Assembly (NCBI GenBank): GCA_900104855.1
Contig: FNSS01000001.1
Coordinates: 1,736,001 to 1,800,000 of the forward strand
Reading direction: 5' to 3'
DNA length: 64,000 nucleotides
Source of the DNA: Rhizobiales bacterium GAS188
GTDB lineage: Bacteria > Pseudomonadota > Alphaproteobacteria > Rhizobiales > Beijerinckiaceae
Shown: positions 1 to 64,000 of the stretch, piece after piece
Layout: the number at the start of each line of letters is the position of its first letter
Numbering within the stretch: the stretch's first letter is position 1
The notes under the pieces: model-generated
The model's input: the letters and a program-made list of their open reading frames with translations, nothing else
Database searches by the model: none
What the model was told of the DNA's origin: nothing
Program-made: the position numbers and the translations under genes

Positions 1-66
1 TTCCATGCCGGCGCCGCGCGCCGCCTTGAGGATGGTCGTCTCGATCTCGTTCAGCGAAACGATCAT
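1..66 (-). CDS. DUF3726 protein, N-terminal fragment
   Basis: The first 22 codons of a minus-strand gene run off the left edge. They read MIVSLNEIETTILKAARGAG, the opening I associate with DUF3726 proteins, which are uncharacterised. The ATG overlaps the stop of the upstream 560-aa gene in an ATGA arrangement, so the two are translationally coupled. It is the last visible gene of the five-gene operon that starts at 4957. Only the N-terminus is present, so nothing can be said about its active site. The family call rests on this short stretch. Confidence 0.6.
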   Translation of the reverse strand, partial: MIVSLNEIETTILKAARGAGME

Positions 67-1745
67 CCCCCATAGGCCCAGAGATCGAAGCCGCCCGCGC
101 CGAGCTCATCCGGGAAGGGCGCTCCCTGGAACAGGGTGATGCGCAACCATCTATCCGAGCGCGGATCGAAGCGCGTGGCGCCGAAGAAGGCGAGCTTGCA
201 GCGCAGGATGTCGATCGGGCGCATGCACGAACCGATCAGATTGTCCCTGATCTCCGAATAGGGGTGATGCGCGGCGATCTGCACGCGCCTGACGCTATGG
301 CGATGCTCGGGATGGGCGAGCAGGAAGGCGGCGAGCAGGGTCTCCGGCGGTTGGTCGTCGAGAGCCCGGGCGAGCGCCGCGATGTCGCGTGCCACCGCGA
401 GGGGCTGCTCGCGCTCCATGCCGGGCTCCTTGAAGCGCTCGCCGAGGCGCGGCTCGAGCTTCTCCTCGGAGACGTACCAGAAGCGGGACAGGGCCTGCGC
501 ATCCGTGAAGTCGTGGGCGAGCGCAAAACCGCAATGCCCGGCGATCAGGCACCTGAGATCGCCGCAGCTCGAGCTGCCGTCGATGCGGAAGGATGCGGCC
601 TCGTCGATCCCCATGGTCTCGGCGAGCTCATCGACCAATTCGCCATGCGGCTCGATGAGCAGCGTCACCGCATATTCCTGCGCCTCGATCGAGAGATGCT
701 CCTCGGCGAAGCGATAGATCGCGTCGAACGGCCTAGGGCCTCGCAGGACCGCATCGGTCGCGAAGCGCTCGAGGTTCTGCAGATCCCGGCGCAGTTGAAG
801 GATGCGACCCCCCTGTACCGCATCATCCGTCAGCCAATTGGCGATGAGGTGATGCGACTGCGCGAGCGCTGCGCGGAACAGGGCGATCTCGGCCGCCTGC
901 GCCCTCTCCACGCCGCGCACACGGGCGAGCGCCGTCTCGCGCGCCGCGATCCAGCGATCGATCAGGGCCGGATGCTTCACCAGAAAGGGCGCCATGCCGA
1001 GGCCGGTCGCATTGCCGATGCCGAAGCGCCGGCGCAGGCCGGGCCCGAGCCGCACGGCGCGGCTGCCGCCGGCGAACCTCGCCAGATGTTCGACGAGGTC
1101 CAGCGTGAAGGTCCGGATCAGATAGACAGTCAGCATCTCGGCCCGGAAGGGCGCGCTGAGCTCCGGGCGATCCCTGATCAGCTCGCGATCGGCGATGCCG
1201 AACTTGCCATTGCCATAGACCGCGGTGGTGCGCATCAGATAGCCGGTGGCCTCGACCGCAGCGGCATCGGGCTGGCGGCCTTCGGCGAGCGCCGACACCA
1301 CCTGATCGAAGAGGCGCACGCTCCGATTGGCGCGGGCGAGCACGAGCTCGCTTGCGAGATAGCGGCCGGCTTCCTGCAGCGGCACGTTGTGCCGAAGCCG
1401 CGTCAGCGCCGCCTCGTCCGGGATGCCGTCATGGAGCACGAAGGTCGCGTCCCATTCCTCGGCGATGACGCGATCCGTCCGCTTCTCGGGCGCGAGCTCA
1501 TGGCCGAAGGCGACGAGGCTGTAGCGGCGCGTTCCGACATCGACCGTGTAGATCGCGGTTCCGACCCCCTTGGCGTCGATATCGAATCGGCTGCAGGCGA
1601 CGCGCCAATGCTCGGCCTGCATACGGCGTAGCAGCGACCGCAGGAAGCTCAGCCGCGTCTGATGCGCACAGCCCAGCCGCTCGAGCCGCATCACCAGCTG
1701 CGCCGGACGCAGCGCGACCGTCGCCTCGGCGAGCGCCTCGCTCAT
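63..1745 (-). CDS. conserved hypothetical protein, 560 aa
   Basis: I do not recognise a named domain. The protein is soluble-looking and arginine/alanine-rich, with no signal peptide or membrane segment. Helical stretches predominate, with a cysteine pair (SSSCGDLRC) near residue 395. It overlaps the methyltransferase gene upstream and the DUF3726 gene downstream by 4 bp each (ATGA), so it is co-translated with them. That tight coupling suggests the protein works with the methyltransferase and dehydrogenase of this operon, perhaps as a subunit or a second enzyme of an unknown pathway. Function unknown. Confidence 0.8.
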   Translation of the reverse strand: MSEALAEATVALRPAQLVMRLERLGCAHQTRLSFLRSLLRRMQAEHWRVACSRFDIDAKGVGTAIYTVDVGTRRYSLVAFGHELAPEKRTDRVIAEEWDATFVLHDGIPDEAALTRLRHNVPLQEAGRYLASELVLARANRSVRLFDQVVSALAEGRQPDAAAVEATGYLMRTTAVYGNGKFGIADRELIRDRPELSAPFRAEMLTVYLIRTFTLDLVEHLARFAGGSRAVRLGPGLRRRFGIGNATGLGMAPFLVKHPALIDRWIAARETALARVRGVERAQAAEIALFRAALAQSHHLIANWLTDDAVQGGRILQLRRDLQNLERFATDAVLRGPRPFDAIYRFAEEHLSIEAQEYAVTLLIEPHGELVDELAETMGIDEAASFRIDGSSSCGDLRCLIAGHCGFALAHDFTDAQALSRFWYVSEEKLEPRLGERFKEPGMEREQPLAVARDIAALARALDDQPPETLLAAFLLAHPEHRHSVRRVQIAAHHPYSEIRDNLIGSCMRPIDILRCKLAFFGATRFDPRSDRWLRITLFQGAPFPDELGAGGFDLWAYGG

Positions 1746-2869
1746 TGCGGGTCCTTGCGGCAGACCAGATGGATATGGACATAATCCATGCCATGCCCCT
1801 CGGGCGCCGTGGCGACTGCTTCCTCGTAGCGGTTGAAGAAAGTGTCGAGGATGGCGAGGCGCTCGCGCGCCGGGCGCGCCGGCGACAGGCCGGACGCGAA
1901 GGTCGGCTCGCTCCAGGAGCGCAAGGTCGGGATATAGTCGCGCGCGAACTTTGCAGCATCGCGGTGCTGCGCGAAGGCCCTGGCATAGGGGCAGACCAGA
2001 TGCCGGGATTCGACATGTTCCAGGCGCAGCCCGGCGCGGTAGGCGGCGCTTTGCGGATCGGTCAGCGGGGCCGTGAATTCCTCGGTGGTGCGATAGACCT
2101 GCGGGAAATTGGTGCTCGCAAATTCGTCCGCCGTGATCACAGCTTCGTCGGCGAGCCCCTTCCAGAGCCTGCTGAACGTATCGAACATGCTGACCCCGCC
2201 CGTATGGCCGAGATAGCGCCCCTGTTCGTCGATGCCGAAATTGAGGAAGACGAGCCGCCCGCCGGCGACGAGCTCGCGGGCCCGCAAGGCGAGGAGATTA
2301 TCCCATTCGCTGCGCCCGACCGCGTCATAGGCGCGCCGCTCCTGCCCCTTGGCCCCCACCATATGCACATGATCGGTGATGTTGCAGGGGACCTTGGAGA
2401 TGTAATGCGAGGCGGTCGCCGAGAAAGCGAGGTTCAGGCTCTGCGCCGGAAAGATCTTCTGGTGGAAGGAAGTGCCCGAGGCGAAGGGATAGACCTCGTC
2501 CAGCTCGCCATAATAGCTCGCAATCTCCGTCTGGTTGTGGACGGTGCGGAACAGCTGGCTGAAATCATTACGCGGCAGATCCGTGTAGACGATTTCGATC
2601 GGCCGGCTCGGCAGGTCATGGCGCAGCTGCGCCAGGACCTTGCGCCACATCTCAATCGAGGTGCCCCCATCGGCGCAGCCCATATCGGCGATGCGAAACC
2701 GCGTACCGTCATCGGCAAGGCCCATCCGCGCGATCGCCTCGAGGATCAAGGGCGCGGCGAGATTGATCACCTCGCGGGCGCCGGTCGTGGCCCTCGAATA
2801 ATAGCCCGCCCCCTTCATGGCCATGAAGCCGGCCGTATCGCTCATCTCGACGACGTTCTCTCTGGCCAT
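1742..2869 (-). CDS. SABATH-type SAM-dependent carboxyl methyltransferase
   Basis: This 375-aa protein resembles the SABATH family (Methyltransf_7, PF03492), best known from plant salicylate, jasmonate and indole-acetate methyltransferases, which transfer methyl from S-adenosylmethionine to a carboxylate. Visible signatures are MKGAGYYSR at residues 18-26, the SAM-binding loop IADMGCADGG at 60-69, and YTDLPRNDFSQLF at 95-107, matching the plant DLPxNDFN motif. The start at 2869 is chosen over upstream in-frame codons because it has an AGAGGA ribosome site and gives the expected family N-terminus. It is coupled to the 560-aa gene. The substrate is unknown; the neighbouring dehydrogenase suggests a hydroxy- or keto-acid. 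Confidence 0.82.
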   Translation of the reverse strand: MARENVVEMSDTAGFMAMKGAGYYSRATTGAREVINLAAPLILEAIARMGLADDGTRFRIADMGCADGGTSIEMWRKVLAQLRHDLPSRPIEIVYTDLPRNDFSQLFRTVHNQTEIASYYGELDEVYPFASGTSFHQKIFPAQSLNLAFSATASHYISKVPCNITDHVHMVGAKGQERRAYDAVGRSEWDNLLALRARELVAGGRLVFLNFGIDEQGRYLGHTGGVSMFDTFSRLWKGLADEAVITADEFASTNFPQVYRTTEEFTAPLTDPQSAAYRAGLRLEHVESRHLVCPYARAFAQHRDAAKFARDYIPTLRSWSEPTFASGLSPARPARERLAILDTFFNRYEEAVATAPEGHGMDYVHIHLVCRKDPQ

Positions 2870-2906
2870 GATGTCCTCTGCGTTGGGGAGCGCCGCGCGA
2901 TGTCGC

Positions 2907-3920
2907 TCAAGCCCTGCCGGGCTCGGCGAGCGCCCTGACCTTCTCGAGCATGGCGTCATCCACGAGGACGCCCCCGCTCTGCGCCCTGGCGCGCGCGGCT
3001 TTGCGGCCGGAGCCGGGCAGATGCGTGCCGGGCTCGGCCGACAGAATCTCGACCAGGGTTTCGAGGCGCGCCGCGAATTCGCCGCCCGAGCTCGTCGCCG
3101 GCGCGATGGCGATGAAGAGCTGGCCGGTCCGGGGCGGGCCGCCCGCCGTTCCCGAGAAGGGGCTCGCCTTGGCGCCGAGCGTCGCGCCGCTGAGGCAGGC
3201 CGCCATCAATTCGACGAGCAGGGCCGAGCCCACGCCCTTATAGCCGCCGGCCGGCATCATCGTGCCGCTGAGCCCGATCTTCGGGTCGGTGGTCGGCTGC
3301 CCGTCGGGGCCGAGGGTCCAGCCGAGCGGGATGGCCTCGCCCTGCCGCGCCTTCTTCATCACCTCGCTTTTCGCCACCACGCTGGCGCTCTGGTCGATGA
3401 CGATGGCGGCCCCGCCCTTGCCGTCGGGCGCCGCGACCGACCAGGGATTGGTGCCAAGCGCCGGCTTGCGCCCGCCGGAGGCCGCGATCGAGGCCGGCGC
3501 ATTGGTGAAACCCAGCGCCAACAGCCCTTCGCAAGCGAGCCTTTCGGTATGGTAGCCCAGCACGCCGCAATTATAGGAATTGCGGATGGCAAGCGTGGCG
3601 ATGCCTTGCTGGCGCGCCAGCGGGATGAGCGCCGCGAAGCCCGCATCGATGGCCGGATGGGCAAAGCCCGAGCCCGCATCGACGGTGATGACGGAAGGTG
3701 CCGTCTGCTGCAGCCGCGGCAGCGCCGAGCCCACCACCTTGCCGCAGCCGAGATGCTCGCAATAGGTGCCAAGATAGGCAAGGCCATGCGAGGCGATGCC
3801 GTCGCGTTCCGCCGCCGTGATCGCCCGCGCCAGGCTCGCGGCCGCTGCCGCATCGGCGCCGGCCCTCGCCAGGGCGTTGCGCGCCAGCTCCTCGACAGCT
3901 TCGAGGCTTAGCCTGGTCAT
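2907..3920 (-). CDS. Ldh-family (malate/L-lactate/sulfolactate-type) NAD(P)-dependent dehydrogenase
   Basis: The 337-aa protein matches the PF02615 family of 2-hydroxyacid dehydrogenases (malate, L-lactate, ureidoglycolate, sulfolactate and related enzymes), which lacks a classical Rossmann fold. Family features are the ERDGIASHGL segment near residues 39-48, with the usual catalytic histidine, the NPW segment in LGTNPWSVAAP, and the MPAGGYKGVGSALLVE segment that contributes to cofactor binding. Full length is normal. An AGGTGA ribosome site precedes the ATG. It lies 35 bp after the M19-like gene and 37 bp before the methyltransferase gene, so it is in the same operon. It probably oxidises or reduces a 2-hydroxy/2-oxo acid. 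Confidence 0.88.
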   Translation of the reverse strand: MTRLSLEAVEELARNALARAGADAAAAASLARAITAAERDGIASHGLAYLGTYCEHLGCGKVVGSALPRLQQTAPSVITVDAGSGFAHPAIDAGFAALIPLARQQGIATLAIRNSYNCGVLGYHTERLACEGLLALGFTNAPASIAASGGRKPALGTNPWSVAAPDGKGGAAIVIDQSASVVAKSEVMKKARQGEAIPLGWTLGPDGQPTTDPKIGLSGTMMPAGGYKGVGSALLVELMAACLSGATLGAKASPFSGTAGGPPRTGQLFIAIAPATSSGGEFAARLETLVEILSAEPGTHLPGSGRKAARARAQSGGVLVDDAMLEKVRALAEPGRA

Positions 3921-3955
3921 GGATCACCTGCATGCATGCGCGGGTCCTCTACGTT

Positions 3956-4957
3956 TCACGGCGCCTTGGCTTGCGTGAAGGAACGCCTGAAGAGATCATA
4001 CCAATTGCCGCCCATGATGCCGTCGATTTCGGCATCGGCAAAGCCGCGTTGCGCCAGCCCGGCGCGCAGCTTGCCGAAGTCGCGATTGTCGCGGAACCAG
4101 TCTGGCGGCTTTGGGAAGACCGGCTTGCCGAGCCCGATATTGGCCGCACCTGTCGTCCAGCGCCCGTTGCGCATCCATTCCACCACGCTGTCCGGCTGGT
4201 CCTGGCAGAGATCGGAGCCGATGCCGATATGGGCCGCGCCGATCAGCTCGGCGAGGCGCGCCACCATCTCGGTGAAGCTCGTCAGCGTGCAATCGGAGCC
4301 GCCCTTCAGGTGCAGCGGATAGAGCGAGAGCCCGAGCATGCCGCCGCGCGCCGCGAGCGCCTTCAGCACCGTGTCGGACTTGTTGCGCGCCACCTGATGC
4401 CAGGCGGACGGACAGGCATGCGTGATGGCGATCGGCCGTGCCGACAGATCGATCGCCTCGAGCGTGGTGCGCTCGGCCGAATGCGACATGTCGATCAGCA
4501 CGCCTAAGCGATTCATCTCGGCGATCACTTCGCGGCCCATGCGGGTGATGCCGGCATCCTCGGCCTCGTAGCAGCCCGCGCCCAAGAGCGACTGGTTGTT
4601 GTAGGTGAGCTGCATCACCCTGATGCCGAGCTCGTGCAGGATCTCGAGGAGGCCGATATCGTCCTCGATGGCCGAGGCGTTCTGCAGGCCGAGGAAGATG
4701 GCGGTGCGCTGCGATGCCTTGGCCGCGTCGATATCGGCGACGCTGCGCGCAGGCTGGATCAGATGGGCGAAACGCGCGAAGCGGCGCTTCCAGTCGATCA
4801 GGTTCTCGACTGTCTCACGGAAATCCTCATGGTAGCAGACGGTGACCTGGACGGCGTCGACGCCACCTTGGCGCAGCTCCTGGAAGATGCTCTCGGACCA
4901 GTTGCAATATTGGCAGGCATCGATGAGGTAGGGCAGCCGCGCCGCAGGGTCAGGCAA
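3956..4957 (-). CDS. peptidase M19 (membrane dipeptidase) family protein with altered metal site
   Basis: The 333-aa protein has the M19/renal dipeptidase TIM-barrel pattern: GLQNASAIEDD, LTYNNQSLLGAGC, the VLIDMSH segment, ITHACPSAWH, and GIGSDLCQD, followed by the C-terminal NIMGGNWY-like GIMGGNWYDLF. The first barrel strand reads YLIDACQYCNW, where the family normally carries an HxD metal pair, and the usual bridging glutamate position appears as Gln in GLQNAS. It may therefore use one metal, a different chemistry, or be inactive as a dipeptidase. The start is a TTG at 4957 preceded by GGGAG. It is the first gene of the five-gene operon. Confidence 0.85.
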   Translation of the reverse strand: MPDPAARLPYLIDACQYCNWSESIFQELRQGGVDAVQVTVCYHEDFRETVENLIDWKRRFARFAHLIQPARSVADIDAAKASQRTAIFLGLQNASAIEDDIGLLEILHELGIRVMQLTYNNQSLLGAGCYEAEDAGITRMGREVIAEMNRLGVLIDMSHSAERTTLEAIDLSARPIAITHACPSAWHQVARNKSDTVLKALAARGGMLGLSLYPLHLKGGSDCTLTSFTEMVARLAELIGAAHIGIGSDLCQDQPDSVVEWMRNGRWTTGAANIGLGKPVFPKPPDWFRDNRDFGKLRAGLAQRGFADAEIDGIMGGNWYDLFRRSFTQAKAP

Positions 4958-5220
4958 TCAGGGTCTCCCTTCCGATCAGGCGCGAGGCGCGGTGGCGTCA
5001 TCCGCCGCAACCGTGCTCGTCTTCTCGATCCGAGGCAAGTCCCCATGGCGGGTGGCTCCCTTCTCCCGCGAAGGGGCGGGCGAAGGGAAGCGCAGTGCAA
5101 AGATTACACCAAGTTCATATAGCCGCCATCGCCGCTTAAGCGACACCATGATGTCGTCGGGCCGCTGATCGCGTGACGCGAGCGCGTGTTGATTTCGTCC
5201 AGCCTTGCGAGTGAGTGTTG
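4958..5220. promoter_or_regulatory. divergent intergenic region with repeat debris
   Basis: This 263-bp gap separates the leftward operon from the rightward gene at 5221 and must hold both promoters. Around 5055-5095 it carries TTCTCCCGCGAAGGGGCG, a degenerate member of the palindromic intergenic repeats also seen near 32110, 37690, 39185 and 50015. I see no convincing -35/-10 pair or operator. Confidence 0.35.
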
Positions 5221-6033
5221 ATGTCCTTCGATCGCAAGCTGACATTGCGTGAGCTGTTCGGCTCGCTGAGCGGCCGGCAGGCTCGGCTTGTCGGGCTGTC
5301 CGGCCTGGTGCTCCTCTCCGTCGCCTATATCGCCGGCGCCCTCATTCAATCGGGACGCGACGAGCACAATTTCTCCGGCAAGCAGCAACACTTCTCGACC
5401 ATGATCGAGGAGCTGCAGGGCAGCAACCAGCGCAAGGACGACAGCCTCGCCGAACTCGCCATCCGCAATGGCGAGTTCATGCAGCGCCTGGCCGCGCTCG
5501 AAGCGAGCTTCGCCGGCGCGCGGGCCGATAACGACATGCTGTCCCGTGAAATCACCTTCCTCAACCGCTATATCGCTTATGGTCAGGCCCAGGGCGACCT
5601 CGCCAAGGAATCCCCGGCCAAGCAGTCTTTGGTCGATAGCCTCTGCGCATTGTGGAAGAACGGCGAGAAGCTGCATGTGCGGTTCGAGCGCCAGCCGCTC
5701 GACATCACGCTCGCCGACATCGCGCAAGGGCGCGTCACAGCCGAGATCAAGGCGCTGCTCGTGCAGAATTTCATATCGCTCGAGCCCCTTCAGCCCGTCC
5801 GCATGGGCGATGTGGTCGCCGCCGCAACCCCCGCGACCACGGGTGTGAAGGCGGCTACCCATCAACTGGGTGCGGTCGCGGCGAATGCGGAGCAGGCCTT
5901 CGCATCCCTGCAGAAGCAGTTGAGCACTCTCAAGATCCTCAAATCGATCAGCTTCTCGGACGGTGCCCGGTACGACGTCCCCAAAGTTGTCGCCGTCGCT
6001 CTGCAGATCCGGCGGGAATGCGCGCCATACTGA
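5221..6033 (+). CDS. hypothetical single-pass membrane coiled-coil protein
   Basis: The 270-aa protein has a short cytoplasmic N-terminus, one hydrophobic segment at about residues 23-42 (LVGLSGLVLLSVAYIAGALI), then a charged heptad-like region at about 50-115 suggesting a coiled coil, and a mixed C-terminal domain without a recognised motif. The ATG at 5221 is preferred over a GTG two codons upstream. It stands alone between two divergent units. The stop codon lies inside an 11-bp tandem duplication. The topology resembles envelope scaffold proteins, but no function is supported. Confidence 0.7.
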   Translation: MSFDRKLTLRELFGSLSGRQARLVGLSGLVLLSVAYIAGALIQSGRDEHNFSGKQQHFSTMIEELQGSNQRKDDSLAELAIRNGEFMQRLAALEASFAGARADNDMLSREITFLNRYIAYGQAQGDLAKESPAKQSLVDSLCALWKNGEKLHVRFERQPLDITLADIAQGRVTAEIKALLVQNFISLEPLQPVRMGDVVAAATPATTGVKAATHQLGAVAANAEQAFASLQKQLSTLKILKSISFSDGARYDVPKVVAVALQIRRECAPY

Positions 6034-6050
6034 GTGCACACTGAGTGCAC
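6029..6050. repeat. 11-bp tandem duplication at a stop codon
   Basis: ACTGAGTGCAC occurs twice back to back. The stop codon of the upstream gene lies in the first copy. Confidence 0.8.
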
Positions 6051-6127
6051 AGACATATGCGAAGCCGCCGGAATGGCGCCACACTCCGGCCATCGGGCCT
6101 CCCGATCCTCGAGGCGGGAGGCGCATA

Positions 6128-7335
6128 ATGGCCGAGCAATTCGATCTCGTCATCATCGGAGGAAGCTTCGCGGGTCTCGCCTGTGCGCGCACGGCAGCCC
6201 TGCGCGGCCTCAAGGTCGCGGTCGTCGATTCGAAGCCGGAGCCGGGCGTGCGAGTGCGCACTACCGGCATCGTCGTCAAGGAGGCGAGCGACGATTTCGA
6301 TCTTCCGGCCCATCTTATGCGCAAGGTGCGAGGCGTTCGCCTCTATGCGCCCGACGATCGCACGCTCGATCTGCATGCGCCCGGTTATTTCTTTCAAGCG
6401 ACCGACACGCCCGCCCTCCTGCGCTGGATGGCCGAAGAAGCCGGGCGCGCCGGAGCCTCGCTGCGCTTCGGCCAAAGCTTTGAGGGCGCCGTCGCTCATG
6501 CGCGTGGGATCGAGCTTCCGGCACTCGGACTGCAAGCCTCGTTCGTGATCGGCGCGGACGGCGCTCGGTCGCGTGTCGCGCAAGCCCTAGGCCTGGAGCG
6601 CAATCGCCGCTTCCTCGTGGGGCTCGAGATCGAGTGCGAGCCGCTCGAAGGCCTCGATGCACGCTTCCTGCATTGCTTTGCCGACAGCCGGATCGCTCCC
6701 GGCTATATCGCCTGGGTGGTGCCGGGCGTGAACGCCACCCAGATCGGCCTCGCCGCGAGCGGGGCGGCACGTCCGGATCTGAGGCTCTTGCTGCGCCGCC
6801 TCGACGCCCTCCACGGCGCCGGCAAGCTGCGTGTGATGGGGAGGCGTAGCGGACTGATTCCCTGCGGAGGCACGTTGCGGCGCCTCGGCTCCGGGCGGGC
6901 GATGCTGATCGGAGATGCAGCCGGGCTGGTGTCGCCGGTCACCGGGGGGGCGGCATCCACACGGCATTGCATTTCGGGCGGCGCGCCGCCCAGCTCGTGT
7001 CAGGCTATCTCGGTGACCGCGGCCCCCATCCGGTCGAGGTCCTGTCGCGGGAGGTGCCGAGATATCGCGCCAAGCGCTTGCTGCGACGCGCCCTCGACTT
7101 CGCGCCGCCGAACGCCCTCATCAACGCCATGCTGCTGACTCGACCGATGCGGGCCTTGGCGCAGCGGCTCTATTTCCATAGCCGGGGCGGCGACGCCGAA
7201 AGCTTCGAAGCCTGGTCCGAGACATTCGCGCGCCAAGATTTCGGGCGCCAAGATTTCGGGCGCCAAAATCTCGCAGCCCAAGATTTCGAGCCCCGCCCGC
7301 CCGATGGTCCGGCGACGACGCTGCCCCTGATCTGA
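6128..7335 (+). pseudogene. FAD-dependent oxidoreductase (geranylgeranyl-reductase-like), frameshifted
   Basis: The first frame encodes an FAD/NAD(P) oxidoreductase of the geranylgeranyl reductase/COG0644 type: the GGSFAGLACA dinucleotide fold near residue 10 and the second FAD motif AMLIGDAAGLVSPVTGG near 255. After a run of seven G at 6944-6950 the frame is wrong. The expected continuation (GIHTALHFGRRAAQLVSGYL, then a full C-terminal domain) is read in another frame and stops at 7335. Five or eight G would restore one reading frame. The ATG at 6128 follows GGAGG. The C-terminus carries four 15-bp repeats coding for Q-D-F-G-R-like units. It is either a real inactivating indel or a sequencing error. 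Confidence 0.75.
7231..7290 (+). repeat. 15-bp in-frame tandem repeat, four units
   Basis: The unit is CGCCAAGATTTCGGG. The first two copies are perfect and the next two diverged. In the frame read after the frameshift it encodes repeated five-residue units near the C-terminus of the oxidoreductase. Confidence 0.85.
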
Positions 7336-7369
7336 TCGGAGCGCGTCGCACCTGTTGGCTGGAGCAGTT

Positions 7370-7395
7370 CCCCGGCGTGGGGAGGCACCCCGGGG
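7370..7395. terminator. possible hairpin between convergent genes
   Basis: CCCCGG and CCGGGG pair across a 14-nt loop between the ends of the oxidoreductase and the convergent Spy-like gene. There is no T-run, so this is a weak bidirectional terminator candidate. Confidence 0.3.
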
Positions 7396-7399
7396 CTTG

Positions 7400-7936
7400 C
7401 TAGTCGTCATCCTCCTGGGGGCCGAAGCGACGGCCGCCGCCCTGCCCGCCTTGCCCGCCGCCTTGCCCATCACGCCAGCGCCTCTCGCCATCGCCGCCCC
7501 GGCCGCGATGCCAGAGATCGTTGAACTCGGCCTGCTGATCCGCGGTCAGCGCCGCGTAGAAGGCTTCGAGCTTGGGTTGTACCGACCTCATCCCGTCAAG
7601 GCGAGCCTGAAGGCGCTTCTGCGCGAAGGCCATGCGGGCCGGCAAGGTGGAGAGGTCGGGCTTGCTGCCGCACAATACCGTCTTGGCATCGCCTTTCGCC
7701 TTGGCGATGGCGTCTTGCAGGGCCTTCAGTGCAGGCTTCTGCTGCTCGGTCAGGTTGAGCCTCCCCGAGAGGCGCTCGCCCATGCGCTCGGTCGTCCATT
7801 GCTGGTCGGTCGCGCATAGGCGCTCGATCGAGCGGAAGCCTCTGCCGCCTTGCGGTCCCATCCCCTGGCCGAAGGCAGTTGCGGCAGCGGTAAGCGATAT
7901 AGCGCCCGCAGCCATGAGCACGATCAGCCGGTTCAT
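7400..7936 (-). CDS. periplasmic Spy/CpxP-like LTXXQ-motif protein
   Basis: The 178-aa protein begins with a signal peptide (MNRLIVLMAAGAISLTAAATAFG, cleavage expected after about residue 22). It contains two LTxxQ-type motifs, LTEQQKP and LTADQQAEF, typical of the Spy/CpxP fold (PF07813), whose members bind unfolded proteins or metals in the periplasm. The C-terminus is Gly/Arg/Gln-rich, ending in a run of acidic residues (QEDDD). The start at 7936 has GGAGAC upstream; the open frame extends further but only this start yields a signal peptide. It stands alone and converges with the frameshifted oxidoreductase. The role is probably envelope stress or metal-responsive, by family only. Confidence 0.75.
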   Translation of the reverse strand: MNRLIVLMAAGAISLTAAATAFGQGMGPQGGRGFRSIERLCATDQQWTTERMGERLSGRLNLTEQQKPALKALQDAIAKAKGDAKTVLCGSKPDLSTLPARMAFAQKRLQARLDGMRSVQPKLEAFYAALTADQQAEFNDLWHRGRGGDGERRWRDGQGGGQGGQGGGRRFGPQEDDD

Positions 7937-8113
7937 CTTTGTCTCCAGTGTCGGATCGAAGAGGTCGCCACTGCGCACGACATTGGGAAAGGCGAGGCTC
8001 TTCTTCAAGTTACATTTCGGTCACAGTCTGTTTAGTTTCCGGTGAAACGAAAATAGTGCCCGCCCGATTCCGGAAGCCTGCGGCAAAGCGCCATCGTCGC
8101 CATGGCGGCCCCT

Positions 8114-8808
8114 TCAGCGATGCGTGTTGCCCGGCACGCAGTCCTTGTGGGCGGAGCCGATCATCTTCTCCATCTCGACAGCAAAATCCGGATCGGCCGC
8201 GTAGCTGGGCGCTCTCGCGCTCCCCAGAAGATCGCAGATATTGGTCCTGAAACGCCCCATGGCGAGCGGATATTCGTTCAGCCGGTGCAGGGCCGCGCTC
8301 GCCTTGAGGGGATCGCCGCTCGTCAGCGCCGCCATCTCACGCCTGATCCACACGGTCTCGACACCTTGCAACGCCGTCGGCGGCAGGATCACGATGAGCG
8401 CGCCGATCAGGCCGTTACCGAACCGCACCCGCCTGAGACGCCGTGACAGCGCCAGGAAGCGGCTCCAATAGGCGCCGGCGGTCGCGAGCGGGATCAGGCA
8501 GAGGAGACCGAGTCCGTAATAGGGCAGCTCGTAAATGCCGAAGGGCAGGAGCACTGCCCCGATCAGCGTCGCGCCAAGCGCGCAGACGAGGATCGCGCCC
8601 CTGATCGCCTGGCCGATGGCGTCGTCATGCCGGTAGCGCGCCGACAGCACCATGGCGGCGGCTCCAGGATCGTATAGCCCCAGAGCGCCCAAGGCACCTG
8701 CAGGGCGAGGCGCACGACCAGCGTATCGACCGCGAAGGCGATGAGCGGCAGGATGATCGCGCCGATCACCTGGCTCAAGCTCAGCGGCAGGGGAGTCTCC
8801 TCGGACAC
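8114..8808 (-). pseudogene. hypothetical multi-pass membrane protein, apparent frameshift near 8650-8665
   Basis: Two minus-strand frames overlap and make one sensible protein only if joined. The first starts at a GTG at 8808 with a GGAG upstream and encodes SLSQVIGAIILPLIAFAVDT and a second hydrophobic stretch ending WGYTILE. The second continues AAAMVLSARYRHDDAIGQ, two more membrane segments (LVCALGATLIGAVLLPFGIY, YYGLGLLCLIPLATAGAY) and a charged C-terminal domain ending at 8114. The switch sits in a GCC-repeat tract, and one extra base would restore the frame. An alternative start is an ATG at 8856. Family not recognised. Either a broken gene or a base-calling error. Confidence 0.55.
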
Positions 8809-8993
8809 GTTCGCTCCGTCACTCGGGACTGGGCTTTGTGGCGAACCGATCATAACCGAGAGGGGACGGAAGCAAACTGCCCCCGGCCGTCGATCGGCTC
8901 GCCTGGGCAACGATTCGTGTTGACGCGCCGGGCAAGCGGAGAGATGGCTTGCTGCAGCGAGCTCGTCTCGACGAAAGATCGAGGCTCACCAAC

Positions 8994-9563
8994 ATGTCCA
9001 GCCGGGTCCCCGAACGCGAAGCCCGCTCGACGGGCCGGCCTGTCATCCGCCGGGCGCTCATTTCCGACGCCGAGACGCTCGGCGTCATCGGCCCGGCTGC
9101 CTACGCTGCGGCCTACGCTGATCTCTGGGACGACGGCGCCGAGTTGGCGAGGCAGCTTGATACGTTCGGTGCAGCGGCCTTCGCGGAACTGCTTCGCAGG
9201 TCCGACGCCCGGGTATGGGTTTCGGAGATGGAAGGGTCGCTGGTTGGTTTTCTGACGATGATCGTCGGCGCGGCCAATCCGATTACGCGCGAACCGAACG
9301 GAGCGGAAATTCCAAGGATCTACATCCTGCCGGGAGCCCAGCATCTCGGTCTGGGGCGGCAGCTCCTGGAGGCAGCCATCGCAGAAGCCGTCGATGAGAA
9401 CCTCACTCATGTCTGGCTCGACGTCATGGCGTCGGCTGATTGGGCGAGAAGTGCCTATCTGAAATGGGGCTTCGCGGAGCTGGGATCGAAGGTCTTCGGC
9501 AGGTCGGTCAAGACGGGTCGAAGCGACATGGTCGTGCTGATCAAGCGCCTGCCTCGCGGTTGA
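8994..9563 (+). CDS. GNAT-family N-acetyltransferase
   Basis: The 189-aa protein has the GNAT fold signature: IRRALISDAETL at the N-terminus, the central strand EGSLVGFLTMIVG, the acetyl-CoA loop region RIYILPGAQHLGLGRQLLEAA, where GLGRQL corresponds to the QxxGxG/A motif, and the terminal YLKWGFAELG motif. It transfers acetyl from acetyl-CoA to an unidentified amine. The start at 8994 is supported by GAGG 9 bp upstream. It stands alone between two minus-strand genes, so context gives no substrate. Confidence 0.85.
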   Translation: MSSRVPEREARSTGRPVIRRALISDAETLGVIGPAAYAAAYADLWDDGAELARQLDTFGAAAFAELLRRSDARVWVSEMEGSLVGFLTMIVGAANPITREPNGAEIPRIYILPGAQHLGLGRQLLEAAIAEAVDENLTHVWLDVMASADWARSAYLKWGFAELGSKVFGRSVKTGRSDMVVLIKRLPRG

Positions 9564-9630
9564 GGCCCATGTTTTGGAAGGTTCTCAACTGCGGGAGAAC
9601 GCAACCGCACAACCGCTGGCCCGCATCGCC

Positions 9631-10608
9631 TCAAACGCACACCACGATCTTGCCATTGGCCTCGCTCGATTCCATCAGCCGATGCGCCGCCTGGATCTCT
9701 TCGAAGCGGAACACCTTGGCGGGCTTTGCCTTGTAGGTGCCGGCCGCAACCCGATCGACGATGGCCTGGAAGGGAATCTCCGAGAGAGGAAATTCCGGCG
9801 TGCCGGTGACGAGCGCGCTGGCAAAGACGCTGAGATGAGTGCCGCTCGGTATCTGGAAGACGGGCTCGAGCGCGAGCGGCCCGCCGCCGCCGAGGAAGCC
9901 GACGAGACAGACATGCCCGCCTCGCCGCAGCATGGCGAGCGAGTCGAGGACCGTGGTGTTGCCGACGATGTCGAGGACGGCGTCGATGCCGTGCGGATGG
10001 CGCTCGCGCAGGCGCTTGCACAGCTCCGGCGATTCCAGGAGGACTTCCTTGGCCCCCAGCCCCTCCAGTAGCGAGGCGCGCTCCGCATTGCGCGTCGTCG
10101 CGATGACGCGCGCCCCGGCATTGGCCGCGATGTTGACGGCCGCCTGGCCGAGCGCCGATGTCGCGCCGCGGATCGCCACGCTCTGACCTTCCGCGATCGC
10201 CATGATGCCGCAGAGCGCCGTCCAGGCGGTCGCATAGGATTCAGGGATCGCGGCCAGCTCTTCCCAGGAGAGATCGGTCGTGATCGCGACGACATTGCCG
10301 GCCGGCACGCTGGTCAATTCGGCATAGCTGCCATTGAGGCTGCGGCCCATGCCGCCGACCACCGCCACCACCTTCTGGCCGGGACGGAAGCGCCCGTCGG
10401 GATCGGCCTTCACCAGCCCGACGCATTCGATGCCGCTGATCTCGGCGACATCGCCCCAGGCGCCTTTGCGGAAATAGATCTCGGCATGATTGAGGCCGAA
10501 GGCCTTCACCTCGATCAGGACATGGCCGGGTTCGGGCTTCGGCGCCCGGCGCTCCTCGAGCGCCAAAACCTCCGGCCCTCCATATTGCTTGATGACGATC
10601 GCACGCAT
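9631..10608 (-). CDS. zinc-independent quinone oxidoreductase / MDR-family alcohol dehydrogenase-like protein
   Basis: The 325-aa protein belongs to the medium-chain dehydrogenase/reductase superfamily, NADPH:quinone oxidoreductase branch. It has the GroES-like N-terminus (GHVLIEVKAFGLNHAEI), the TAWTALCGI segment, and the NADPH fold IRGATSALGQAAVNIA at about 147-162, with no zinc-ligand cysteine cluster. The start at 10608 has GGAGGT upstream. It is transcribed divergently from a LysR gene across a 94-bp AT-rich gap, the usual arrangement for a LysR-regulated detoxification enzyme. It probably reduces quinones or enones; substrate unknown. Confidence 0.88.
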   Translation of the reverse strand: MRAIVIKQYGGPEVLALEERRAPKPEPGHVLIEVKAFGLNHAEIYFRKGAWGDVAEISGIECVGLVKADPDGRFRPGQKVVAVVGGMGRSLNGSYAELTSVPAGNVVAITTDLSWEELAAIPESYATAWTALCGIMAIAEGQSVAIRGATSALGQAAVNIAANAGARVIATTRNAERASLLEGLGAKEVLLESPELCKRLRERHPHGIDAVLDIVGNTTVLDSLAMLRRGGHVCLVGFLGGGGPLALEPVFQIPSGTHLSVFASALVTGTPEFPLSEIPFQAIVDRVAAGTYKAKPAKVFRFEEIQAAHRLMESSEANGKIVVCV

Positions 10609-10702
10609 GGCCAACCTCCATTGTTTGAGGAGGGCTAGCTTAGGTTCGGTTTCATCGATAAAAAGAATGAAATATTGATCAACATCATAGGATTGCCAAA
10701 TC
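10609..10702. promoter_or_regulatory. divergent promoter region for the quinone oxidoreductase and LysR genes
   Basis: This 94-bp gap is markedly AT-rich compared with its surroundings. It contains short dyads of the T-N11-A type typical of LysR boxes, for example around ATTGATCAACATCAT at 10674-10688. It must hold both divergent promoters. The exact binding site is inferred. Confidence 0.45.
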
Positions 10703-11614
10703 ATGATGGATGGGATCACGCTCCATCAGCTCCTCTGCTTCGAAGCCGTCGTCAGCGAAGGCGGCTTTCAGGCGGCTGCGGAAAAGCTCATGCGCTCGCA
10801 GCCGAGCGTCTCCGCGTCCGTCAAGAATCTGGAAGGCCAATTGCGGCTGAGCCTGTTGGACCGCGGCGGCTACCGCGTCGCGCTCACCGATGCGGGGCGA
10901 TCCTTCTACGAACGCACCCGCGTCTTCCTGCAGGATTTGCAGGGCTTGCGGGATCACGCGGCGCAATTGGCGATGGGCGAGGAGAGCGAGCTCAGCGTGG
11001 TCATCGGGGATGCTTGCCCACTGCCTGAAACTCTCGGCCTGCTGCGCCGCTTCTTCGATGGCTGCCCCGGCACGCGGCTGCACCTGCATTTCGAGGCGCT
11101 CTCCGGACCATGGGAGCGCCTGTTCGACCACGAGGCGGACCTCATCTTGCATCACATCGACAAGGCCGATCCGCGCCTGGAATTCATCGATCTGTTCACC
11201 GTGAAGTTCGTGCCCGTGGTCGCGCCGAATTTCCTGCGCTTTCCGATTTCCAGATCGATCACGCCCGAGCACATGCGCGACTATGTGCAATGCGTGATCC
11301 GCGACACCGCAAGGCGCTCGCCCCCGCGTGACTATTATCTGATCGCGGGCGCGCGCAGCTGGACCGTGAGCGATCAGCTGATGAAGAAGGAGCTCATTCT
11401 GCAAGGCATGGGCTGGGGGCATATGCCGCGCTATCTCATCGAGCAGAATCTCCAGGATGGGAGCCTCCTGCCCATTACGGGCAGGCATTTCAAAGGCGGA
11501 CAGACCGAGCTTGTCGCGGCGCGGCGGCGCAACGCCCCGCATGGTCCCATCGCCAATCGCCTGTGGCAGTATATCGAACAGCAGGCGGCGAATTTCGTTG
11601 CAGCGGTCACGTGA
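10703..11614 (+). CDS. LysR-family transcriptional regulator
   Basis: The 303-aa protein has the N-terminal winged helix-turn-helix of LysR regulators (LHQLLCFEAVVSEGGFQAAAEKLMRSQPSVSASVKNLEGQ; recognition helix around residues 31-46) and a periplasmic-binding-protein-like effector domain from about residue 90. It is divergent from the quinone oxidoreductase gene, which it probably controls. The ribosome site is weak. The ATG at 10703 is followed immediately by another ATG, so the true start may be one codon later. Confidence 0.9.
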   Translation: MMDGITLHQLLCFEAVVSEGGFQAAAEKLMRSQPSVSASVKNLEGQLRLSLLDRGGYRVALTDAGRSFYERTRVFLQDLQGLRDHAAQLAMGEESELSVVIGDACPLPETLGLLRRFFDGCPGTRLHLHFEALSGPWERLFDHEADLILHHIDKADPRLEFIDLFTVKFVPVVAPNFLRFPISRSITPEHMRDYVQCVIRDTARRSPPRDYYLIAGARSWTVSDQLMKKELILQGMGWGHMPRYLIEQNLQDGSLLPITGRHFKGGQTELVAARRRNAPHGPIANRLWQYIEQQAANFVAAVT

Positions 11615-11637
11615 CGGCAGCGCGCCGGTAAGCCTGG

Positions 11638-11850
11638 ATTAACCACGATACCTGTCAATTTCCGTTCCTGATTAGCGATCCTGGAACAGGAATCCGTCAA
11701 GATGGGGAGACGCGGTCACGTGTCGAAGACAACCGAGGCCGCCTGGTAACTAAGGTTTTACCATGAAATCCTCGACGAGAAGCGAACTTGATGTGGATCA
11801 ACCAGGATTAGTCCGGCACGATCACCGCCATCGCCTACGGCTCTGTTGAG
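11638..11850 (+). repeat. copy A of a tandem leader duplication upstream of cpaB
   Basis: It starts at ATTAACC and runs to the next copy. It shares TGTCAATTTC-GTTCCTGATTAGC, GTCGAAGACAA and an ATGAA.. reading frame with copy B at a period of about 213-219 bp and roughly three-quarters identity by eye. It contains a short frame from the ATG at 11763 (28 codons, ending at 11849) preceded by TAAGG. Confidence 0.75.
11763..11849 (+). CDS. possible 28-aa leader peptide
   Basis: The ATG at 11763 opens a 28-codon frame (MKSSTRSELDVDQPGLV...) that parallels the start of the frame at 11982 in the second repeat copy, which reads through into cpaB. It has TAAGG about 10 bp upstream. It may be a translated leader, a decayed copy of the cpaB N-terminal extension, or untranslated. 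Confidence 0.25.
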   Translation: MKSSTRSELDVDQPGLVRHDHRHRLRLC

Positions 11851-12066
11851 GTTAACCAAAATACTTGTCAATTTCTGTTCCTGATTAGCAATGTTGGAAC
11901 AGTTGTTCCCACAGGATGCAGCGATCGCCGTCGTCTGTCGAAGACAAGCAAGGCCGCGCGGGAACTGAAGGCATCTTACCTATGAAGCCCTCCATGAGAA
12001 GCGCGGCTAATGTGGTTCAACCAGGACCGGTCCAGCCCGATGACGGTCGTCGCGCAGGGTCTTTTG
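11851..12066 (+). repeat. copy B of the tandem leader duplication, adjoining cpaB
   Basis: It begins GTTAACCAAAATACTTGTCAA and mirrors copy A in order and spacing. Its ATG at 11982 (MKPSMRSAANVVQPGPV) is in frame with cpaB, so a longer CpaB with a 49-residue N-terminal extension is possible. TTAACC resembles one half of a CtrA site, but no second half is present at the right spacing. Confidence 0.7.
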
Positions 12067-12128
12067 GCCGTGTCGCTCTCGGAAATCAGCGCGCAGGCGC
12101 GCCTTCGCGCAAGGTTAGGTTCATCGGC

Positions 12129-13022
12129 ATGAAACGAGCTCGTATCGCCATTATCGCTGTCGCGCTCACGGCGGGGATGGCCGCGGCCTATCTTTCGAGC
12201 AGCAAACCACAACCTCTTCCGGCGGCCCAGTTGGCGGCCGAGCCCGTCAAGGTCCCGGCGACCGAAGTGCTGGTCGCGGCAACGGATCTGGCATTGGGCG
12301 CGAAGCTCGGTGCCGGCAACCTGAAATGGCTGCCCTGGCCGGTGGACGGCCTCGCCAAAGGTATGATCCGCAAAGGGGACAACCCGGACGCCATCGCCGA
12401 GAACGCCGGTTCGATCGTCCGGGACGGTTTCGTCGCCAACGAACCCATCCGCAAGGAAAAGCTCGCCAAGACCGATACTGGATTTCTGGCCGCCATCCTG
12501 CCGGAAGGCAAGCGGGCGCTCGCGATCACCATCGACCATTCAGGTTCGAACAGCGCCGGAACGCTCGTCCTGCCGAACGACCATGTGGACGTGATCCATG
12601 TCTACAAGGACTGGCAGGCTTCGAAATCGCAAGAGGTCGAGATCTATACGAGTGAAATATTGCTGCGGAATATCCGCGTGCTCGCCATCGGCCAGAATAC
12701 AGAGGGCAAGGATGGCCAGCGGGCCGCGATCGGCGAGACGGCGACCCTCGAACTCGATCCCGACCAGGCAAAGACCATCGCTCTCGTGCAGCGCTCCGGC
12801 TGGCTGACGCTCGCCTTGCGCAGCTCTGCCGACGGCAACACCCAGCAACAGCAGGTGCGGCCGCCGGAGACCGCGACGGTGACCATCATGCGGGGAGCGA
12901 AACGCGAGGCCTATGCGGTGCTGCTGGGCCAGGACACGGCCGCCGCGCCGCGGGTGCCCGCCACGCCTGCCGGAAGGAACATCGCTCCTATCCGCGATTT
13001 TCCGGCGCTGGCGCGGCGCTGA
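12129..13022 (+). CDS. cpaB: Flp pilus assembly protein CpaB/RcpC
   Basis: The 297-aa protein has an N-terminal membrane anchor (IAIIAVALTAGMAAAYLSS, residues 5-23) and then a SAF-type domain (VLVAATDLALGAKLGAGNLKWLPWP...) followed by the RcpC/CpaB domain (LAITIDHSGSNSAGTLVLPNDHVDVIHV). CpaB is a periplasmic component of the Flp/Tad pilus that helps the CpaC secretin assemble. The start at 12129 gives the canonical N-terminus; an in-frame ATG at 11982 would add 49 residues encoded by the duplicated leader. cpaC follows 67 bp downstream, after a strong hairpin. Other Tad genes (cpaA, cpaE, cpaF, pilin) are not in this window. Confidence 0.92.
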   Translation: MKRARIAIIAVALTAGMAAAYLSSSKPQPLPAAQLAAEPVKVPATEVLVAATDLALGAKLGAGNLKWLPWPVDGLAKGMIRKGDNPDAIAENAGSIVRDGFVANEPIRKEKLAKTDTGFLAAILPEGKRALAITIDHSGSNSAGTLVLPNDHVDVIHVYKDWQASKSQEVEIYTSEILLRNIRVLAIGQNTEGKDGQRAAIGETATLELDPDQAKTIALVQRSGWLTLALRSSADGNTQQQQVRPPETATVTIMRGAKREAYAVLLGQDTAAAPRVPATPAGRNIAPIRDFPALARR

Positions 13023-13032
13023 GCGAACACTC

Positions 13033-13058
13033 GCCGCCGGCCTCATGGCGCCGGCGGC
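13033..13058 (+). terminator. hairpin between cpaB and cpaC
   Basis: GCCGCCGG (13033-13040) pairs with CCGGCGGC (13051-13058), extended by one further C-G pair. No T-run follows, so it more likely modulates mRNA stability between the two genes than terminates transcription. Confidence 0.4.
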
Positions 13059-13089
13059 TTGGCCGAAAATATCGGGATGGGGATGAGGG

Positions 13090-14733
13090 GTGGGTGATGT
13101 GACTGACTCAGGGGAAAAGAGAGCGTTGTCCGGCGAAACGACCTCCGTTTCGGCGCGGAAAATGCCACAAAAACAAAGAATCGGAGCCGCGGCTCGATCC
13201 GCTCGAGCGACGGGCGGCTTCGCGGCCCTGGTCGCCGTCGCGCTGGCAATCCCCTTTGGCGTTCAGCCTGCCGGAGCCGAGGGAGCCCGCACCTTCGAGA
13301 GCCAGGGCGGCCAGGTGCGCCATGTCGTCGTGACCCTGTTCAAGTCGCGGACCTTCAAGATCGATCAGCCGTTCTCGACCGCGATCGTGGCCGCGCCGGA
13401 GATCGCCGACGTGGTACCGATGACCGATAATTCGATCTACATCCAGGGTAAGAAGATCGGCACCACCAATCTGTCGGTGTTCGACCCCAAGCAACGGTTG
13501 ATCGCCGTGCTCGACCTCGAGGTGGCGCCCGATACGGCGAACCTTCGCGACAAGATCAAGTCCAGCACGGGCAGCGGCAGCGTCCACGTCACGAGCTCCA
13601 ACGGCCAGGTCGTGCTCAGCGGGGAAGCGACGGACGCGGTATCGGCCGAGCGCGCCGTCGCCGTGGCCAGGGGCTTGGCGCCCGAATCCCCGGTCGTCAA
13701 CGCGATGAAGGTCTTGCCCTCGCAGCAGGTGATGCTGAAAGTGCGCTTTCTCGAGGCGAGCCGCGAAGCCGGCAACGCGCTCGGGGTGAACTGGTCCGTC
13801 TTCAACAATAAGGGGACACGCGGCGGCAGCACCGGGCTCGGGGCCGGCAGGGCATCGGGTCGCCCCTCGCTCGGCGGGGTGAATGCGGGCGGCGACGCGA
13901 ATCTGACCAGCGCCGGCGTGCCCTCGATCGGCACCATCGGAACGCTGGCCGGCGCCGCATCGACCTCGCAGCCTTTCGGCATCGTCCTGGCCAACCTCGT
14001 CAACAAGGGCACGAGCATCGATGCGCTGGTGACCGCGCTCGAATCGAAGGGGGTGGTGCGCCGGCTCGCCGAACCGGATCTCATTGCCCTCTCCGGCGAC
14101 ACGGCGAGCTTCCTGGCAGGCGGCGAATTCCCGGTGCCCGTGGCGCAAACGTCGTCAGGTTCCGCGCCCACGATCACGGTCCAATACAAGCCTTTCGGCG
14201 TCCAGCTCACCTTCATGCCGACGGTGCTCGCCAATGGCCTGATCAATCTGCGCCTCGCACCTTCGGTGAGCGAGATCGATTCGGCCAACTCGGTGCAAGT
14301 CTCGGGCTTCTCGATCCCGGCGCTGACCACACGCGAAGCGCGCACCACCGTCGAGCTGCGCGACGGTCAGAGTTTCGCCATTGCGGGCCTGCTGCAATCG
14401 ACCAATGTCGAGGACATTTCGCAGCTTCCATGGATCGGCTCGGTGCCGGTGCTCGGAGCCATGTTCCGCTCGACCAGCTACCAGAAGCACGAGACCGATC
14501 TCGTCATCATCGTCACGCCGCATCTCGTGAAGCCGGCAGCGCCCGGAGAACATCTCGCGACGCCCTTCGATCAGCGCCTGCCGGGCAATGATCTCGACAT
14601 CTTCGCCATGGGCCAGCTCGAGCGGAAGAAGAAATACACCGAATATGTGACGGGCGGCGGCGACTTGCAGGGACCCTATGGGCACATCCTCCAGCTCGAC
14701 CAGAGTCCCAACGCCTACATGACCAAGAAGTGA
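13090..14733 (+). CDS. cpaC: Flp pilus outer-membrane secretin CpaC/RcpA
   Basis: The 547-aa protein has a signal-type hydrophobic segment at about residues 43-63, the pilus-assembly N-terminal domain (SRTFKIDQPFSTAIVAAPEIADVVPMTDNSIYIQGKKIGTTNLSVFD), a BON domain around 130-200, and the secretin core at about 320-480, with VPVAQTSSGSAPTITVQYKPFGVQLTF and the terminal signature FAIAGLLQS...LPWIGSVPVLGAMFRS. It forms the outer-membrane pore of the Flp pilus. The GTG at 13090 follows GAGG-like sequence; GTG 13099 and ATG 13162 are alternatives. The small lipoprotein gene overlaps its stop (TGATG). Confidence 0.93.
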   Translation: MGDVTDSGEKRALSGETTSVSARKMPQKQRIGAAARSARATGGFAALVAVALAIPFGVQPAGAEGARTFESQGGQVRHVVVTLFKSRTFKIDQPFSTAIVAAPEIADVVPMTDNSIYIQGKKIGTTNLSVFDPKQRLIAVLDLEVAPDTANLRDKIKSSTGSGSVHVTSSNGQVVLSGEATDAVSAERAVAVARGLAPESPVVNAMKVLPSQQVMLKVRFLEASREAGNALGVNWSVFNNKGTRGGSTGLGAGRASGRPSLGGVNAGGDANLTSAGVPSIGTIGTLAGAASTSQPFGIVLANLVNKGTSIDALVTALESKGVVRRLAEPDLIALSGDTASFLAGGEFPVPVAQTSSGSAPTITVQYKPFGVQLTFMPTVLANGLINLRLAPSVSEIDSANSVQVSGFSIPALTTREARTTVELRDGQSFAIAGLLQSTNVEDISQLPWIGSVPVLGAMFRSTSYQKHETDLVIIVTPHLVKPAAPGEHLATPFDQRLPGNDLDIFAMGQLERKKKYTEYVTGGGDLQGPYGHILQLDQSPNAYMTKK

Positions 14734-15089
14734 TGGGTGTCCCAATGAATATCGGATCGCTCATCATTGCCGTGATCATCGCTTCGGCCCTGGCGGGCTG
14801 CTCGGGGGGACCACCTTTCGACGATCCCTTCGAGCGTTATGCGCAACGCAGCAACACCATCACGCTGAGCGCCGGCAACGCCAAGGAGGCGAATGCCGCG
14901 ATCCATGTGATCGACCCTTGGCCGCGCTATGTCTATGACACGCATATCCCGGGCGACGGCCAACGCATGGCCGACGCCGTCAATCGCTATGAGGATGTGA
15001 GCAAGCTGTCGAAGGCGCCGAAGCCGATTTCTCCTATCTATAGCGACACAGTGGGAATTTCGGCCGGCGGCGCTGCCGGCAGCCCATGA
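14733..15089 (+). CDS. small lipoprotein of the Cpa pilus cluster
   Basis: The 118-aa protein has a type II signal sequence ending in ALAGCSGG, so Cys is near residue 23 and it should be lipidated. The mature part is hydrophilic (FERYAQRSNTITLSAGNAKEANAAIHVIDPWPRYVYDTHIPGDGQRM) and resembles a short lipoprotein commonly found after cpaC in Hyphomicrobiales. It may be a functional stand-in for CpaD or a secretin pilotin; that is inference from position. The ATG overlaps the cpaC stop (TGATG). ATG 14745 is the other possible start. Confidence 0.75.
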   Translation: MGVPMNIGSLIIAVIIASALAGCSGGPPFDDPFERYAQRSNTITLSAGNAKEANAAIHVIDPWPRYVYDTHIPGDGQRMADAVNRYEDVSKLSKAPKPISPIYSDTVGISAGGAAGSP

Positions 15090-15343
15090 TCCGGCCCGGG
15101 TCTTGATCGAGCAAGGGTCTTGGCCTCACCCCGAGACCCGATCAGCGATCACATCCGGCGGGCGAGATCGTCGGCGCGCGCGCAGATGCATCTTCGTCGC
15201 TCTCAAGCCTTGACAACCCCACGACAAGACCGATCGTACGGTTCGCAGGTGCACTATACGACATGTGGCTTGATAGCCCCCTAAGCGACGCACATACTCC
15301 TGGTCATCATCCATGATTCGATTCTCGCCCTGGATTGCGCCTG
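15090..15343. other. intergenic region before the TPR lipoprotein
   Basis: The 254-bp gap has TTGACA at about 15210 but no convincing -10 at standard spacing. No repeat, RNA gene or hidden frame was noticed. Confidence 0.3.
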
Positions 15344-15958
15344 ATGCATGAGCCTTCAGACCCAACCGCAAAGGGCGCCGACGACATCGCTGCCGCTCGC
15401 GCAGCCGAGCGCGTCGCCAGGGGGCGCAGCCTCGTCGCGGCAAGCCTATTGGCCTTCGGCCTCGCCGCTTGCCAGACATCCGACCCCGGTCAGGCGCCGG
15501 CAGCGGCAGTCGAGGTGCCCGAAGCTTCGCTTCCCGCCACGAACGCGACCGTGGAGCAGCCCGCCGAGGTGAAATATTTTCCTTCCGACGAGCCGCTCCG
15601 CCTCGGCATCGAGCATTTCAAGCAGGGCAATTACGGGATGGCCCAACGGTATTTCCGCGACGCAGTCGAGAGGGCCCCACGCGACGCGACGGCCTGGATC
15701 GGTTTGGCCGCGAGCTATGACCGCATCGGGCGATTTGACCTCGCCGACCGGGCTTACCATTCGGCGATCAAGCTCACCGGCGAGACGACCCAGATCCTGA
15801 ACAATGAAGGTTATTCGTATATGCTGCGGGGGGACCTCTCCAAGGCTCGAGCCAAGTTCCTGAGCGCCTATCGACGCGAGCCGGATAACCCCGCGATCAC
15901 CAATAACCTGTCTCTTCTCGACGCCAGCTCCAAATATATCCAACGTCGTCCCGAATAG
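15344..15958 (+). CDS. TPR-repeat lipoprotein (TadD-like)
   Basis: The 204-aa protein has a long N-terminal region leading to the lipobox LLAFGLAACQTS, then three or so tetratricopeptide repeats: LRLGIEHFKQGNYGMAQRYFRDAVERAP, AWIGLAASYDRIGRFDLADRAYHSAI, and ILNNEGYSYMLRGDLSKARAKFLSAYRREP. Size and architecture match TadD-type lipoproteins that accompany Flp/Tad pilus genes and help secretin or pilus assembly. ATG 15344 is preferred to a TTG three codons upstream. It follows the pilus genes in the same direction after 254 bp, so it may have its own promoter. Confidence 0.75.
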   Translation: MHEPSDPTAKGADDIAAARAAERVARGRSLVAASLLAFGLAACQTSDPGQAPAAAVEVPEASLPATNATVEQPAEVKYFPSDEPLRLGIEHFKQGNYGMAQRYFRDAVERAPRDATAWIGLAASYDRIGRFDLADRAYHSAIKLTGETTQILNNEGYSYMLRGDLSKARAKFLSAYRREPDNPAITNNLSLLDASSKYIQRRPE

Positions 15959-16163
15959 ATCCCGTCGAGGCGGATGGGCTCGTCGGGTTGCGGGGGCTGT
16001 GCGTATCGGCCTTCATTCATCATGACCGGTTTGATCCCGCATCGATGATGGGGACAGCCATGACGAAGGGGACCGAAGGGCGGACCCGACATGGAGCCTC
16101 ACATTGCGGTGTGGTGCCGTGCACCACATTCGCAGGCTTCGGCCGGCGTGGTAGGCTCCGCGC
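15959..16163. other. intergenic region before the S9 peptidase
   Basis: The 205-bp gap holds no recognisable repeat, RNA gene or promoter pair that I can support. Confidence 0.3.
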
Positions 16164-18080
16164 ATGTCGCACGTCATCATTCCCCGACTCCACCTCTTCG
16201 GCAATCCGAGCAAGGCACAGGCCCAGATCAGTCCCGACGGGCAGCGCCTGTCCTGGCTGGCGCCGGTGAACGGCGTGCTCAACCTATGGGTCGCTCCATT
16301 CGGTGCGCCGCAGGATGCTCATCCCGTCACCGACGACCGCCATCGCGGCGTGCGCATGTACGGATGGACCTATGACGGCCGCCATCTCGTCTACCTGCAG
16401 GATGAGGGTGGCGACGAGAAATTCCACGTCTATGCGGTAGAGCCCGACAGCCGTGTCACACGCGACCTGACCCCTTTTCCGGGTGTCACGGCGGGGGTCG
16501 CGCGCATCAGCCGCGTGGTCCGCGACCGCATCCTCGTCGCCTTGAACAGCCGGGATGCCAGGTTCCACGATCTCCACAGCATCGATATCGCCTCGGGCGA
16601 GATGACGCTCGTCGAGGAAAATCCAGGCTTTGCGCATTTTATCACTGACGACCGCTACAAGGTGCATCTGGCGGTCAAGACGACACCGGATGGCGGCCGC
16701 GACATTCTCCGGCGCGACCCGGGAAGGGGCTGGGCCCCTTGGATACGCTTCGAGCCCGAGGATGCCCGCGTCTCATTTCCCGATCACCTGGACAGGGCGA
16801 GCAAGACCCTGTTCCTTCGCGACAGCCGTGGACGTGAGACCGCGGCCCTCATCCGCATGGATCTTGCGACCGGCGGGACGACGCTGCTCGCCTCGCATGA
16901 CAAAGCCGATATCGGTGGCCTGCTGAACGACCAGGATACGCTGGAGCCGCTCATCTACAGCGTCCTGACCGACCGGCTGCAATATGTGGCCCTCGACCCG
17001 CGCATCCAGGCGGATCTCGATTTCCTGAACGGCCAGGACATCGGCGATTGGTATGTGCAGAGCCGCACCGAGGCGGACGATCGTTGGATCGTGGCCGCTG
17101 CCTCCGACACGCGGCCCGGCATCGCCTATGTCTATGATCGGTCTGCGCGGAGCTTGCGCGAGCTGCATCAGTCGCGCCCGGAACTCTCCGGCGCACCGCT
17201 TGCCCCCATGAAACCCGTGACCATAAAGTCCCGCGACGGGCTTGATCTCGTCTCCTACCTCACGGTGCCGAAGGGCGCGCCGCAAGGCAACCCGCTGCCC
17301 ATGGTGCTTCTGGTGCATGGCGGCCCTTGGGGGCGCGACCAGTTCGGCTTCCATCCTCAACATCAGTGGCTCGCCAATCGCGGCTATGCGGTCCTCAGCG
17401 TCAACTTCCGCGGCTCGACCGGCTTCGGTAAGAGCTTCGTCAATGCCGGCGATCGCGAATGGGGGCGGCGCATGGACGACGACCTGCTCGATGCGGTCGC
17501 CTGGGCTATCGACGAGAAGATCGCCGATCCGCGGCGCATTGCGATCATGGGCTGGAGTTATGGCGGCTACGCCACATTGGTGGGGCTGACCCGCAACCCG
17601 GATGTCTATGCCTGCGGCGTCGATGTCGTCGGTCCCTCCAATCTCGAGACCCTCATGCGGACGATACCTCCCTATTGGGAGTCCATTCGCGCCCAGTTCT
17701 ACAAGGCGGTCGGGGACCCGGATACCGAGGATGGCCTGCGGCTTGCCAAGGAGCGCTCGCCGCTGTTCCAGGCGCATCGCATCACCAAGCCGCTGCTGAT
17801 CGCGCAAGGCGCCAATGATCAGCGCGTGAAGCAGGCCGAATCCGACCAGATGGTCGACGCCCTGAAGGCGAACGGCATCCCGGTCACCTATCTGTTGTTC
17901 CCCGACGAGGGCCACGGTTTCGCAAGGCCCGAGAACAGCATCGCCTTCTACGCCGTCGCCGAAGCGTTTCTCGCCCGCCATCTCGGCGGCCACGCCGAGG
18001 CGACCCGGCCCGAAGAGCTCAGCGCCGCCACCATGCAAGTGGTGGAAGGCGCGCCGGCATCCTTCGGCCACAAGGCTTAG
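16164..18080 (+). CDS. S9-family (prolyl oligopeptidase-type) serine peptidase
   Basis: The 638-aa protein has an N-terminal beta-propeller (WD40-like/PD40 blades, residues about 10-370) and a C-terminal alpha/beta-hydrolase domain. The catalytic serine is Ser465 in GWSYGGYA, the acid is Asp552 in GANDQRV and the base is His584 in EGHGFAR. VLLVHGGPWGRD forms the oxyanion region. Such enzymes cleave short peptides after proline or release acyl amino acids. There is no signal peptide, so it acts in the cytoplasm. A LacI gene follows 52 bp downstream; peptide-derived amino acids would fit the nearby amino-acid ABC importer, but that link is inference. Confidence 0.92.
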   Translation: MSHVIIPRLHLFGNPSKAQAQISPDGQRLSWLAPVNGVLNLWVAPFGAPQDAHPVTDDRHRGVRMYGWTYDGRHLVYLQDEGGDEKFHVYAVEPDSRVTRDLTPFPGVTAGVARISRVVRDRILVALNSRDARFHDLHSIDIASGEMTLVEENPGFAHFITDDRYKVHLAVKTTPDGGRDILRRDPGRGWAPWIRFEPEDARVSFPDHLDRASKTLFLRDSRGRETAALIRMDLATGGTTLLASHDKADIGGLLNDQDTLEPLIYSVLTDRLQYVALDPRIQADLDFLNGQDIGDWYVQSRTEADDRWIVAAASDTRPGIAYVYDRSARSLRELHQSRPELSGAPLAPMKPVTIKSRDGLDLVSYLTVPKGAPQGNPLPMVLLVHGGPWGRDQFGFHPQHQWLANRGYAVLSVNFRGSTGFGKSFVNAGDREWGRRMDDDLLDAVAWAIDEKIADPRRIAIMGWSYGGYATLVGLTRNPDVYACGVDVVGPSNLETLMRTIPPYWESIRAQFYKAVGDPDTEDGLRLAKERSPLFQAHRITKPLLIAQGANDQRVKQAESDQMVDALKANGIPVTYLLFPDEGHGFARPENSIAFYAVAEAFLARHLGGHAEATRPEELSAATMQVVEGAPASFGHKA

Positions 18081-18132
18081 CGCGCCATCCAGGCTTCTGG
18101 CCATGGCGGCCCCTCAGCCCTATGGTTGCGCC

Positions 18133-19170
18133 ATGGCAACTTTGGGCGATGTGGCGCGACATGCGGGCGTCTCCCCGGCCTCGGTGTCGCGCGTCTTCAA
18201 CCATCCGGCGAAGGTCAGCCCGGAGGTGCGCGAGCGCATCATGCGCTCCGTGGAGGCGCTCGGCTATGTGCCGGATGGCGCCGCGCGGGCGCTGGCCTCG
18301 CGCCATTCGCGCACCATCGGCAATGTCGTGCCGACGCTCGGTATCGGCATTTTCGCGGCCGGCGTCGGCGCCATGCAGCGGCGGCTCGAGGAATGCGGCT
18401 ACCAGCTCCTGGTCGCAGCCAGCGATTACGATGAGGCGAAGGAGGCCTCGCAGGTGCGCGCGCTCATCGAGCGCGGCGTCGAGGGCATCGCGCTGGTCGG
18501 CCATCGGCACGCGCCCGAGCTCTATCGCCTGCTGCGCTCGCGCCAGCTCCCCTATGTCAATACTTACGAGTTCGACGGCCGCAATCCGCATCCTTGCGTC
18601 GGCTTCGACAATCGGCATGGCGCCTTCGGCCTGACGCGATATCTGCTGGAGCTCGGGCATCGCGCCTTCGGCATCATCACGGCGCCCCCGACCCTCAATG
18701 ATCGCATCGCGGCGCGGCTGAAAGGCGTGCTCGACTGCCTCCACGAGCACGGCATCAAGGTGCCGCCTCAACATGTCGCCGAGGTGGCACAGACCATTCC
18801 GGCAGCGCGCCAGGCAATGCGCGCCTTGCTGACGCAACATCCCGACCTCACGGCGATCTGCTGCACGACCGATACGCTCGCGATCGGCGTGCTCTTCGAA
18901 TGCCGTGCGCTCGGCATCCCGGTCCCGGAGCACATCTCGGTCACCGGCTTCTCCGATCTCGAGATCGTGGCGCATCTCGATCCGCCGCTGACGACCGTGC
19001 ATATTCCGGCCGATCGCATCGGCTCGACCATCGCCGACTTCCTCCTCGATCGCATCGACGGCCGCGCCGGCCCCGACAAGATCGAGCTCGAGGCCGAAAT
19101 CGTGATCCGGCAATCGACGGGCCCGGTTCGTCCAGCGATCCCGGCCCGCCGCTCGCGCCGCACGGCGTGA
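18133..19170 (+). CDS. LacI-family transcriptional regulator
   Basis: The 345-aa protein has the LacI helix-turn-helix (TLGDVARHAGVSPASVSRVFNHPAKVSPEVRERIMRSVEALGY, residues 3-45) and a periplasmic-binding-like sensor domain with GFDNRHGAFGLTRYL and VTGFSDLEIVAHLDPPLTTV. The GntR/GluR-type subgroup often regulates sugar-acid or peptide genes. The start at 18133 gives the canonical short N-terminus. It sits between the S9 peptidase and an amino-acid ABC importer and could regulate either. No clear operator palindrome was found in the 211-bp gap downstream. Confidence 0.9.
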   Translation: MATLGDVARHAGVSPASVSRVFNHPAKVSPEVRERIMRSVEALGYVPDGAARALASRHSRTIGNVVPTLGIGIFAAGVGAMQRRLEECGYQLLVAASDYDEAKEASQVRALIERGVEGIALVGHRHAPELYRLLRSRQLPYVNTYEFDGRNPHPCVGFDNRHGAFGLTRYLLELGHRAFGIITAPPTLNDRIAARLKGVLDCLHEHGIKVPPQHVAEVAQTIPAARQAMRALLTQHPDLTAICCTTDTLAIGVLFECRALGIPVPEHISVTGFSDLEIVAHLDPPLTTVHIPADRIGSTIADFLLDRIDGRAGPDKIELEAEIVIRQSTGPVRPAIPARRSRRTA

Positions 19171-19293
19171 GTGAGTGGGCGCCGTCGAATCAGGGATGAC
19201 AAACTGCGTTGGCCGTGCGAAGCTTGCGAGCGTGAAAGCGCGGTCATTCGCGTCTTATCAATGAGTTAGGCGAAGGTGGATTGATCCGCCGGG

Positions 19294-19325
19294 CAAAATC
19301 GAGCCTCTCCAAAATCGAGCCTCTG
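19294..19325 (+). repeat. 16-bp tandem duplication in the leader of the ABC importer
   Basis: CAAAATCGAGCCTCTC at 19294-19309 is followed immediately by a second copy identical except for the last base. It lies about 55-90 bp upstream of the binding-protein gene. Confidence 0.85.
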
Positions 19326-19381
19326 AGGGCGACAACAAGAAAGCCTTGCCGACATAACAAGACAGACAGGGAGAAGACGCC

Positions 19382-20182
19382 ATGAAGGTCTGCGCAAGAT
19401 TGCTGGCTCTCGTCATGCTGATGGCCCTGCCCGCGACATTGACGGCGCATCAGGCATTTGCCGAGACGACGCTCGACAAGATCCTCAAGGAGAAGAGGAT
19501 CCGCGTCGCCATCGATGTCGGCAATCCGCCCTTCGGCATCCTCGACAAGGACGGCCAGCCCGACGGCTCGGATGTCGCCGTCGCCCGGCAGATGGCGAAG
19601 GATATGGGCGTCGAGCTCGAATTCGTGCAGGTGCCGTCGACCGGACGCATCCCGGCGCTGCTGGCCGGACGCGCCGATGTGACGATCGCCTCGATCTCGG
19701 TGACCACCGATCGCGCCAAGGCGGTGATGTATTGCCATCCCGACGGGGCGCTCGCGATCGTCATCTTCGGCCCGAAGAGCGTCGCCATCAAGACGCCGGC
19801 CGATCTCGTCGGCAAGCGCATCGGCATCACGCGCGCCACGCTCGAGGAGGCGACGGTGCCGAAGATGGCGCCGCAAGGCACCAATATCGTCTGGTTCGAC
19901 GAGATCGGCGCGACCATCCAGGCGCTGCTCTCCGGCCAGGTCGATGCCGTCGCCATGACGTCCTTCGCCGGCAAGACGGTGGCGGACGGCAATCCCGACA
20001 AAGGCATCGAGACCAAGCTGACCGTCACCACCGCCTATTATGCACCCATCGTGCGTCCGGGCGATTTCGAGCTCAGGCAGTGGATCAATACCTGGATATT
20101 CCTGAATACCCAGAACGGCACGCTCGCGGCGCTCTACAAGAAATATACCGGCGTCGACCTTCCGCCCTTGCCCATCTTCTGA
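19382..20182 (+). CDS. polar amino-acid ABC transporter, periplasmic binding protein
   Basis: The 266-aa protein is a family 3 solute-binding protein. It has a cleavable signal peptide (LLALVMLMALPATLTAHQAFA, cleavage about residue 27), then TLDKILKEKRIRVAIDVGNPPFGILDKDGQPDGSDVAVARQMAKDMG, the first-lobe signature, and LLAGRADVTIASISVTTDRAKAV, which lines the ligand cleft. The start follows a GGGAGAAG site. It is followed by two permease genes. The presumed ligand is a polar amino acid or related amine. Confidence 0.9.
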   Translation: MKVCARLLALVMLMALPATLTAHQAFAETTLDKILKEKRIRVAIDVGNPPFGILDKDGQPDGSDVAVARQMAKDMGVELEFVQVPSTGRIPALLAGRADVTIASISVTTDRAKAVMYCHPDGALAIVIFGPKSVAIKTPADLVGKRIGITRATLEEATVPKMAPQGTNIVWFDEIGATIQALLSGQVDAVAMTSFAGKTVADGNPDKGIETKLTVTTAYYAPIVRPGDFELRQWINTWIFLNTQNGTLAALYKKYTGVDLPPLPIF

Positions 20183-20276
20183 AGGCACGACCGTCTTCCC
20201 GGCATCCGCCGCTTGCTGTGCCGGAGATGAGGAGAGTTGCGACACTCGACTAGTCGGCTGACGGAAGAGATCTCGC

Positions 20277-20948
20277 TTGCACTATGTCTTTCAGTTCAAC
20301 GTCGTCTGGGAGCATCTGCCGGAGCTCCTGAACGGCGCGCTCCTGACCATCGAGCTCTCGGCCTCAGCCATGGCGCTGGGGCTTGGGCTTGCGGTGCTGT
20401 GCGCCTATGGCAAGGCAGCTGGGCCGCGGCCGTTGCGCCTTCTCGTCTCGGCCTATGTCGAGCTGATCCGCAACACGCCGTTCCTGGTGCAGATCTTCAT
20501 CATCTATTTCTCGTTGCCCGTCATCGGCGTCAGGCTCACCGCCAACAGCGCGGCGCTCTTCGCCATGACGGTCAATCTCGGCGCCTATGCGAGCGAGATC
20601 ATCCGGGCCGGTATCGATGCCATCCCGCAGGGCCAGGTCGAGGCGGCGCGCGCGCTCGGCCTCAAGCGCCTGCAGATCTTTCGCTTCGTCATCATCTTCC
20701 CGGCCCTGAAGACGGTCTATCCGGCGCTTGCCAGCCAGTTCATCCTCCTGATGCTGAGCTCGAGCGTGGTCTCGACCATCTCGGCGGTCGAGCTGACGGC
20801 GATCACCAACTCGCTGCAATCGACCACCTTCCGCTCCTTCGAATTCTATTTCGTGGCGACCGGCCTCTACCTCGCCATGGCGCTCGGCTTCAGGGCCGTG
20901 CTGAGTGCCATCTACTGGAATGCATTCCTGCGCGGCCGGACGGCCTGA
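20277..20948 (+). CDS. amino-acid ABC transporter permease (HisM/ArtQ type)
   Basis: The 223-aa inner-membrane protein has about five hydrophobic segments and the conserved ABC-permease EAA loop EAARALGLKRLQIFRFVIIFPALK, which docks with the ATPase. The N-terminus (HYVFQFNVVWEHLPELLNGALLTIELSA) is typical of this family and is only reached by the TTG at 20277, which has GGAAGAG upstream. It is followed 7 bp later by the second permease. No ATP-binding subunit gene is present nearby. Confidence 0.88.
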   Translation: MHYVFQFNVVWEHLPELLNGALLTIELSASAMALGLGLAVLCAYGKAAGPRPLRLLVSAYVELIRNTPFLVQIFIIYFSLPVIGVRLTANSAALFAMTVNLGAYASEIIRAGIDAIPQGQVEAARALGLKRLQIFRFVIIFPALKTVYPALASQFILLMLSSSVVSTISAVELTAITNSLQSTTFRSFEFYFVATGLYLAMALGFRAVLSAIYWNAFLRGRTA

Positions 20949-20955
20949 GGTCGAG

Positions 20956-21627
20956 ATGGGGCGAAGCTTTGGGACCGCGGAGCTCATCTACCTCCTCAAG
21001 GCGGTGCCATGGACATTGCTCCTGTCGGCGAGCGCCCTCATCTGCGGCGGCATTGTCGGCCTCGTCGTCGCGATCCTACGGACCGCGCCCTCACGGCCCC
21101 TGCGTTGGATCGCCACCGGCTATATCGAGCTGTTCCAGGGCACGCCCGTCTTGATGCAGCTCTTCCTTGCCTATTACGGGCTGGCCGTCCTCTTCAACAT
21201 CCAGTTCGATGCCTGGTCGGCAGTGCTCATCGCCTTCACCCTCTATTCGGGGGCTTTTCTCGGCGAGATCTGGCGCGGCTCGATCCAGGCCATCCCGCGC
21301 TCGCAATGGGAGGCTGGCGAATCGCTCACGCTCAGCTTCGCTCAGCAGCTGCGCCACATCATCTTGCCGCAGGCGGCGCGCATCTCGATCCCACCGACGG
21401 TCGGCTTCGCGGTGCAGCTGATCAAGAGCACCTCGGTCGCCGCCATCATCGGCTTCGTCGAGCTGACCCGGGCCGGCCAGCTGATGACCAACACCACCTT
21501 CAAGCCCATGATCATCTACCCGATCGTGGCCTTGCTCTATTTCGTGATCTGCTGGCCGCTCTCTTTGCTGGCGCAGACACTGGAACGGCGGATCGATGCA
21601 AATCTCGGCGTCAAGAGGGACGTCTGA
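20956..21627 (+). CDS. amino-acid ABC transporter permease (second subunit)
   Basis: The 223-aa membrane protein is the partner of the preceding permease, with the HisMQ-type N-terminus (LIYLLKAVPWTLLLSASALICGGIVGLV), the segment IELFQGTPVLMQLFLAYYGL, and the EAA loop EAGESLTLSFAQQLRHIILPQAAR. The start at 20956 gives the expected length. The unit ends here without an ATPase gene, so the transporter must borrow one encoded elsewhere, or that gene has been lost. A LysR gene follows in the same direction. Confidence 0.88.
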   Translation: MGRSFGTAELIYLLKAVPWTLLLSASALICGGIVGLVVAILRTAPSRPLRWIATGYIELFQGTPVLMQLFLAYYGLAVLFNIQFDAWSAVLIAFTLYSGAFLGEIWRGSIQAIPRSQWEAGESLTLSFAQQLRHIILPQAARISIPPTVGFAVQLIKSTSVAAIIGFVELTRAGQLMTNTTFKPMIIYPIVALLYFVICWPLSLLAQTLERRIDANLGVKRDV

Positions 21628-21756
21628 CGGCAGCGGTGAAACGCTTCGGAGTATCCCGCCGCCGACACAACCTGTGCCGCGGCTTGCCCGCACCGGCTCA
21701 TTCAGGCCACAGCGCGCAGCTATCATGCGGCCGCATATGCGGCAGGAGCGAAGACC

Positions 21757-22650
21757 GTGCTGGAATGGGATGATCTGCGCTATTTTCTGGCCGCCGCCCG
21801 GAATGGAAGCTTGTCGGGCGCCGCGCGTGTGTTGGGCACGACCCAGCCCACCATGGGCCGGCGCGTCGAAGCCTTCGAGGCACGGATCGGCGCCAAGCTG
21901 TTCCGGCGCACGCCTTCCGGCCTGGCGCTGACGGCTATCGGCCAGGCGATCCTCGACCATGTGACGCGCATGGACGAGGCTGCATTGGCGGTGGAGCGCG
22001 TGGCCACGGGCCATGATTCGGGGCTGAGCGGCAATGTGCGGCTGACCGCGCCCGAATGGTATGGCGCGCGCGTCCTCAGCCCGCATCTCGGTGCGTTCTG
22101 TGCCCTGCATCCCGATATCATGATCGAGCTGGTCACCGATGCCCGACCGATGAGCCTGACCCAACGCGAGGCGGATATCGCATTGCGGCTGCGGCGCTTC
22201 GAGCAGGATGGGTTGGTGCAACGCAAGGTGGCCGACATGCCGTTCGGCCTTTATGCGGCGCCGAGCTATCTCGATCGGCACGGCGCGCCCGATTTCGCCA
22301 GCGGCGCCATGGGATCGGCGTTCGTCGCCATGAGCGAAGCGCTGACCGAAGCCACGGCGGAGACGGCGTGGCTGGACGAAGTGGCGCCAAAGGCTCGGAT
22401 CGCCTTTCGCAGCAATAGCCGCGACGCCCAGGCGGTGGCGGCCGCCGCCGGTGCGGGTCTCGCTTGTCTCGCGCGAACGCTCGGAGACGGTTGGCCGGGC
22501 TTGGTGCGGCTGGAGACGCCGACGCCTATTCCCATGCGCGAAGTCTGGCTCGGCGTGCACGCAGACACGCGCACCATACCGAGAGTGCGCGCCCTGATCG
22601 ACTTCCTCTGTGACGAGTTGCAGCAGATGCACCAGCCTGCGGGCGTATAG
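21757..22650 (+). CDS. LysR-family transcriptional regulator
   Basis: The 297-aa protein begins WDDLRYFLAAARNGSLSGAARVLGTTQPTMGRRVEAFEARIGAKLF, a winged HTH of the LysR subgroup whose DNA-binding domain carries MGRRV rather than VSRxI. The effector-binding domain follows from residue 90. The start is a GTG at 21757 with AGGAG upstream. It is co-oriented with the AhpD-like and DUF302 genes 118 bp downstream and may regulate them; the neighbouring ABC genes are the alternative target. Confidence 0.9.
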   Translation: MLEWDDLRYFLAAARNGSLSGAARVLGTTQPTMGRRVEAFEARIGAKLFRRTPSGLALTAIGQAILDHVTRMDEAALAVERVATGHDSGLSGNVRLTAPEWYGARVLSPHLGAFCALHPDIMIELVTDARPMSLTQREADIALRLRRFEQDGLVQRKVADMPFGLYAAPSYLDRHGAPDFASGAMGSAFVAMSEALTEATAETAWLDEVAPKARIAFRSNSRDAQAVAAAAGAGLACLARTLGDGWPGLVRLETPTPIPMREVWLGVHADTRTIPRVRALIDFLCDELQQMHQPAGV

Positions 22651-22768
22651 GGGGTAAACGCCGGCTGCGGATCGTTCCTGGAGAGAGCCTCATCTATCTG
22701 TCCGGACGGGGACAGAATCGGCGCGGTGCCTCGCGGCGCGCGCCCTGAACGAGAGAAAGGCCACAGCC

Positions 22769-23155
22769 ATGATGCTCGATTGGAACGGATATCAGCAACA
22801 GCTCCTCGCCCGCATCGGGGAGTTCGGCAAGCTCAGCCCCGACACGCTGAAGGGTTACCAGGCCCTCGGTGCGGCCGGAGACCACACCGGACATCTCGGG
22901 GCCAAGACACGCGAGCTCATCGCGCTCGCCTGCGCGGTCACGGCACGCTGCGACGGCTGCATCACGGTGCATGCCGCCGCGGCCGCCAGGCATGGCGCGT
23001 CGCGCGAGGAGGTTGCCGAGGCGCTGGGCGTTGCGGTTGCGCTGGGCGCAGGCGCGGCGCTCGTCTACTCGGCTCGCACGCTCGACGCCTTCGCCATGAA
23101 GGCGGTTGGCGCCGATCAGCCAGGGCCTGCAGGAACCGCCAAGGTGCAGCCATGA
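22769..23155 (+). CDS. carboxymuconolactone decarboxylase / AhpD-family protein
   Basis: The 128-aa protein has the AhpD core KTRELIALACAVTARCDGCITVHAAAAARHGASREEVAEALGVAV, with the redox pair Cys61 and Cys64 and a nearby His68 as in peroxidase-type AhpD proteins. Most members form helical oligomers with disulfide-reductase or hydroperoxidase activity; the decarboxylase name is historical. Its stop overlaps the start of the DUF302 gene (ATGA), so the two are co-translated. AGAAAGG precedes the ATG. Confidence 0.9.
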   Translation: MMLDWNGYQQQLLARIGEFGKLSPDTLKGYQALGAAGDHTGHLGAKTRELIALACAVTARCDGCITVHAAAAARHGASREEVAEALGVAVALGAGAALVYSARTLDAFAMKAVGADQPGPAGTAKVQP

Positions 23156-23622
23156 CCCTTCAGGAGAACGGCACCGCAATCGCCTATGCGGCTCCTGGCG
23201 AGGCGGCCGGCGCATTTCAGCGCGCCCGGAGCTGCGATCTCACGGTCGAGGACGCGGTCGCACGCTTGCGAAATGCGATCATCGCCGACGATTTGTGGGT
23301 CCTGCACGAAATCGATCCGCAGGCGGTGCTTCGCCGTGCCGGCTACGCCATTGCGGCCGCCCGGCAGATCCTGTTCTTCCACCCGCGTTTCATGGCGCGC
23401 ATCCTCGCGGCTGATCCCGCCGCTCTCCTGGAAGCACCGCTGAAATTCGCGATCCTGGAATTGCCGGGCGGCGGGGTTTCGCTGCGCTGGCTCGATCCGG
23501 CCGTCGCGTTCGGGCGCTACCGGAGCCCTGCTCTCGACATCCTCGGGCAGGAGCTCGCCGCAATCTGCGAGCGGATCGTCGGCGTCGCCCTCGACCCGAG
23601 CGTCGCGGCAGCCCGCATGTAG
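23152..23622 (+). CDS. DUF302-family protein
   Basis: The 156-aa protein carries the DUF302 (PF03625) signature DDLWVLHEIDPQAVLRRAGY, followed by the family pattern of a strand-rich segment (RQILFFHPRFMARILAADPAALLEAPLKFAILELPGGGVSLRWLDPAVAFGRY). DUF302 proteins are small, of unknown biochemical function, and often sit beside redox genes. An ATGA overlap couples it to the AhpD-like gene, which supports a shared redox-related role. Confidence 0.85.
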   Translation: MTLQENGTAIAYAAPGEAAGAFQRARSCDLTVEDAVARLRNAIIADDLWVLHEIDPQAVLRRAGYAIAAARQILFFHPRFMARILAADPAALLEAPLKFAILELPGGGVSLRWLDPAVAFGRYRSPALDILGQELAAICERIVGVALDPSVAAARM

Positions 23623-23706
23623 CGAAATATATGCGCCCGGCGAGTCGTCGGGCGCCGGCGTCCCTGGCAACCAAGGCGCCAAGCCTTGAGCGTCGGCGTC
23701 GCAACG

Positions 23707-24405
23707 CTATCCGCCGCGCCGGCGGTGCGAAGCTTCCGCTGCCTCCGCCAGGCTCGACCCGTCATTCCAGCGGCGGCCCTCGAACATCCAGCCGATGCCG
23801 TCGATCCACAACTTGCCGGGCTGCAGCGTGCCGGCCTGCATCGCGGTCGGCCGCTCGCTGCGATGGGCGCGCAATCTGTCCGGCTGCGGCGGCGCCTCCT
23901 CGATCAGCGGCGGCTCGGCGTCGAGATCGCCGAAGGCCTTGAGCACGGCGTTCAGGCTGCGGTCGATGCGATTGGCGATGGTGCGCTCCGAGCAGCCCTC
24001 GCGCCGCGCCATCTGCCATGAGGGCACGCCCATCGACCAGCCGATGATGCGCTTGAGCGCGAGTTCCCCCTCGGTGCGGCGCAGCCAGGCCATCCAGTGC
24101 ATGACGACCTCCATGCGCGACACGTCCTGGCTGCTCGGGCGGAAGCCGCGCGCCTGCGCCGAGGCATAGCCATAGGCCTGGTTCACGTCGTGGACGACCG
24201 AGAACAGCCAGCCGCCGCGCCGGAAATAATGCAGATCCGGATCGCGCAGCGTGGCGAGCGTCTGCCAGGCGCGGCGGACCACCTCACGCAGGGCCGCGAG
24301 CATCGATCTCGCATCCGGGGGCGGGGCGGCCGCTTCCGCCGCGTCGCGGGCGCCGTCGCTCGAAGCTGCGCTCCGCCGGCCGCTCACATCTTGGGTCCCG
24401 GTCAT
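23707..24405 (-). CDS. DUF6362-like phage-type protein
   Basis: The 232-aa protein contains a central helix-turn-helix-like domain, WLRRTEGELALKRIIGWSMGVPSWQMARREGCSERTIANRIDRSLNAVLKAFG (about residues 108-160), which I associate with DUF6362 proteins found in alphaproteobacterial prophages. The N-terminus is low-complexity Ala/Ser/Pro and the C-terminus is Gly/Trp/Arg-rich. It lies 15 bp downstream of the 124-aa gene and is presumably transcribed with it from the promoter controlled by the divergent S24 repressor. It may be a phage DNA-binding or packaging accessory protein. Confidence 0.65.
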   Translation of the reverse strand: MTGTQDVSGRRSAASSDGARDAAEAAAPPPDARSMLAALREVVRRAWQTLATLRDPDLHYFRRGGWLFSVVHDVNQAYGYASAQARGFRPSSQDVSRMEVVMHWMAWLRRTEGELALKRIIGWSMGVPSWQMARREGCSERTIANRIDRSLNAVLKAFGDLDAEPPLIEEAPPQPDRLRAHRSERPTAMQAGTLQPGKLWIDGIGWMFEGRRWNDGSSLAEAAEASHRRRGG

Positions 24406-24420
24406 CTCATGCCTCCCATC

Positions 24421-24795
24421 TCATGCCTCTTTGGCGATCCGGCGTTCCGCGTCATCCGGCTCGTCATCGAGCACCGCCTGGATGAGCCCTTCGCGAATGC
24501 AGGTTCCGAGAAGGCGCAGGCAGAACTCGCCGAGCGGCAATTCGCGGCGCTTGGCCTCGAGCGTCGCATCCGCGGCGAGCCGCGGCGGCAATATGAGCAG
24601 ATGGTCGAACGTCACCGCGCCCGCGCCGCGGCGCGACACGGCGCGCGGATCGCCGCGCAGGCGCGCCCGCCCCACGATCTTGCGTGCCGTCTCGGGCCCC
24701 TTGAGGGACATCCGGCGCGCGATCTCGACGCTGTCATGGCCCGCGGCCCAAAGCCCGAGCACCTCGTCATGATCGATGCGGCGCAGCGCGCTCAT
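24421..24795 (-). CDS. phage-type HTH protein divergent from the S24 repressor
   Basis: The 124-aa protein begins SALRRIDHDEVLGLWAAGHDSVEIARRMSLKGPETARKIVGRARL, which looks like a helix-turn-helix (residues about 8-45), then an unrecognised domain (FDHLLILPPRLAADATLEAKRRELPLGEFCLRLLGTCIREGL). The start at 24795 has a GGGAGG ribosome site. It is the first gene leftward from the operator region and occupies the position of cro/early genes in lambdoid immunity regions. Its promoter (TTGACA, 17 bp, TAGTGA) is overlapped by operators A and B. Function unknown. Confidence 0.7.
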   Translation of the reverse strand: MSALRRIDHDEVLGLWAAGHDSVEIARRMSLKGPETARKIVGRARLRGDPRAVSRRGAGAVTFDHLLILPPRLAADATLEAKRRELPLGEFCLRLLGTCIREGLIQAVLDDEPDDAERRIAKEA

Positions 24796-24872
24796 CGCCG
24801 CCTCCCGGCGATGGAGAGCCACGCCGCGGCGGCAGCGGCAGCGGTGATGGGGGCGATGCGGTTCATGACGCA

Positions 24873-24893
24873 ATCACTACATAACGTAGCGAT
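24873..24893. promoter_or_regulatory. operator A of the S24 repressor locus
   Basis: Half-sites ATCACTACA and CGTAGCGAT, separated by 3 bp, form a near-palindrome. It covers the -10 (TAGTGA on the minus strand, 24874-24879) of the leftward promoter. Confidence 0.7.
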
Positions 24894-24902
24894 CAATGTC
24901 AA
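24874..24902 (-). promoter_or_regulatory. leftward promoter of the phage-type genes
   Basis: On the minus strand, a perfect -35 TTGACA (24902-24897), a 17-bp spacer and TAGTGA (24879-24874). The -35 lies in operator B and the -10 in operator A, so a bound repressor would block it. Confidence 0.6.
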
Positions 24903-24918
24903 TACGGCATGTAGCGAT
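24898..24918. promoter_or_regulatory. operator B of the S24 repressor locus
   Basis: Half-sites GTCAATACG and TGTAGCGAT, separated by 3 bp. The second half is a perfect match to the consensus TGTAGYGAT. The centre is 25 bp from that of operator A. Confidence 0.65.
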
Positions 24919-24921
24919 TGT

Positions 24922-24942
24922 GTCGCTACACTAGGTGGCGTG
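24922..24942. promoter_or_regulatory. operator C, overlapping the repressor start codon
   Basis: GTCGCTACA, 3 bp, then a degenerate second half GGTGGCGTG that includes the GTG start codon. The centre is about 24 bp from that of operator B. The weak match suggests a low-affinity autoregulatory site. Confidence 0.5.
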
Positions 24943-25671
24943 AACAAGGAAGAACGCCTTCGTCGGGATCAGGGCCGGCGCCTCACCGAGGCGCGCCAGG
25001 CGGCGGGCTATCGTTCGGCGCGCGCCGCCGCCATGGAGAATGGCTGGCCGGAGAGCTCCTATCGGGCCCATGAATCCGGCACCCGCACGATCGGCCAGGA
25101 CGATGCCGAGCGCTATGCGCGCCGCTTCCACCTGCGCGGCGCCCAGGTGACGGCGCAGGACATCCTGTTCGGGGCGGCCGACGAGCCGGTGCACGAGGCC
25201 GAGCCGAACCCGCATCAGGTGCCGGTGATGGGCTATGTCGGCGCCGGCGCCGTGGTCGAGCCCGATTTCGAGCAGGTTCCGGAGGACGGGCTCGATGCCA
25301 TCGACCTGCCCTTCGTGGTCGAGGACGGCATCATCGCCTTCCGGGTGCGCGGCGAATCGATGCGCCCCTCCTATCGCGACGGCGATGCCATCCTGGTCTG
25401 GCGCGAGCAACGCATGGCGACCGACAGCTATATCGGCGAGGAAGCGGTGGTGCGTACAGGGGACGGGCGGCGTTTCCTCAAGGAGATCCAGGGCGCCGGC
25501 AAGCGCGGCATCTACAATCTCTACAGCCATAATGACCGCATGATCGAGAATGTGCGGCTCGAATGGGTGGGCGAGATCCACCTCATCATCAGGGCGCGCC
25601 AGATTGGCCGGCTCGGGGTCGGTCAGCGCAATGCGGCCCGCAAGAAGCGCCCGGGTGAACGAGCGGCTTAG
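24940..25671 (+). CDS. S24/LexA-like phage repressor (CI-type)
   Basis: The 243-aa protein has an N-terminal HTH region (RLTEARQAAGYRSARAAAMENGWPESSYRAHESGTRTI) and a C-terminal S24 autopeptidase domain: Ala102-Gly103 in GYVGAGA as the candidate self-cleavage bond, Ser140 in RGESMRPSYRDGD and Lys181 in RFLKEIQ as the catalytic dyad. RecA-stimulated self-cleavage would make its regulon SOS-inducible. The GTG start at 24940 has no ribosome site, and a TACACT -10 at 24927-24932 would place transcription at or next to the start codon. This suggests a leaderless mRNA like lambda cI. Three operator-like sites lie directly upstream. Confidence 0.88.
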   Translation: MNKEERLRRDQGRRLTEARQAAGYRSARAAAMENGWPESSYRAHESGTRTIGQDDAERYARRFHLRGAQVTAQDILFGAADEPVHEAEPNPHQVPVMGYVGAGAVVEPDFEQVPEDGLDAIDLPFVVEDGIIAFRVRGESMRPSYRDGDAILVWREQRMATDSYIGEEAVVRTGDGRRFLKEIQGAGKRGIYNLYSHNDRMIENVRLEWVGEIHLIIRARQIGRLGVGQRNAARKKRPGERAA

Positions 25672-26339
25672 CGGTTGCCGCGCGGCAGGCGCTCCACCAC
25701 CTGCCGGGTGAGCTTGCGCAAGGCGGCTGTGCGGTCCTTCGCGTCTCCCAATGGAAGCTGCCCGTCGAGCGCGAGGCACGCAAAGCCGTGCACGCTCGAC
25801 CAGGCGAGGACGAGATCGGCCTTGGCGCTGTCCTGCGGCACGCAAGCCCGGCCCGGCAGGGCGGCGATCGCCGCAGCCAGCATCTCATAGGCACGCTTGG
25901 CGGCCGCTGCCAGCGCTGCATCGCCGCGATCGAGCGGCAGGCTGCCGAAGACCACGCGAAAGCGCGCCGGATGGGCGAGCGCATAGGCGATATAGGCGCC
26001 CCCGATCGCCTGCAGCCTCGCCTGCGGCGAAGCCCCGGCCTGTCTCACGGCTCTCTGCATCGCCACCGCCAGCCCCTCGAAGCCGAGCGTCGCGATGGCC
26101 GTGAGAAGCCCGGTCGCATTGCCGAAATGATGCGCGGGCGCCGAGGCCGAGACCCCGGCCCGTCGCGCGCATTCGCGCAGCGAGAAGCCTTCGACGCCAC
26201 GCTCGGCGAGCAGCGTCTCGCCCGCCTCGATCAGGGCCTGGCGCAGATCGCCATGGTGATAGGAGCGCTCGCCTGCCCCGGCGCCCGCGTCCACTCCCGG
26301 CTTGCTCGCCCGCGCTGTCCTCACGGCTTTCGTCCCCAC
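25668..26339 (-). CDS. TetR/AcrR-family transcriptional regulator
   Basis: The 223-aa protein has a low-complexity N-terminus, then the TetR HTH (SYHHGDLRQALIEAGETLLAERGVEGFSLRECARRAGVSASAPAHHFGNATGLLTAIA), and a C-terminal ligand domain of the WHG type (WSSVHGFACLALDGQLP). The start is a GTG at 26339. Its 3' end overlaps the S24 repressor stop by 4 bp in convergent orientation. A 17-bp palindrome 26 bp upstream is a likely operator for autoregulation. The TRAP operon lies upstream in the same direction, separated by a repeat. Confidence 0.9.
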   Translation of the reverse strand: MGTKAVRTARASKPGVDAGAGAGERSYHHGDLRQALIEAGETLLAERGVEGFSLRECARRAGVSASAPAHHFGNATGLLTAIATLGFEGLAVAMQRAVRQAGASPQARLQAIGGAYIAYALAHPARFRVVFGSLPLDRGDAALAAAAKRAYEMLAAAIAALPGRACVPQDSAKADLVLAWSSVHGFACLALDGQLPLGDAKDRTAALRKLTRQVVERLPRGNR

Positions 26340-26364
26340 AGCATCCTGCCGGTATCCTCGCCCG

Positions 26365-26381
26365 TCTTGACGCCGTCAAGA
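26365..26381. promoter_or_regulatory. candidate TetR operator
   Basis: TCTTGACGCCGTCAAGA is a perfect 7-bp inverted repeat around GCC, placed just upstream of the TetR start, and it contains a TTGACG -35-like hexamer. Confidence 0.5.
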
Positions 26382-26398
26382 TAGCGACGGAACGCCCT

Positions 26399-26424
26399 TG
26401 GGACCGCGACCATCCTGGTCGCCC
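26399..26424. repeat. dispersed intergenic repeat (GGGACCGCGACC family)
   Basis: TGGGACCGCGACCATCCTGG and the following TCGCCC contain the small palindrome GCGACC-N5-GGTCGC. The same 26 bp occur at 43644-43669, and related copies lie near 45323, 45559 and 45626. Confidence 0.7.
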
Positions 26425-26496
26425 TTCCTCCCGGCGTGAAGCGCTCGCCCTGCGCAAGAGCCGGCGGGACGCCGGCGGTCCAGTGGCGCTACGCCC

Positions 26497-27792
26497 TTAC
26501 TTGATGAGCCCCGCGGCCTTGGGAAGGAAGAGCGCGAGCTCCGGCATGAAGGTCACGGCGATGACGATGGCGAGCATCGCCAGGATGAAGGGCGGGATCT
26601 CGCGGAAGATCTGCGACAGCGGCGTGCCGGTCAGCCCATGCATCACGAACAGGAGCAGGCCATGCGGCGGCAGAGTGAGGCCGACCATCATGTTGAGCAC
26701 CACCAGCACCCCGAAATGCACGAGATCGACCCCGACACTCGCCGCAATGGGCACGAGCAGCGGCACGATGACGAGCAGGATCGTCACCTCGTCGAGCACG
26801 ATGGCGAGGAGCAGCATCAACAGGTTGACGCAGAACAGGAAGGCGATCGGCGCGAGGTTCCAGGCGATGAAGGTTTTTGAGATGAGCTGCGGCACGTTCT
26901 CGTTCGCGACCGCGTAGTTGAACACGAAGGCGCCCGCCATGATCATGGCGATCATCGCGGTCGCGCGCACCGTGTCGCCGATCACCGTCAGGAGCTCGCC
27001 CGGCGCCAGGCTGCGATACACCAGGAAGGCGAGGATGAGCGCGTAGGCGGCGGCGATCGCGGCGGCTTCCGTCGGCGTGGTGACGCCCGAATAAATGAGG
27101 CCGACGAGGAGGCAAGGTAAGGCCAGCGGCAGGATGGCCCGGCCGAGCACCGCCGGCACGGATGCCCAGGGCGTCATCGCCTCGCGCGGGAAATTGCGGC
27201 GCTTCGCCATCAGGGCGACGACGCCCATCAGCGCCGCCGCCTGCATGAGGGCCGGCACCAGGCCGCCGATCAGCATGGCGCCGACGGAGACATTGGCGAT
27301 CAGCGCATAGAAGATCATCGGGATCGAGGTCGGCATCAGCGGCCCGAGCGTCGCCGACGCCACCGAAGTGGCGGCCGCGAACCCGGCCGGATAGCGGCCG
27401 TTCTTGGTCATCATGCGCGCCACGATCAGGCCGGGCCCCGAGGCGTCGGCGACGGCGCTGCCGCTCATGCCGGAGAAGACGAGGTTCGAGACGACATTGA
27501 CCTGGGCGAGGCCGCCCGGCAGATGCCCGACCATCGCGGCCCCGAAGCCGAGCAGCCGCTCGATGACGCCGCTGGCATTCATGATGTTGGCGACGAAGAT
27601 GAAGAGCGGCACGGCGATCAGGAGGTAGCTGTTGTAAAGGCCGTTCAAGGTCTGGTCGACGACGAGGCCGACATCCTGATGGGTCGCCATCAGATAGGCG
27701 AAGCCGGCGGCCAGCATCGACAGGCCGAGCGGTGCACCGAGCAAGGCCGCCGTGAAGAAGAAGCCGATCAGGACCCACAGGCCGAAGGACAT
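26497..27792 (-). CDS. TRAP transporter large permease (DctM type)
   Basis: The 431-aa protein is a polytopic inner-membrane protein with roughly 11-12 hydrophobic segments and DctM signatures: FVANIMNASGVIERLLGFGAAMVGHLPGGLAQVNVVSNLVFSGMSGSAVADASGPG, LMPTSIPMIFYALIANVS, and GVTTPTEAAAIAAAYAL. It forms the Na+-coupled transport subunit for an organic acid delivered by the DctP protein. The start at 27792 gives the usual length. It is last in the operon, 19 bp after the small permease. Confidence 0.93.
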   Translation of the reverse strand: MSFGLWVLIGFFFTAALLGAPLGLSMLAAGFAYLMATHQDVGLVVDQTLNGLYNSYLLIAVPLFIFVANIMNASGVIERLLGFGAAMVGHLPGGLAQVNVVSNLVFSGMSGSAVADASGPGLIVARMMTKNGRYPAGFAAATSVASATLGPLMPTSIPMIFYALIANVSVGAMLIGGLVPALMQAAALMGVVALMAKRRNFPREAMTPWASVPAVLGRAILPLALPCLLVGLIYSGVTTPTEAAAIAAAYALILAFLVYRSLAPGELLTVIGDTVRATAMIAMIMAGAFVFNYAVANENVPQLISKTFIAWNLAPIAFLFCVNLLMLLLAIVLDEVTILLVIVPLLVPIAASVGVDLVHFGVLVVLNMMVGLTLPPHGLLLFVMHGLTGTPLSQIFREIPPFILAMLAIVIAVTFMPELALFLPKAAGLIK

Positions 27793-27811
27793 GCGCTCAG
27801 CGCCTCGCCAT

Positions 27812-28348
27812 TCAGACGCGCTCGCGCCAGTTGCGGCCGGACAACCGGCCGATCCCCCACAGGGACCTGACGATGACGGCGATGAGGAAGATGCCGAAGC
27901 AGGAATAGACGAGGTCGAGCCGCAGGCCGAGCACCGGCGTGCGCTCGCGCCACAGGAAGCCGATATAGTCGAGCGCACCGGGCAGCGCCGCGGCCATGAT
28001 GCCGCCGATGAGGAGCTGGCGCAGGATCGCCATCAGCCGCCGGCCGGCCGGCGGCATGCGGTGATAGAGGAGATCGAAGCTGATCTGCTCCTTGTCGCGC
28101 AGGATGAAGGCGTTGGCCCAGAAGATGATCCAGATGAACAAGATCACCGAGACCTCTTCGCCCCAGGCCAGCGCCTCGTGGAAGGCGTAGCGCATCACGA
28201 TCTTGTAGAGGAAGACCAGGAACACGCCCGCGAACATCAGCCCGGCCACCAGGCGCGCGGCGCGCTCCAAGGCGCCGCCGGCCTGTCGCAAGACGCCGCC
28301 GGCCTGTTGCAAGGCGGCGCCAGCCCGCTGCGGTGCGTCGGCGCTCAT
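27812..28348 (-). CDS. TRAP transporter small permease (DctQ type)
   Basis: The 178-aa protein has four hydrophobic segments (LVAGLMFAGVFLVFLYKIVMRYAF; WGEEVSVILFIWIIFWANAFILRD; LMAILRQLLIGGIMAAALPGA; LVYSCFGIFLIAVIVRSLWGI) with the typical DctQ pattern VMRYAF...WGEEVSVILFIWIIF. Its N-terminus (residues about 7-30) is unusual: three 7-residue units encoded by a 21-bp tandem repeat (QQAGGVL, RQAGGAL). It lies 12 bp after the binding protein and 19 bp before the large permease. Confidence 0.9.
   Translation of the reverse strand: MSADAPQRAGAALQQAGGVLRQAGGALERAARLVAGLMFAGVFLVFLYKIVMRYAFHEALAWGEEVSVILFIWIIFWANAFILRDKEQISFDLLYHRMPPAGRRLMAILRQLLIGGIMAAALPGALDYIGFLWRERTPVLGLRLDLVYSCFGIFLIAVIVRSLWGIGRLSGRNWRERV
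28267..28329 (-). repeat. 21-bp in-frame tandem repeat, three units, in the dctQ-type gene
   Basis: Units start at 28267, 28288 and 28309. The first two differ at two bases and the third at several. On the coding strand they give three amphipathic heptads. Confidence 0.8.
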
Positions 28349-28360
28349 CGCGCTTTCACC

Positions 28361-29347
28361 TCAGCGGGTCTCGACGACACGCCGCATGGAGGACGCGTCC
28401 CAGGCCTTGGCCGGGGCCGCATAGACCTCGTCGGCCTTGGCCCGGAAGGCGTCGAGCTCGATCGCCTCGACCGCGAGCCCCCTGCCCTTCAGGCTCTCGA
28501 TGATCGTCGTCTCGTCGGCGAGCCGCCCTTCGTCATTGGCCTTGGCGCCCGCCCGGCAAGCAGCCTCGAGCCCGCTCTTCTGCTCCGGCGTCAGCTTGTC
28601 GAAGACGGGCTTGGCGATGCTGAAGAAGACGGGCTGCACCATATGCGAGGTGAGCACCACCTGCTCGGTCACCTCGTAGAGCTTGGCGGCGCCGAGGATC
28701 GATAGCGGGTTCTCCTGCCCGTCGATCGAGCCCGTCTTCAGGCCGAGATAGACTTCAGGCATGCCGAGCGGCACGGGATCGACGCCGAGCGCCTTGCCGA
28801 GCAGCAGCCATTCGGGGCCGGACGGCATGCGCATCTTGACACCGGCAAGATCGGCCGGAGTCTTGACCTTGCGCTTCTGGCGCAGATTGACCTGGCGCGT
28901 TCCGAGATGAGCGGTCGACAGGATCTCGATGCCCATCTTCGTGGCGACGGCGTGCCGATACTCGCCGCCGATCGGACCGTCGAAGACCTGGCGCAGATGC
29001 TGGTAGTCGCGGAACAGGTAGCCGCGATTGAAGAAACCGAGCTCGGGGATCTGCTGCGCCACCTCGAAAGTGGTCATGGTGCTCATCTCGAGCGTGCCGC
29101 GCTGCAGCGCCGGCACTTCCGTCCCCTGGCGGAACAGGGTCGAGGCCGGATAGGTCTCGATCGCGAGGCCAAGGCCGCTCTTGGCGATCTCGGCCTTCAC
29201 GAGCTCGAGCCCCTTGGCCAGGAAATCCGAAGGCGGCGCCGCGGTGGAGATGCGGATCTGCAGCGGCGCTTGCGCGAGAGCTTGGCTTGCGATGCCTGCC
29301 AGGGCGCCGGCGCCGAGGCCGGCAAGGATCTCGCGGCGCGTCGTCAT
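28361..29347 (-). CDS. TRAP transporter periplasmic binding protein (DctP type)
   Basis: The 328-aa protein starts TTRREILAGLGAGALAGIASQALAQA, a twin-arginine-like signal (single RR) with cleavage expected around residue 25. The mature domain shows the DctP pattern (IRISTAAPPSDFLAKGLELVKAEI; LVKAPADLAGVKMRMPSG-like KTPADLAGVKMRMPSGPEW; GLKTGSIDGQENPLSILGAAKLYEV). The conserved Arg in KMRMP normally binds the ligand carboxylate, so the ligand should be an organic acid. It follows the FAH-family gene by 61 bp and precedes the permeases. Confidence 0.92.
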   Translation of the reverse strand: MTTRREILAGLGAGALAGIASQALAQAPLQIRISTAAPPSDFLAKGLELVKAEIAKSGLGLAIETYPASTLFRQGTEVPALQRGTLEMSTMTTFEVAQQIPELGFFNRGYLFRDYQHLRQVFDGPIGGEYRHAVATKMGIEILSTAHLGTRQVNLRQKRKVKTPADLAGVKMRMPSGPEWLLLGKALGVDPVPLGMPEVYLGLKTGSIDGQENPLSILGAAKLYEVTEQVVLTSHMVQPVFFSIAKPVFDKLTPEQKSGLEAACRAGAKANDEGRLADETTIIESLKGRGLAVEAIELDAFRAKADEVYAAPAKAWDASSMRRVVETR

Positions 29348-29408
29348 GGTCGTCTCCTGCGGCTCGCAACGGGGTTCATCGGGGGCGACCTCATCAGGGC
29401 GCGTGCTC

Positions 29409-30296
29409 TCACGCTTCGCCCGCGACCACGACCGAGAGCGCGCCGATGCCTTCGATCTCGGCGTCGATGCGGTCGCCGACCTTGAGGAAAGTGCCCTTGG
29501 GCACCCCGACGCCAGCCGGCGTGCCGGTCAGCACCACATCGCCCGGATCGAGCGTCATGATCTCAGAGGCGCGGGCGATCTGCTCGGCGACCGAATAGAT
29601 CATCTGGCCGGCATCGCTGTCCTGCTTGAGCTCGCCATTCACCGACAGCTTGAGCTTGGCTTGTTGCGGATCCCCGAAGGCGGAGGCAGGCACGATCCAG
29701 GGCCCGAGCGGGCAACAGCTGTCATTGGCTTTGCCGGCGACCCAGTCGAGCTTGTAGAACTGGTCGGGAGCCTGGTTGAAGTCGCGTGCCGAGAGATCGA
29801 TCGCGACCGTATAGCCCGCCACATGCGAGAGCGCCGTCTCGGGCGTGACATAGCGCGCCGTCCGGCCGATGACGGCCGCGAGCTCGACCTCCCAGTCGAA
29901 TTTCTTGGTGCCGCGCGGCATGCGCACCGTGGGGCCAGGCCCGACCACGGCGTTGCGCGGCGGCTTCATGAAAAAGAACAGGCGCTGCGTCTCTTTCTTG
30001 ACGCCCGGGAAGCCCATCTCGGCCATGTGGTCATAGTAATTGGCGCCGGCGCACAGCACCTTCCCCGGATAGAGGATGGGCGCCAGCAGCTCCGCCTCAA
30101 CCGCACCTTGGGTGCCGAGCGTCGTCGCGAGCGCCGCGAGCTTTGCTTCGTGGCGCGGCCAATCGGCCAGGATCTCGACGACCGAGCCGGGCAAAGCCTC
30201 GCCCTTCGCCTGAGCCGGCAAGGGATGCAATCTGCCATCGACCCGCAGGCAAGGCGTCGCCCGCCCGTCGATCCGCGCCGTCGCCAATGCCCACAT
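29409..30296 (-). CDS. fumarylacetoacetate hydrolase (FAH) family protein
   Basis: The 295-aa protein has the FAH domain: VLCAGANYYDHMAEMG, then the metal-binding FDWEVELAAVIGR (Glu ligands), DLSARDFNQAP, and the terminal MTLDPGDVVLTGTPAGVGVP...KVGDRIDAEIEGIG. Members hydrolyse or decarboxylate 2-oxo/acylpyruvate intermediates in aromatic or sugar-acid breakdown. It is the first gene after the divergent GntR regulator and leads the TRAP operon. The TRAP substrate is therefore probably degraded through an acylpyruvate-like intermediate, but the compound is not identifiable. Confidence 0.9.
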   Translation of the reverse strand: MWALATARIDGRATPCLRVDGRLHPLPAQAKGEALPGSVVEILADWPRHEAKLAALATTLGTQGAVEAELLAPILYPGKVLCAGANYYDHMAEMGFPGVKKETQRLFFFMKPPRNAVVGPGPTVRMPRGTKKFDWEVELAAVIGRTARYVTPETALSHVAGYTVAIDLSARDFNQAPDQFYKLDWVAGKANDSCCPLGPWIVPASAFGDPQQAKLKLSVNGELKQDSDAGQMIYSVAEQIARASEIMTLDPGDVVLTGTPAGVGVPKGTFLKVGDRIDAEIEGIGALSVVVAGEA

Positions 30297-30350
30297 CTCG
30301 TCCTCGATCTAAAATCGTGTTGTGCGATGAGACTGCGGCCTCGTTCCAAC

Positions 30351-30383
30351 AATGTCAAGATTTTGGAAAATCGATCTTACATT
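30351..30383. promoter_or_regulatory. inverted repeat between the FAH/TRAP operon and gntR
   Basis: AATGTCAAGAT (30351-30361) and ATCTTACATT (30374-30383) form an imperfect inverted repeat with one extra base in the left arm. It lies in the AT-rich 120-bp divergent gap, where the GntR protein would be expected to bind. Confidence 0.5.
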
Positions 30384-30416
30384 GGAAATTTGCCTCGGGC
30401 CTGCTAGAGAGGCGTG

Positions 30417-31133
30417 ATGACAGACGCCCATCTCGTCTCCGCGCCGGGCCGCACCCTCGCCGAGAAGGTCTACGAGACCATCAAGACCGATCTCCTCTCG
30501 GGCGAGCTCGTCGCCGGCTCGGCGCTGCTCACGCGCGATCTCCTCGAGCGTTATGGGAGCGGCATCAGCCCGCTGCGCGAGGCCCTGGCGCGCCTCGTGG
30601 GCGAGCAGCTGCTCGAGGCGACCGGCCATCGCGGCGTGCGCGTGCCGCTGTTCTCAGCCGACGACCTCGAGGACATCTACCGCATCCGCATCGCGCTCGA
30701 GCGCGAGGCGCTGGGGCTCGCCATGAAGCGGGGCGACGATGAATGGGAAGGGGCGATCCTCGCCGCCGGCCATCGCCTCGAAAAGGCGCCGCTGCCGGAA
30801 ACGGCCGGCGATACGCGATTGGCAGTGACCGCCTGGGAGGCACGCCATCGTGCCTTCCACACTTCCCTGATCTCGGCCGCGCCGGCGCCCCGGCTGTTGC
30901 GGCTGATCGCGCAGATGGTCGATCAGACCGAGCGCTATCGGGCGCTACGCCTCGCCTTCGGCGATCAGGGCAAGCTCAGCCGCGATATCGTCAGCGAGCA
31001 CCGGGCCTTGATGGAGGCGGTGATCGGGCGCGATCCCACAGCGCCCGACCTGCTCGCCCGGCATCTCGACCGCACCTGCCGCATGGTGGCGTCGATGCTG
31101 CGCAAGGCGGGGACGCGCGGCGGACGCGGGTGA
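30417..31133 (+). CDS. GntR-family (FadR/FCD subfamily) transcriptional regulator
   Basis: The 238-aa protein has a GntR winged HTH (LAEKVYETIKTDLLSGELVAGSALLTRDLLERYGSGISPLREALARLVGEQLL) and a C-terminal all-helical FCD domain (LEDIYRIRIALEREALGLAM...HRAFHTSLISAAPAPRL...EHRALMEAVIGRD), whose histidines usually bind a metal and a carboxylate effector. The ATG at 30417 is spaced better from GAGAGG than the GTG at 30414. It is divergent from the FAH/TRAP operon and is its likely repressor. Confidence 0.92.
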   Translation: MTDAHLVSAPGRTLAEKVYETIKTDLLSGELVAGSALLTRDLLERYGSGISPLREALARLVGEQLLEATGHRGVRVPLFSADDLEDIYRIRIALEREALGLAMKRGDDEWEGAILAAGHRLEKAPLPETAGDTRLAVTAWEARHRAFHTSLISAAPAPRLLRLIAQMVDQTERYRALRLAFGDQGKLSRDIVSEHRALMEAVIGRDPTAPDLLARHLDRTCRMVASMLRKAGTRGGRG

Positions 31134-31269
31134 GGGTCGGCGGAGAGGGTCATTCGGTTTGGCGGCATTTAGTTAGCCGTTCTGACGGAGACCCGAATTC
31201 GGCCCCATCGCCTCAGAACGGATGTGCGTCCATCTTGTCTTTCTGCCGGGGCGATGACACATTAGCGGC

Positions 31270-31491
31270 ATGGCTAAGCAGCGCACCCAGAGAACTCCCG
31301 CCAGATCCTCGAAGACCGGCTCTTCGGGGTCTTATGAGGTTGCGGGAAAGCTATCGGATGGAGTGACGATCCTCACGCCAAAGAGCAAGCCGAAGCACTT
31401 CACATTGAAGCAGATCAAGTCGACCATTCAGGAACTCAGAAAGAATTCCAAGACGGGTCGCCTTATGGAAGTCCAGGCCCAACGCGGCTAG
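31270..31491 (+). CDS. small basic protein preceding a TIR-like gene
   Basis: The 73-aa protein is basic, with a disordered N-terminus (MAKQRTQRTPARSSKTGSSG) and a short folded C-terminus (YEVAGKLSDGVTILTPKSKPKHFTLKQIKSTIQELRKNSKTGRLMEV). I recognise no family. It ends TAGATG, where the stop abuts the ATG of the next gene with no gap, so the two form a coupled pair. Lower G+C and more A-rich codons than its neighbours hint at transfer. It may be a partner, antitoxin-like or DNA-binding accessory of the downstream protein; unproven. Confidence 0.65.
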   Translation: MAKQRTQRTPARSSKTGSSGSYEVAGKLSDGVTILTPKSKPKHFTLKQIKSTIQELRKNSKTGRLMEVQAQRG

Positions 31492-32100
31492 ATGGCGAAA
31501 CAGAACCGCGACGTCTTCGTCAATTGCCCGTTTGACGACGAATACAAGGTTCTCTTCAACGCCGCCGTTTTCACGATCATTCGTTCCGGCTTCGTGGCGC
31601 GTTGCGCTCTGGAGACGGACAACGCCGCCGATAATCGCTTCGTCAAGATCTGCCGGATCATCAAGGCATGCCGCTACGGCGTTCATGATATCTCACGGAC
31701 CGAGGTCGACGGGGATCCTCCCCTCCCGCGCTTCAACATGCCCCTCGAGCTCGGCGTGTTCCTGGGAGCCAAGAAATATGGCGGCCCCAAGCACCGGCTG
31801 AAATCCTGCATTATCTTCGACCGTGAGCGCTATCGTTTCCAGCGCTACATCTCCGACATCGCCGGTCAAGACATCCACGCGCATGGCGGAGTAGTCAGGA
31901 CATTGATCACGGAGCTCGCGACATGGCTTCGTGCGCAAAGCCGTGACCCGAATGTTCCCGGCGGCGTAGCCATCGCAGATGAGTTCGAAGCATTTACGGC
32001 GGCCTTGCCCGAAATCTGCGGCGCTCGACGCCTCGGTCCCGGCGAAATGACCTTCGGCGACTACAACGCAATCGTCGTTCAATACCTGACGTCGGATTGA
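31492..32100 (+). CDS. TIR-like / nucleoside-deoxyribosyltransferase-like protein
   Basis: The 202-aa protein begins NRDVFVNCPFDDEYKVLFNAAVFTIIRSGFVARCALETD, followed by KICRIIKACRYGVHDISRTEVD and RFNMPLELGVFLGAKKYG. This three-part pattern belongs to a widespread uncharacterised family with a Rossmann-like fold resembling TIR and nucleoside 2-deoxyribosyltransferase domains. The Glu in NMPLELG occupies the place of the catalytic Glu of those enzymes, which cleave N-glycosidic bonds of NAD or nucleosides. Such genes often sit in defence or conflict loci. Here it forms a tight two-gene cassette flanked by metabolic genes and repeats. Enzymatic activity is inference. Confidence 0.6.
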   Translation: MAKQNRDVFVNCPFDDEYKVLFNAAVFTIIRSGFVARCALETDNAADNRFVKICRIIKACRYGVHDISRTEVDGDPPLPRFNMPLELGVFLGAKKYGGPKHRLKSCIIFDRERYRFQRYISDIAGQDIHAHGGVVRTLITELATWLRAQSRDPNVPGGVAIADEFEAFTAALPEICGARRLGPGEMTFGDYNAIVVQYLTSD

Positions 32101-32197
32101 CGTCGCGGTGCAGCGCCGGCGCCCACCTCTCCCCTTGCGGGATCGGGTGAGCTGCCTTGGCCCGGCTTCCGAACGCTGAAGTTGCCCCCCTCACGAT

Positions 32198-32252
32198 GCC
32201 GGCTGGAAGCCGGCGGTCCGACCTTCCCTTGGACCGCCGGCTTCCAGCCGGC
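32198..32252. repeat. 55-bp palindromic repeat, copy 1 (just past the GMC gene stop)
   Basis: 22-bp arms (left begins GCCGGCTGGAAGCCGGCGG) flank an 11-bp loop. Including flanks, about 70 bp match copy 2 in inverted orientation. It begins about 20 bp past the stop of the GMC oxidoreductase and could act as a hairpin in its 3' UTR. Confidence 0.9.
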
Positions 32253-32271
32253 TACTCGGCGGCCGCGCCCT

Positions 32272-33978
32272 TCACGTCAGCATGAACTCCGCGCAGCGCT
32301 CGGCGATCATCACCACGGGCGCGTTGGTATTGCCCGAGATCAGCCCCGGCATGACCGAGGCGTCGCAGATGCGCAGCCCCTCAATGCCCCGCACCCGCAA
32401 TTTCAGATCGACAACGGCTTGCGCATCCGAACCCATGCGGCAGGTGCCCGAGGGGTGGTAGACGGTCTTGGCGTGGCTGCGCACATGGGCTTCGAGAACA
32501 TGGGCTTCGAGAACATGGGCTTCGAGAACATGGGCTTCGAGCACCTCGTCGCTCGAGGCCGCCGAGTAGCCGGCTGGAAGCCGGCGGTCCAAGGGAAGGT
32601 CGGACCGCCGGCTTCCAGCCGGCATCGTCTCCTCGCCGCTTCCCGCCAGCGCGCCCTCGACCGGCGCGATCTCGCTCTCGATCAGCGCCGCGAGCGCCGG
32701 CTGGCGCAGGATCTGGCGGGCGAGCTTGACGCCGCGCAACAAGGTCTCGACATCCTCGGGCGCCGACAGGGCGCCGCTGTCGAGCTTGATTGTGTCAGCG
32801 GGGTCGGGCGAGCGCAGGGTGAGCTGCCCGCGCGAGCGCGGCTGCAGCAGGCAGGGGTTGAGGGTGATGCCATGTCCACCCGGCGCCTCGCGGCCGACAT
32901 CGCCGACCAGCACCGGCAGCACATGGAACTGCACATCCGGCCGGCCTGTCCTTGCCGTATCGAAGAAGCCGCCGCTCTCGACCACGTTCGAGGTCAGGAG
33001 GCCTGAGCCCAGGCCGAGCCACTCGACGCCGTGGCGCAGCGCCCTGAGACCACGGTCCTGGCCGAGCAGGGAGAGCGGCTGGCGGGCGCGGCCATAGACC
33101 GGCACTTCGAGATGGTCCTGGTAATTCGCGCCCATCTCGGGAGCATCGTGCAGCAGCGTGATGCCGAGCGACGCGAGCGCGGCAGCAGGCCCGATGCCCG
33201 ACAGCATCATCAGCTTCGGCGTCGCCAGCGCGCCGGCGCAGACGACGACCTCGCGCTCGGCCAGCGCCTCATGGCTCGTCCCCTTTTGTCGCCAGGCGAC
33301 GCCAATGGCGCGCCCGCCCTCGATCAGGATGCGCGTCACCTCGGCGCCGGTGACGACGGTGAGGCCCGGGCGGCCGCGCACTGCCGCGAGATAAGTCGCG
33401 GCTGTCGAGGCGCGGCGCCCCTCCATGGTGGTCGTCTGGTAGAAGCCGACGCCCTCCTGGCGCTCGCCGTTGAAGTCGTCATTGTAGCGATAACCCGCCT
33501 GCTGCGCGGCGCGCACGAAGGCGAGCGACAAGGGATGCCGGTAGCGTGGATCGCTGACCCGCAACGGCCCTTGCGTGCCGTGCAGCGCGCCTGCGAGCCG
33601 TTCATTGGCCTCGGCCCGCTTGAAGGCCGGCAGCACCTCGGCAAAGGACCAGCCTTCGCAGCCGGAGGCCGCCCAGCCGTCATAATCCTCCTTCTGGCCG
33701 CGCATATAGACCATGGCGTTGAGCGAGGAGCCGCCGCCCAGCATCCGCCCTTGCGGGATATAGAGCGCGCGCTGATCGGCCTCCGGCGCCGGCTCGCTTT
33801 CATAGACGAAGCTGCGCTCGGTGCCGATGACGCGCACGAAGGTTGCCGGCATGCGCACGAACAGGATGTCGTCGCCGGGACCTGCTTCGAGCAGCAACAC
33901 GCGCCGACCCGCCTCGACGAGGCGCATGGCGAGGACGCAGCCGGCCGAACCCGCCCCGACAATGATGTGATCGAACAT
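32272..33978 (-). CDS. GMC-family oxidoreductase (choline dehydrogenase-like) with a repeat-derived insertion
   Basis: The 568-aa protein begins FDHIIVGAGSAGCVLAMRL (FAD-binding GxGxxG, residues 7-14). It has the GMC signatures GRMLGGGSSLNAMVYMRG and GALATPKLMMLSGIGPA and the C-terminal YHPSGTCRMGSD with catalytic His508, ending ISGNTNAPVVMIAERCAEFM. It oxidises an alcohol using FAD. Residues about 451-474 are encoded by a 55-bp palindromic repeat and residues about 479-499 by four 15-bp tandem repeats (LEAHV units). Relatives have only a short loop there. The reading frame is intact. The start at 33978 has GGAG upstream. It is divergent from the SDR gene. Confidence 0.9.
   Translation of the reverse strand: MFDHIIVGAGSAGCVLAMRLVEAGRRVLLLEAGPGDDILFVRMPATFVRVIGTERSFVYESEPAPEADQRALYIPQGRMLGGGSSLNAMVYMRGQKEDYDGWAASGCEGWSFAEVLPAFKRAEANERLAGALHGTQGPLRVSDPRYRHPLSLAFVRAAQQAGYRYNDDFNGERQEGVGFYQTTTMEGRRASTAATYLAAVRGRPGLTVVTGAEVTRILIEGGRAIGVAWRQKGTSHEALAEREVVVCAGALATPKLMMLSGIGPAAALASLGITLLHDAPEMGANYQDHLEVPVYGRARQPLSLLGQDRGLRALRHGVEWLGLGSGLLTSNVVESGGFFDTARTGRPDVQFHVLPVLVGDVGREAPGGHGITLNPCLLQPRSRGQLTLRSPDPADTIKLDSGALSAPEDVETLLRGVKLARQILRQPALAALIESEIAPVEGALAGSGEETMPAGSRRSDLPLDRRLPAGYSAASSDEVLEAHVLEAHVLEAHVLEAHVRSHAKTVYHPSGTCRMGSDAQAVVDLKLRVRGIEGLRICDASVMPGLISGNTNAPVVMIAERCAEFMLT
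32483..32542 (-). repeat. 15-bp in-frame tandem repeat, four units, inside the GMC gene
   Basis: The unit ACATGGGCTTCGAGA starts at 32483, 32498, 32513 and 32528; only the last base of the fourth unit differs. On the coding strand it gives repeated LEAHV. Confidence 0.92.
32569..32623. repeat. 55-bp palindromic repeat, copy 2, inside the GMC gene
   Basis: Same arms and loop as copy 1 but in inverted orientation. The match to copy 1 extends over 32557-32628. It is translated in frame (coding strand: MPAGSRRSDLPLDRRLPAGY). Confidence 0.92.
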
Positions 33979-34180
33979 CCGGCGCTCCAAGAGACTGCGA
34001 AGTGGCTGCGACGTGACTGCGGAGTCATGAGGTTGTCCCGCGCTGCCGCGAGATGAGCCGCTCACGATAGGAGTGGCGCGATCGCGCCTTCAACCGCGCC
34101 GGGCGCTCGGTTCACTGTCGGTCAAAACAATTTTCCCGTTCGGGCAAGACGGATCGCGAGCAGTCGAGGACAATCGGCAT

Positions 34181-34214
34181 CATGATCTTCAAGCTTCCAT
34201 GACCTTCAAGCTTT
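34181..34214 (+). repeat. 17-bp tandem duplication upstream of the SDR gene
   Basis: CATGATCTTCAAGCTTC is followed directly by CATGACCTTCAAGCTTT. It lies 10-45 bp before the SDR start, so it may contain the transcription start region. Confidence 0.8.
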
Positions 34215-34224
34215 CTGGGGAGCG

Positions 34225-35016
34225 ATGATGCGTTTTGCGTCGAAGACCATCCTGATCACGGGGGGCGGCACCGGAATCGGTGCGGCGCTGGCGCGCCGCG
34301 CCGCGCGGGAAGGCGCGAATGTCGTCGTCACGGGGCGCCGCATCGACAAGCTGCGCGAGGTGGCCGAGGAGACGCAGGGCTTGGCGGTGGCGGCCGATGC
34401 GGCAAATGCCGCCGAAATTGGGGGCGTGGTCGCCGCCGCCAAGCAGCGCTTCGGCTCGGTCGACGTGCTGATCGCCAATGCCGGTGGCCATGGGGTCGGG
34501 CCGACCCTCACCATGTCGGATGAGACGTGGTCGACCGCGACGAGGCTCAATCTCGGCACCGCCTTCGTGTCGGCGCGCGCCTGCCTGCCCGAGCTCATTG
34601 CGAGCGGCGGCAATATCGTCGTCATCTCCTCGATCGCCGGCCTGTTCGCGGGTCCGGACGCTGCCGGCTACGTGACCATGAAGCATGCGCTGATCGGCCT
34701 CGCGAAATCGCTGGCGCGCGACTATGGCCGCAAGGGTGTGCGCACCAACACCGTCTGCCCGGGCTGGGTGACGACCGCCATGGCCGATGAGCAGATGCAG
34801 ATGCTGGTCGAGAAACACGGGCTCGCCGACATCGCCGAGGCCTATGCGCTGGTCACCAAGGACGTGCCGCTCGGCCGGCCGGCGACGCCCGAGGAAGTCG
34901 CCTCGGTGGCGCTGTTTCTCGCCTCGCCCGACGCCGCCATGGTCAATGGCGCGACCGTCACGGTCGATGGTGGCGCGACCGTCGTCGACCTGCCGACGCT
35001 CGCCTTCGTGGACTGA
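34225..35016 (+). CDS. short-chain dehydrogenase/reductase (SDR)
   Basis: The 263-aa protein has the SDR cofactor motif TGGGTGIG (residues 12-19), the NAG motif in LIANAGG, and the catalytic set Ser136, Tyr149 and Lys153 (YVTMK), then CPGWVTTAM and a C-terminal GATVTVDGGATV. It is an NAD(P)-dependent alcohol/ketone oxidoreductase. A GGGAG site precedes the ATG at 34225; a second ATG follows directly. It leads a unit with MoaF, an SnoaL-like protein and a branched-chain-type ABC transporter. The SDR plus MoaF pairing recalls the moaEF genes of the Klebsiella monoamine regulon. Confidence 0.92.
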   Translation: MMRFASKTILITGGGTGIGAALARRAAREGANVVVTGRRIDKLREVAEETQGLAVAADAANAAEIGGVVAAAKQRFGSVDVLIANAGGHGVGPTLTMSDETWSTATRLNLGTAFVSARACLPELIASGGNIVVISSIAGLFAGPDAAGYVTMKHALIGLAKSLARDYGRKGVRTNTVCPGWVTTAMADEQMQMLVEKHGLADIAEAYALVTKDVPLGRPATPEEVASVALFLASPDAAMVNGATVTVDGGATVVDLPTLAFVD

Positions 35017-35050
35017 GAGCCTGACTGGAATCCGGATGGAGGACGGCGAT

Positions 35051-35845
35051 ATGAGTGCCATCGAGAGGCCGGCCGACTGGAAGAATTACGATGATTTCGC
35101 CGCCGGCATCGCCACCAACCGGCTGCCCTCCACTCAGGCGCTGACCGGGACGACCCATAAGATCAGCTTCGATGACGGGCGCGTGCTCGACCTCGCCTTC
35201 GCCAATAATGGCAGCGTCGCCTGGTCGGATGCGAGCGGGGCGGGAGCCGAGAGCTGCGATGTGGTGCTGGTCGCGCCCGACACCTATTTCGTCGACATCG
35301 CCTTCGCGTCGCGGCCGCGCCAGGCCGAGACCCTGATCATGAACGTCGCGACGCGCCGGGTGCTGTCGGTGCTCGCCGTGATCCGCGACGCGGCGCTGGC
35401 GCGCGGCGAGCCGCAAGTGGCGCAGCTCTTCCGCAGCGGCATCTTGGGCGAAAGCTCGATGGAGCCCGAGGCCATGCGGCCGGCGCCGAGCCGCGACCTG
35501 ATCGGGCTGCGCGCCCATTACACCTACAGCCCGAACCATACTTACGAGCACACCTACCTCTCCTCGCAGCGCTATTGCTGGCAGTGCCTGGTCGGCGTGC
35601 AACGTGGTCACGGAGATGTCGATCTCACCACGACCTACAAATTCGACGACGACCAATACGTCTTCACCTTCCGCGAATTCAAGATTCCGGTGGCCTCGGT
35701 GTTTTTCTACAACTTCAAGGACATGCGCTCGACCGGGAAGTTCTTGGGCCTGACTGGGGCGGGCGCGGTCGAGAACCAGAAAGCCGGCGCCTTCATCCGC
35801 AAGGCCTCGATGACCCATTACGCGCCGGGTCAAGAGCCTGTCTGA
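35051..35845 (+). CDS. MoaF-family protein
   Basis: The 264-aa protein shows both halves of MoaF: an N-terminal lipocalin-like domain (TGTTHKISFDDGRVLDLAFANNGSVAWSD...DVVLVAPDTYFVDIAFASRPRQAETLIMNVATRRVLSVLAVI) and a C-terminal one (TYEHTYLSSQRYCWQCLVGVQRGHGDVDLTTTYKFDDDQYVFTFREFKIPVASVFFYNFKDMRSTGKFLGL). MoaF proteins are barrel-shaped and were described with monoamine-inducible genes; the ligand is unknown. The ATG at 35051 has GGAGG upstream. It lies 34 bp after the SDR gene. The gene end runs into a series of 16-18 bp duplications. Confidence 0.85.
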   Translation: MSAIERPADWKNYDDFAAGIATNRLPSTQALTGTTHKISFDDGRVLDLAFANNGSVAWSDASGAGAESCDVVLVAPDTYFVDIAFASRPRQAETLIMNVATRRVLSVLAVIRDAALARGEPQVAQLFRSGILGESSMEPEAMRPAPSRDLIGLRAHYTYSPNHTYEHTYLSSQRYCWQCLVGVQRGHGDVDLTTTYKFDDDQYVFTFREFKIPVASVFFYNFKDMRSTGKFLGLTGAGAVENQKAGAFIRKASMTHYAPGQEPV

Positions 35846-35899
35846 AAACAAGAACCTGTCTGAATAACCGACCTGTTCGATAACCGGCCTGTTCGAACA
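35832..35899 (+). repeat. two successive short tandem duplications at the end of the moaF-like gene
   Basis: AAGAGCCTGTCTGAAAAC and AAGAACCTGTCTGAATAA (18 bp) are followed by CCGACCTGTTCGATAA and CCGGCCTGTTCGAACA (16 bp). The CCTGT core recurs four times. The stop codon of the gene lies in the first unit. Confidence 0.75.
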
Positions 35900-35932
35900 C
35901 CACACCGACAAGCGAAAGCGCGATCGCAGATC

Positions 35933-36322
35933 ATGACCAGCAACTACGATATCGTGAAGGCCCATTACGCCGCCTCCGACCGCAAGGACCTCGCCGGCAT
36001 GCTGGCCGATGTGGCGCCGGATGCGCAATGGACCGAGATGGAAGGATTTCCCTGCGCCGGCACCTTCGTCGGGCCGCAGGCCATCCGCCAGAACGTCTTC
36101 GAACGTCTCGGCCGCGAATGGGATGGCTATTCCTTCACGCTCGAGGCCTTGCTCGACGCCGGCGAGCGGGTGGTCGGCATCGGCACCTATCGCGGAGTGT
36201 TCAAGGAGACCGGCAAGGCCATGAGCGCCCGCGTGGCGCATGTCTGGCGCCTCGCGGACGGCAAGATCCGCGCCTTCGAGCAGTTCACCGACACGCTTCT
36301 CGTGGCCAACGCCATGCGCTGA
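35933..36322 (+). CDS. SnoaL-like / nuclear transport factor 2-fold protein
   Basis: The 129-aa protein has the compact NTF2-like pattern YDIVKAHYAASDRKDLAGMLADVAPDAQWTEMEGFPCAGTFVGPQAIRQNVFERLGREWDGYSF...VHAWRLADGKI-like AHVWRLADGKIRAFEQFTDTLLV. The fold is used for isomerases, hydrolases and ligand-binding proteins such as ketosteroid isomerase and SnoaL. It lies between moaF and the transporter genes in the same direction, so it probably acts on the same imported compound. Catalytic residues cannot be assigned with confidence. Confidence 0.85.
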   Translation: MTSNYDIVKAHYAASDRKDLAGMLADVAPDAQWTEMEGFPCAGTFVGPQAIRQNVFERLGREWDGYSFTLEALLDAGERVVGIGTYRGVFKETGKAMSARVAHVWRLADGKIRAFEQFTDTLLVANAMR

Positions 36323-36401
36323 CGGCCGCGCCTCGCCGCGCGACCCTTCGATAAGCAAGGCCGGCAGCGGCCGCGCCTCATGACCAGACGGAGGAAGACC
36401 T

Positions 36402-37685
36402 ATGCGCCTCACTTCGCCCATCGCCTCGGCATTCCAGATTCTTGTTCCGAGCCTTCTCCTGATCCTGAGCCTGTTCCTCGCAGCGAGCCCAGCCATGGCG
36501 GCCCCTGCCTGCGGGGACATGACCGGCAAGCCCGCGAGCGGCGAGCCGATCACCATCGGCGCCATCGTCGGGCGCACCGGGCCCGATGATTTCAGCGCCT
36601 CGGCCAAGGCCGCCAAGGCCTATTTCGATTGCGTCAACGCCAATGGCGGCATCAAGGGCCGCCCCATCCGCTACATCATCGCCGACGATCAGTGGAACCC
36701 CGAGACCGCCGCTCAGCTCGCCGCCAAGATCGTCAATGACGAGAAGGCGGTCGCCATGGTCGGCAGCGCGAGCTTCGTCGAATGCGCCGCCAATGCCAAG
36801 CTCTACGAGCAGGCCGGCATCGTGGCGCTCGCCGGCGTCGGCGTGCCGCGCGAATGCTTCACGGCCAGGAATTACGCACCGACCAATGCGGGCCCGCGCA
36901 TCTCGACATTGGGGGCTGCCGAATACGCGGCCGAGACGCTCGGCGCCAAGAGCTTCGTGTGCATCGGCCCCAACATCCCCAATGTCGGCACCTGGTCCTG
37001 CGACGGCGTCGCGCTCTGGGCCAAGGCCAAGGGGCTGACCTCGCAGACCATCCTGATCGATCCGGGTTCGGCGGATGCGACCTCGGTGATCCTGCAGGCC
37101 GCGAGCAGCAAGCCCGACGCCATCGTGCTCGCCTTGCCCAAGGGGTTGATGATCCCGCATCTCGTGGCGGCCGAGGAGCAAGGGCTGATCGATAAGATCA
37201 AGTTCGTGTCGGCGGCCTCGGGCTATGACCTGTCGGTGCCCGGCACGCTGGGCAGCGCCTGGTCGGGCAAGTTCTACGTCAACATGGAGTTCAACGCCCT
37301 GACTTCGGCGGGCGAGGATAATGGCAATTGGCGCGCCGTCATGGACGCCTATGCCAAGCCCGAGGATCCGCGCGACACCTTCGCCCAGGCCGGCTATCTC
37401 GCGGCCCGCATCGCCACCGCGACGCTGCTCGGGCTCGACCCCGCCAAGATCGACCGCAAGAGCGTCACCGCGGCCTTGAGCGCAATCTCGGGCTATAAGA
37501 GTGACATCTTCTGCGCGCCCTGGTTCTATGGCGCCGAGCTCGCCCGCCACAATGCCAACACCACGACCCGCATGGCGGTCACCGACGGCAAGGAATGGAA
37601 GGTCGTCTCGCAATGCCGGACCTCGAGCGACCCGGAGCTCGCCGATATCCGCGCCTATGAGAAGGCGCATGGGATCAATCAGTGA
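36402..37685 (+). CDS. branched-chain amino-acid-type ABC transporter, periplasmic binding protein
   Basis: The 427-aa protein is a Peripla_BP_6 (LivJ-type) binding protein: a signal peptide with a long hydrophobic core (FQILVPSLLLILSLFLAASPAMA, cleavage about residue 33), then ITIGAIVGRTGPDDFSASAKAAKAYFDCVNANGGIKGRPIRYIIADDQWNPETAAQLAAKIVNDEKAVAMVGSAS. Several such proteins bind aromatic acids rather than amino acids. Its permeases and ATPases (39243-42586) are in the same orientation but separated by an IS110-type element, so it may no longer be co-transcribed with them. Confidence 0.92.
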   Translation: MRLTSPIASAFQILVPSLLLILSLFLAASPAMAAPACGDMTGKPASGEPITIGAIVGRTGPDDFSASAKAAKAYFDCVNANGGIKGRPIRYIIADDQWNPETAAQLAAKIVNDEKAVAMVGSASFVECAANAKLYEQAGIVALAGVGVPRECFTARNYAPTNAGPRISTLGAAEYAAETLGAKSFVCIGPNIPNVGTWSCDGVALWAKAKGLTSQTILIDPGSADATSVILQAASSKPDAIVLALPKGLMIPHLVAAEEQGLIDKIKFVSAASGYDLSVPGTLGSAWSGKFYVNMEFNALTSAGEDNGNWRAVMDAYAKPEDPRDTFAQAGYLAARIATATLLGLDPAKIDRKSVTAALSAISGYKSDIFCAPWFYGAELARHNANTTTRMAVTDGKEWKVVSQCRTSSDPELADIRAYEKAHGINQ

Positions 37686-37763
37686 GGGGCGCTTACGCCC
37701 ACCTCTCCCCCTGCGGCAGAGGTCGATCCGAGCCGCCAGGCGAGGATCGGGTGAGCAACTGTG
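37686..37763. repeat. intergenic repeat after the binding-protein gene
   Basis: CGCCCACCTCTCCCCCTGCGG and a tail GATCGGGTGAGCAACTG. A shortened version lies at 32113-32152 and the fully palindromic form at 39185-39219. Confidence 0.55.
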
Positions 37764-37944
37764 ATTTTGGGCTCCCGATTATGTCATTGGGCCAGCGGTC
37801 TCGGGACCGTCAATGACGCTTCGCGCCGCCTGCGGCGGTGGCCTGCGGCCATCATTGACCGTCCCTGCGAGCGCTGGCCTTCGGAGGCGCAGGTCGGGAC
37901 GAAGGGATGGTCGCTCGCCGGTCGAACCAAGGGATGGTCGGGGG

Positions 37945-38967
<1,023 letters not shown>

Positions 38968-39012
38968 TCACCCACGGTCTTAAGCCAAGGGGGTAACGGG
39001 CTCTCCTCTCCA

Positions 39013-39055
39013 GGGCCGGCGCGGCGGCCTACCGCGCCGGCCCAGTCCTTTTTGG
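39013..39055 (+). terminator. GC hairpin plus T-run within or beside the IS110 upstream end
   Basis: GGGCCGGCGCGG (39013-39024) pairs perfectly with CCGCGCCGGCCC (39032-39043), followed by AGTCCTTTTT. It reads as an intrinsic terminator on the plus strand and would stop transcripts entering from the binding-protein side. It could equally be a structural element of the IS. Confidence 0.55.
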
Positions 39056-39184
39056 CACATTTTCAAGACACAAGGGGGGCAGCACCTGTCTTCGCAAGCT
39101 GGGGCAGGGCAGCTGTTCCGCTCGAGGATGAGAGGCCTCCAAGCCGGAGCTGCCCCCCTCACCCGGAGCCTTCGCTTCGCTTCG

Positions 39185-39219
39185 GCGCCCACCTCTCCCG
39201 CAAGGGGAGAGGTGGGCGC
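39185..39219. repeat. perfect 15-bp-stem palindrome 23 bp before livH
   Basis: GCGCCCACCTCTCCC and GGGAGAGGTGGGCGC flank a 5-nt loop. It is the complete form of the dispersed intergenic repeat. It lies in the leader of the permease operon. Confidence 0.85.
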
Positions 39220-39242
39220 TGGCGCTCAAGCAATAACGCCGC

Positions 39243-40106
39243 ATGAACCTGCTCCCTTTCATTGCCTCGGGCCTCGGCATCGGCGCCGTCTATGCGCTGT
39301 CGGGCGTCGGCCTGGTGCTGCTGTTTCGCGCAACGGGCGTCTTCAATCTCGCCTTCGGCGCGCTCGGCGCCGTCGGTGCGCATCTCGCCTGGTGGCTCGC
39401 GGAGCGCATCGATCTTTCGCTCGCCTGCCTCTGCGGCATCGCCGCCACCACGGTGTTGTCCTTCCTCTACGGACGGCTGATCGCGCCGCTCGTCGCCTAT
39501 CGCGACATGGTGGTGCGCTGCGTCGCGACGCTCGGCCTCGCTCTGATCCTGCTCGGCGCCATGGGTTATGTCTGGGGGGAGACGCCGCGGCGCCTCAGCT
39601 TCCCGACCGATCGCCTCTATGTCGATCTGTTCGGCACGCGCCTGACCTATACGCGGCTGATCGCGCTTCTCCTGGCGCTGGCGACGGTCTCAGGCGTGAC
39701 GCTCATCATGGCCCGCACCAGGCTCGGCCTCGCCATGCGGGCGCTCGCCAATGATCGCGATCTCAGCGCGCTCATCGGCATCCGCATCATCGAGGTCGAG
39801 ACCGCGGCCTGGTTGATCACCGGCGTGTTCGCCGGGTTCTCCGGCCTGCTGCTCGGCAATCTGGTGCGCCTGCAGGGCCAGCTCCTCACCTTCCTGATCG
39901 TGCCGGCGATCGCCGCCGCGATCCTCGGCCGGCTGCGCTCCTTGAGCCTGACGGCCGCCGCGGGCATCGCCATCGGCGTGGTCGAGGCCATGCTCAGCGC
40001 CGTCCCCGAGATCGCGCCCTTCCGCAGCGCCGCCCCTTTCGTCATCGCCCTGATCGCGGTCGCCCTGCAAGGCGCGTCGGGCACCAGCCTCACGAGCAAC
40101 GCGTGA
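39243..40106 (+). CDS. livH: branched-chain amino-acid-type ABC transporter permease (LivH)
   Basis: The 287-aa protein is a LivH-type permease with 7-8 hydrophobic segments, starting MNLLPFIASGLGIGAVYALSGVGLVLLFRATGVFNLAFGALGAVGAH, the family signature, and the cytoplasmic loop TRLGLAMRALANDRDLSALIGI, which contacts the ATPases. Its stop overlaps the GTG of livM (GTGA). The transported compound is unknown and need not be an amino acid, given the SDR, MoaF and SnoaL neighbours. Confidence 0.92.
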   Translation: MNLLPFIASGLGIGAVYALSGVGLVLLFRATGVFNLAFGALGAVGAHLAWWLAERIDLSLACLCGIAATTVLSFLYGRLIAPLVAYRDMVVRCVATLGLALILLGAMGYVWGETPRRLSFPTDRLYVDLFGTRLTYTRLIALLLALATVSGVTLIMARTRLGLAMRALANDRDLSALIGIRIIEVETAAWLITGVFAGFSGLLLGNLVRLQGQLLTFLIVPAIAAAILGRLRSLSLTAAAGIAIGVVEAMLSAVPEIAPFRSAAPFVIALIAVALQGASGTSLTSNA

Positions 40107-41140
40107 GCGTTGTGGCGGCCACGGCCGGCACGCCGCAAGGCGGCATCAGGCGGACGCTGATGGGCCGCTATGGGCGCCTCGCCGCCATCCTGCCGGTGAT
40201 GGCGGTGATCGCCGTGCTCGTGCCGCTGACGGCGAGCGCCTATTGGCTGTCGGCCCTGACCTCGGCGCTGGCGCTCGGGCTCGCGGCGAGCGGGGCGGCG
40301 CTGCTCTACGGCCAGCTCGGCCTCGTCTCACTCTGCCAATTCGCGCTGGTCGGGGTCGGCGGCTGGACGGCGCTGCGCCTCGGCCATGCCTTCGGCCCCC
40401 CTTTCGAGCTCGACATTCTCGCCGCCGGTCTTGCGGCCTCGCTGGTCGGCGTGCTGTTCGGCCTGCCGGCGCTGCGCCTGCGCGGGCTCTATCTCGCCCT
40501 CGTGACCTTGATGCTGGCCGGCGCCTTCCAGGTGATCATCGGCGCCACCGGCTATCCCGATGGCGGCCCCGGCTTTCTCGGCCGCGCCGACGCCACACAG
40601 CGCCTGATGCTGCAGCGCCCCGAAATCGCGACCTCGGCCGGCGCCTATTTCGCCTATGCGGCGATCATCGCCGGCCTCGGCTTTGCGCTCGCCGAATGGC
40701 ACCGCGTGGCGAAACCCGGCCGCTCCTGGGCCCTGATCCGCAAGGGCGAAGACATCGCGCTCGCGGCCGGCGTCGATCTCCTGCTCTACAAGGTCTGGGC
40801 CTTCGCGCTCGCAGGCTTCCTCGCCGGCCTCGGTGGGGCTTTGCTCGCCGGCAATGTCGGCCAGCTCGACGGGCGTGCCTTCGGCGCTTCCGAATCTCTC
40901 AGCCTGTTCGCGCTCGCCGTGGTCGGCGGCGTCTATCACTGGTTCGGCGCCCTGATCGCCGGGCTGCTGCTGCGCGCCGTCCCAGCGCTGCTCGTCGATT
41001 TCGGCGTCGACGGCTATGTGTCGGTCGGCATCTTCGGCGCGGCGCTGTTGCATGCGCTGATCACCGCCCCGCAAGGTATCGCCGGCCAGATCGCGGGCCT
41101 GATCCAACGTCTCGCCTTTTCGCCCGAGGCACGCCCATGA
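40103..41140 (+). CDS. livM: branched-chain amino-acid-type ABC transporter permease (LivM)
   Basis: The 345-aa protein is a LivM-type permease with about nine hydrophobic segments. It carries LALGLAASGAALLYGQLGLVSLCQFALVGVGGWTALRLG and the ATPase-contact loop RKGEDIALAAGVDLLLYKVWAFALAGFLAGLGGALLAGN. The start is GTG, overlapping the livH stop by 4 bp, and its stop overlaps the livG start (ATGA), so translation is coupled along the operon. Confidence 0.92.
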   Translation: MSVVAATAGTPQGGIRRTLMGRYGRLAAILPVMAVIAVLVPLTASAYWLSALTSALALGLAASGAALLYGQLGLVSLCQFALVGVGGWTALRLGHAFGPPFELDILAAGLAASLVGVLFGLPALRLRGLYLALVTLMLAGAFQVIIGATGYPDGGPGFLGRADATQRLMLQRPEIATSAGAYFAYAAIIAGLGFALAEWHRVAKPGRSWALIRKGEDIALAAGVDLLLYKVWAFALAGFLAGLGGALLAGNVGQLDGRAFGASESLSLFALAVVGGVYHWFGALIAGLLLRAVPALLVDFGVDGYVSVGIFGAALLHALITAPQGIAGQIAGLIQRLAFSPEARP

Positions 41141-41844
41141 TGCGGATCCGCGATCTGACAGTGCGCTTCGGCGGCGTCTTTCCGCTGGACGGGCTCTCGG
41201 CCGATCTCGAAGCACCGATCGCCGGCCTCATCGGCCCGAACGGCGCCGGCAAGACGACGCTCCTCAACGTCATGTCGGGTTTCGTGCGGCCGGTGGGCGG
41301 GCGCATCGATCTCGATGGGCTCGACCTCCTGGCGCTCGCTCCGGCGGCCCGGGTGCGCGCCGGCCTGCGCCGCACCTTCCAGACCGAGCAGGTTGTCGAG
41401 GATTTGTCCGCCTTCGACAATGTACTGGCGCTGATCGACCATGTGGGCGGCGAGCGCCGGGAGCGCCGCCGCGCCGTCGAGGAGGCGCTGGATTTCGTCG
41501 GCCTCGGCAAGGTCGCCTCGACGCTCGGCCAGCGCCTCAACCTGTTCGAGCGGCGCATGCTGGAGCTCGCCAAGGCGGTGGTCGGCAAACCCCGCCTGAT
41601 CCTGATGGACGAACCCGCCGCCGGGCTCAACGACATCGAATCCGAGGCGCTGCGGCAGCGCATCCTCGCCATCCCGGCGAGCTTCAAGGCCAGCATCCTG
41701 CTCATCGACCACGATGTCGAGCTGATCAGGGCGACCTGCGAGGAGGTGCTGGTGCTCGATTTCGGGCGGCGCGTCGCGCTCGGCCCGACCGCCGCCGTGC
41801 TCGCCGACGAGGCGGTGCGCAAGGCCTATCTCGGTGTCGCCTGA
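41137..41844 (+). CDS. livG: branched-chain amino-acid-type ABC transporter ATP-binding protein (LivG)
   Basis: The 235-aa ATPase has Walker A GPNGAGKTT (about residues 33-41), a QT segment in RRTFQTEQVV, a signature region read as RLNLFERRMLELAKAV, where the family has LSxGxxR-type sequence, Walker B LILMDEPAAGLN, and the switch His in LLIDHDVEL. The degenerate signature (NLFERR in place of LSGGQ-like residues) is common in LivG relatives. It is slightly shorter than usual. It overlaps livM by 4 bp and livF by 11 bp. Confidence 0.92.
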   Translation: MMRIRDLTVRFGGVFPLDGLSADLEAPIAGLIGPNGAGKTTLLNVMSGFVRPVGGRIDLDGLDLLALAPAARVRAGLRRTFQTEQVVEDLSAFDNVLALIDHVGGERRERRRAVEEALDFVGLGKVASTLGQRLNLFERRMLELAKAVVGKPRLILMDEPAAGLNDIESEALRQRILAIPASFKASILLIDHDVELIRATCEEVLVLDFGRRVALGPTAAVLADEAVRKAYLGVA

Positions 41845-42586
41845 GGTGAGCTCACAAGACGCCATCCGCATCGAGAATCTCGTCGTGCATCGCGGCGGCA
41901 AGCGCGTGCTGCACGAGGTGTCGCTGCGGCTCGAGCCCGCCCGCATCACGGCGCTGGTCGGCGCCAACGGGGCCGGCAAGTCGACGACCGTGATGACGCT
42001 CGCCGGCGCCTTGCCGGCAAGCGCTGGCGAGATCCTCTTCCAAGGGGCCTCGCTCATCGGCCTGTCGCCGCAACTGGTGCGCCGGCGCGGCATCGCGACC
42101 GTCCCCGAAGGCCATCGCGTGCTCGGCGCCTTGACCTTGCGCGACAATCTGCGGGCCGCCGGCAGCCATCTCGGCCGGGCGGAGCTCGCGCGCAGCATCG
42201 AGGAGGCGCTGGCGATCTTCCCCGAGCTCGGCGAGCGGCTCGACGTGCTGGCGCATGCGCTGTCGGGCGGCCAGAAACAGATGCTCGCGACCGCGCAGGC
42301 TTTGCTCGCCAAGCCGCGCTTCCTGGTCGTCGATGAATTGTCGCTCGGGCTTGCGCCTTTCATCGTGCGCCGCCTCGCCGGCATCCTCGCCGAGAAAGCG
42401 CGCAACGGGCTCGGCATCCTGATCATCGAGCAGTTCACGGCGCTGGCGCTCGAGCTCGCGAGCGACGCCTATGTGCTGGAGCGCGGCCGCATCGTTTATG
42501 GCGGCAGCGCTTCAGAATTGCGCGAGCGCCCGGAGATCCTGCACAGCGCTTATCTGGCGGCCGAGAAACCCTCCTCGACGCGATAA
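41834..42586 (+). CDS. livF: branched-chain amino-acid-type ABC transporter ATP-binding protein (LivF)
   Basis: The 250-aa ATPase has Walker A GANGAGKST, the VPEGHRVLGALTLRDNL segment typical of LivF (VPExRxxFxxLTVxENL), the signature LSGGQKQMLATAQAL, Walker B RFLVVDELSLGLAP and the switch segment IIEQFTA, where LivF proteins have Gln after Glu and Phe in place of the usual His. The GTG start lies inside livG. The 3' end overlaps the convergent AraC gene by 37 bp. Confidence 0.92.
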   Translation: MSPEVSSQDAIRIENLVVHRGGKRVLHEVSLRLEPARITALVGANGAGKSTTVMTLAGALPASAGEILFQGASLIGLSPQLVRRRGIATVPEGHRVLGALTLRDNLRAAGSHLGRAELARSIEEALAIFPELGERLDVLAHALSGGQKQMLATAQALLAKPRFLVVDELSLGLAPFIVRRLAGILAEKARNGLGILIIEQFTALALELASDAYVLERGRIVYGGSASELRERPEILHSAYLAAEKPSSTR

Positions 42587-43503
42587 TCGCGCGGCGAGCG
42601 GCCGAAGCGGCGGCGGAAGGCGCGCGAGAAATGTGCGCTCGAGGAGAAGCCGCAGGAGAAGGAGATCTCCGAGATCGAGCGATTGCGCAGCTCCGGCCGC
42701 CGCAGCCGCTCAGCGGCGCGTGCCAAGCGCAGCTCCCAGATGAAGCGCTCGGGCGTGCTGTCATCGGCCTCGAAGGCGCGGAACACATAGCGCCGCGAGC
42801 AGCCGACCCGCTCGGCGATCTGCTCGACATCGAGGTCGGGCCGGCACAGATGCGTCTCCACATAGGCCTTGATGCGCTCGCGCAGCAGGCCGAGCGACGG
42901 CAGATGCCGGGCGAGGCCGTCCTCGCCCGCGACGATCAGGCTGGTGGCAAGACGCGTCAGCGTGTCGCCGAGCCTCGTGCGGGCCGGTTCGTCGAGCCGC
43001 GCCGCATCGTCGATGGCAGCCCGCATCAGCCCCGCTATGATGCGCGGCATGCCTTCCCATTCGCCGTCGAACAGATAGGGCCGGCTGAGATGGCCGAGCT
43101 GGGTCGGGGAGAACTGGGTGCGCGGCACCTGCAGCAGCAATTGCGAGACGCTGGTCGTGTTGTTGAGCACATAAGGGCGCGTCGGATCGTACATGATCCA
43201 GGTCCGCGGCCCCATGATCGCCGCGTGGCCGCCCTGCTCGAAGGTGGTGCGGCCCTCCATCTGCAGCACGAGCTTGATGGCATCGACGTCATAGGACTGG
43301 CGCGCCACCCTGTCGGCCGTCACGCCATGGGCCGAGGCCTCGATGCGGCTCAGCCGGCAGGGACCGAGCGCCGCCGAGACGAGGCTCGCCCGGCGCGCCT
43401 CCTCGTCATGGAAACGCAGGCTCAGCCGGCCGAACAATTCCCGCGCCATCGGCGCGAAGCTGCTCCCGGCACCGAAGCTCATATGCGCGGCGGCCATGCC
43501 CAT
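42550..43503 (-). CDS. AraC-family transcriptional regulator
   Basis: The 317-aa protein has an AraC-binding-like N-terminal domain (VTADRVARQSYDVDAIKLVLQMEGRTTFEQGGHAAIMGPRTWIMYDPTRPYVL) and a C-terminal double HTH: DLDVEQIAERVGCSRRYVFRAFEADDSTPERFIWELRLARAAERL and SISEISFSCGFSSSAHFSRAFRRRFGRSPRDYR. The start has GGGAGGACGAG. It converges on and overlaps livF, so transcription of one could interfere with the other. It is the most likely regulator of the SDR-MoaF-transporter cluster, by position only. Confidence 0.92.
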   Translation of the reverse strand: MGMAAAHMSFGAGSSFAPMARELFGRLSLRFHDEEARRASLVSAALGPCRLSRIEASAHGVTADRVARQSYDVDAIKLVLQMEGRTTFEQGGHAAIMGPRTWIMYDPTRPYVLNNTTSVSQLLLQVPRTQFSPTQLGHLSRPYLFDGEWEGMPRIIAGLMRAAIDDAARLDEPARTRLGDTLTRLATSLIVAGEDGLARHLPSLGLLRERIKAYVETHLCRPDLDVEQIAERVGCSRRYVFRAFEADDSTPERFIWELRLARAAERLRRPELRNRSISEISFSCGFSSSAHFSRAFRRRFGRSPRDYRVEEGFSAAR

Positions 43504-43643
43504 CTCGTCCTCCCAGATGCCGCGCCGTTATCCCGGGCTGAGCGGAAGCTGCGCAAGGCCGGGGCCGGTCAGGTTGCGACACTCGCGGCAAAGAGTATTA
43601 CGAATGCGCCCGCCGCGAAAGCATGGGGGCAGGCGAGGCGCAC

Positions 43644-43715
43644 TGGGACCGCGACCATCCTGGTCGCCCTTCCTACCGGCGATGGCGGCCTCGCCATTCG
43701 CAAGTGCGGGCGAGA
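43644..43715. repeat. dispersed intergenic repeat interrupted by the IS1182-type element (left part)
   Basis: TGGGACCGCGACCATCCTGG and downstream GTGCGGGCGAGA end exactly at the IS boundary. The sequence resumes at 45320 as AGACGCCCGCGGTCCCAGG, so the two parts rebuild one palindromic repeat with AGA duplicated. Confidence 0.65.
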
Positions 43716-45319
43716 GAGGCTGTGAGTTTTTGGGCCGCCGATATTGTGGGGAGATAGGAATCCCCAGATCGGAGGAATGCGACGACCTTGAAGTCGGATT
43801 TGGCTGGCGGCCGAGCGGACGCGGGCGATCGGCGCTGGCCGGCTTGCTACGCTCTCCAAGAAGGGAACGACAGGGCGACCGTGCGCTGCTCTTTCAGGTG
43901 GTGGCGGCCGCTCTGAGCCGTGCGCCGCACAGCATGTTGTGAGCCAGAAGGTGGAGAAGAACCTCGGCTTTGACTTTGGTGCGTCCGCGCAGGCGCAGAA
44001 GCCGCAACCCCCGGTTGCGGAACTGGGCGAAAACACATTCGACCATGCCGCGCGCCTTATAGGCTACCTTGGTGGCAGGCTCGACCATCCTGCGCCGCCA
44101 TTCCGCTATGCCGGGCATGTGACCCTTGTAAGTCGTCGCATAAGCCAGATCGCCCCGGCGCGCCTCATTGTTGCTGGGGACAATGGTCGTCACCCCGTGC
44201 AGGTGCGACCAAGAGATGTCGTCTTTGCTGCAGAACCCGCAATCGGCCAGAATGACCGAAGGGCGCTTCTGGTAACGCCTCTCAATCTGCTCGAGGGCCG
44301 GCCGAAGCTGTCCGGCGTCGACGCCGGTGTCGTGCACCGACATGGCGACTGCCACCAAGGTGTCGGGATCACAAGACACCTGGATGTTGTAGGCCGGTCG
44401 GTATTCTCCCGCCGCCATCCGCATCACTCTCGCCTGCGGATCGGTGACGGAGACACGTAGCGGTTTGTCCTCGCCGGTTTTGGGATCGACCCGGTCCTTC
44501 TTCGGCAGCTTGGCACGCTCGGCCTCCAGCTCACGCAAGCGTTCTTGCGCCTTCCGGCAGCGCTCCAAGCGGTCGGCCGTCGCCCGTGCGGCTCTGTCCA
44601 GCTTGCGCTTCTGGCTGGCGTCGGGCGCGCTCTCGAGCTCGGCGCGAAGCGTCTTCACGCGATCTTCCATCTCAGCCCGGATCTTGGAAAGACGATCCCC
44701 GCGGCGAAACGACGACGCTCCCGCCGATGCTCGCACCCGCACGCCGTCATGGGCCAGCTGTTCCAGGCTCACCAAGCCATCCGCCACAAGAGCCGTCACG
44801 CTGTCGGTCAACAGCCGATCCAAAAGCTCGACATGAGAGCTGCGAAAATCACTCAAAGCGTGGTGGTTCACCCCCACGCCACCGCAGAGCCAGCGATAGG
44901 GCAGATCCTGTGTGCAAAGTCGCGCCAGCTCCCGTGCACTGCCCACGCCCTCAACCGTCGCGAACAGCCAAAGCCCCAGCAACAGCGCCGGGTCGATCGC
45001 ATTGCGGCCAGGCCCGTCTGCCCGCGCCTGGATCGCCGAATACAGCGCCGACAGGTCAAGGCCCGCCACAAAGCTCACCACCAGACGAACCGGATGATCC
45101 TGCGATACCAGCTGATCGAGATCGACCATCTCCCAGCCAATCTGATCGCGAGCGGGCCGCGATACGCGCGCCTCGGCAGCGCTTGACCCAGCCTGCCGCG
45201 GAGCCTCACCTTCAGGGAGATCGTCAAACAAACCGTCCGTCGTCATCCCGAATCCTCCGCGCCCTCCGACGAAGAGAATCAGCAAGACAAACGCGGAGCA
45301 ATCAAAAACTCACAGCCTC
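43716..45319 (-). mobile_element. IS1182-family insertion sequence, complete
   Basis: About 1.6 kb bounded by perfect 17-bp inverted repeats, GAGGCTGTGAGTTTTTG at 43716-43732 and its reverse complement at 45303-45319, enclosing one intact transposase gene. A 3-bp AGA occurs on both flanks. The element lies inside a dispersed intergenic repeat. Confidence 0.85.
43894..45246 (-). CDS. IS1182-family transposase
   Basis: The 450-aa protein has the DDE-type layout of IS1182 transposases: an N-terminal region VDLDQLVSQDHPVRLVVSFVAGLDLSALYS, LLGLWLFATVEGVGSARELARL, LAHDGVRVRASAGASSFRRGDRL (first Asp), a charged coiled-coil insert (residues about 200-270), VSCDPDTLVAVAMSVHDTGVD, SVILADCGFCSKDDI (second Asp) and KARGMVECVFAQFRNRGLRLLRLRG, with the terminal Glu. 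It is intact. The ATG at 45246 has GGAGGATT upstream. Confidence 0.92.
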   Translation of the reverse strand: MTTDGLFDDLPEGEAPRQAGSSAAEARVSRPARDQIGWEMVDLDQLVSQDHPVRLVVSFVAGLDLSALYSAIQARADGPGRNAIDPALLLGLWLFATVEGVGSARELARLCTQDLPYRWLCGGVGVNHHALSDFRSSHVELLDRLLTDSVTALVADGLVSLEQLAHDGVRVRASAGASSFRRGDRLSKIRAEMEDRVKTLRAELESAPDASQKRKLDRAARATADRLERCRKAQERLRELEAERAKLPKKDRVDPKTGEDKPLRVSVTDPQARVMRMAAGEYRPAYNIQVSCDPDTLVAVAMSVHDTGVDAGQLRPALEQIERRYQKRPSVILADCGFCSKDDISWSHLHGVTTIVPSNNEARRGDLAYATTYKGHMPGIAEWRRRMVEPATKVAYKARGMVECVFAQFRNRGLRLLRLRGRTKVKAEVLLHLLAHNMLCGARLRAAATT

Positions 45320-45353
45320 AGACGCCCGCGGTCCCAGGCAAGCGGCCCCAACC

Positions 45354-45536
45354 TCAATCGCACTCGATCTGCCTCGCCGATGTCGAGACGAAGGGATCCC
45401 GGCAGACCTCTTCGCCGTTCTGGATCACCGACCAATTGGCCAGATAGCCGCTTTGTAAGGTGATCTCGGCAGCGAATGCCGCGGCGGCACCACCGAGCAT
45501 CAGGCCCAGAATCAGGCCGGCCATAAATTTGCGCAT
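45354..45536 (-). CDS. small secreted protein, 60 aa
   Basis: The protein starts MRKFMAGLILGLMLGGAAAAFAAE, a clear signal peptide, leaving about 37 mature residues (ITLQSGYLANWSVIQNGEEVCRDPFVSTSARQIECD) with two cysteines that could form a disulfide. The start at 45536 has GGAGG-like sequence upstream, although spacing is long. It resembles short periplasmic proteins common in Hyphomicrobiales; function unknown. It is wedged between the IS and the MocR gene. Confidence 0.65.
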   Translation of the reverse strand: MRKFMAGLILGLMLGGAAAAFAAEITLQSGYLANWSVIQNGEEVCRDPFVSTSARQIECD

Positions 45537-45663
45537 GTCGCCCCCACCCTCCGGGAACGCGGGCGCCCTCGCCCGCTCTTCCTTCACATCCCTCTCAATA
45601 TCGGCTTTCGCTTGCACGATGAAGAGCGACCGAGACGGTCGCGGTCCCACGGGAGAAGCCCTG
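45537..45663. repeat. intergenic hairpin and repeat copies between the small secreted protein and mocR-type genes
   Basis: GCGGGCG (45559-45565) pairs with CGCCCGC (45570-45576), followed by TCTTCC. A second copy of the dispersed family, GCGACCGAGACGGTCGC plus GGTCCCA, lies at 45626-45649. Confidence 0.5.
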
Positions 45664-47091
45664 TCAGATCACCGACGGGGACGGCGCCTCGGCCTCGTTC
45701 GCCATGATCGACGCGATGATCCGCAAGGCGCGATCGAGCCTCGCCCGGTCGGCGGGGGCGCCAAGGCACAGGCGTAGCCCCGACACAGATCGGCCAGCGA
45801 CCGCAAGCGCCGAGGGCGAGGTCAGCAGCACGCCCTGGCGCAAGGCCTGGCCGGCGAGGCGCTCGGCTTCGAGCTCGCCGAGCGGCAGCCAGGCATGCAG
45901 GCTGGTCGGCGCCGAGGGCGTCTCGAGCGCCGAGCCCAGAATCTCGCCGGCGAGCACGACGCGGCTTGCGGCTTCGCGCGTCACCTCGCCGAGGATCATC
46001 TCGGCGGTCCCGTCCGTGACCCATTGCGCCGCAATGAGAGGCCCGAAGGTCGAGGCCGAATAGCAGACGGCCCGCATCGCCAGGCATAGCCGGTCGAAGC
46101 GCGCCATGTCGGGCGCCACCAGCAGGCCGACGCGCAGCCCCGGCGCCAGGGCCTTCGAGACGCTGCTCACATAGAAGACCCGTTCCGGCGCCAGCGACGC
46201 CAGCGGCAGGAGCGCGCTCGCCGCTGCATCCGAGCCCCATCCCGCATGGGCGAGCGGCGCGTAGAGATCGCCTTCGATGATCCAGAGCTCGCGGCGCCGC
46301 GCGATGTCCGCGATCGCCTCGCGCCTCGCCCGCGACATCGAGCGCGCGGTCGGGTTCTGCAAGGTCGGCTGCACATAGAGGATGCGGGCCGAGGTCTCGG
46401 CCGCAGCGCGCTCGAGCGCCTCGGGCAGCAATCCTTCCCGGTCCATGGGCAGGCCGAGAAGTGAATAGCCGCGATACTCGGCCAGCACCTTCATGCCGTG
46501 GAAAGTCGCTGCCTCGGTCAGGATGGTGTCGCCGCGCCGCCCGATCTCGTCGAGCGCCAGCGCCATGGCCTGCTGGGCGCCGGTGCAGATCAGGAGTCGG
46601 CGCCAATCGACGCCCTCATAGCGCGCGGCGCGGCCGAGCCATTCGGCGAAGGCCTGTCGCTGCCAGTCGAAGCCGGGCTGCGGCGCGAGGCCGACATAAT
46701 CGCCGAGATCCGGCCGGCGCCGCAGCCGCGCCAGCGTCTCGGCGAGCCGCGAGGCCGAGGGCGCAAGCGCCTGCAGGTTCATGGTGAGCTCGATCGGCCC
46801 CTCGCCGTGACGGCGCGGCGCCCGCTCGTCCGGGAGGCCGGCGACGAAGGTCCCGCGTCCGACCCGGCTGGTCAGCAGGCCGGTCCGCTCAGCCTGCGCA
46901 TAGGCCTTGGTGACGGTGCCGATACCGATGCCGAGCGACTGGGCGAGATGGCGATGCGTCGGCATGCGCGCCCCCGGAGGCAGCTCACCCGAGCCGATCT
47001 CGCGGCGCAGCGCCTCGAGGATCTGCTCATGCAAGGTGCCACGATGCGGATCGAGACGAGGGGTCCAGATTTCGGTCATGAGGGTCATCAT
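45664..47091 (-). CDS. MocR-family regulator (GntR HTH fused to aminotransferase-like domain)
   Basis: The 475-aa protein has a GntR winged HTH at about residues 15-85 (LHEQILEALRREIGSGELPPGARMPTHRHLAQSLGIGIGTVTKAYAQAERTGLL) and a fold-type I aminotransferase-like domain. The PLP lysine is in VSSVSKALAPGLRVG, with ILYVQPTLQNPTARSMS and WIIEGDLYAPL as cofactor contacts. MocR proteins sense PLP or PLP-amino acid adducts. It is divergent from an aminotransferase-LysE operon, which it most likely controls. The intergenic region contains a GATTGTC/GACAATC inverted repeat. Confidence 0.92.
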   Translation of the reverse strand: MMTLMTEIWTPRLDPHRGTLHEQILEALRREIGSGELPPGARMPTHRHLAQSLGIGIGTVTKAYAQAERTGLLTSRVGRGTFVAGLPDERAPRRHGEGPIELTMNLQALAPSASRLAETLARLRRRPDLGDYVGLAPQPGFDWQRQAFAEWLGRAARYEGVDWRRLLICTGAQQAMALALDEIGRRGDTILTEAATFHGMKVLAEYRGYSLLGLPMDREGLLPEALERAAAETSARILYVQPTLQNPTARSMSRARREAIADIARRRELWIIEGDLYAPLAHAGWGSDAAASALLPLASLAPERVFYVSSVSKALAPGLRVGLLVAPDMARFDRLCLAMRAVCYSASTFGPLIAAQWVTDGTAEMILGEVTREAASRVVLAGEILGSALETPSAPTSLHAWLPLGELEAERLAGQALRQGVLLTSPSALAVAGRSVSGLRLCLGAPADRARLDRALRIIASIMANEAEAPSPSVI

Positions 47092-47098
47092 ATCGATC

Positions 47099-47159
47099 GA
47101 TTGTCATAGTGGCAATATATGAATTGACTCCATACCGATTATAGGACAATGCGACAATC
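47099..47159. promoter_or_regulatory. candidate MocR-binding repeats
   Basis: GATTGTC (47099-47105) is the inverse of GACAATC (47153-47159), with a further GACAAT at 47145-47150 in direct orientation 8 bp away. TTGACT at 47123 could be a -35 for the aminotransferase gene. Direct plus inverted half-sites are typical for MocR regulators. Confidence 0.5.
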
Positions 47160-47189
47160 CGGAGTGTATCTGCAGTGGAGAGCCGTGGC

Positions 47190-48443
47190 ATGGCCGAGAT
47201 CGGGTCGATCGATTGGGAGAGCGCCTTTGCGGGGCGGGCGGAGGGCATGCGCGCTTCGGAGATCCGCGAGCTTCTGAAGCTGCTCGACCAGCCCGATATC
47301 ATCTCCTTCGCGGGCGGCATCCCCGATCCGGCCTTGTTCCCGAGCGAAGCCCTGCGCAGCGCCTTCGCGACCATCCTGGCCGACCCGCAGCTCGGGCCGA
47401 AATCCCTGCAATATTCGGTGAGCGAAGGCTACCTGCCTCTGCGGCGCTGGGTGGCCGAGCGCATGGCGCGGCGCGGCATCGCCTGCGGCATCGACAATGT
47501 GGTGATCACGGCCGGCTCGCAGCAAGGGCTCGACCTCCTCGGCAAGCTGTTCCTTTCGGCAGGCGACACGGCGCTGGTGACGGCCCCGACCTATCTCGGC
47601 GCCCTGCAGGCCTTCAACGCCTATGAGCCGCGCTATGACAGTTTGCGGCTCGAGGACGGCAATCGCACCCCCGCCGCCTATCGCGAGGCCGCGAAACCCA
47701 ATGGCGGCCGGGTGGCGCTCGCCTATGTGGTGCCGGAATTCGCCAACCCCACAGGCGAGACCTTGAGCCTCGCGGCGCGCCGGAATCTCCTCGAGCTCGC
47801 GGGCGAGCTCGACATCCCGGTGGTCGAGGACGCGGCCTATGAGGCGCTGCGCTTCGAGGGCGAGGCGCTCCCCTCCTGCCTCGCCCTCGACATCGAGCGC
47901 GCAGGCTCGATCGAGCACAGCCGGGTGGTCTATTGCGGCACCTTCTCGAAGACCATCGCACCCGGGTTGCGGGTCGGCTTCGTCTGCGCGGCGCGCCATC
48001 TCGTGCACAAGGTGGTGCTCGCCAAGCAGGCGGCCGATCTGCACAGCGCTACCCTCAATCAGATGGCGATGCACCAGGTGGTCGAAGCCGTCTATGACCG
48101 GCAAATCCCCAAGATCGTCGAGAGCTACCGCCGGCGCCGCGACGCCATGCTCTCGGCGCTCGCCCGGCACATGCCCGACGGCGTGAGCTGGACGCGCCCG
48201 CAAGGCGGGATGTTCGTCTTCGTCACCTTGCCGGAAGGCCTCGATGGGGCGGCGCTGCTGGCCGCCGCCTTGGCGCAAGCCCGCATCGCCTTCGTGCCGG
48301 GAGGGGCCTTCTTCGTCGATGGCTCGGGCGCAAACAGCATCCGCCTGAACTATTCGCTGCAATCGGAAGCCGGCATCGAGGAGGGGATCGCCAGGCTCGG
48401 CCGCCTCATCGCCGGCAAGCTCGCCTCGCCACGAGCCGCGTGA
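47190..48443 (+). CDS. PLP-dependent aminotransferase (LysN/2-aminoadipate transaminase-like)
   Basis: The 417-aa protein is a fold-type I aminotransferase: IISFAGGIPDPALFP at the N-terminus, ITAGSQQGLDLLGKLFL, YVVPEFANPTGETLS, VVEDAAYEALRFEG (Asp for the pyridine N) and the PLP lysine in YCGTFSKTIAPGLRVGFV, with the substrate-carboxylate Arg in SIRLNYS. The ATG at 47190 has GGAGAG at good spacing; the GTG at 47175 is an alternative. The start codon of the lysE-type gene overlaps its stop (GTGA). Together they look like an amino-acid conversion and export unit under MocR control. Confidence 0.9.
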   Translation: MAEIGSIDWESAFAGRAEGMRASEIRELLKLLDQPDIISFAGGIPDPALFPSEALRSAFATILADPQLGPKSLQYSVSEGYLPLRRWVAERMARRGIACGIDNVVITAGSQQGLDLLGKLFLSAGDTALVTAPTYLGALQAFNAYEPRYDSLRLEDGNRTPAAYREAAKPNGGRVALAYVVPEFANPTGETLSLAARRNLLELAGELDIPVVEDAAYEALRFEGEALPSCLALDIERAGSIEHSRVVYCGTFSKTIAPGLRVGFVCAARHLVHKVVLAKQAADLHSATLNQMAMHQVVEAVYDRQIPKIVESYRRRRDAMLSALARHMPDGVSWTRPQGGMFVFVTLPEGLDGAALLAAALAQARIAFVPGGAFFVDGSGANSIRLNYSLQSEAGIEEGIARLGRLIAGKLASPRAA

Positions 48444-49045
48444 GCTCGATGACGGAGCTTCTCTTCTCCCTCATCGTCTTCGCGGTGGTGGCGACGGTCA
48501 CGCCGGGAGGCGCCAATCTCCTGGCGGCAGCCTCGGGCGCGCGCTTCGGCTGGCAACGCAGCCTGCCCTTGCTCACCGGCATCGCCATCGGCCTCTCGCT
48601 GCTGGTCGCGGCGACGGCGGCCGGCCTCGCGGCGCTGCTGCAATCGGCCCCTGCCCTTCAGCTCGCGATGCGCATCGCAGGCTCCGCCTATCTCGTCTGG
48701 CTCGCCTGGCGCATCGGCCGCAGCGGCGCGCCCGACATCACATCCGGCAGCTCCGCTTCGCCCTCGGGCTTCCTCGCCGGGCTCCTCCTGCCCTTTCTCA
48801 ATCCCAAGGCCTGGAGCATGGCGCTCGCCGCCGCTGCCGCCTATGCGGGGCTCACCGTCGACCCGTTGCGGCTCGCGCTGCTGCTCGCCGCGGCCTTCGG
48901 GCTGGCGGCGCTGCCGGCCCTGTCGCTGTGGTGCGCGGGCGGCTCGCTGCTGGCCAGAACCTTGAGGACCGAGCCGCAATGGCGGGCCGTCAATGCGACG
49001 CTCGGCCTGCTGCTTGCAGCCTCGATCGTCCCGATGTGGCTGTAA
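48440..49045 (+). CDS. LysE/RhtB-family amino-acid exporter
   Basis: The 201-aa protein has about six hydrophobic segments and the LysE family start LFSLIVFAVVATVTPGGANLLAAASGARFGWQRSLPLLTGIAIG (TPGPN-like motif, here TPGGAN) and LLLPFLNPKAWSMALAAA (NPK motif). It exports amino acids or analogues. The GTG start overlaps the stop of the aminotransferase gene by 4 bp. A 55-bp palindrome lies 55 bp after its stop and may stabilise or end the transcript. Confidence 0.88.
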   Translation: MSSMTELLFSLIVFAVVATVTPGGANLLAAASGARFGWQRSLPLLTGIAIGLSLLVAATAAGLAALLQSAPALQLAMRIAGSAYLVWLAWRIGRSGAPDITSGSSASPSGFLAGLLLPFLNPKAWSMALAAAAAYAGLTVDPLRLALLLAAAFGLAALPALSLWCAGGSLLARTLRTEPQWRAVNATLGLLLAASIVPMWL

Positions 49046-49100
49046 GGCCGTCGCAGGGGGAGGGATGCGACCAGCGCTGATCGCCTCCCTCCGCCACGAA

Positions 49101-49155
49101 GCCGGCTGGAAGCCGGCGGTCCAAGGGAAGATTGGACCGCCGGCTTCCAGCCGGC
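49101..49155. repeat. 55-bp palindromic repeat, copy 3, after the lysE-type gene
   Basis: Same arms as copies 1 and 2; the loop differs at two or three bases. Here the palindrome extends further outward (CCACGAA/TTCGTGG, 49094-49162). Confidence 0.9.
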
Positions 49156-49293
49156 TTCGTGGTGGGGAGGGTACGGGTGGGGGGCATTTCAAACAGACCC
49201 CAACCGATCGAGCATGTTATTCCCCGACGGGCCAACTCGTTTTCGCCGAAATCGCTTCCAAGAGTCGTTTCCTGGAGTCGATGCATCACCAAA

Positions 49294-49314
49294 ATCACTA
49301 CACCATGTATTGAT
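49294..49314. promoter_or_regulatory. S24-type operator 1 at the remote locus
   Basis: Half-sites ATCACTACA and TGTATTGAT, separated by 3 bp, match the operators at 24873-24942. A TTGATA -35-like hexamer begins in its right half (49310-49315). Confidence 0.65.
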
Positions 49315-49338
49315 AAAGATCGCCACACGATGTAGCCA
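49310..49338 (+). promoter_or_regulatory. promoter of the two-gene unit at 49378
   Basis: TTGATA (49310-49315), a 17-bp spacer and TAGCCA (49333-49338). The -35 and -10 lie in operators 1 and 2 exactly as in the leftward promoter at 24902-24874. Confidence 0.5.
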
Positions 49339-49339
49339 T
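49319..49339. promoter_or_regulatory. S24-type operator 2 at the remote locus
   Basis: Half-sites ATCGCCACA and TGTAGCCAT, separated by 3 bp. The centre is 25 bp from that of operator 1, the same spacing as operators A and B near the repressor gene. Confidence 0.65.
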
Positions 49340-49377
49340 CGCTGCGAAGCCGCCGATTGCGGCGAAGGAGCGACGCG

Positions 49378-49608
49378 ATGGCGACCCTGGAGTTCTTCAA
49401 CCTGGTGCAGGCCGAGGCCGGTGACGGCGGCGAGGTCTGGCTGCATGGCGGGGCGGGTGAAGCCGGCCTGCATGTCCGCTTCCCGGCCGGCAGCGCCGCG
49501 TTGGCCTCGCGCATCGCCGCCATCGTCAATGATGGGCCAGATCACCGCGCCGGCGGCCTCGCAGCAAGCGCCGGCGAAGCCGCCATGGCGAGCGGACCCG
49601 CCTCGTGA
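49378..49608 (+). CDS. small hypothetical protein under an S24-type operator
   Basis: The 76-aa protein (MATLEFFNLVQAEAGDGGEVWLHGGAGEAGLHVRFPAGSAALASRIAAIVNDGPDHR...) looks like a short beta-rich domain with a low-complexity tail; no family recognised. The ATG has GGAG at good spacing. Its stop overlaps the GTG of the next gene (GTGA). It lies 39 bp after a pair of operator sites like those of the S24 repressor, which suggests a phage origin and DNA-damage-inducible expression. Confidence 0.6.
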   Translation: MATLEFFNLVQAEAGDGGEVWLHGGAGEAGLHVRFPAGSAALASRIAAIVNDGPDHRAGGLAASAGEAAMASGPAS

Positions 49609-50006
49609 CGCGCTTGCGCATTCGCCCTTCTTCGCTCGCCACCCTCACCTGGGCACACCCCGGAGCCGCCGAGCGGGCGCGCCGCAACGAGGCCTGGGCG
49701 CGCGTGAAGGCCGAGATGGACAGTGCCGTCCGCAAGCTCGCGCGCGACATCGTCAAGCGGCGCGCCCGTGCCCTGCTCGGCGATCCGGGGCAGCTCGAGA
49801 TGATCGCGCTTGACCTGTCGCAGCTGCCGCCCGCCGCCATGATCGCGAGGATCAAAGAGGTGCGGCGCGCCACACGCTCGCTGCGGGCAAGACCAGACCC
49901 GCTGGTCGGAAGGGTCGATGCCCATAACCTCAATGCGGCAGAGCTCGCGGCGCGATGGTTGCGACGGGCCGAGCGGCGCGAGAGGCTGAGGCGCGAAGCG
50001 GCGTGA
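49605..50006 (+). CDS. hypothetical basic helical protein, second gene of the S24-type unit
   Basis: The 133-aa protein is very arginine-rich and helical (ERARRNEAWARVKAEMDSAVRKLARDIVKRRARALLGDPGQLEMIALDLSQLPPAAMIARIKEVRRATRSLRARPDPLVGRVDAHNLNAAELAARWLRRAERRERL), suggesting nucleic-acid binding. No family recognised. A GTG start overlaps the upstream stop, so the two are co-translated. A 12-bp-stem hairpin beginning 9 bp after the stop is a plausible terminator. Confidence 0.6.
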   Translation: MTRLRIRPSSLATLTWAHPGAAERARRNEAWARVKAEMDSAVRKLARDIVKRRARALLGDPGQLEMIALDLSQLPPAAMIARIKEVRRATRSLRARPDPLVGRVDAHNLNAAELAARWLRRAERRERLRREAA

Positions 50007-50014
50007 AAGGCTCA

Positions 50015-50043
50015 ACCTTCTCCCGCACTTCGCGGGAGAAGGT
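50015..50043 (+). terminator. hairpin after the S24-type unit
   Basis: ACCTTCTCCCGC pairs with GCGGGAGAAGGT around a 5-nt loop, 9 bp past the stop codon at 50006. No T-run follows. The sequence also belongs to a common intergenic repeat family. Confidence 0.5.
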
Positions 50044-50306
50044 GCCGAGACGCAGTCGAGGCGGATGAGGGACGGTTGAGCACTTCACCGACGCCCCTCA
50101 CCCGGCTCGACCATAGCTGTGAGCGAACGCTCGCAGCGTGCTGCGAGCTATGGTCTCGCCACCCTCTCCCGCCTCAAGTGGCGGGAGAGGGAAGCGAGGC
50201 GGTGGATCGCGGGCTACGCGCGAAGTGACAGAATCTCGATCCAGCCTTATCCTGACGCGGCGAATCTGAGCATGCATTCGACTGAGGTGGCGAAGGAAAA
50301 CGGCCC
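50044..50306. repeat. composite palindromic intergenic repeat
   Basis: Two further dyads follow: CCATAGCT (50111-50118) with AGCTATGG (50146-50153) enclosing GAGCG-AA-CGCTC, and CCCTCTCCCGCC (50162-50173) with GGCGGGAGAGGG (50180-50191). The rest of the gap up to 50306 shows nothing distinctive. Confidence 0.7.
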
Positions 50307-50444
50307 GTGCCGAAGCGCCTTGAAGCCGTGCTCGTGCTGACCGCGATGGTCGCAGCCGCGATGCTCGTTGGGATCGTGCTCGCCAAGGGCGGGCATTCGC
50401 TGTTCCGCGAAGAGCGGATTTCGGTGCCACACGGCAAGGGTTGA
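50307..50444 (+). CDS. small membrane protein, 45 aa
   Basis: A GTG at 50307 with AAGGAAA upstream opens MPKRLEAVLVLTAMVAAAMLVGIVLAKGGHSLFREERISVPHGKG, ending at 50444. One strongly hydrophobic segment (residues 6-26), a positive N-terminus and a short polar tail fit a single-pass small membrane protein. No homologue is recognised. The next gene starts 32 bp downstream. Confidence 0.45.
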   Translation: MPKRLEAVLVLTAMVAAAMLVGIVLAKGGHSLFREERISVPHGKG

Positions 50445-50476
50445 ACGGAGGCAGGCGAAACCGGAGGAGGCAGGCG

Positions 50477-50701
50477 ATGAAAGCGGGTGATCGCGTCAGA
50501 TTCCGTGACGGGTCGCGGGCATGGAGGTCGCGCAGCCTCGACGCCGCCGCGCGCGGCCGGGTGGTCGATCTCTATCGCGTGCCGCCGCTCGGCGAGATCA
50601 AGGCGGATGTGCGCTTCGATTCCATGACGGCGCCGGAACGCGGCATCTCGGTCGACGATCTCGAAGTTCTGAAGGACGCCGAGCCGCCGGTCCGGCGCTG
50701 A
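50477..50701 (+). CDS. small hypothetical protein, 74 aa
   Basis: The protein begins MKAGDRVRFRDGSRAWRSRSLDAAARGRVVDLYRVPPLGEIKADVRFD, a small beta-barrel-like pattern reminiscent of KOW/SH3-like folds (GDRV, GRVVDLY, ADVRF). A strong GGAGGAGG site precedes the ATG at 50477. Function unknown. It converges with the minus-strand gene at 50709, only 7 bp away. Confidence 0.6.
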   Translation: MKAGDRVRFRDGSRAWRSRSLDAAARGRVVDLYRVPPLGEIKADVRFDSMTAPERGISVDDLEVLKDAEPPVRR

Positions 50702-50708
50702 GCGAGCC

Positions 50709-51017
50709 TCAGATGCGCGTCAGGGCGCTCTCCGCCCGATAGCGCTTGCCTGCCCGCTGCCGAGCCTCGCATAGATAGGTGACGGCCTGCAACGCCTCGG
50801 GCTTGCGCGCGCCCGGCTTGAATTCGCTGCGCACCAGCCGGTGCAGCTCCTCATTGGTCAGGCCCATATGCGCGCATCTCGGGCGCACCAGCTCCACGAA
50901 TCTCGCTTCGCGCTGCGCAGCGCGCGCCGCGAACAGCAGCACGAGGCTGATCGACGCGGCGAGCCCGACCGTGACCGACCAGGCGAAAATCTGCGAGCGC
51001 TTCGGCGCCTCCGGCAT
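50709..51017 (-). CDS. small single-pass membrane protein, 102 aa
   Basis: The protein has a short polar N-terminus, one hydrophobic segment (IFAWSVTVGLAASISLVLLFAARA, residues 10-33) and a charged C-terminal domain with two cysteines (RPRCAHMGL, VTYLCEARQ). No family recognised. It stands alone. The start is chosen at the only ATG that includes the membrane segment. Confidence 0.6.
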   Translation of the reverse strand: MPEAPKRSQIFAWSVTVGLAASISLVLLFAARAAQREARFVELVRPRCAHMGLTNEELHRLVRSEFKPGARKPEALQAVTYLCEARQRAGKRYRAESALTRI

Positions 51018-51330
51018 GCACAGCTCCAGCTCGTTGCGCTGGCAGGATTATAGCCGCTTGGGCGCGGTCCGGCCAAGTGGCGACGCCTGCCCGATGAGAT
51101 CGTGCGCCGCTTCAAGGGCTTGAGCGTGATCTCGTAGCGACGCACCCTGCGCCGGCGACGCGGCTTTGGCGCAGCCGAGAGCGCGAAGCGTTAATTTTTC
51201 GTGATTTGGGGGCGTCGTGGCGCGGCGGGGTCTCCGGTAGATCTTGTGGAGGATTCACAGTTGTGCTCTGTCGACGAAGCTCGTTCTGAGCGAAAAGCAT
51301 ATCCGAACACTGCACGCTGGGGGCATTGAC
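51018..51330. other. 313-bp intergenic region, nothing distinctive
   Basis: Between divergent genes. There is a slightly AT-rich patch around 51190-51205 and a GTGGAGGATTC segment at 51246, but no palindrome, repeat, RNA signature or supported promoter pair. Short frames here have no good ribosome site. Confidence 0.3.
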
Positions 51331-51867
51331 ATGAGCCGTCTCGTCAGAGCCGCGACAGATGCCGCGGGACCCATCACCTTCAGCGCCAGCCCGGTGACGG
51401 TGCTCACCGGGGCACCGGGCGCTCCCGCGGTCGCAGGCGCCGCCGCGGGACAAGAGACGCAAGTCGATAATTACGCGGCCCGCATCGTCAAATACGTCCC
51501 GGCCGAAGTCATCGCCTTCTATCTGGCGGCCGACAAGCTGTTCGTGCCCGTCTCCGTCACTCCGTCGGCGGAGACGAGCACCGTGATGATCACCAAGTTC
51601 ATCGATACGCATGGGAACTATTTCGGCATTGGGATCTTCCTGCTGGCGCTGGTGGCAACCCCGATTTACATCTGGCAGCAAGCCGAGAAGGACCAGAATT
51701 GGATCGTCAATGGGGTCATGTCCACGATTGCCTTCGTGATCTGGGCCTACACGACCCAAGGGAGCGTTTTTTACGGCAACGGATTTTACGATCCTCGACT
51801 CGCGAGCTTCGCTGTCTTGATCTACACCCTGCTCAGCGGCTTCGTGGTCCCGGCCAAGGGGAAATAG
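51331..51867 (+). CDS. hypothetical membrane protein, 178 aa
   Basis: The protein has a hydrophilic N-terminus (MSRLVRAATDAAGPITFSASPVTVLTGAPGAPAVAGAAAG), then VDNYAARIVKYVPAEVIAFYLAADKLF and three hydrophobic segments (NYFGIGIFLLALVATPIYIWQQ; WIVNGVMSTIAFVIWAYTTQG; FAVLIYTLLSGFVVPAKGK). The VKYVPAEVIAFYLA motif recurs in uncharacterised small membrane proteins. The start at 51331 has GGGGGC upstream. An 18-bp tandem duplication begins 7 bp past the stop. Confidence 0.65.
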   Translation: MSRLVRAATDAAGPITFSASPVTVLTGAPGAPAVAGAAAGQETQVDNYAARIVKYVPAEVIAFYLAADKLFVPVSVTPSAETSTVMITKFIDTHGNYFGIGIFLLALVATPIYIWQQAEKDQNWIVNGVMSTIAFVIWAYTTQGSVFYGNGFYDPRLASFAVLIYTLLSGFVVPAKGK

Positions 51868-51873
51868 CTGGCC

Positions 51874-51909
51874 AAATCTTCGTAAGCTGCAAAATCTTCG
51901 TAAGCTGCT
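51874..51909 (+). repeat. 18-bp tandem duplication
   Basis: AAATCTTCGTAAGCTGCA is followed directly by a copy identical except for the last base, just after the membrane-protein gene. Confidence 0.9.
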
Positions 51910-51981
51910 GGAAGCCGTTCGCAATCTCGCCATCATGAGGTAGACAGATCCTTCCTGCTTGCCTCAGGAAGGGCTTCTACC

Positions 51982-52302
51982 ATGGTTGCAAACGGTAAGG
52001 ATGACGGGCAATCCGCCCCCGAGGAGGGGTTGCCGGTCGATAAGGTCCGCAATCTCGTGCGCGACATCAAGGAGCATGCGCAATCGCTCGAAGAGGCTGC
52101 GCATGCGGAGGAGCTCGAGGGCCATGTGGCGCGCATCGAGACCGAGCTCGCCCGCGAAGAGCCGCATCACGCGACCCTCGCCTCGCTGCTCGATGGGCTG
52201 CGCGGCCTCTCGGTCGAGGCGAACCAGGTGCTGGTCAAATCGGGCGCGATGACGCTCCTCAACGAGATTCTCGGCACCGGCGTGCCTCCGACGGGACCTT
52301 GA
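51982..52302 (+). CDS. small hypothetical helical protein, 106 aa
   Basis: The protein is acidic and helical (LPVDKVRNLVRDIKEHAQSLEEAAHAEELEGHVARIETELAREEPHHATLASLLDGLRGLSVEANQVLVKSGAMTLLNEILG), with coiled-coil-like periodicity at residues 20-60. No signal peptide or recognised family. The ATG at 51982 has GAAGGG upstream. It stands alone between small genes. Confidence 0.6.
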   Translation: MVANGKDDGQSAPEEGLPVDKVRNLVRDIKEHAQSLEEAAHAEELEGHVARIETELAREEPHHATLASLLDGLRGLSVEANQVLVKSGAMTLLNEILGTGVPPTGP

Positions 52303-52391
52303 GTGGCTATCAATGCTTCGGCCGGAACCGAAGCATTATCACGCGTGGCTGGCTATCGTGAGCGGGCATTCCACACCAATGGAGACCCGCC

Positions 52392-52706
52392 ATGGCCGTC
52401 ACCTGCTGCATCCGCTACACGCTCGATCCCTATAAGCGCGACGCCTTTGAGGCTTATGCGCGCAACTGGCTGACCATCATCCCGAAGAATGGCGGCGAGC
52501 TTCTCGGCTATTTCATGCCCCATGAGGGGACCGACAATATCGCGCTGGCGCTGATCTCCTTCGAGAGCCTCGCGGCCTATGAGGCCTATCGGGCAAGGCT
52601 GAAGGCGGACGAGGCGGGCGCGGCGAATTTCCGCAAGGCGCAGGCGGAGCGCTTCATCCTGAGCGAGGAGCGGACCTTCCTGAGGCCGGTGGAGCCGCTT
52701 GCGTGA
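52392..52706 (+). CDS. NIPSNAP-family protein
   Basis: The 104-aa protein has the ferredoxin-like NIPSNAP pattern: [87 protein letters not shown] proteins form small dimeric alpha-beta barrels of poorly defined function. The gene has GGAGAC upstream and no operon partners. Confidence 0.85.
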
Positions 52707-52829
52707 TCGGCGTCGCGTCGCCCGCTGGTGAGGCCCTTGCGGTGCACTGGCGGTCGGTCACGATAGAATTTATTAGCCGGCTTTGCAATGTGGCGTCCGG
52801 GGCGTCTGGATGCTACTTTCCGCTACCTC

Positions 52830-53603
52830 TCAGATGGCGCTGAAATCGCCGCCTCGCCCCAACCCTGCGGCAAAACGGGCAGCGCCCTTCACAGCCTCCT
52901 CGCGAATGGGCCGCTCGCCTTCGCGTCCTTCGCGGCGCAAGGCGGTGGCGAGGTCGAGGCCCCATTGCGCATAAGAGGACATGCGGTCCGTCTTCAGGCA
53001 GAGCTGAGGAAAGCGCGCGATCTCCCTCGCCAGCGCCTGTGCGGCGGACAGCGCCTCGCCGGTAGCGACGACACGATTGGCGAGGCCGAAGCTGAGCGCC
53101 TCCCCGGCTGCGACCGGCCGGCCGGTGAGGATCATGTCGAGGGCGCGGCTATGGCCGATGAGGCGCGGCAGCCTCACCGTGCCGCCATCGACGAGCGGCA
53201 CCCCGAAGCGCCGGCAGAAGACGCCGAACACCGCGGTCGTCGAGGCAACGCGGAGATCGCACCACAGGGCGAGCTCGAGGCCGCCCGCCACCGCATGGCC
53301 TTCGATCGCCGCGATCACCGGCTTTGTCAGCAGCAGCCTCGTCGGCCCCATCGGGCCGTCGCCTTCGGGCTCGTAGCGGCTCTCGCGGGAAAGCGCCTTG
53401 AGATCGAAGCCGGCGCAGAAATCCGTGCCTGCGCCGCACAGCACCGCCGCGCTCGCCTCGTCATCGGCCTCGAAGGCGAGGAAGGCCCGGCGCAACAGCA
53501 GGCTCGTCGTCGCATCGACGGCATTGCGCCGCTGCGGCCGGTTGAGGGTGATGGTGGTCACCGGCCCCGCTTTGGCAACGAGAACTTCCGGTTCTGAAGG
53601 CAT
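52830..53603 (-). CDS. enoyl-CoA hydratase/isomerase (crotonase) family protein
   Basis: The 257-aa protein has the crotonase fold: ITLNRPQRRNAVD, LCGAGTDFCAGFDLKAL (first oxyanion-hole strand, GxxFCAGxDL), KPVIAAIEGHAVAGGLELALWCDLRVAS (second oxyanion segment GGLELALxCD) and GVFCRRFGVPLVDGGTVRLPRLIG. Asp at VDGGT replaces the Glu often used by hydratases at that position, so it may be an isomerase or an atypical hydratase. It acts on a CoA thioester. No pathway neighbours are present. Confidence 0.9.
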   Translation of the reverse strand: MPSEPEVLVAKAGPVTTITLNRPQRRNAVDATTSLLLRRAFLAFEADDEASAAVLCGAGTDFCAGFDLKALSRESRYEPEGDGPMGPTRLLLTKPVIAAIEGHAVAGGLELALWCDLRVASTTAVFGVFCRRFGVPLVDGGTVRLPRLIGHSRALDMILTGRPVAAGEALSFGLANRVVATGEALSAAQALAREIARFPQLCLKTDRMSSYAQWGLDLATALRREGREGERPIREEAVKGAARFAAGLGRGGDFSAI

Positions 53604-53711
53604 GGCCGTTCCTCCTCTCCCCCTTGTGAGTCCGTGCCTCGCATCCTATCGACGTCCCTCGGCAAGTCGACATCGACGCTGCCGCCAGACCTTCGAGCGA
53701 GGTGACGGGAC

Positions 53712-54464
53712 GTGACTCTGACGCAAGAGGAATTGCGGCGCATGGAGGAGCTGCATGTGCGGGCCTGGCCGGCTTTCGAGACGGCGCGGATCGGCGGCTG
53801 GCTGTGGCGCTATTCGGGCGGAGGCTCGCAGCGCGCCAATTCGGTCTCAGCCATCGCTTTCGACGGCGCCGATGCCGCGGCCGCGCTCGAGGAGGTGGAG
53901 GCCCGCTATGCGCACAAAGGCGCACCGTCGCGCCTGCACAGCTCCTCCATGAGCCGACCAGCCGATCTGCCGGAGCTGTTGCAGGCGCGCGGCTATAGCG
54001 ACGGCGAAACGACCCTCACCATGGTCAAGCGCATCGGCGGCGGAGGCGAGGCGCAGGGCGTGGAAACGAGCGATGAGCCGGGTCCCGAATGGCTCGACAT
54101 CTATCTCGGCGCCGTCACCGAGAGCCGCCGCGCCGTCAACCAGCGGATCCTCGCCAGCGTGCCGAAGCCGCGGGCCTTCTTCGCCTGTCGCAAGGACGGA
54201 GAGGTGATCTCGACGGCGCTCTGCGTCGCCGAGCCCGGAGCGGCCGGGCGCTGCGCGGTGCTCGAATGCGTGGCGACGCGCGCCGATGGCCGCCGCCAGG
54301 GCGGGGCAAGAGCCGCGCTCGGCGCCGCCGAAGCCTGGGCGCGAGGGCTTGGCCGCGATCTTCTCGGGCTACAGGTGAGCGAGGCCAATGCGCCGGCGCT
54401 GGCGCTCTACGGGTCGCTCGGCTTCACGGCCGTCGACCGCAACCGCTTCTGGATGCGCGGCTGA
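53712..54464 (+). CDS. GNAT-family N-acetyltransferase, two-domain type
   Basis: The 250-aa protein has an N-terminal domain (MEELHVRAWPAFETARIGGWLWRYSGGGSQRANSVSAI) seen in Rv0428c-like acetyltransferases and a C-terminal GNAT domain with VATRADGRRQGGARAALGAAEAWARGLG (acetyl-CoA loop, RRQGGA in place of the QxxGxG/A motif) and the NAPALALYGSLGF signature. The start is a GTG at 53712. It stands alone, divergent from the crotonase gene. Substrate unknown. Confidence 0.85.
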   Translation: MTLTQEELRRMEELHVRAWPAFETARIGGWLWRYSGGGSQRANSVSAIAFDGADAAAALEEVEARYAHKGAPSRLHSSSMSRPADLPELLQARGYSDGETTLTMVKRIGGGGEAQGVETSDEPGPEWLDIYLGAVTESRRAVNQRILASVPKPRAFFACRKDGEVISTALCVAEPGAAGRCAVLECVATRADGRRQGGARAALGAAEAWARGLGRDLLGLQVSEANAPALALYGSLGFTAVDRNRFWMRG

Positions 54465-54555
54465 ACCTCGCGACATTGTGGCTGCGGCGCGAAGCGGGCA
54501 CTATCGCGGGCGAGCCGCGAAGGCGCCTATCCGGCGACTGATCATGGAGGTGATT

Positions 54556-54999
54556 TTGAGAATTCCTGCTGCCCTGACCCTCGCCATCGGCCTGGCGATC
54601 TGCGTCGCTCCCGGTCAGCATTCAGCGAGCGCCGCGCAATCCTCCTCCGTGCCTCCGCCGCCGACGGAGCTCGCCAAGCTGAGCTATGCGTTCGCCAATG
54701 CCGCCGCCTCGGGCGACGCCGAGGCCGCCGCCAAGCTGTCGCGCTTCCCCCTCGACAATGTGGTGGAGCATGGCGCCAGGACCCTCTCGAAACCCGAATT
54801 CCTCAAGCGCTTCAAGACCGATTTCACCAAGCACAAGGATATCGTCGACTGCCTCTTGGCCAACAACCTCGAGATCGAGCTCAAGAACGGCCAGACAAAT
54901 TTCAAGAAATGGTCGATCAACTGCAACGGCAACGTCTATCATTTCGGCTTCGCGGCCGACCATTGGAGCTATACGGGATACGAGAACATCAACGAGTGA
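54556..54999 (+). CDS. secreted hypothetical protein, about 147 aa
   Basis: The protein has a signal peptide (RIPAALTLAIGLAICVAPGQHSASAA, cleavage about residue 27) and a mature domain of about 120 residues (LAKLSYAFANAAASGDAEAAAKLSRFPLDNVVEHGARTLSKPEFLKRFKTDFTKHKDIVDCLLANNLEIELKNGQTNFKKWSINCNGNVYHFGFAADHWSYTGYENI), which resembles small NTF2-like periplasmic proteins. The TTG at 54556 sits 5 bp after a perfect GGAGG, so it is preferred to the ATG at 54544, which itself lies at that ribosome site. Function unknown. Confidence 0.65.
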   Translation: MRIPAALTLAIGLAICVAPGQHSASAAQSSSVPPPPTELAKLSYAFANAAASGDAEAAAKLSRFPLDNVVEHGARTLSKPEFLKRFKTDFTKHKDIVDCLLANNLEIELKNGQTNFKKWSINCNGNVYHFGFAADHWSYTGYENINE

Positions 55000-55014
55000 G
55001 GCGAGCGACGCCGC

Positions 55015-55941
55015 TCAGGCGGCACGCTTCGCCGGACGGTCGAGGCCGCGCCCGATCTCGGCGATCAGCCCTCTAAGCCAGATCGAGGCAGGATCCACCT
55101 GGGCCCGCGTCGGGTGGAACATGAATTGCTCGTCGATGCCCGGATCGACGGGCGGCGGCACGGCGATCAGCCCTTCGGGACCGCCGAGCGCCGCGATCAG
55201 GCGGCTCGGCACGAAGGCGACGAGGTCGGTGCGCGCCGCCATGCGCATCGCCTGCAGATAGCTCGGCACCACGAGCGCAATGCGCCGCTCGAGATTGAGG
55301 CCGCGCAGCCAGATGTCGATCAGGTCCTCGCGATGTCCCGGCCCGATGACGGCGACATGGCGCGCCTCGAGGAAGGCTTCGAGCCGCCTGAGGCGCATGC
55401 CGATGCGGTGGCCGCGCCGGACCGCCACCATGTCGCTGTCGGCATAGAGCCGCTGCCGGTGGAACCCGGCAAAGGCGTCCGGCGTGCAGGCGATCACGAT
55501 GTCGACCGAGCGCATCTCCTCGTCGGTCACGATCGCCGGGCCGCGCCAGGGCGTCACGTCGAGCCTGATGCGCGGAGCGAGCGCGCCGATCCGCTCCAGC
55601 AATGGCGGCACCACGACATCGACGACGAGATCGGGCGCCATCAGCGCGAAGCGGCGCGTGCTGGTCGCAGGCTCGAAGCCCTCGGCGACGAACAGGCCGC
55701 GCAGCTGCTCGAGCGCCTGAGTCAGCGGCACCCGCAGCGATTGCGCCCGCGGCGTGAGCTGCATGCGAGCACCGACCCGCACCAGCAGCGGATCGTCCAT
55801 GATCTCGCGCAGGCGGCGAAGCGCGTGGCTGGTGGCCGGCTGCGACAGGCCGATGCGCGAGGCGGCCCGGCCCACATGGGCTTCCGCGACCAGCGCATCG
55901 AGCGCCACCAGGAGGTTGAGATCGAGCGCGGCTAAATTCAT
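55015..55941 (-). CDS. LysR-family transcriptional regulator (NodD/NahR-like)
   Basis: The 308-aa protein begins NLAALDLNLLVALDALVAEAHVGRAASRIGLSQPATSHALRRLREIMDDPLLVRVGARM, the HTH of the LysR subgroup that includes NahR and NodD (DLNLL...SQPAxSxALxxLR...DPLLVR). An effector domain follows. It is divergent from the three-subunit molybdoenzyme operon across an 87-bp gap, which makes it the likely regulator responding to the aldehyde or heterocyclic substrate. Confidence 0.92.
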   Translation of the reverse strand: MNLAALDLNLLVALDALVAEAHVGRAASRIGLSQPATSHALRRLREIMDDPLLVRVGARMQLTPRAQSLRVPLTQALEQLRGLFVAEGFEPATSTRRFALMAPDLVVDVVVPPLLERIGALAPRIRLDVTPWRGPAIVTDEEMRSVDIVIACTPDAFAGFHRQRLYADSDMVAVRRGHRIGMRLRRLEAFLEARHVAVIGPGHREDLIDIWLRGLNLERRIALVVPSYLQAMRMAARTDLVAFVPSRLIAALGGPEGLIAVPPPVDPGIDEQFMFHPTRAQVDPASIWLRGLIAEIGRGLDRPAKRAA

Positions 55942-56028
55942 GGCGCGAAGATACATCATAACGCGCATCGATTGGAAGAATGATCGGTGATGGGCGATGA
56001 TCGGGTCGAAACGGCATCGGAGAGACCC

Positions 56029-56505
56029 ATGCAATCCCCCCTCGATCGGCTGACGATCACGCTTTCGATCAACAGCAAGCAGCATGAGGCGAATATCGAT
56101 GCCTGCACCACCCTCCTTGATCTCTTGCGCGACACGCTCTTCCTGTTCGGCACCAAGAAGGGCTGCGACATGGGCGCCTGTGGTGCCTGCACGGTCCTCG
56201 TCGACGGCAGGCGCGTCAATGCCTGCCTCGCTCTCGCGGCGATGCAGGACGGCAAGGAGATCACGACGATCGAGGGTGTCGCTGACGGGGGCGAGCCGCA
56301 TCCGCTGCAGACCGCCTTCATCGCCCATGACGCTCTGCAATGCGGGTATTGCACGCCGGGCCAGATCATGTCGGCGCTCGGCCTGATCGCCGAAGGCCGC
56401 GCCGGCGACGACGCCTCGATCCGCGAATTCATGAGCGGTAATCTCTGTCGCTGCGGCGCCTATCCCAATATCGTCGCCGCCATCGGCGACGTAGCGAGGC
56501 GCTGA
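56029..56505 (+). CDS. molybdenum hydroxylase, 2Fe-2S subunit (PaoA/XdhC-like small subunit)
   Basis: The 158-aa protein has the two [2Fe-2S] domains of xanthine oxidase-family enzymes: the plant-ferredoxin-type cluster GCDMGACGACTVLVDGRRVNAC and the helical domain QCGYCTPGQ...NLCRCGAYPNI. It passes electrons from the molybdenum centre to FAD. Unlike E. coli PaoA it has no twin-arginine signal, so the complex should be cytoplasmic. The start at 56029 has GGAGAG upstream. The FAD subunit gene follows 3 bp later. Confidence 0.93.
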   Translation: MQSPLDRLTITLSINSKQHEANIDACTTLLDLLRDTLFLFGTKKGCDMGACGACTVLVDGRRVNACLALAAMQDGKEITTIEGVADGGEPHPLQTAFIAHDALQCGYCTPGQIMSALGLIAEGRAGDDASIREFMSGNLCRCGAYPNIVAAIGDVARR

Positions 56506-56508
56506 GCC

Positions 56509-57486
56509 ATGTTGCCTTTCGCGTATTGGCGTGCCGAAACGGAAGACGCCGCGAGAGCCATGGCGGCCACGCGGCCGGGCGCTGTTTTCATCGCCGGCGG
56601 CACCGATCTGATGCAGCTCTGCAAGAGCGGCGTCTGCGCGCCCGGACTCGTCATCGACATCAGCCGCCTGCCGCTTGCCGCCATCGAGAGCAGCGATGAC
56701 GGCATCATGATCGGCGCCCTCGCCTGCATGAGCGATGTGGCCGAGCATCCGGCGGTTCGCCGTGACTACCCGGCGATCGCCGAGGCCCTCGAGGCGAGCG
56801 CCTCGCCGCAGATCCGCAACGCCGCGACCATCGGCGGCAATCTCATGCAGCGCAGCCGCTGCCTCTATTTCCGCAACGAGACGTTGCCCTGCAACAAGCG
56901 CCTGAAGGGCTCGGGCTGCGGGGCGCTCGCGGGCGAGAACCGGCCACACGCCATCTTCGGAGCGAGCGCCCATTGCGCCGCCACGCATGCATCCGATCTC
57001 GCCGTGGCGCTGGTGGCGTTCGACGCGCGCCTTCGCTTGCGCGGCCCGGACGGCGAGAGGCGGGTGGCGCTCCAGGAGTTCTACCTCCTGCCCGGCGACA
57101 CACCCGAGCGCGAAACGCAGCTCAGCCCGGGCGAGATGATCGTTGCGGTCGAGGTGCCGCGCAGCGCCTGCCGCTCGCGCTATCTCAAGCTGCGCGACCG
57201 GGCCTCCTTCGAGTTCGCCGTCGTCTCGGTGGCTGCGGCCCTCGAAGTCGAGGGCGGGATGATCCGCGAGGCCCGGATCGCGGCCGGCGGCGTCGGCACA
57301 AAACCCTGGCGGCTGCGCGCCTGCGAAATGGCGCTGATCGGCGAGCGTCCCGGCGAGGCTGCCCTCCGGCTCGCCGCCTCCCGGGCAGCGGATGGCGCGC
57401 GCCCGCTCAGCCGCAACGGCTTCAAGCTCGAGCTTCTCAGGCGCGCGGTGCTGCGCGCCCTGATGGAATTGGGAGACGCCGCATGA
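56509..57486 (+). CDS. molybdenum hydroxylase, FAD subunit (PaoB-like, with extra Fe-S cysteines)
   Basis: The 325-aa protein has the FAD_binding_5 domain (FIAGGTDLMQLCKSG; NAATIGGNLMQRSRC) and a CO-dehydrogenase flavoprotein C-terminal domain. The insert RSRCLYFRNETLPCNKRLKGSGCGALAGENRPHAIFGASAHCAATHASDL has the four cysteines that in E. coli PaoB bind an additional [4Fe-4S] cluster. It transfers electrons to the final acceptor. It overlaps the large-subunit gene by 4 bp (ATGA). Confidence 0.93.
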   Translation: MLPFAYWRAETEDAARAMAATRPGAVFIAGGTDLMQLCKSGVCAPGLVIDISRLPLAAIESSDDGIMIGALACMSDVAEHPAVRRDYPAIAEALEASASPQIRNAATIGGNLMQRSRCLYFRNETLPCNKRLKGSGCGALAGENRPHAIFGASAHCAATHASDLAVALVAFDARLRLRGPDGERRVALQEFYLLPGDTPERETQLSPGEMIVAVEVPRSACRSRYLKLRDRASFEFAVVSVAAALEVEGGMIREARIAAGGVGTKPWRLRACEMALIGERPGEAALRLAASRAADGARPLSRNGFKLELLRRAVLRALMELGDAA

Positions 57487-59690
57487 CCGTGTCCGACGCA
57501 AATGCGGTGCCGCGTCTCGAGGCCATGCTCAAGGTCACGGGGGCCGCACGCTACGCGGCCGAGCGGCACATCGAAGGCATGCTGCATGCCGCTCTCACCG
57601 TCGCGCCGATCGCGGCTGGCGAGATCCTGCGCATCGACACGGCGCCGGCTCTGGCGCTCGACGGCGTCGTCTCAGTGCTGACGCATGAGAACGCGCCGCG
57701 GATCGCGCGGCCGGGCTTCCTCATCCCGCTGCAGGAGAGGCGCGTGCATTTCGCCGGCCAGCCGGTGGCGCTCGTCCTCGCCGAGACGCCGGCGCTGGCA
57801 CGGCGCGCCGCCCACCTCGTCGCCGTCACCTATGCGCCATTGCCCGCGGTCACCAGCGTCGCACAGGGGCTCGGCGAGACCTTCGCGCCGAAGATGGCCG
57901 GCCGCGTCGAAACCGACAGCCGGCGCGGCGATCCCGAGCGCGGCTTCGCCGCAGCCGAGATCACGATCGCTGAGCGCTACACGACGCCCGTCAACAACCA
58001 TCATCCGCTCGAGCCGCATGCGGTGATCGCCGACTTCGAAGGCGGCCGGCTCACGGTGCACACCACGACACAGGCGGTGTTCGCGCATCGCCAGGCGCTT
58101 GCCGATTGCTTCGGCCTTACGGTCGACAAGGTGCGGGTGGTGTCGAAATATCTCGGCGGCGGCTTCGGCACCAAGGGCGGCGCCTGGTTCCCCTGCCTGG
58201 TGCTCGGCGTGATGGCGGCACGCGAGGCCCGCCGCCCGGTCAAGCTCGAGCTCAGCCGCGCCGAGATGTTCACCTTGGTCGGGCGCCGCCAGGAGACGCT
58301 GCAGGAGCTGAGGCTCGGCGCGACACGCGAGGGGCGCCTGACCGCGATCACACACGACACCATCGCGCAGACCTCGACCTATGCGGATTATGCCGATCCG
58401 GTCGGCACACCGGCGCGCATGCTCTATGCCTGCGCCAATGTCGCAACCTCGCACCGTCTGGTGCGGGTCAATGCGCCGCAGCCAAACCCCATGCGGGCAC
58501 CTGGCGAAGGGCCTGGCAGCTTCGCGCTCGAATCCGGGCTCGACGAGCTCGCTCATGAGCTCGACATCGACCCGCTCGAGCTTCGCCTGCGCAATCATGC
58601 GGATCACGACCAGTATGCTGGGCTTTCCTGGTCGAGCAACTCCTTGCGCGAGTGCTGTCGCGTCGGGGCCGAGCGCTTCGGCTGGGACAAGCGGCCGCGC
58701 CAGATCGGCGCCGTGCGCCAGGGGCGAAACCTCCTCGGCTGGGGCATGGCCTGCGCCGCCTATCCGGTCTATCGCATGGCGTCAGCGGCCGGGCTGCGCA
58801 TTGATGCCGAGGGCGCCGTGCAGGTCCGCTGCGGCACGCAGGACATGGGCACCGGCACCTATACGGTGCTGGCCCAACTGGCCGCGTCGGCGCTCGGCGT
58901 GACGCTCGCCAAGGCATCGGTCGAGCTCGGCGACACCGAGCTGCCGGAAGGTCCGTATTCGGGCGGCTCGATCGCGACCGCGAGCTTCGCGCCGGCCGTC
59001 GAGGCGGCGGCGCGCCTTCTGCGTGCACGCCTGATCGCGCTTGCGATCGCCGATCCCGGTTCACCGCTGCACGGCACCGCGGCGGAGAGCCTGACCATCG
59101 CCGAGGGCCTGATCCGCGGCGAGGCCGGCAACCGTTCGGAAAGTCTCGCCGAGCTTCTCGCCCGCGCAGCGCCCGGCGGCCTCGAGACCATGGCGCGCGC
59201 GGCGCCATCGGAGAAGCCGCAGCATAGCTCTTACGGCTATGGTGCGGTGTTCGCGGAAGTGAGCGTCGATCCCGAGCTCGGCGAGCTGCGGGTGGCGCGG
59301 ATCGCCGCTGCCTATGCGGCCGGGCGCATCCTCAACCCGCTGCTGGCGCGGAGCCAGCTGGTGGGCGGGCTCATCGGCGGCATCGGCATGGCGCTGCATG
59401 AGACGGTGCTGATGGATGAGCCGCAGGGCCGCATCGTCAACGACAACCTCGCCGATTACCTCATCCCGGTGCATGCCGACATGCCGCATTTCGACATCGA
59501 CCTCGTCGAGGAGGACGACCCGCATCTCGGCAGCGGCGTCAAGGGCATCGGGATGCTCGGCACGGTCGGCATCGCCGGCGCCATCGCCAATGCGCTGTTC
59601 CATGCGACGGGACGGCGTGTCCGCAGCCTGCCGATCCGGATCGAGCACGTGCTCGCGCCTCCGTCTCCCGCTTGCGGGCAAGGCGCCTGA
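57483..59690 (+). CDS. molybdenum hydroxylase, molybdopterin-binding subunit (PaoC-like) lacking the catalytic Glu
   Basis: The 735-aa protein follows PaoC/YagR layout: AldOxXan N-terminal domain (AMLKVTGAARYAAERHIEGMLHAA), KYLGGGFGTKGGAW, MRAPGEGPGSFALESGLDELA, the MCD-binding CGTQDMGTGTYTVLAQLAA and EGPYSGGSIATASFAPAVEAA. The C-terminal segment reads SGVKGIGMLGTVGIAGAIANALFHATG; xanthine oxidase-family enzymes have Glu after that Gly (GxGE), acting as the general base, but here residue 691 is Met. The last dozen residues (PPSPACGQGA) come from an intergenic repeat. Activity may be altered or lost. Confidence 0.92.
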   Translation: MTVSDANAVPRLEAMLKVTGAARYAAERHIEGMLHAALTVAPIAAGEILRIDTAPALALDGVVSVLTHENAPRIARPGFLIPLQERRVHFAGQPVALVLAETPALARRAAHLVAVTYAPLPAVTSVAQGLGETFAPKMAGRVETDSRRGDPERGFAAAEITIAERYTTPVNNHHPLEPHAVIADFEGGRLTVHTTTQAVFAHRQALADCFGLTVDKVRVVSKYLGGGFGTKGGAWFPCLVLGVMAAREARRPVKLELSRAEMFTLVGRRQETLQELRLGATREGRLTAITHDTIAQTSTYADYADPVGTPARMLYACANVATSHRLVRVNAPQPNPMRAPGEGPGSFALESGLDELAHELDIDPLELRLRNHADHDQYAGLSWSSNSLRECCRVGAERFGWDKRPRQIGAVRQGRNLLGWGMACAAYPVYRMASAAGLRIDAEGAVQVRCGTQDMGTGTYTVLAQLAASALGVTLAKASVELGDTELPEGPYSGGSIATASFAPAVEAAARLLRARLIALAIADPGSPLHGTAAESLTIAEGLIRGEAGNRSESLAELLARAAPGGLETMARAAPSEKPQHSSYGYGAVFAEVSVDPELGELRVARIAAAYAAGRILNPLLARSQLVGGLIGGIGMALHETVLMDEPQGRIVNDNLADYLIPVHADMPHFDIDLVEEDDPHLGSGVKGIGMLGTVGIAGAIANALFHATGRRVRSLPIRIEHVLAPPSPACGQGA

Positions 59691-59888
59691 CGGAGTGAGA
59701 GCGGATAGGGACGAAGGTGAGGCGCTTTGCCCTCAATAGCTGATCTTCGCCACGGCCCGCAGCTCATCGGCGGTCGAGGCGCGGCGCTATATGCGTCCCG
59801 ACGCCATCCCACGCCTGGTTGGGACTGGGGATGCGACGCGTCGATCTTCGCTCTGGCGCAATCGCCATGGAAAACCCATATTACGGCG
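59691..59888. other. intergenic region after the molybdoenzyme operon
   Basis: The first 40 bp continue the repeat that codes for the end of the large subunit (TGACGGAGTGAGAGCGGATAG). The remaining sequence shows no feature I can support. Confidence 0.3.
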
Positions 59889-60113
59889 ATGATCCTCGTT
59901 CATCCCTTCGCAATCAAGATCGATCCCGTCAGATCGAGCGAACGGCGATTCTCCTGGACGGTGTACGAAAACGGCGCCCTGCGCAGTCAATCGCCGGTGA
60001 GTTACGCAACACGACGCGAGGCTGAGGCCAACGCGACGAAGGCGATGCAGAAGCTGATCGAAAATTGGCGCTCTCGCAAATTACCAGGCTCCCCGGACAG
60101 TCGCGCGAGCTGA
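59889..60113 (+). CDS. small hypothetical protein, 74 aa
   Basis: The protein (MILVHPFAIKIDPVRSSERRFSWTVYENGALRSQSPVSYATRREAEANATKAMQKLIENWRSRK) has a beta-strand hairpin followed by a helix, a pattern shared with short DUF1508-like domains that start with FxW or RWR strands. The ribosome site is weak and several in-frame starts exist upstream; this one gives the compact domain only. It converges with the AraC gene. Confidence 0.5.
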   Translation: MILVHPFAIKIDPVRSSERRFSWTVYENGALRSQSPVSYATRREAEANATKAMQKLIENWRSRKLPGSPDSRAS

Positions 60114-60177
60114 GCTCGTGGGCCCACGTCCCGGTATCTTCCAGCGCCCGTTCGTCCGAGGAGTTGCGGCCTCCGGT

Positions 60178-61056
60178 TCAAGTGAGTGACTTGAGGGCAG
60201 CTTGGGGTGCGCCTCGATGATCTTCCGCCCATCTCCTGCCGGCTTGCGCGCGCCACTCCGTCGGATTCGCTCCCATCAGGCGCCGGAAGCGCCGGTTGAA
60301 GCTCGACAGATCACCGAAGCCCATGTCGAAAGCGATGCTGGAGACCGGCCTATCGGATGAGCGCAGCTCCACGGCGGCGCGCTGCAGACGGGTGCGCAGC
60401 ACGAATTGATGCGGCGTCATGCCGATGCAATCTCGAAACACCCGCAGGAAATGGAACGGGCTCATCTGCGCCTCATGCGCCAGATCCTGCAAGGTGATTT
60501 CGGCGTCGAACCCGGATTCGATCCGGCGCAGCGCCTCGGCGACGCGGCGCTGGTCCCGCGCGCTCGGCGCGGAATGATGCGGCCTCGTGTGGCGCAGCGT
60601 CGCGATGACCTGCGCCGCGAGGCTCAAGGCGATCTCTTCCCATTCGGCGGGGTCCGCGTCGAGACTCGCTGCTTCCGCGCGGGAGGAGAGCGCGACCAGG
60701 CTCTGAAGCGGTGGCAGATGGGCACGCCCGAAGCCGAGCCGCGTGGCGCCCGGCAGGGAGGTGACGACCGATTCCAGTGTCTGCGGCGTGAAATGAAAGG
60801 CGATGCAGCGATCACCGCGACCATATTCATGGCCGCACTCGAAGCAATGCCCTCCATCGCCTAGGAGGATGCTTCCGGGAGCGAGGCTCGCCGAACCCAA
60901 AGTCGATCGGTAATTGAAGGTACCCCGCGTCACGAGCGCGATGCAGGCGCATCCATGGCGCTCCTCGAAGGGCTCGTCTTCGGGACCGGCCCTGCAGCAA
61001 AAATCCGTGACGCGAAAGCCCGAGCCCTCGGCCAGAATGCGCCAGCTATTGGTCAT
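60178..61056 (-). CDS. AraC-family transcriptional regulator
   Basis: The 292-aa protein has a cysteine-rich cupin-like N-terminal sensor (TDFCCRAGPEDEPFEERHGCACIALVTRGTFNYRS...LLGDGGHCFECGHEYGRGDRCIAFHF) and a C-terminal AraC domain (EITLQDLAHEAQMSPFHFLRVFRDCIGMTPHQFVLRTRLQRAAVELRSSDRPVSSIAFDMGFGDLSSFNRRFRRLMGANPTEWR). At least six cysteines in the sensor may respond to metal or redox state. It is divergent from the 187-aa gene at 61158, its probable target. Confidence 0.9.
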   Translation of the reverse strand: MTNSWRILAEGSGFRVTDFCCRAGPEDEPFEERHGCACIALVTRGTFNYRSTLGSASLAPGSILLGDGGHCFECGHEYGRGDRCIAFHFTPQTLESVVTSLPGATRLGFGRAHLPPLQSLVALSSRAEAASLDADPAEWEEIALSLAAQVIATLRHTRPHHSAPSARDQRRVAEALRRIESGFDAEITLQDLAHEAQMSPFHFLRVFRDCIGMTPHQFVLRTRLQRAAVELRSSDRPVSSIAFDMGFGDLSSFNRRFRRLMGANPTEWRAQAGRRWAEDHRGAPQAALKSLT

Positions 61057-61157
61057 CTCAGCAGCTTTCGATCAAGGCCTCATGATAGCAAAATTTCCCA
61101 AGCTGCGGAGAGCGTTTTGGGCTTTTCTGGTCCGCACGAAAGTTCAAGGAGTTTGCC

Positions 61158-61721
61158 GTGACCGACATTCTTCCATCAGGTTTCGCTTCGGCCCTGCATG
61201 CCGGCGGGGCGGCGGCCGACCGCAACGACAAGCTCGATCTCTATGGCCAGTTCATCGGCGATTGGGAGGCCGATATCGTCACCCATACGCCGGATGGCGT
61301 CGCGCATGGCGGCGAAGGGGAGATCCATTTCGGCTGGATCCTCGAAGGGCGCGCCATCCAGGATGTCTGGATGATCCCGCGCCGCAAGGATCGCCGTCCC
61401 GACGGACCCGTCATGCCGCTCGCCGGCAATTGGTACGGCACCACTATCCGCGCCTACGATCCAACCCTCGATGCCTGGCGCATCTACTGGATCGATCCGG
61501 CAACCAACGCCTTCTACCAGCAGATCGGCCGCCTTCAGGGCGACAACATCGTGCAGGACGGCAAGACCGAAGCCGGCGCGCTCAGCCGCTGGAGCTTTAC
61601 CAGGATCACGCCGCGATCCTTTCATTGGCTGGGCGAGGTCTCGATGGATGGTGGCGCCACCTGGCATCTCGCCGTCGAGGTCCTGGCGCGCCGGTCCGAG
61701 GCGGAGAGCGGGGCCAGGTGA
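61158..61721 (+). CDS. hypothetical lipocalin-like (DUF1579-type) protein
   Basis: The 187-aa protein has alternating strands (LYGQFIGDWEADIVTHTPDGVAHGGEGEIHFGWILEGRAIQDVWMIPRR; GNWYGTTIRAYDPTLDAWRIYWIDPATNAFYQQIGRLQGDNIVQDG; SFTRITPRSFHWLGEVSMDGGATWHLAVEVLARR) typical of the DUF1579/lipocalin-like barrel. Such proteins bind small hydrophobic ligands. The GTG at 61158 has CAAGGAG upstream. It is divergent from the AraC gene. Function unknown. Confidence 0.7.
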   Translation: MTDILPSGFASALHAGGAAADRNDKLDLYGQFIGDWEADIVTHTPDGVAHGGEGEIHFGWILEGRAIQDVWMIPRRKDRRPDGPVMPLAGNWYGTTIRAYDPTLDAWRIYWIDPATNAFYQQIGRLQGDNIVQDGKTEAGALSRWSFTRITPRSFHWLGEVSMDGGATWHLAVEVLARRSEAESGAR

Positions 61722-61797
61722 TGGCCACTATTCGCCGTCAGGGCGTGCGCCGCGCCATATGGAGATACGTTTCGTAGTCGAGCTCGAGGGGCGCTTT

Positions 61798-62805
61798 TCA
61801 CGCCTCCAGGGCAAGCACTGCGAAGCTCGCGAGCCAATGTTCGCCCATGTAATCGCCGGCGATATGGGGCAGCCCGGCGGCCAGATGGCGCTCCGCGGCA
61901 TCTTCGGCGACGGCGCGGCGCAGATCCTGAGGTGGCAGCGCCCCGGCGAGCGACCGCCAGCACCAGGCGCGGCTGAGATTGAGCCCGTCGAGATGGGCGA
62001 TCTTGCCATCGCTGCGGTCACTGACCGTCGCCGGCTGGAACAGGGTCATGGGCTCTCTCTGCGCGAGGCGGGGAAGGAAGCGCTCGAGCCAGGGCGGGAA
62101 ATCTTCGGCCGGCAGCAGGCACCGCATGCATTCGGCTTCGACCAGCGCGGAGGACAAGAAGTCATCGCCGCTCGGTTCGCCCCAGGCCGGGCAGCCGGCA
62201 TCTTCGCCATACCAACGCCTTCCGGTTTCGGAGAAAAGCGCGGCAAGACCCGCATCCCCGATGACCGCCGCGTAGTCGGCAGCCATCCGAAGCCCGAAAG
62301 CCGTGTTGAAATGCGTGCCGACGCGCACCGGATAGGTGGCGAGCGGCAAGAAATCGCGAAAGCGTTGCGCGAAGATCCCGGCAAGCGGCGCCAGGCTTTG
62401 CGACCAGCACCGATCATCATGGAAAGTAAGTTCCTCGGCGAGCTTCAACAGCCACGCCCATCCATAGGGACGCTTGAAGCCGCGGGCGGTCGGCGCCGCG
62501 AGATAGGCGCATTCGGCCGCGACCTTCTCGGGGATGAATTGCGCCTCGAACAGGGCGCGGATCTCGGCGGCGACAGGAAGCACCGGGAAGCGACGCAGCA
62601 GCCGCGCCAGCATCCAGTAGCTGTGGACGCAGGAATGCCAGTCATAGCTGCCGTAGAACACGGGATGCAGAGCGCTCGGCGTGCGGGCATCGTCAGGGCC
62701 CGCCAACACATGCTCCGGCTTGTTCGGATATTCGCGCCGGACATGCCCAAGCGCGATGCCGGCGAAGCGGGCGGCGAGTTCGGCGGTGAGGCTCAATCCG
62801 GGCAT
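61798..62805 (-). CDS. DUF2891-family protein
   Basis: The 335-aa protein matches DUF2891, with the family hallmarks ALHPVFYGSYDWHSCVHSYWMLARLLRRFP, THFNTAFGLRMAADYA, CPAWGEPSGDDFLSSALVEAECM and LNLSRAWCWRSLA. The alpha/alpha-barrel pattern with conserved His, Trp and Glu resembles glycoside-processing folds, but no activity is established. It lies 13 bp downstream of the PhzF gene and is probably co-transcribed with it. Confidence 0.85.
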   Translation of the reverse strand: MPGLSLTAELAARFAGIALGHVRREYPNKPEHVLAGPDDARTPSALHPVFYGSYDWHSCVHSYWMLARLLRRFPVLPVAAEIRALFEAQFIPEKVAAECAYLAAPTARGFKRPYGWAWLLKLAEELTFHDDRCWSQSLAPLAGIFAQRFRDFLPLATYPVRVGTHFNTAFGLRMAADYAAVIGDAGLAALFSETGRRWYGEDAGCPAWGEPSGDDFLSSALVEAECMRCLLPAEDFPPWLERFLPRLAQREPMTLFQPATVSDRSDGKIAHLDGLNLSRAWCWRSLAGALPPQDLRRAVAEDAAERHLAAGLPHIAGDYMGEHWLASFAVLALEA

Positions 62806-62818
62806 CGGGGTCCCTAGT

Positions 62819-63727
62819 CTAAAGCCGCGCTTCGCCCTTGAAAACCGGCACGCAGCTCCCGCCGACCTTTGCCCTGACGCCGTCGGGCGCGCGATAGGCG
62901 CTCAAGGTGAGGGCGCTCGGACGGCCCATCTCGACGCCCTGGGTTATCTTGAAGTCGCGGCGCTCCTGCGATCCGAGCGATAGGAGGAGTGCTGCGAGCG
63001 CGGCGTTGGCGCTGCCGGTCGCCGGGTCCTCATAGGTACCCGCGAGCGGCGAGAACATGCGGGTTCGGAGACGGTCGAACCCGTCCTGTGTGCCGAGATC
63101 TTGCGTGTAGAGATGGATCGCCAGGCGGCCATCCAGGGCGGGCAACTTGCCGAGAAGGCGCCTGAAGGCCTCGAGACCAGGCGCGGCCCGGCTCAGCGCC
63201 GCTCCCTCGACTTCGACAAGCACGAAGCCGATGCCGACCGAGGCCACGAGCGGCGGATGGGCCCGTAGCACGACGTCGGAGGCGGTGAGCCCGATACAGG
63301 CAGCGACATCCTCGACCGGCAGTTCCGTCCCGAGCGAGAGAGGCTGCGGCGCAGCGATTATGGCGCCCGTCAAGGCGCCGCCACGGTCGCGCTCGACCTC
63401 GACCTCCACGAGGCCGGCTTGTTCCTCGAAAACCAGCCTATCGCCGCGCCCGAGCCCAGCCAGAACATAGCCCGTGCCGACATTAGGGTGCCCCGCGAAA
63501 GGCATTTCATAGGTGCGGTTGAAGATGCGCACCTTCGCCGTATGGGCCGGGTCGTCCGGCGGCAGCACGAAGGTGGTCTCGCTGTAGTTGAACTCGGAGG
63601 CCAGCGCCTGCATCTCGGCATCTGAAATGCCGCGAGCATCGGTCACCACGGCAAGCGGGTTGCCGCCGAAGCGCTGCTCAGTGAAGACATCGACGGTCAC
63701 GAAGGGATAGAGGCGCATTGGGTTCAT
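62819..63727 (-). CDS. PhzF-family isomerase/epimerase
   Basis: The 302-aa protein has the PhzF/diaminopimelate-epimerase-like double fold: FVTVDVFTEQRFGGNPLAVV, SEFNYSETTFVLPPDD with the catalytic Glu, PFAGHPNVGTGYVLA (the GHP motif), and FSPLAGTYEDPATGSANAALAALLLSLG near the C-terminus. PhzF acts in phenazine biosynthesis; most relatives are isomerases of unknown substrate. ATG 63727 is used; ATG 63718 (MRLYPFVTV) is equally possible. It is divergent from a MocR-type regulator. Confidence 0.88.
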   Translation of the reverse strand: MNPMRLYPFVTVDVFTEQRFGGNPLAVVTDARGISDAEMQALASEFNYSETTFVLPPDDPAHTAKVRIFNRTYEMPFAGHPNVGTGYVLAGLGRGDRLVFEEQAGLVEVEVERDRGGALTGAIIAAPQPLSLGTELPVEDVAACIGLTASDVVLRAHPPLVASVGIGFVLVEVEGAALSRAAPGLEAFRRLLGKLPALDGRLAIHLYTQDLGTQDGFDRLRTRMFSPLAGTYEDPATGSANAALAALLLSLGSQERRDFKITQGVEMGRPSALTLSAYRAPDGVRAKVGGSCVPVFKGEARL

Positions 63728-63761
63728 CCGCTGGAGATTGCGGCTGGAAACTTGCGGCAAT

Positions 63762-63799
63762 TTGCACTATGGTTCAATCGAAATATCGGACTAGTGCAA
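63762..63799. promoter_or_regulatory. inverted repeat between phzF and the MocR-type gene
   Basis: TTGCACTA (63762-63769) and TAGTGCAA (63792-63799) are perfect inverse copies separated by 22 bp. The right arm overlaps the regulator ATG. This is a likely operator for the regulator. Confidence 0.6.
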
Positions 63800-64000
63800 T
63801 GTGGTCTCCGAAACAGCTGGATAGCGACGGGCCTCGGTTCCTGGCGATCCTGCGCGCCCTCGAACGTGACATCGCGGACGGCAAGGCGATCGCGGGCGAC
63901 CGTCTCCTGCCGCAGCGCGAGCTCGCCTATCGGCTGGGCCTGAGCGTCGGCACGGTGGTGCGCGCCTATGCGGTGGCGGAGCAGCGCGGCCTTGTGGTCG
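63799..64000 (+). CDS. GntR/MocR-family regulator, N-terminal fragment
   Basis: An ATG at 63799 opens MWSPKQLDSDGPRFLAILRALERDIADGKAIAGDRLLPQRELAYRLGLSVGTVVRAYAVAEQRGLVV, which runs off the right edge. The LPQRELAYRLGLSVGTVVRAYAVAEQRGLV pattern is a GntR winged HTH of the MocR subgroup. It is divergent from phzF and probably controls it, with the inverted repeat at its own start suggesting autoregulation. The aminotransferase-like domain lies outside the window. Confidence 0.8.
   Translation, partial: MWSPKQLDSDGPRFLAILRALERDIADGKAIAGDRLLPQRELAYRLGLSVGTVVRAYAVAEQRGLVV

Follow-up and report, generated by a model that had tools for sequence, protein, structure and literature searches.

Described Repressor Switches and the S24 Locus

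The immunity regions of temperate phages of the CI/C2 type, which follow the logic of lambda and P22, comprise a repressor with HTH and S24 domains, divergent promoters with several dyad operators, and another promoter that carries a second operator pair. In the LexA SOS regulon, the repressor likewise carries an S24 domain, with an Ala-Gly cleavage motif and a Ser/Lys pair. GTA control is known in few bacteria. In Caulobacter, the LexA-like repressor RogA controls small activator genes, which in turn switch on the CcGTA cluster at another place; RogA is reported to lack the catalytic residues, and its sites are given as GGAA-N4-TTCC (PMC9632790, PMC11150451).

The window (the whole 64-kb stretch of the Rhizobiales bacterium GAS188 genome analyzed here) encodes a 243-aa S24 repressor, P0004 (24940–25671, plus strand), with an HTH and a Peptidase_S24 domain (PF00717, E-value 1.6e-9; HTH_31, 0.0016, under its cut-off) and a match to the transcriptional repressor family phrog_4 (1.5e-15). 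P0004 resembles LexA in its S24 domain, self-cleavage motif (Ala-Gly at residues 102–103) and Ser/Lys pair (Ser140 and Lys181), and in having these residues it is unlike RogA as reported. Ala-Gly, Ser, and Lys are intact in P0004 and in 18 more of 20 S24 proteins, and the remaining one (L081) looks intact. From the intact Ala-Gly site and Ser/Lys pair we infer that the regulon would be SOS-inducible.

A proposed divergent operon lies on the minus strand next to the repressor gene. Its first gene, P0005 (24421–24795; 124 aa), occupies the place of a GcrA-like gene in relatives; a GcrA-like identity for P0005 itself is unsupported (E-value 8 with a model of 13 GcrA-like proteins built without window sequences). 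The second gene, P0006 (23707–24405; 232 aa), encodes a DUF6362 protein (PF19889, 2.8e-11; phrog_6836, 2.2e-9). At the other locus, gene2 (P0002; 49378–49608, plus strand; 76 aa) and gene3 (P0003; 49605–50006, plus strand; 133 aa) are coupled by a stop/start overlap of four bases, in keeping with the sequence-only reading. That reading spoke of a regulon of unknown small proteins, of which one is the DUF6362 protein; gene2, gene3, and P0005 have no Pfam, PHROG, PADLOC, or NCBIfam family. PADLOC and NCBIfam returned no family for any of five window proteins. A search of open-licence papers for the word DUF6362 found none.

The window is like a CI/C2 immunity region in having an HTH plus S24 repressor (with HTH_31 under cut-off) and a 3 + 2 set of predicted operators whose layout and sequence are matched in viral contigs. 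It is unlike one in that the second promoter lies 24 kb away, the genes served are DUF6362, P0005, gene2, and gene3, and no Cro-like gene or nearby phage structural or replication gene was recognized among the window's genes, part of which were family-searched. The five private predicted operators at two loci also distinguish it from the LexA SOS regulon. What appears to be new here is that a switch of the phage-immunity type has been split and retained by its host.

Predicted Operators and Promoters at the Two Loci

The segment 49294–49339 contains two imperfect dyads of 21 bp, with 25 bp from one start to the next: the putative operators O4 (49294–49314; ATCACTACACCATGTATTGAT) and O5 (49319–49339; ATCGCCACACGATGTAGCCAT), both assigned on the plus strand by site match and matrix. 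Three further putative operators at the S24 locus were assigned on the same strand by pattern scan and matrix: O1 (24873–24893; ATCACTACATAACGTAGCGAT), O2 (24898–24918; GTCAATACGGCATGTAGCGAT), and O3 (24922–24942; GTCGCTACACTAGGTGGCGTG), the last of which overlaps the S24 start codon. The window operators are of the ATCGCTACA type (the dyads can also be written as TCGCTACA-type), unlike the GGAA-N4-TTCC sites given for RogA.

A recount bore out the two like sites, their 25-bp spacing, and the hand count of the sequence-only reading: 32 of 46 positions are identical between 49294–49339 and the reverse complement of 24873–24918, and the next-best 46-mer has 26 matches when the two loci are excluded (64 kb, both strands). 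With a matrix built from the three S24-locus sites alone, O4 and O5 score 21.3 and 19.3 bits, and none of 1000 dinucleotide shuffles of the 49.3-kb promoter stretch equaled these scores. A comparison of the two window promoter regions by plain 17-mer similarity, in which 8 of 200 shuffles were equally good, was rejected as too blunt in favor of matrices; in L120, L124, L125, and L128, 24–39 of 200 shuffles were as good.

The pattern TCRCTACAYNANGTAGCGA at up to two mismatches yields five rows in the 9.09-Mb genome, all at the two loci and covering four of the five sites; having been derived from the five sites it matches them by construction, and the informative part is the absence of others. 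The sequence-only reading had named many equally good scattered matches as a sign of an unspecific motif, and none were found outside the two loci at this threshold. At up to three mismatches there are 28 rows, nine from the five sites and 19 elsewhere, and a reversed control pattern gives 42.

A promoter-like element was read by eye at 49310–49338 (plus strand): its −35 hexamer, TTGATA (49310–49315), starts inside O4 and is followed after 17 bp by a weak −10, TAGCCA, which O5 spans; TTGACA was also seen in L025 and L027. At the S24 locus, TTGACA stands at the same offset with TAGTGA after 17 bp, also read by eye, which agrees with the same-place promoter elements proposed previously; both −10 hexamers are poor, and the transcription start points are putative.

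Viral Contigs Encoding Relatives of P0004

The window's operator type is found just before the repressor in 17 of 18 viral contigs that encode P0004 relatives; with a threshold of 11 bits, four of the 17 have one site only. The contig without it, L187, encodes a different, unrelated HTH. Eleven of the 18 loci were long enough (> 1.5 kb of sequence following the coding match of the repressor, or following its start) to be assessed for a second operator pair, which is present in 10 of them (not L187) at a spacing of 25 bp in nine and 35 bp in L189. The other seven loci are truncated by contig ends; in five of them a single additional site lies close to where the repressor gene ends. Background in mononucleotide shuffles was two hits in 129,619 bases.

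In these 10 contigs an O4-like site is the first member of the second pair, and TTGAC lies inside this first site in nine and between the two sites in L189. Beyond the second pair, L181 encodes, among others, a DNA polymerase III beta-clamp and L192 a PDDEXK-like DUF3799 protein, as in an early phage operon. P0006 had no relatives in viral contigs and no match among plasmids, and gene3 had no relatives in viral contigs and no match among phage records.

The five sites, their 3 + 2 layout, their genomic rarity, and the viral layout together lead us to read 49294–49339 as the detached second pair of a phage-immunity-type switch, best taken as corresponding to the second pair of operators that such phages have. 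The segment is very probably the second promoter, with two of the five operators, of a regulon under the LexA/CI-like S24 repressor encoded at 24940–25671, a reading that comes from sequence comparison. Repressor on O4 and O5 would block the gene2–gene3 promoter, and on O1–O3 it would block the divergent P0005–DUF6362 operon together with its own start; RecA-stimulated self-cleavage would release both promoters.

A Contiguous Cassette in Related Genomes

In two same-genus MAGs (Hyphomicrobiales bacterium; L079 and L080) the genes are contiguous, DUF6362 pointing away from S24, gene2, and gene3, which follow one another in this order; a third same-genus genome (G002) shows gene3 alone, at a contig end (L086). 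A six-frame check of 17 family loci, a few of which also contributed to the models, found S24 and the GcrA-like gene in all 17, DUF6362 in 16 (not L121), and gene3 in 16 (not L083); ten of the loci have the terminase large subunit. Support for the GcrA-like label is weak (PF07750 in L081, 0.0034, under cut-off), and the DUF6362 protein of L081 is also under the Pfam cut-off (2.6e-5); L081 and P0006 both match phrog_6836.

Models built without window or same-genus sequences were run against 1076 proteins, a set that includes 1000 shuffles and shortened copies of P0003 and P0006. The DUF6362 model found P0006 at 0.0027, and a model of nine family gene3 proteins found P0003 at 4.4e-9, each being the best match besides its own shortened copies. 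Gene3 belongs to an unnamed family that accompanies the S24 cassette, with matches in 44 of 298 family genomes (E ≤ 0.01; the weakest marginal). Homology of the window's gene2 to that of L079/L080 is unsupported (E-value 0.14 with a model lacking window sequences; one shuffled copy scores higher), and the two are positional equivalents only. Predicted structures of the DUF6362 protein (pLDDT 43.5) and gene3 (mean pLDDT 52.9) were too poor for fold search.

Three operator types were scored: type I (window; ATCGCTACAT-type), type II (L079 and L080; TTCCCCTA-type), and type III (16 family loci; GGTAAnnTTACC-type). Matrices were built from sites between the DUF6362 or GcrA-like gene and S24, picked with a consensus chosen by eye after both promoters had been seen. 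The same-type matrix then finds two sites before gene2/gene3 in the window, L079, and L080 (0 of 1000 shuffles each) and in the 16 type III loci (0 of 200 each). Cross-type matrices score low; the shuffles single out one exception, in which the type II matrix applied to L116 (0 of 200) reaches 7.3 + 6.6 bits, much lower than the 19.2 + 19.2 bits of its own type. Only two of the divergent sites of L128 were counted, the second gene3 site of L131 scores 6.0 bits, and the pair of L122 is 26 bp apart; L083 has neither gene3 nor downstream operators.

Nine loci were left out of the matrix statistics: L123 (two GGTA-type sites by eye, recovered as a pair in L098), L130, L133 and L134 (both below), L135 (a fourth operator type, seen in G021), L082, L084, and L085 (S24 present, gene3 not found in the stretch), and L086 (contig end). 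L130, the second gene3 match of G345, is a lone gene3 with a transposase-like insertion just upstream. L133 and L134 (G290 and G006) carry gene3 relatives without an adjoining recognized S24 and with a TACCCATnnTGGGGA-type (TACCCAT) site upstream, and are possibly another split regulon.

A survey of 30 gene3 loci, 26 of them outside the window's genus, found a type III pair within 300 bp upstream in 18 of the 26; five more have at least one type III site, two have none (L112 and L114), and one lacks upstream sequence. The four same-genus loci have no type III site within 300 bp upstream, and none occurred in 600 shuffled 300-mers. In L166 (G356), four type III sites form two pairs ∼0.7 kb apart (4058–4819), ∼2.9 kb before a partial gene3 match that itself has no site.

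Repressors and operators thus differ between types, yet within each type the operators agree at both promoters. This agreement, the viral 3 + 2 layout, and the contiguity in relatives strongly support the earlier prediction that the S24 repressor controls both clusters. Within the genus, the DUF6362 proteins of the window and the MAGs are 70–72% identical and gene3 50–62%, and the repressors align at only 24%; the MAG loci L079/L080 carry a different operator type from the window at both promoters. Most likely, a phage-type block (operators, repressor, operators) replaced an older one by a single exchange in the window's lineage, and a later rearrangement moved gene2–gene3 24 kb away, with control in trans retaining the operators. 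We infer this history from few genomes, preferring a single exchange followed by a split because the order promoter–S24–promoter is contiguous in relatives and in phages, an order of events that would account for the new operators as well as for the distance.

GTA-Like Clusters in Relatives and the Proposed Role of the Switch

A terminase gene lies near the cassette in 10 of the 17 family loci, in pieces in one of them: in L129 (G345) it is fragmented, with an internal stop, and all the cassette genes are found. Matches to TerL, portal, and head-maturation protease come from L131/L132, and the tail genes of G320 (L145) match GTA_TIM (E-value 3.2e-106), DUF2460, Phage-tail_3, and Rcc01698_C; G012 and G006 have similar gene orders, judged from translations only. 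GTA-like head-tail clusters were seen in L131 and L145 (G320), L083 and L148 (G012), and L150 (G006); on reading, without a model search, no integrase or replication gene was noticed in them. The GTA_TIM protein of G320 has 754 aa; open frames of ∼1300 aa contain many of the family's GTA_TIM matches.

A strong match to the cluster terminase (E < 1e-160) occurs in 26 of 298 family genomes, of which 17 have GTA_TIM (E ≤ 1e-10) and nine are without a match; gene3 is present in 22 of these 26 versus 22 of the 272 others. Weaker matches are widespread, the terminase alignment matching 239 of the 298 genomes, mostly far more weakly, and GTA_TIM 233. None of the four genomes of the window's genus (G000–G003, three of them incomplete MAGs) has a match to the cluster terminase or GTA_TIM, a difference from RogA–GafYZ and its GTA cluster. 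The genus seems to have lost the GTA-like cluster and kept the switch for some host use.

The terminase lies away from gene3 in G470, G424, G366, G462 (30 kb apart), G282, G290, and G356. These seven unlinked terminase loci have no type III site at 11.5 bits, six being informative because G290 uses another operator type; among linked clusters there is one borderline hit within L131 (11.5 bits) and another elsewhere in L120 (11.7 bits), with a shuffled background of 1 in 61,000 bases. The placement of operators at small-gene promoters, and not at these terminase loci, is like that in RogA–GafYZ. The genes served are different: DUF6362, gene3, and in relatives the GcrA-like gene, with the window's promoters serving P0005–DUF6362 and gene2–gene3. 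By analogy with RogA–GafYZ, the repressor in related genera would most likely silence small regulators that switch on the GTA-like particle cluster, the DUF6362 and/or GcrA-like protein activating the GTA-like genes in trans.

We tentatively propose, as a reading with somewhat less than an even chance of being right, that S24, DUF6362, gene3, and a small protein (GcrA-like or other) form a regulatory cassette not described before, which controls another, second kind of GTA-like element in the family. Under this reading, phage immunity blocks have entered the cassette as complete units by exchange, the repressor changing at once with the operators of both sets, and in the window's genus the switch would have survived the loss of the particle genes and become a host regulon in its own right. 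A search of open-licence literature on GTA together with Methylocystis or Beijerinckiaceae gave nothing relevant, judged by title and abstract opening. If true, the cassette would supply candidates for the repressor, the operators, and the activators of a GTA-like element in a further bacterial group, and the joint exchange of repressor and operators would be a natural experiment that makes regulon membership readable from sequence. It also raises the question of what role a phage-type switch plays in a genus seemingly without particle genes.

The system might instead be a DNA-damage regulon proper, in which S24 cleavage frees small proteins for survival, lysis, or mutagenesis with no link to particles even in relatives. 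The intact cleavage residues across the S24 proteins are in line with this, as are the seven of 17 family loci where the cassette has no nearby terminase (one a contig end) and the lack of a cluster terminase match among the genomes of the window's genus. That a terminase does lie near the cassette in the other 10 loci (in pieces in L129) tells against it, as does the concentration of gene3 in strong-terminase genomes, and we judge it unlikely, at perhaps one chance in several.

Selection, Decay, and Regulator Identity

Between the window and the same-genus MAGs, dN/dS is 0.21–0.26 for DUF6362 and 0.26–0.44 for gene3, at partial saturation of the synonymous sites. Comparisons among the MAGs give 0.08 for DUF6362, 0.13–0.32 for gene3, and 0.03 for the repressor, a value that concerns the different repressor of L079/L080 and not P0004, which is without a close relative to compare. 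The corresponding gene2 ratio was discarded because its homology is unsupported. DUF6362 and gene3 look to be under selection.

These ratios below 1 (0.21–0.44, allowing for the partial saturation) count against the view that a decayed prophage left the two loci behind, with a repressor that may still bind while the genes are idle and eroding, as do operators that are intact at both loci after their separation and a cassette that recurs across several related genera. The phage kind of the operator type and repressor fits such remnants, and so does the dearth of phage genes: no structural, replication, or integrase gene was recognized on reading the window's called genes (part of them family-searched), and neither the cluster terminase nor GTA_TIM is matched anywhere in the genome. 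We consider decay improbable. The preferred reading remains that of a retained switch under P0004.

The sole Phage_portal match of the window's genome (G000) is at C1:7306667, outside the window, and a second S24 match (C1:7318632) lies ∼11 kb from it; the region G000:C1:7306667–7319036 is probably a prophage. That second S24 protein is what might favor control of the 49.3-kb genes by a different XRE/S24 regulator, with an incidental operator resemblance, a reading we regard as highly improbable given that TCRCTACAYNANGTAGCGA has no match near 7.3 Mb, that this operator type accompanies a P0004-type HTH in 17 of 18 viral contigs, and that the operator type at gene3 promoters follows the linked S24 in relatives.

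Dispersed palindromic repeats, seen in the window at 49113–49150, 32210–32240, 32581–32611, 26472, and 50010–50050, flank gene2–gene3, and the downstream repeat has 52 further matches in the genome; such repeats might have mediated the rearrangement of gene2–gene3. An ORF at 37945–38400 in the window resembles a fragment of an IS110-type transposase.
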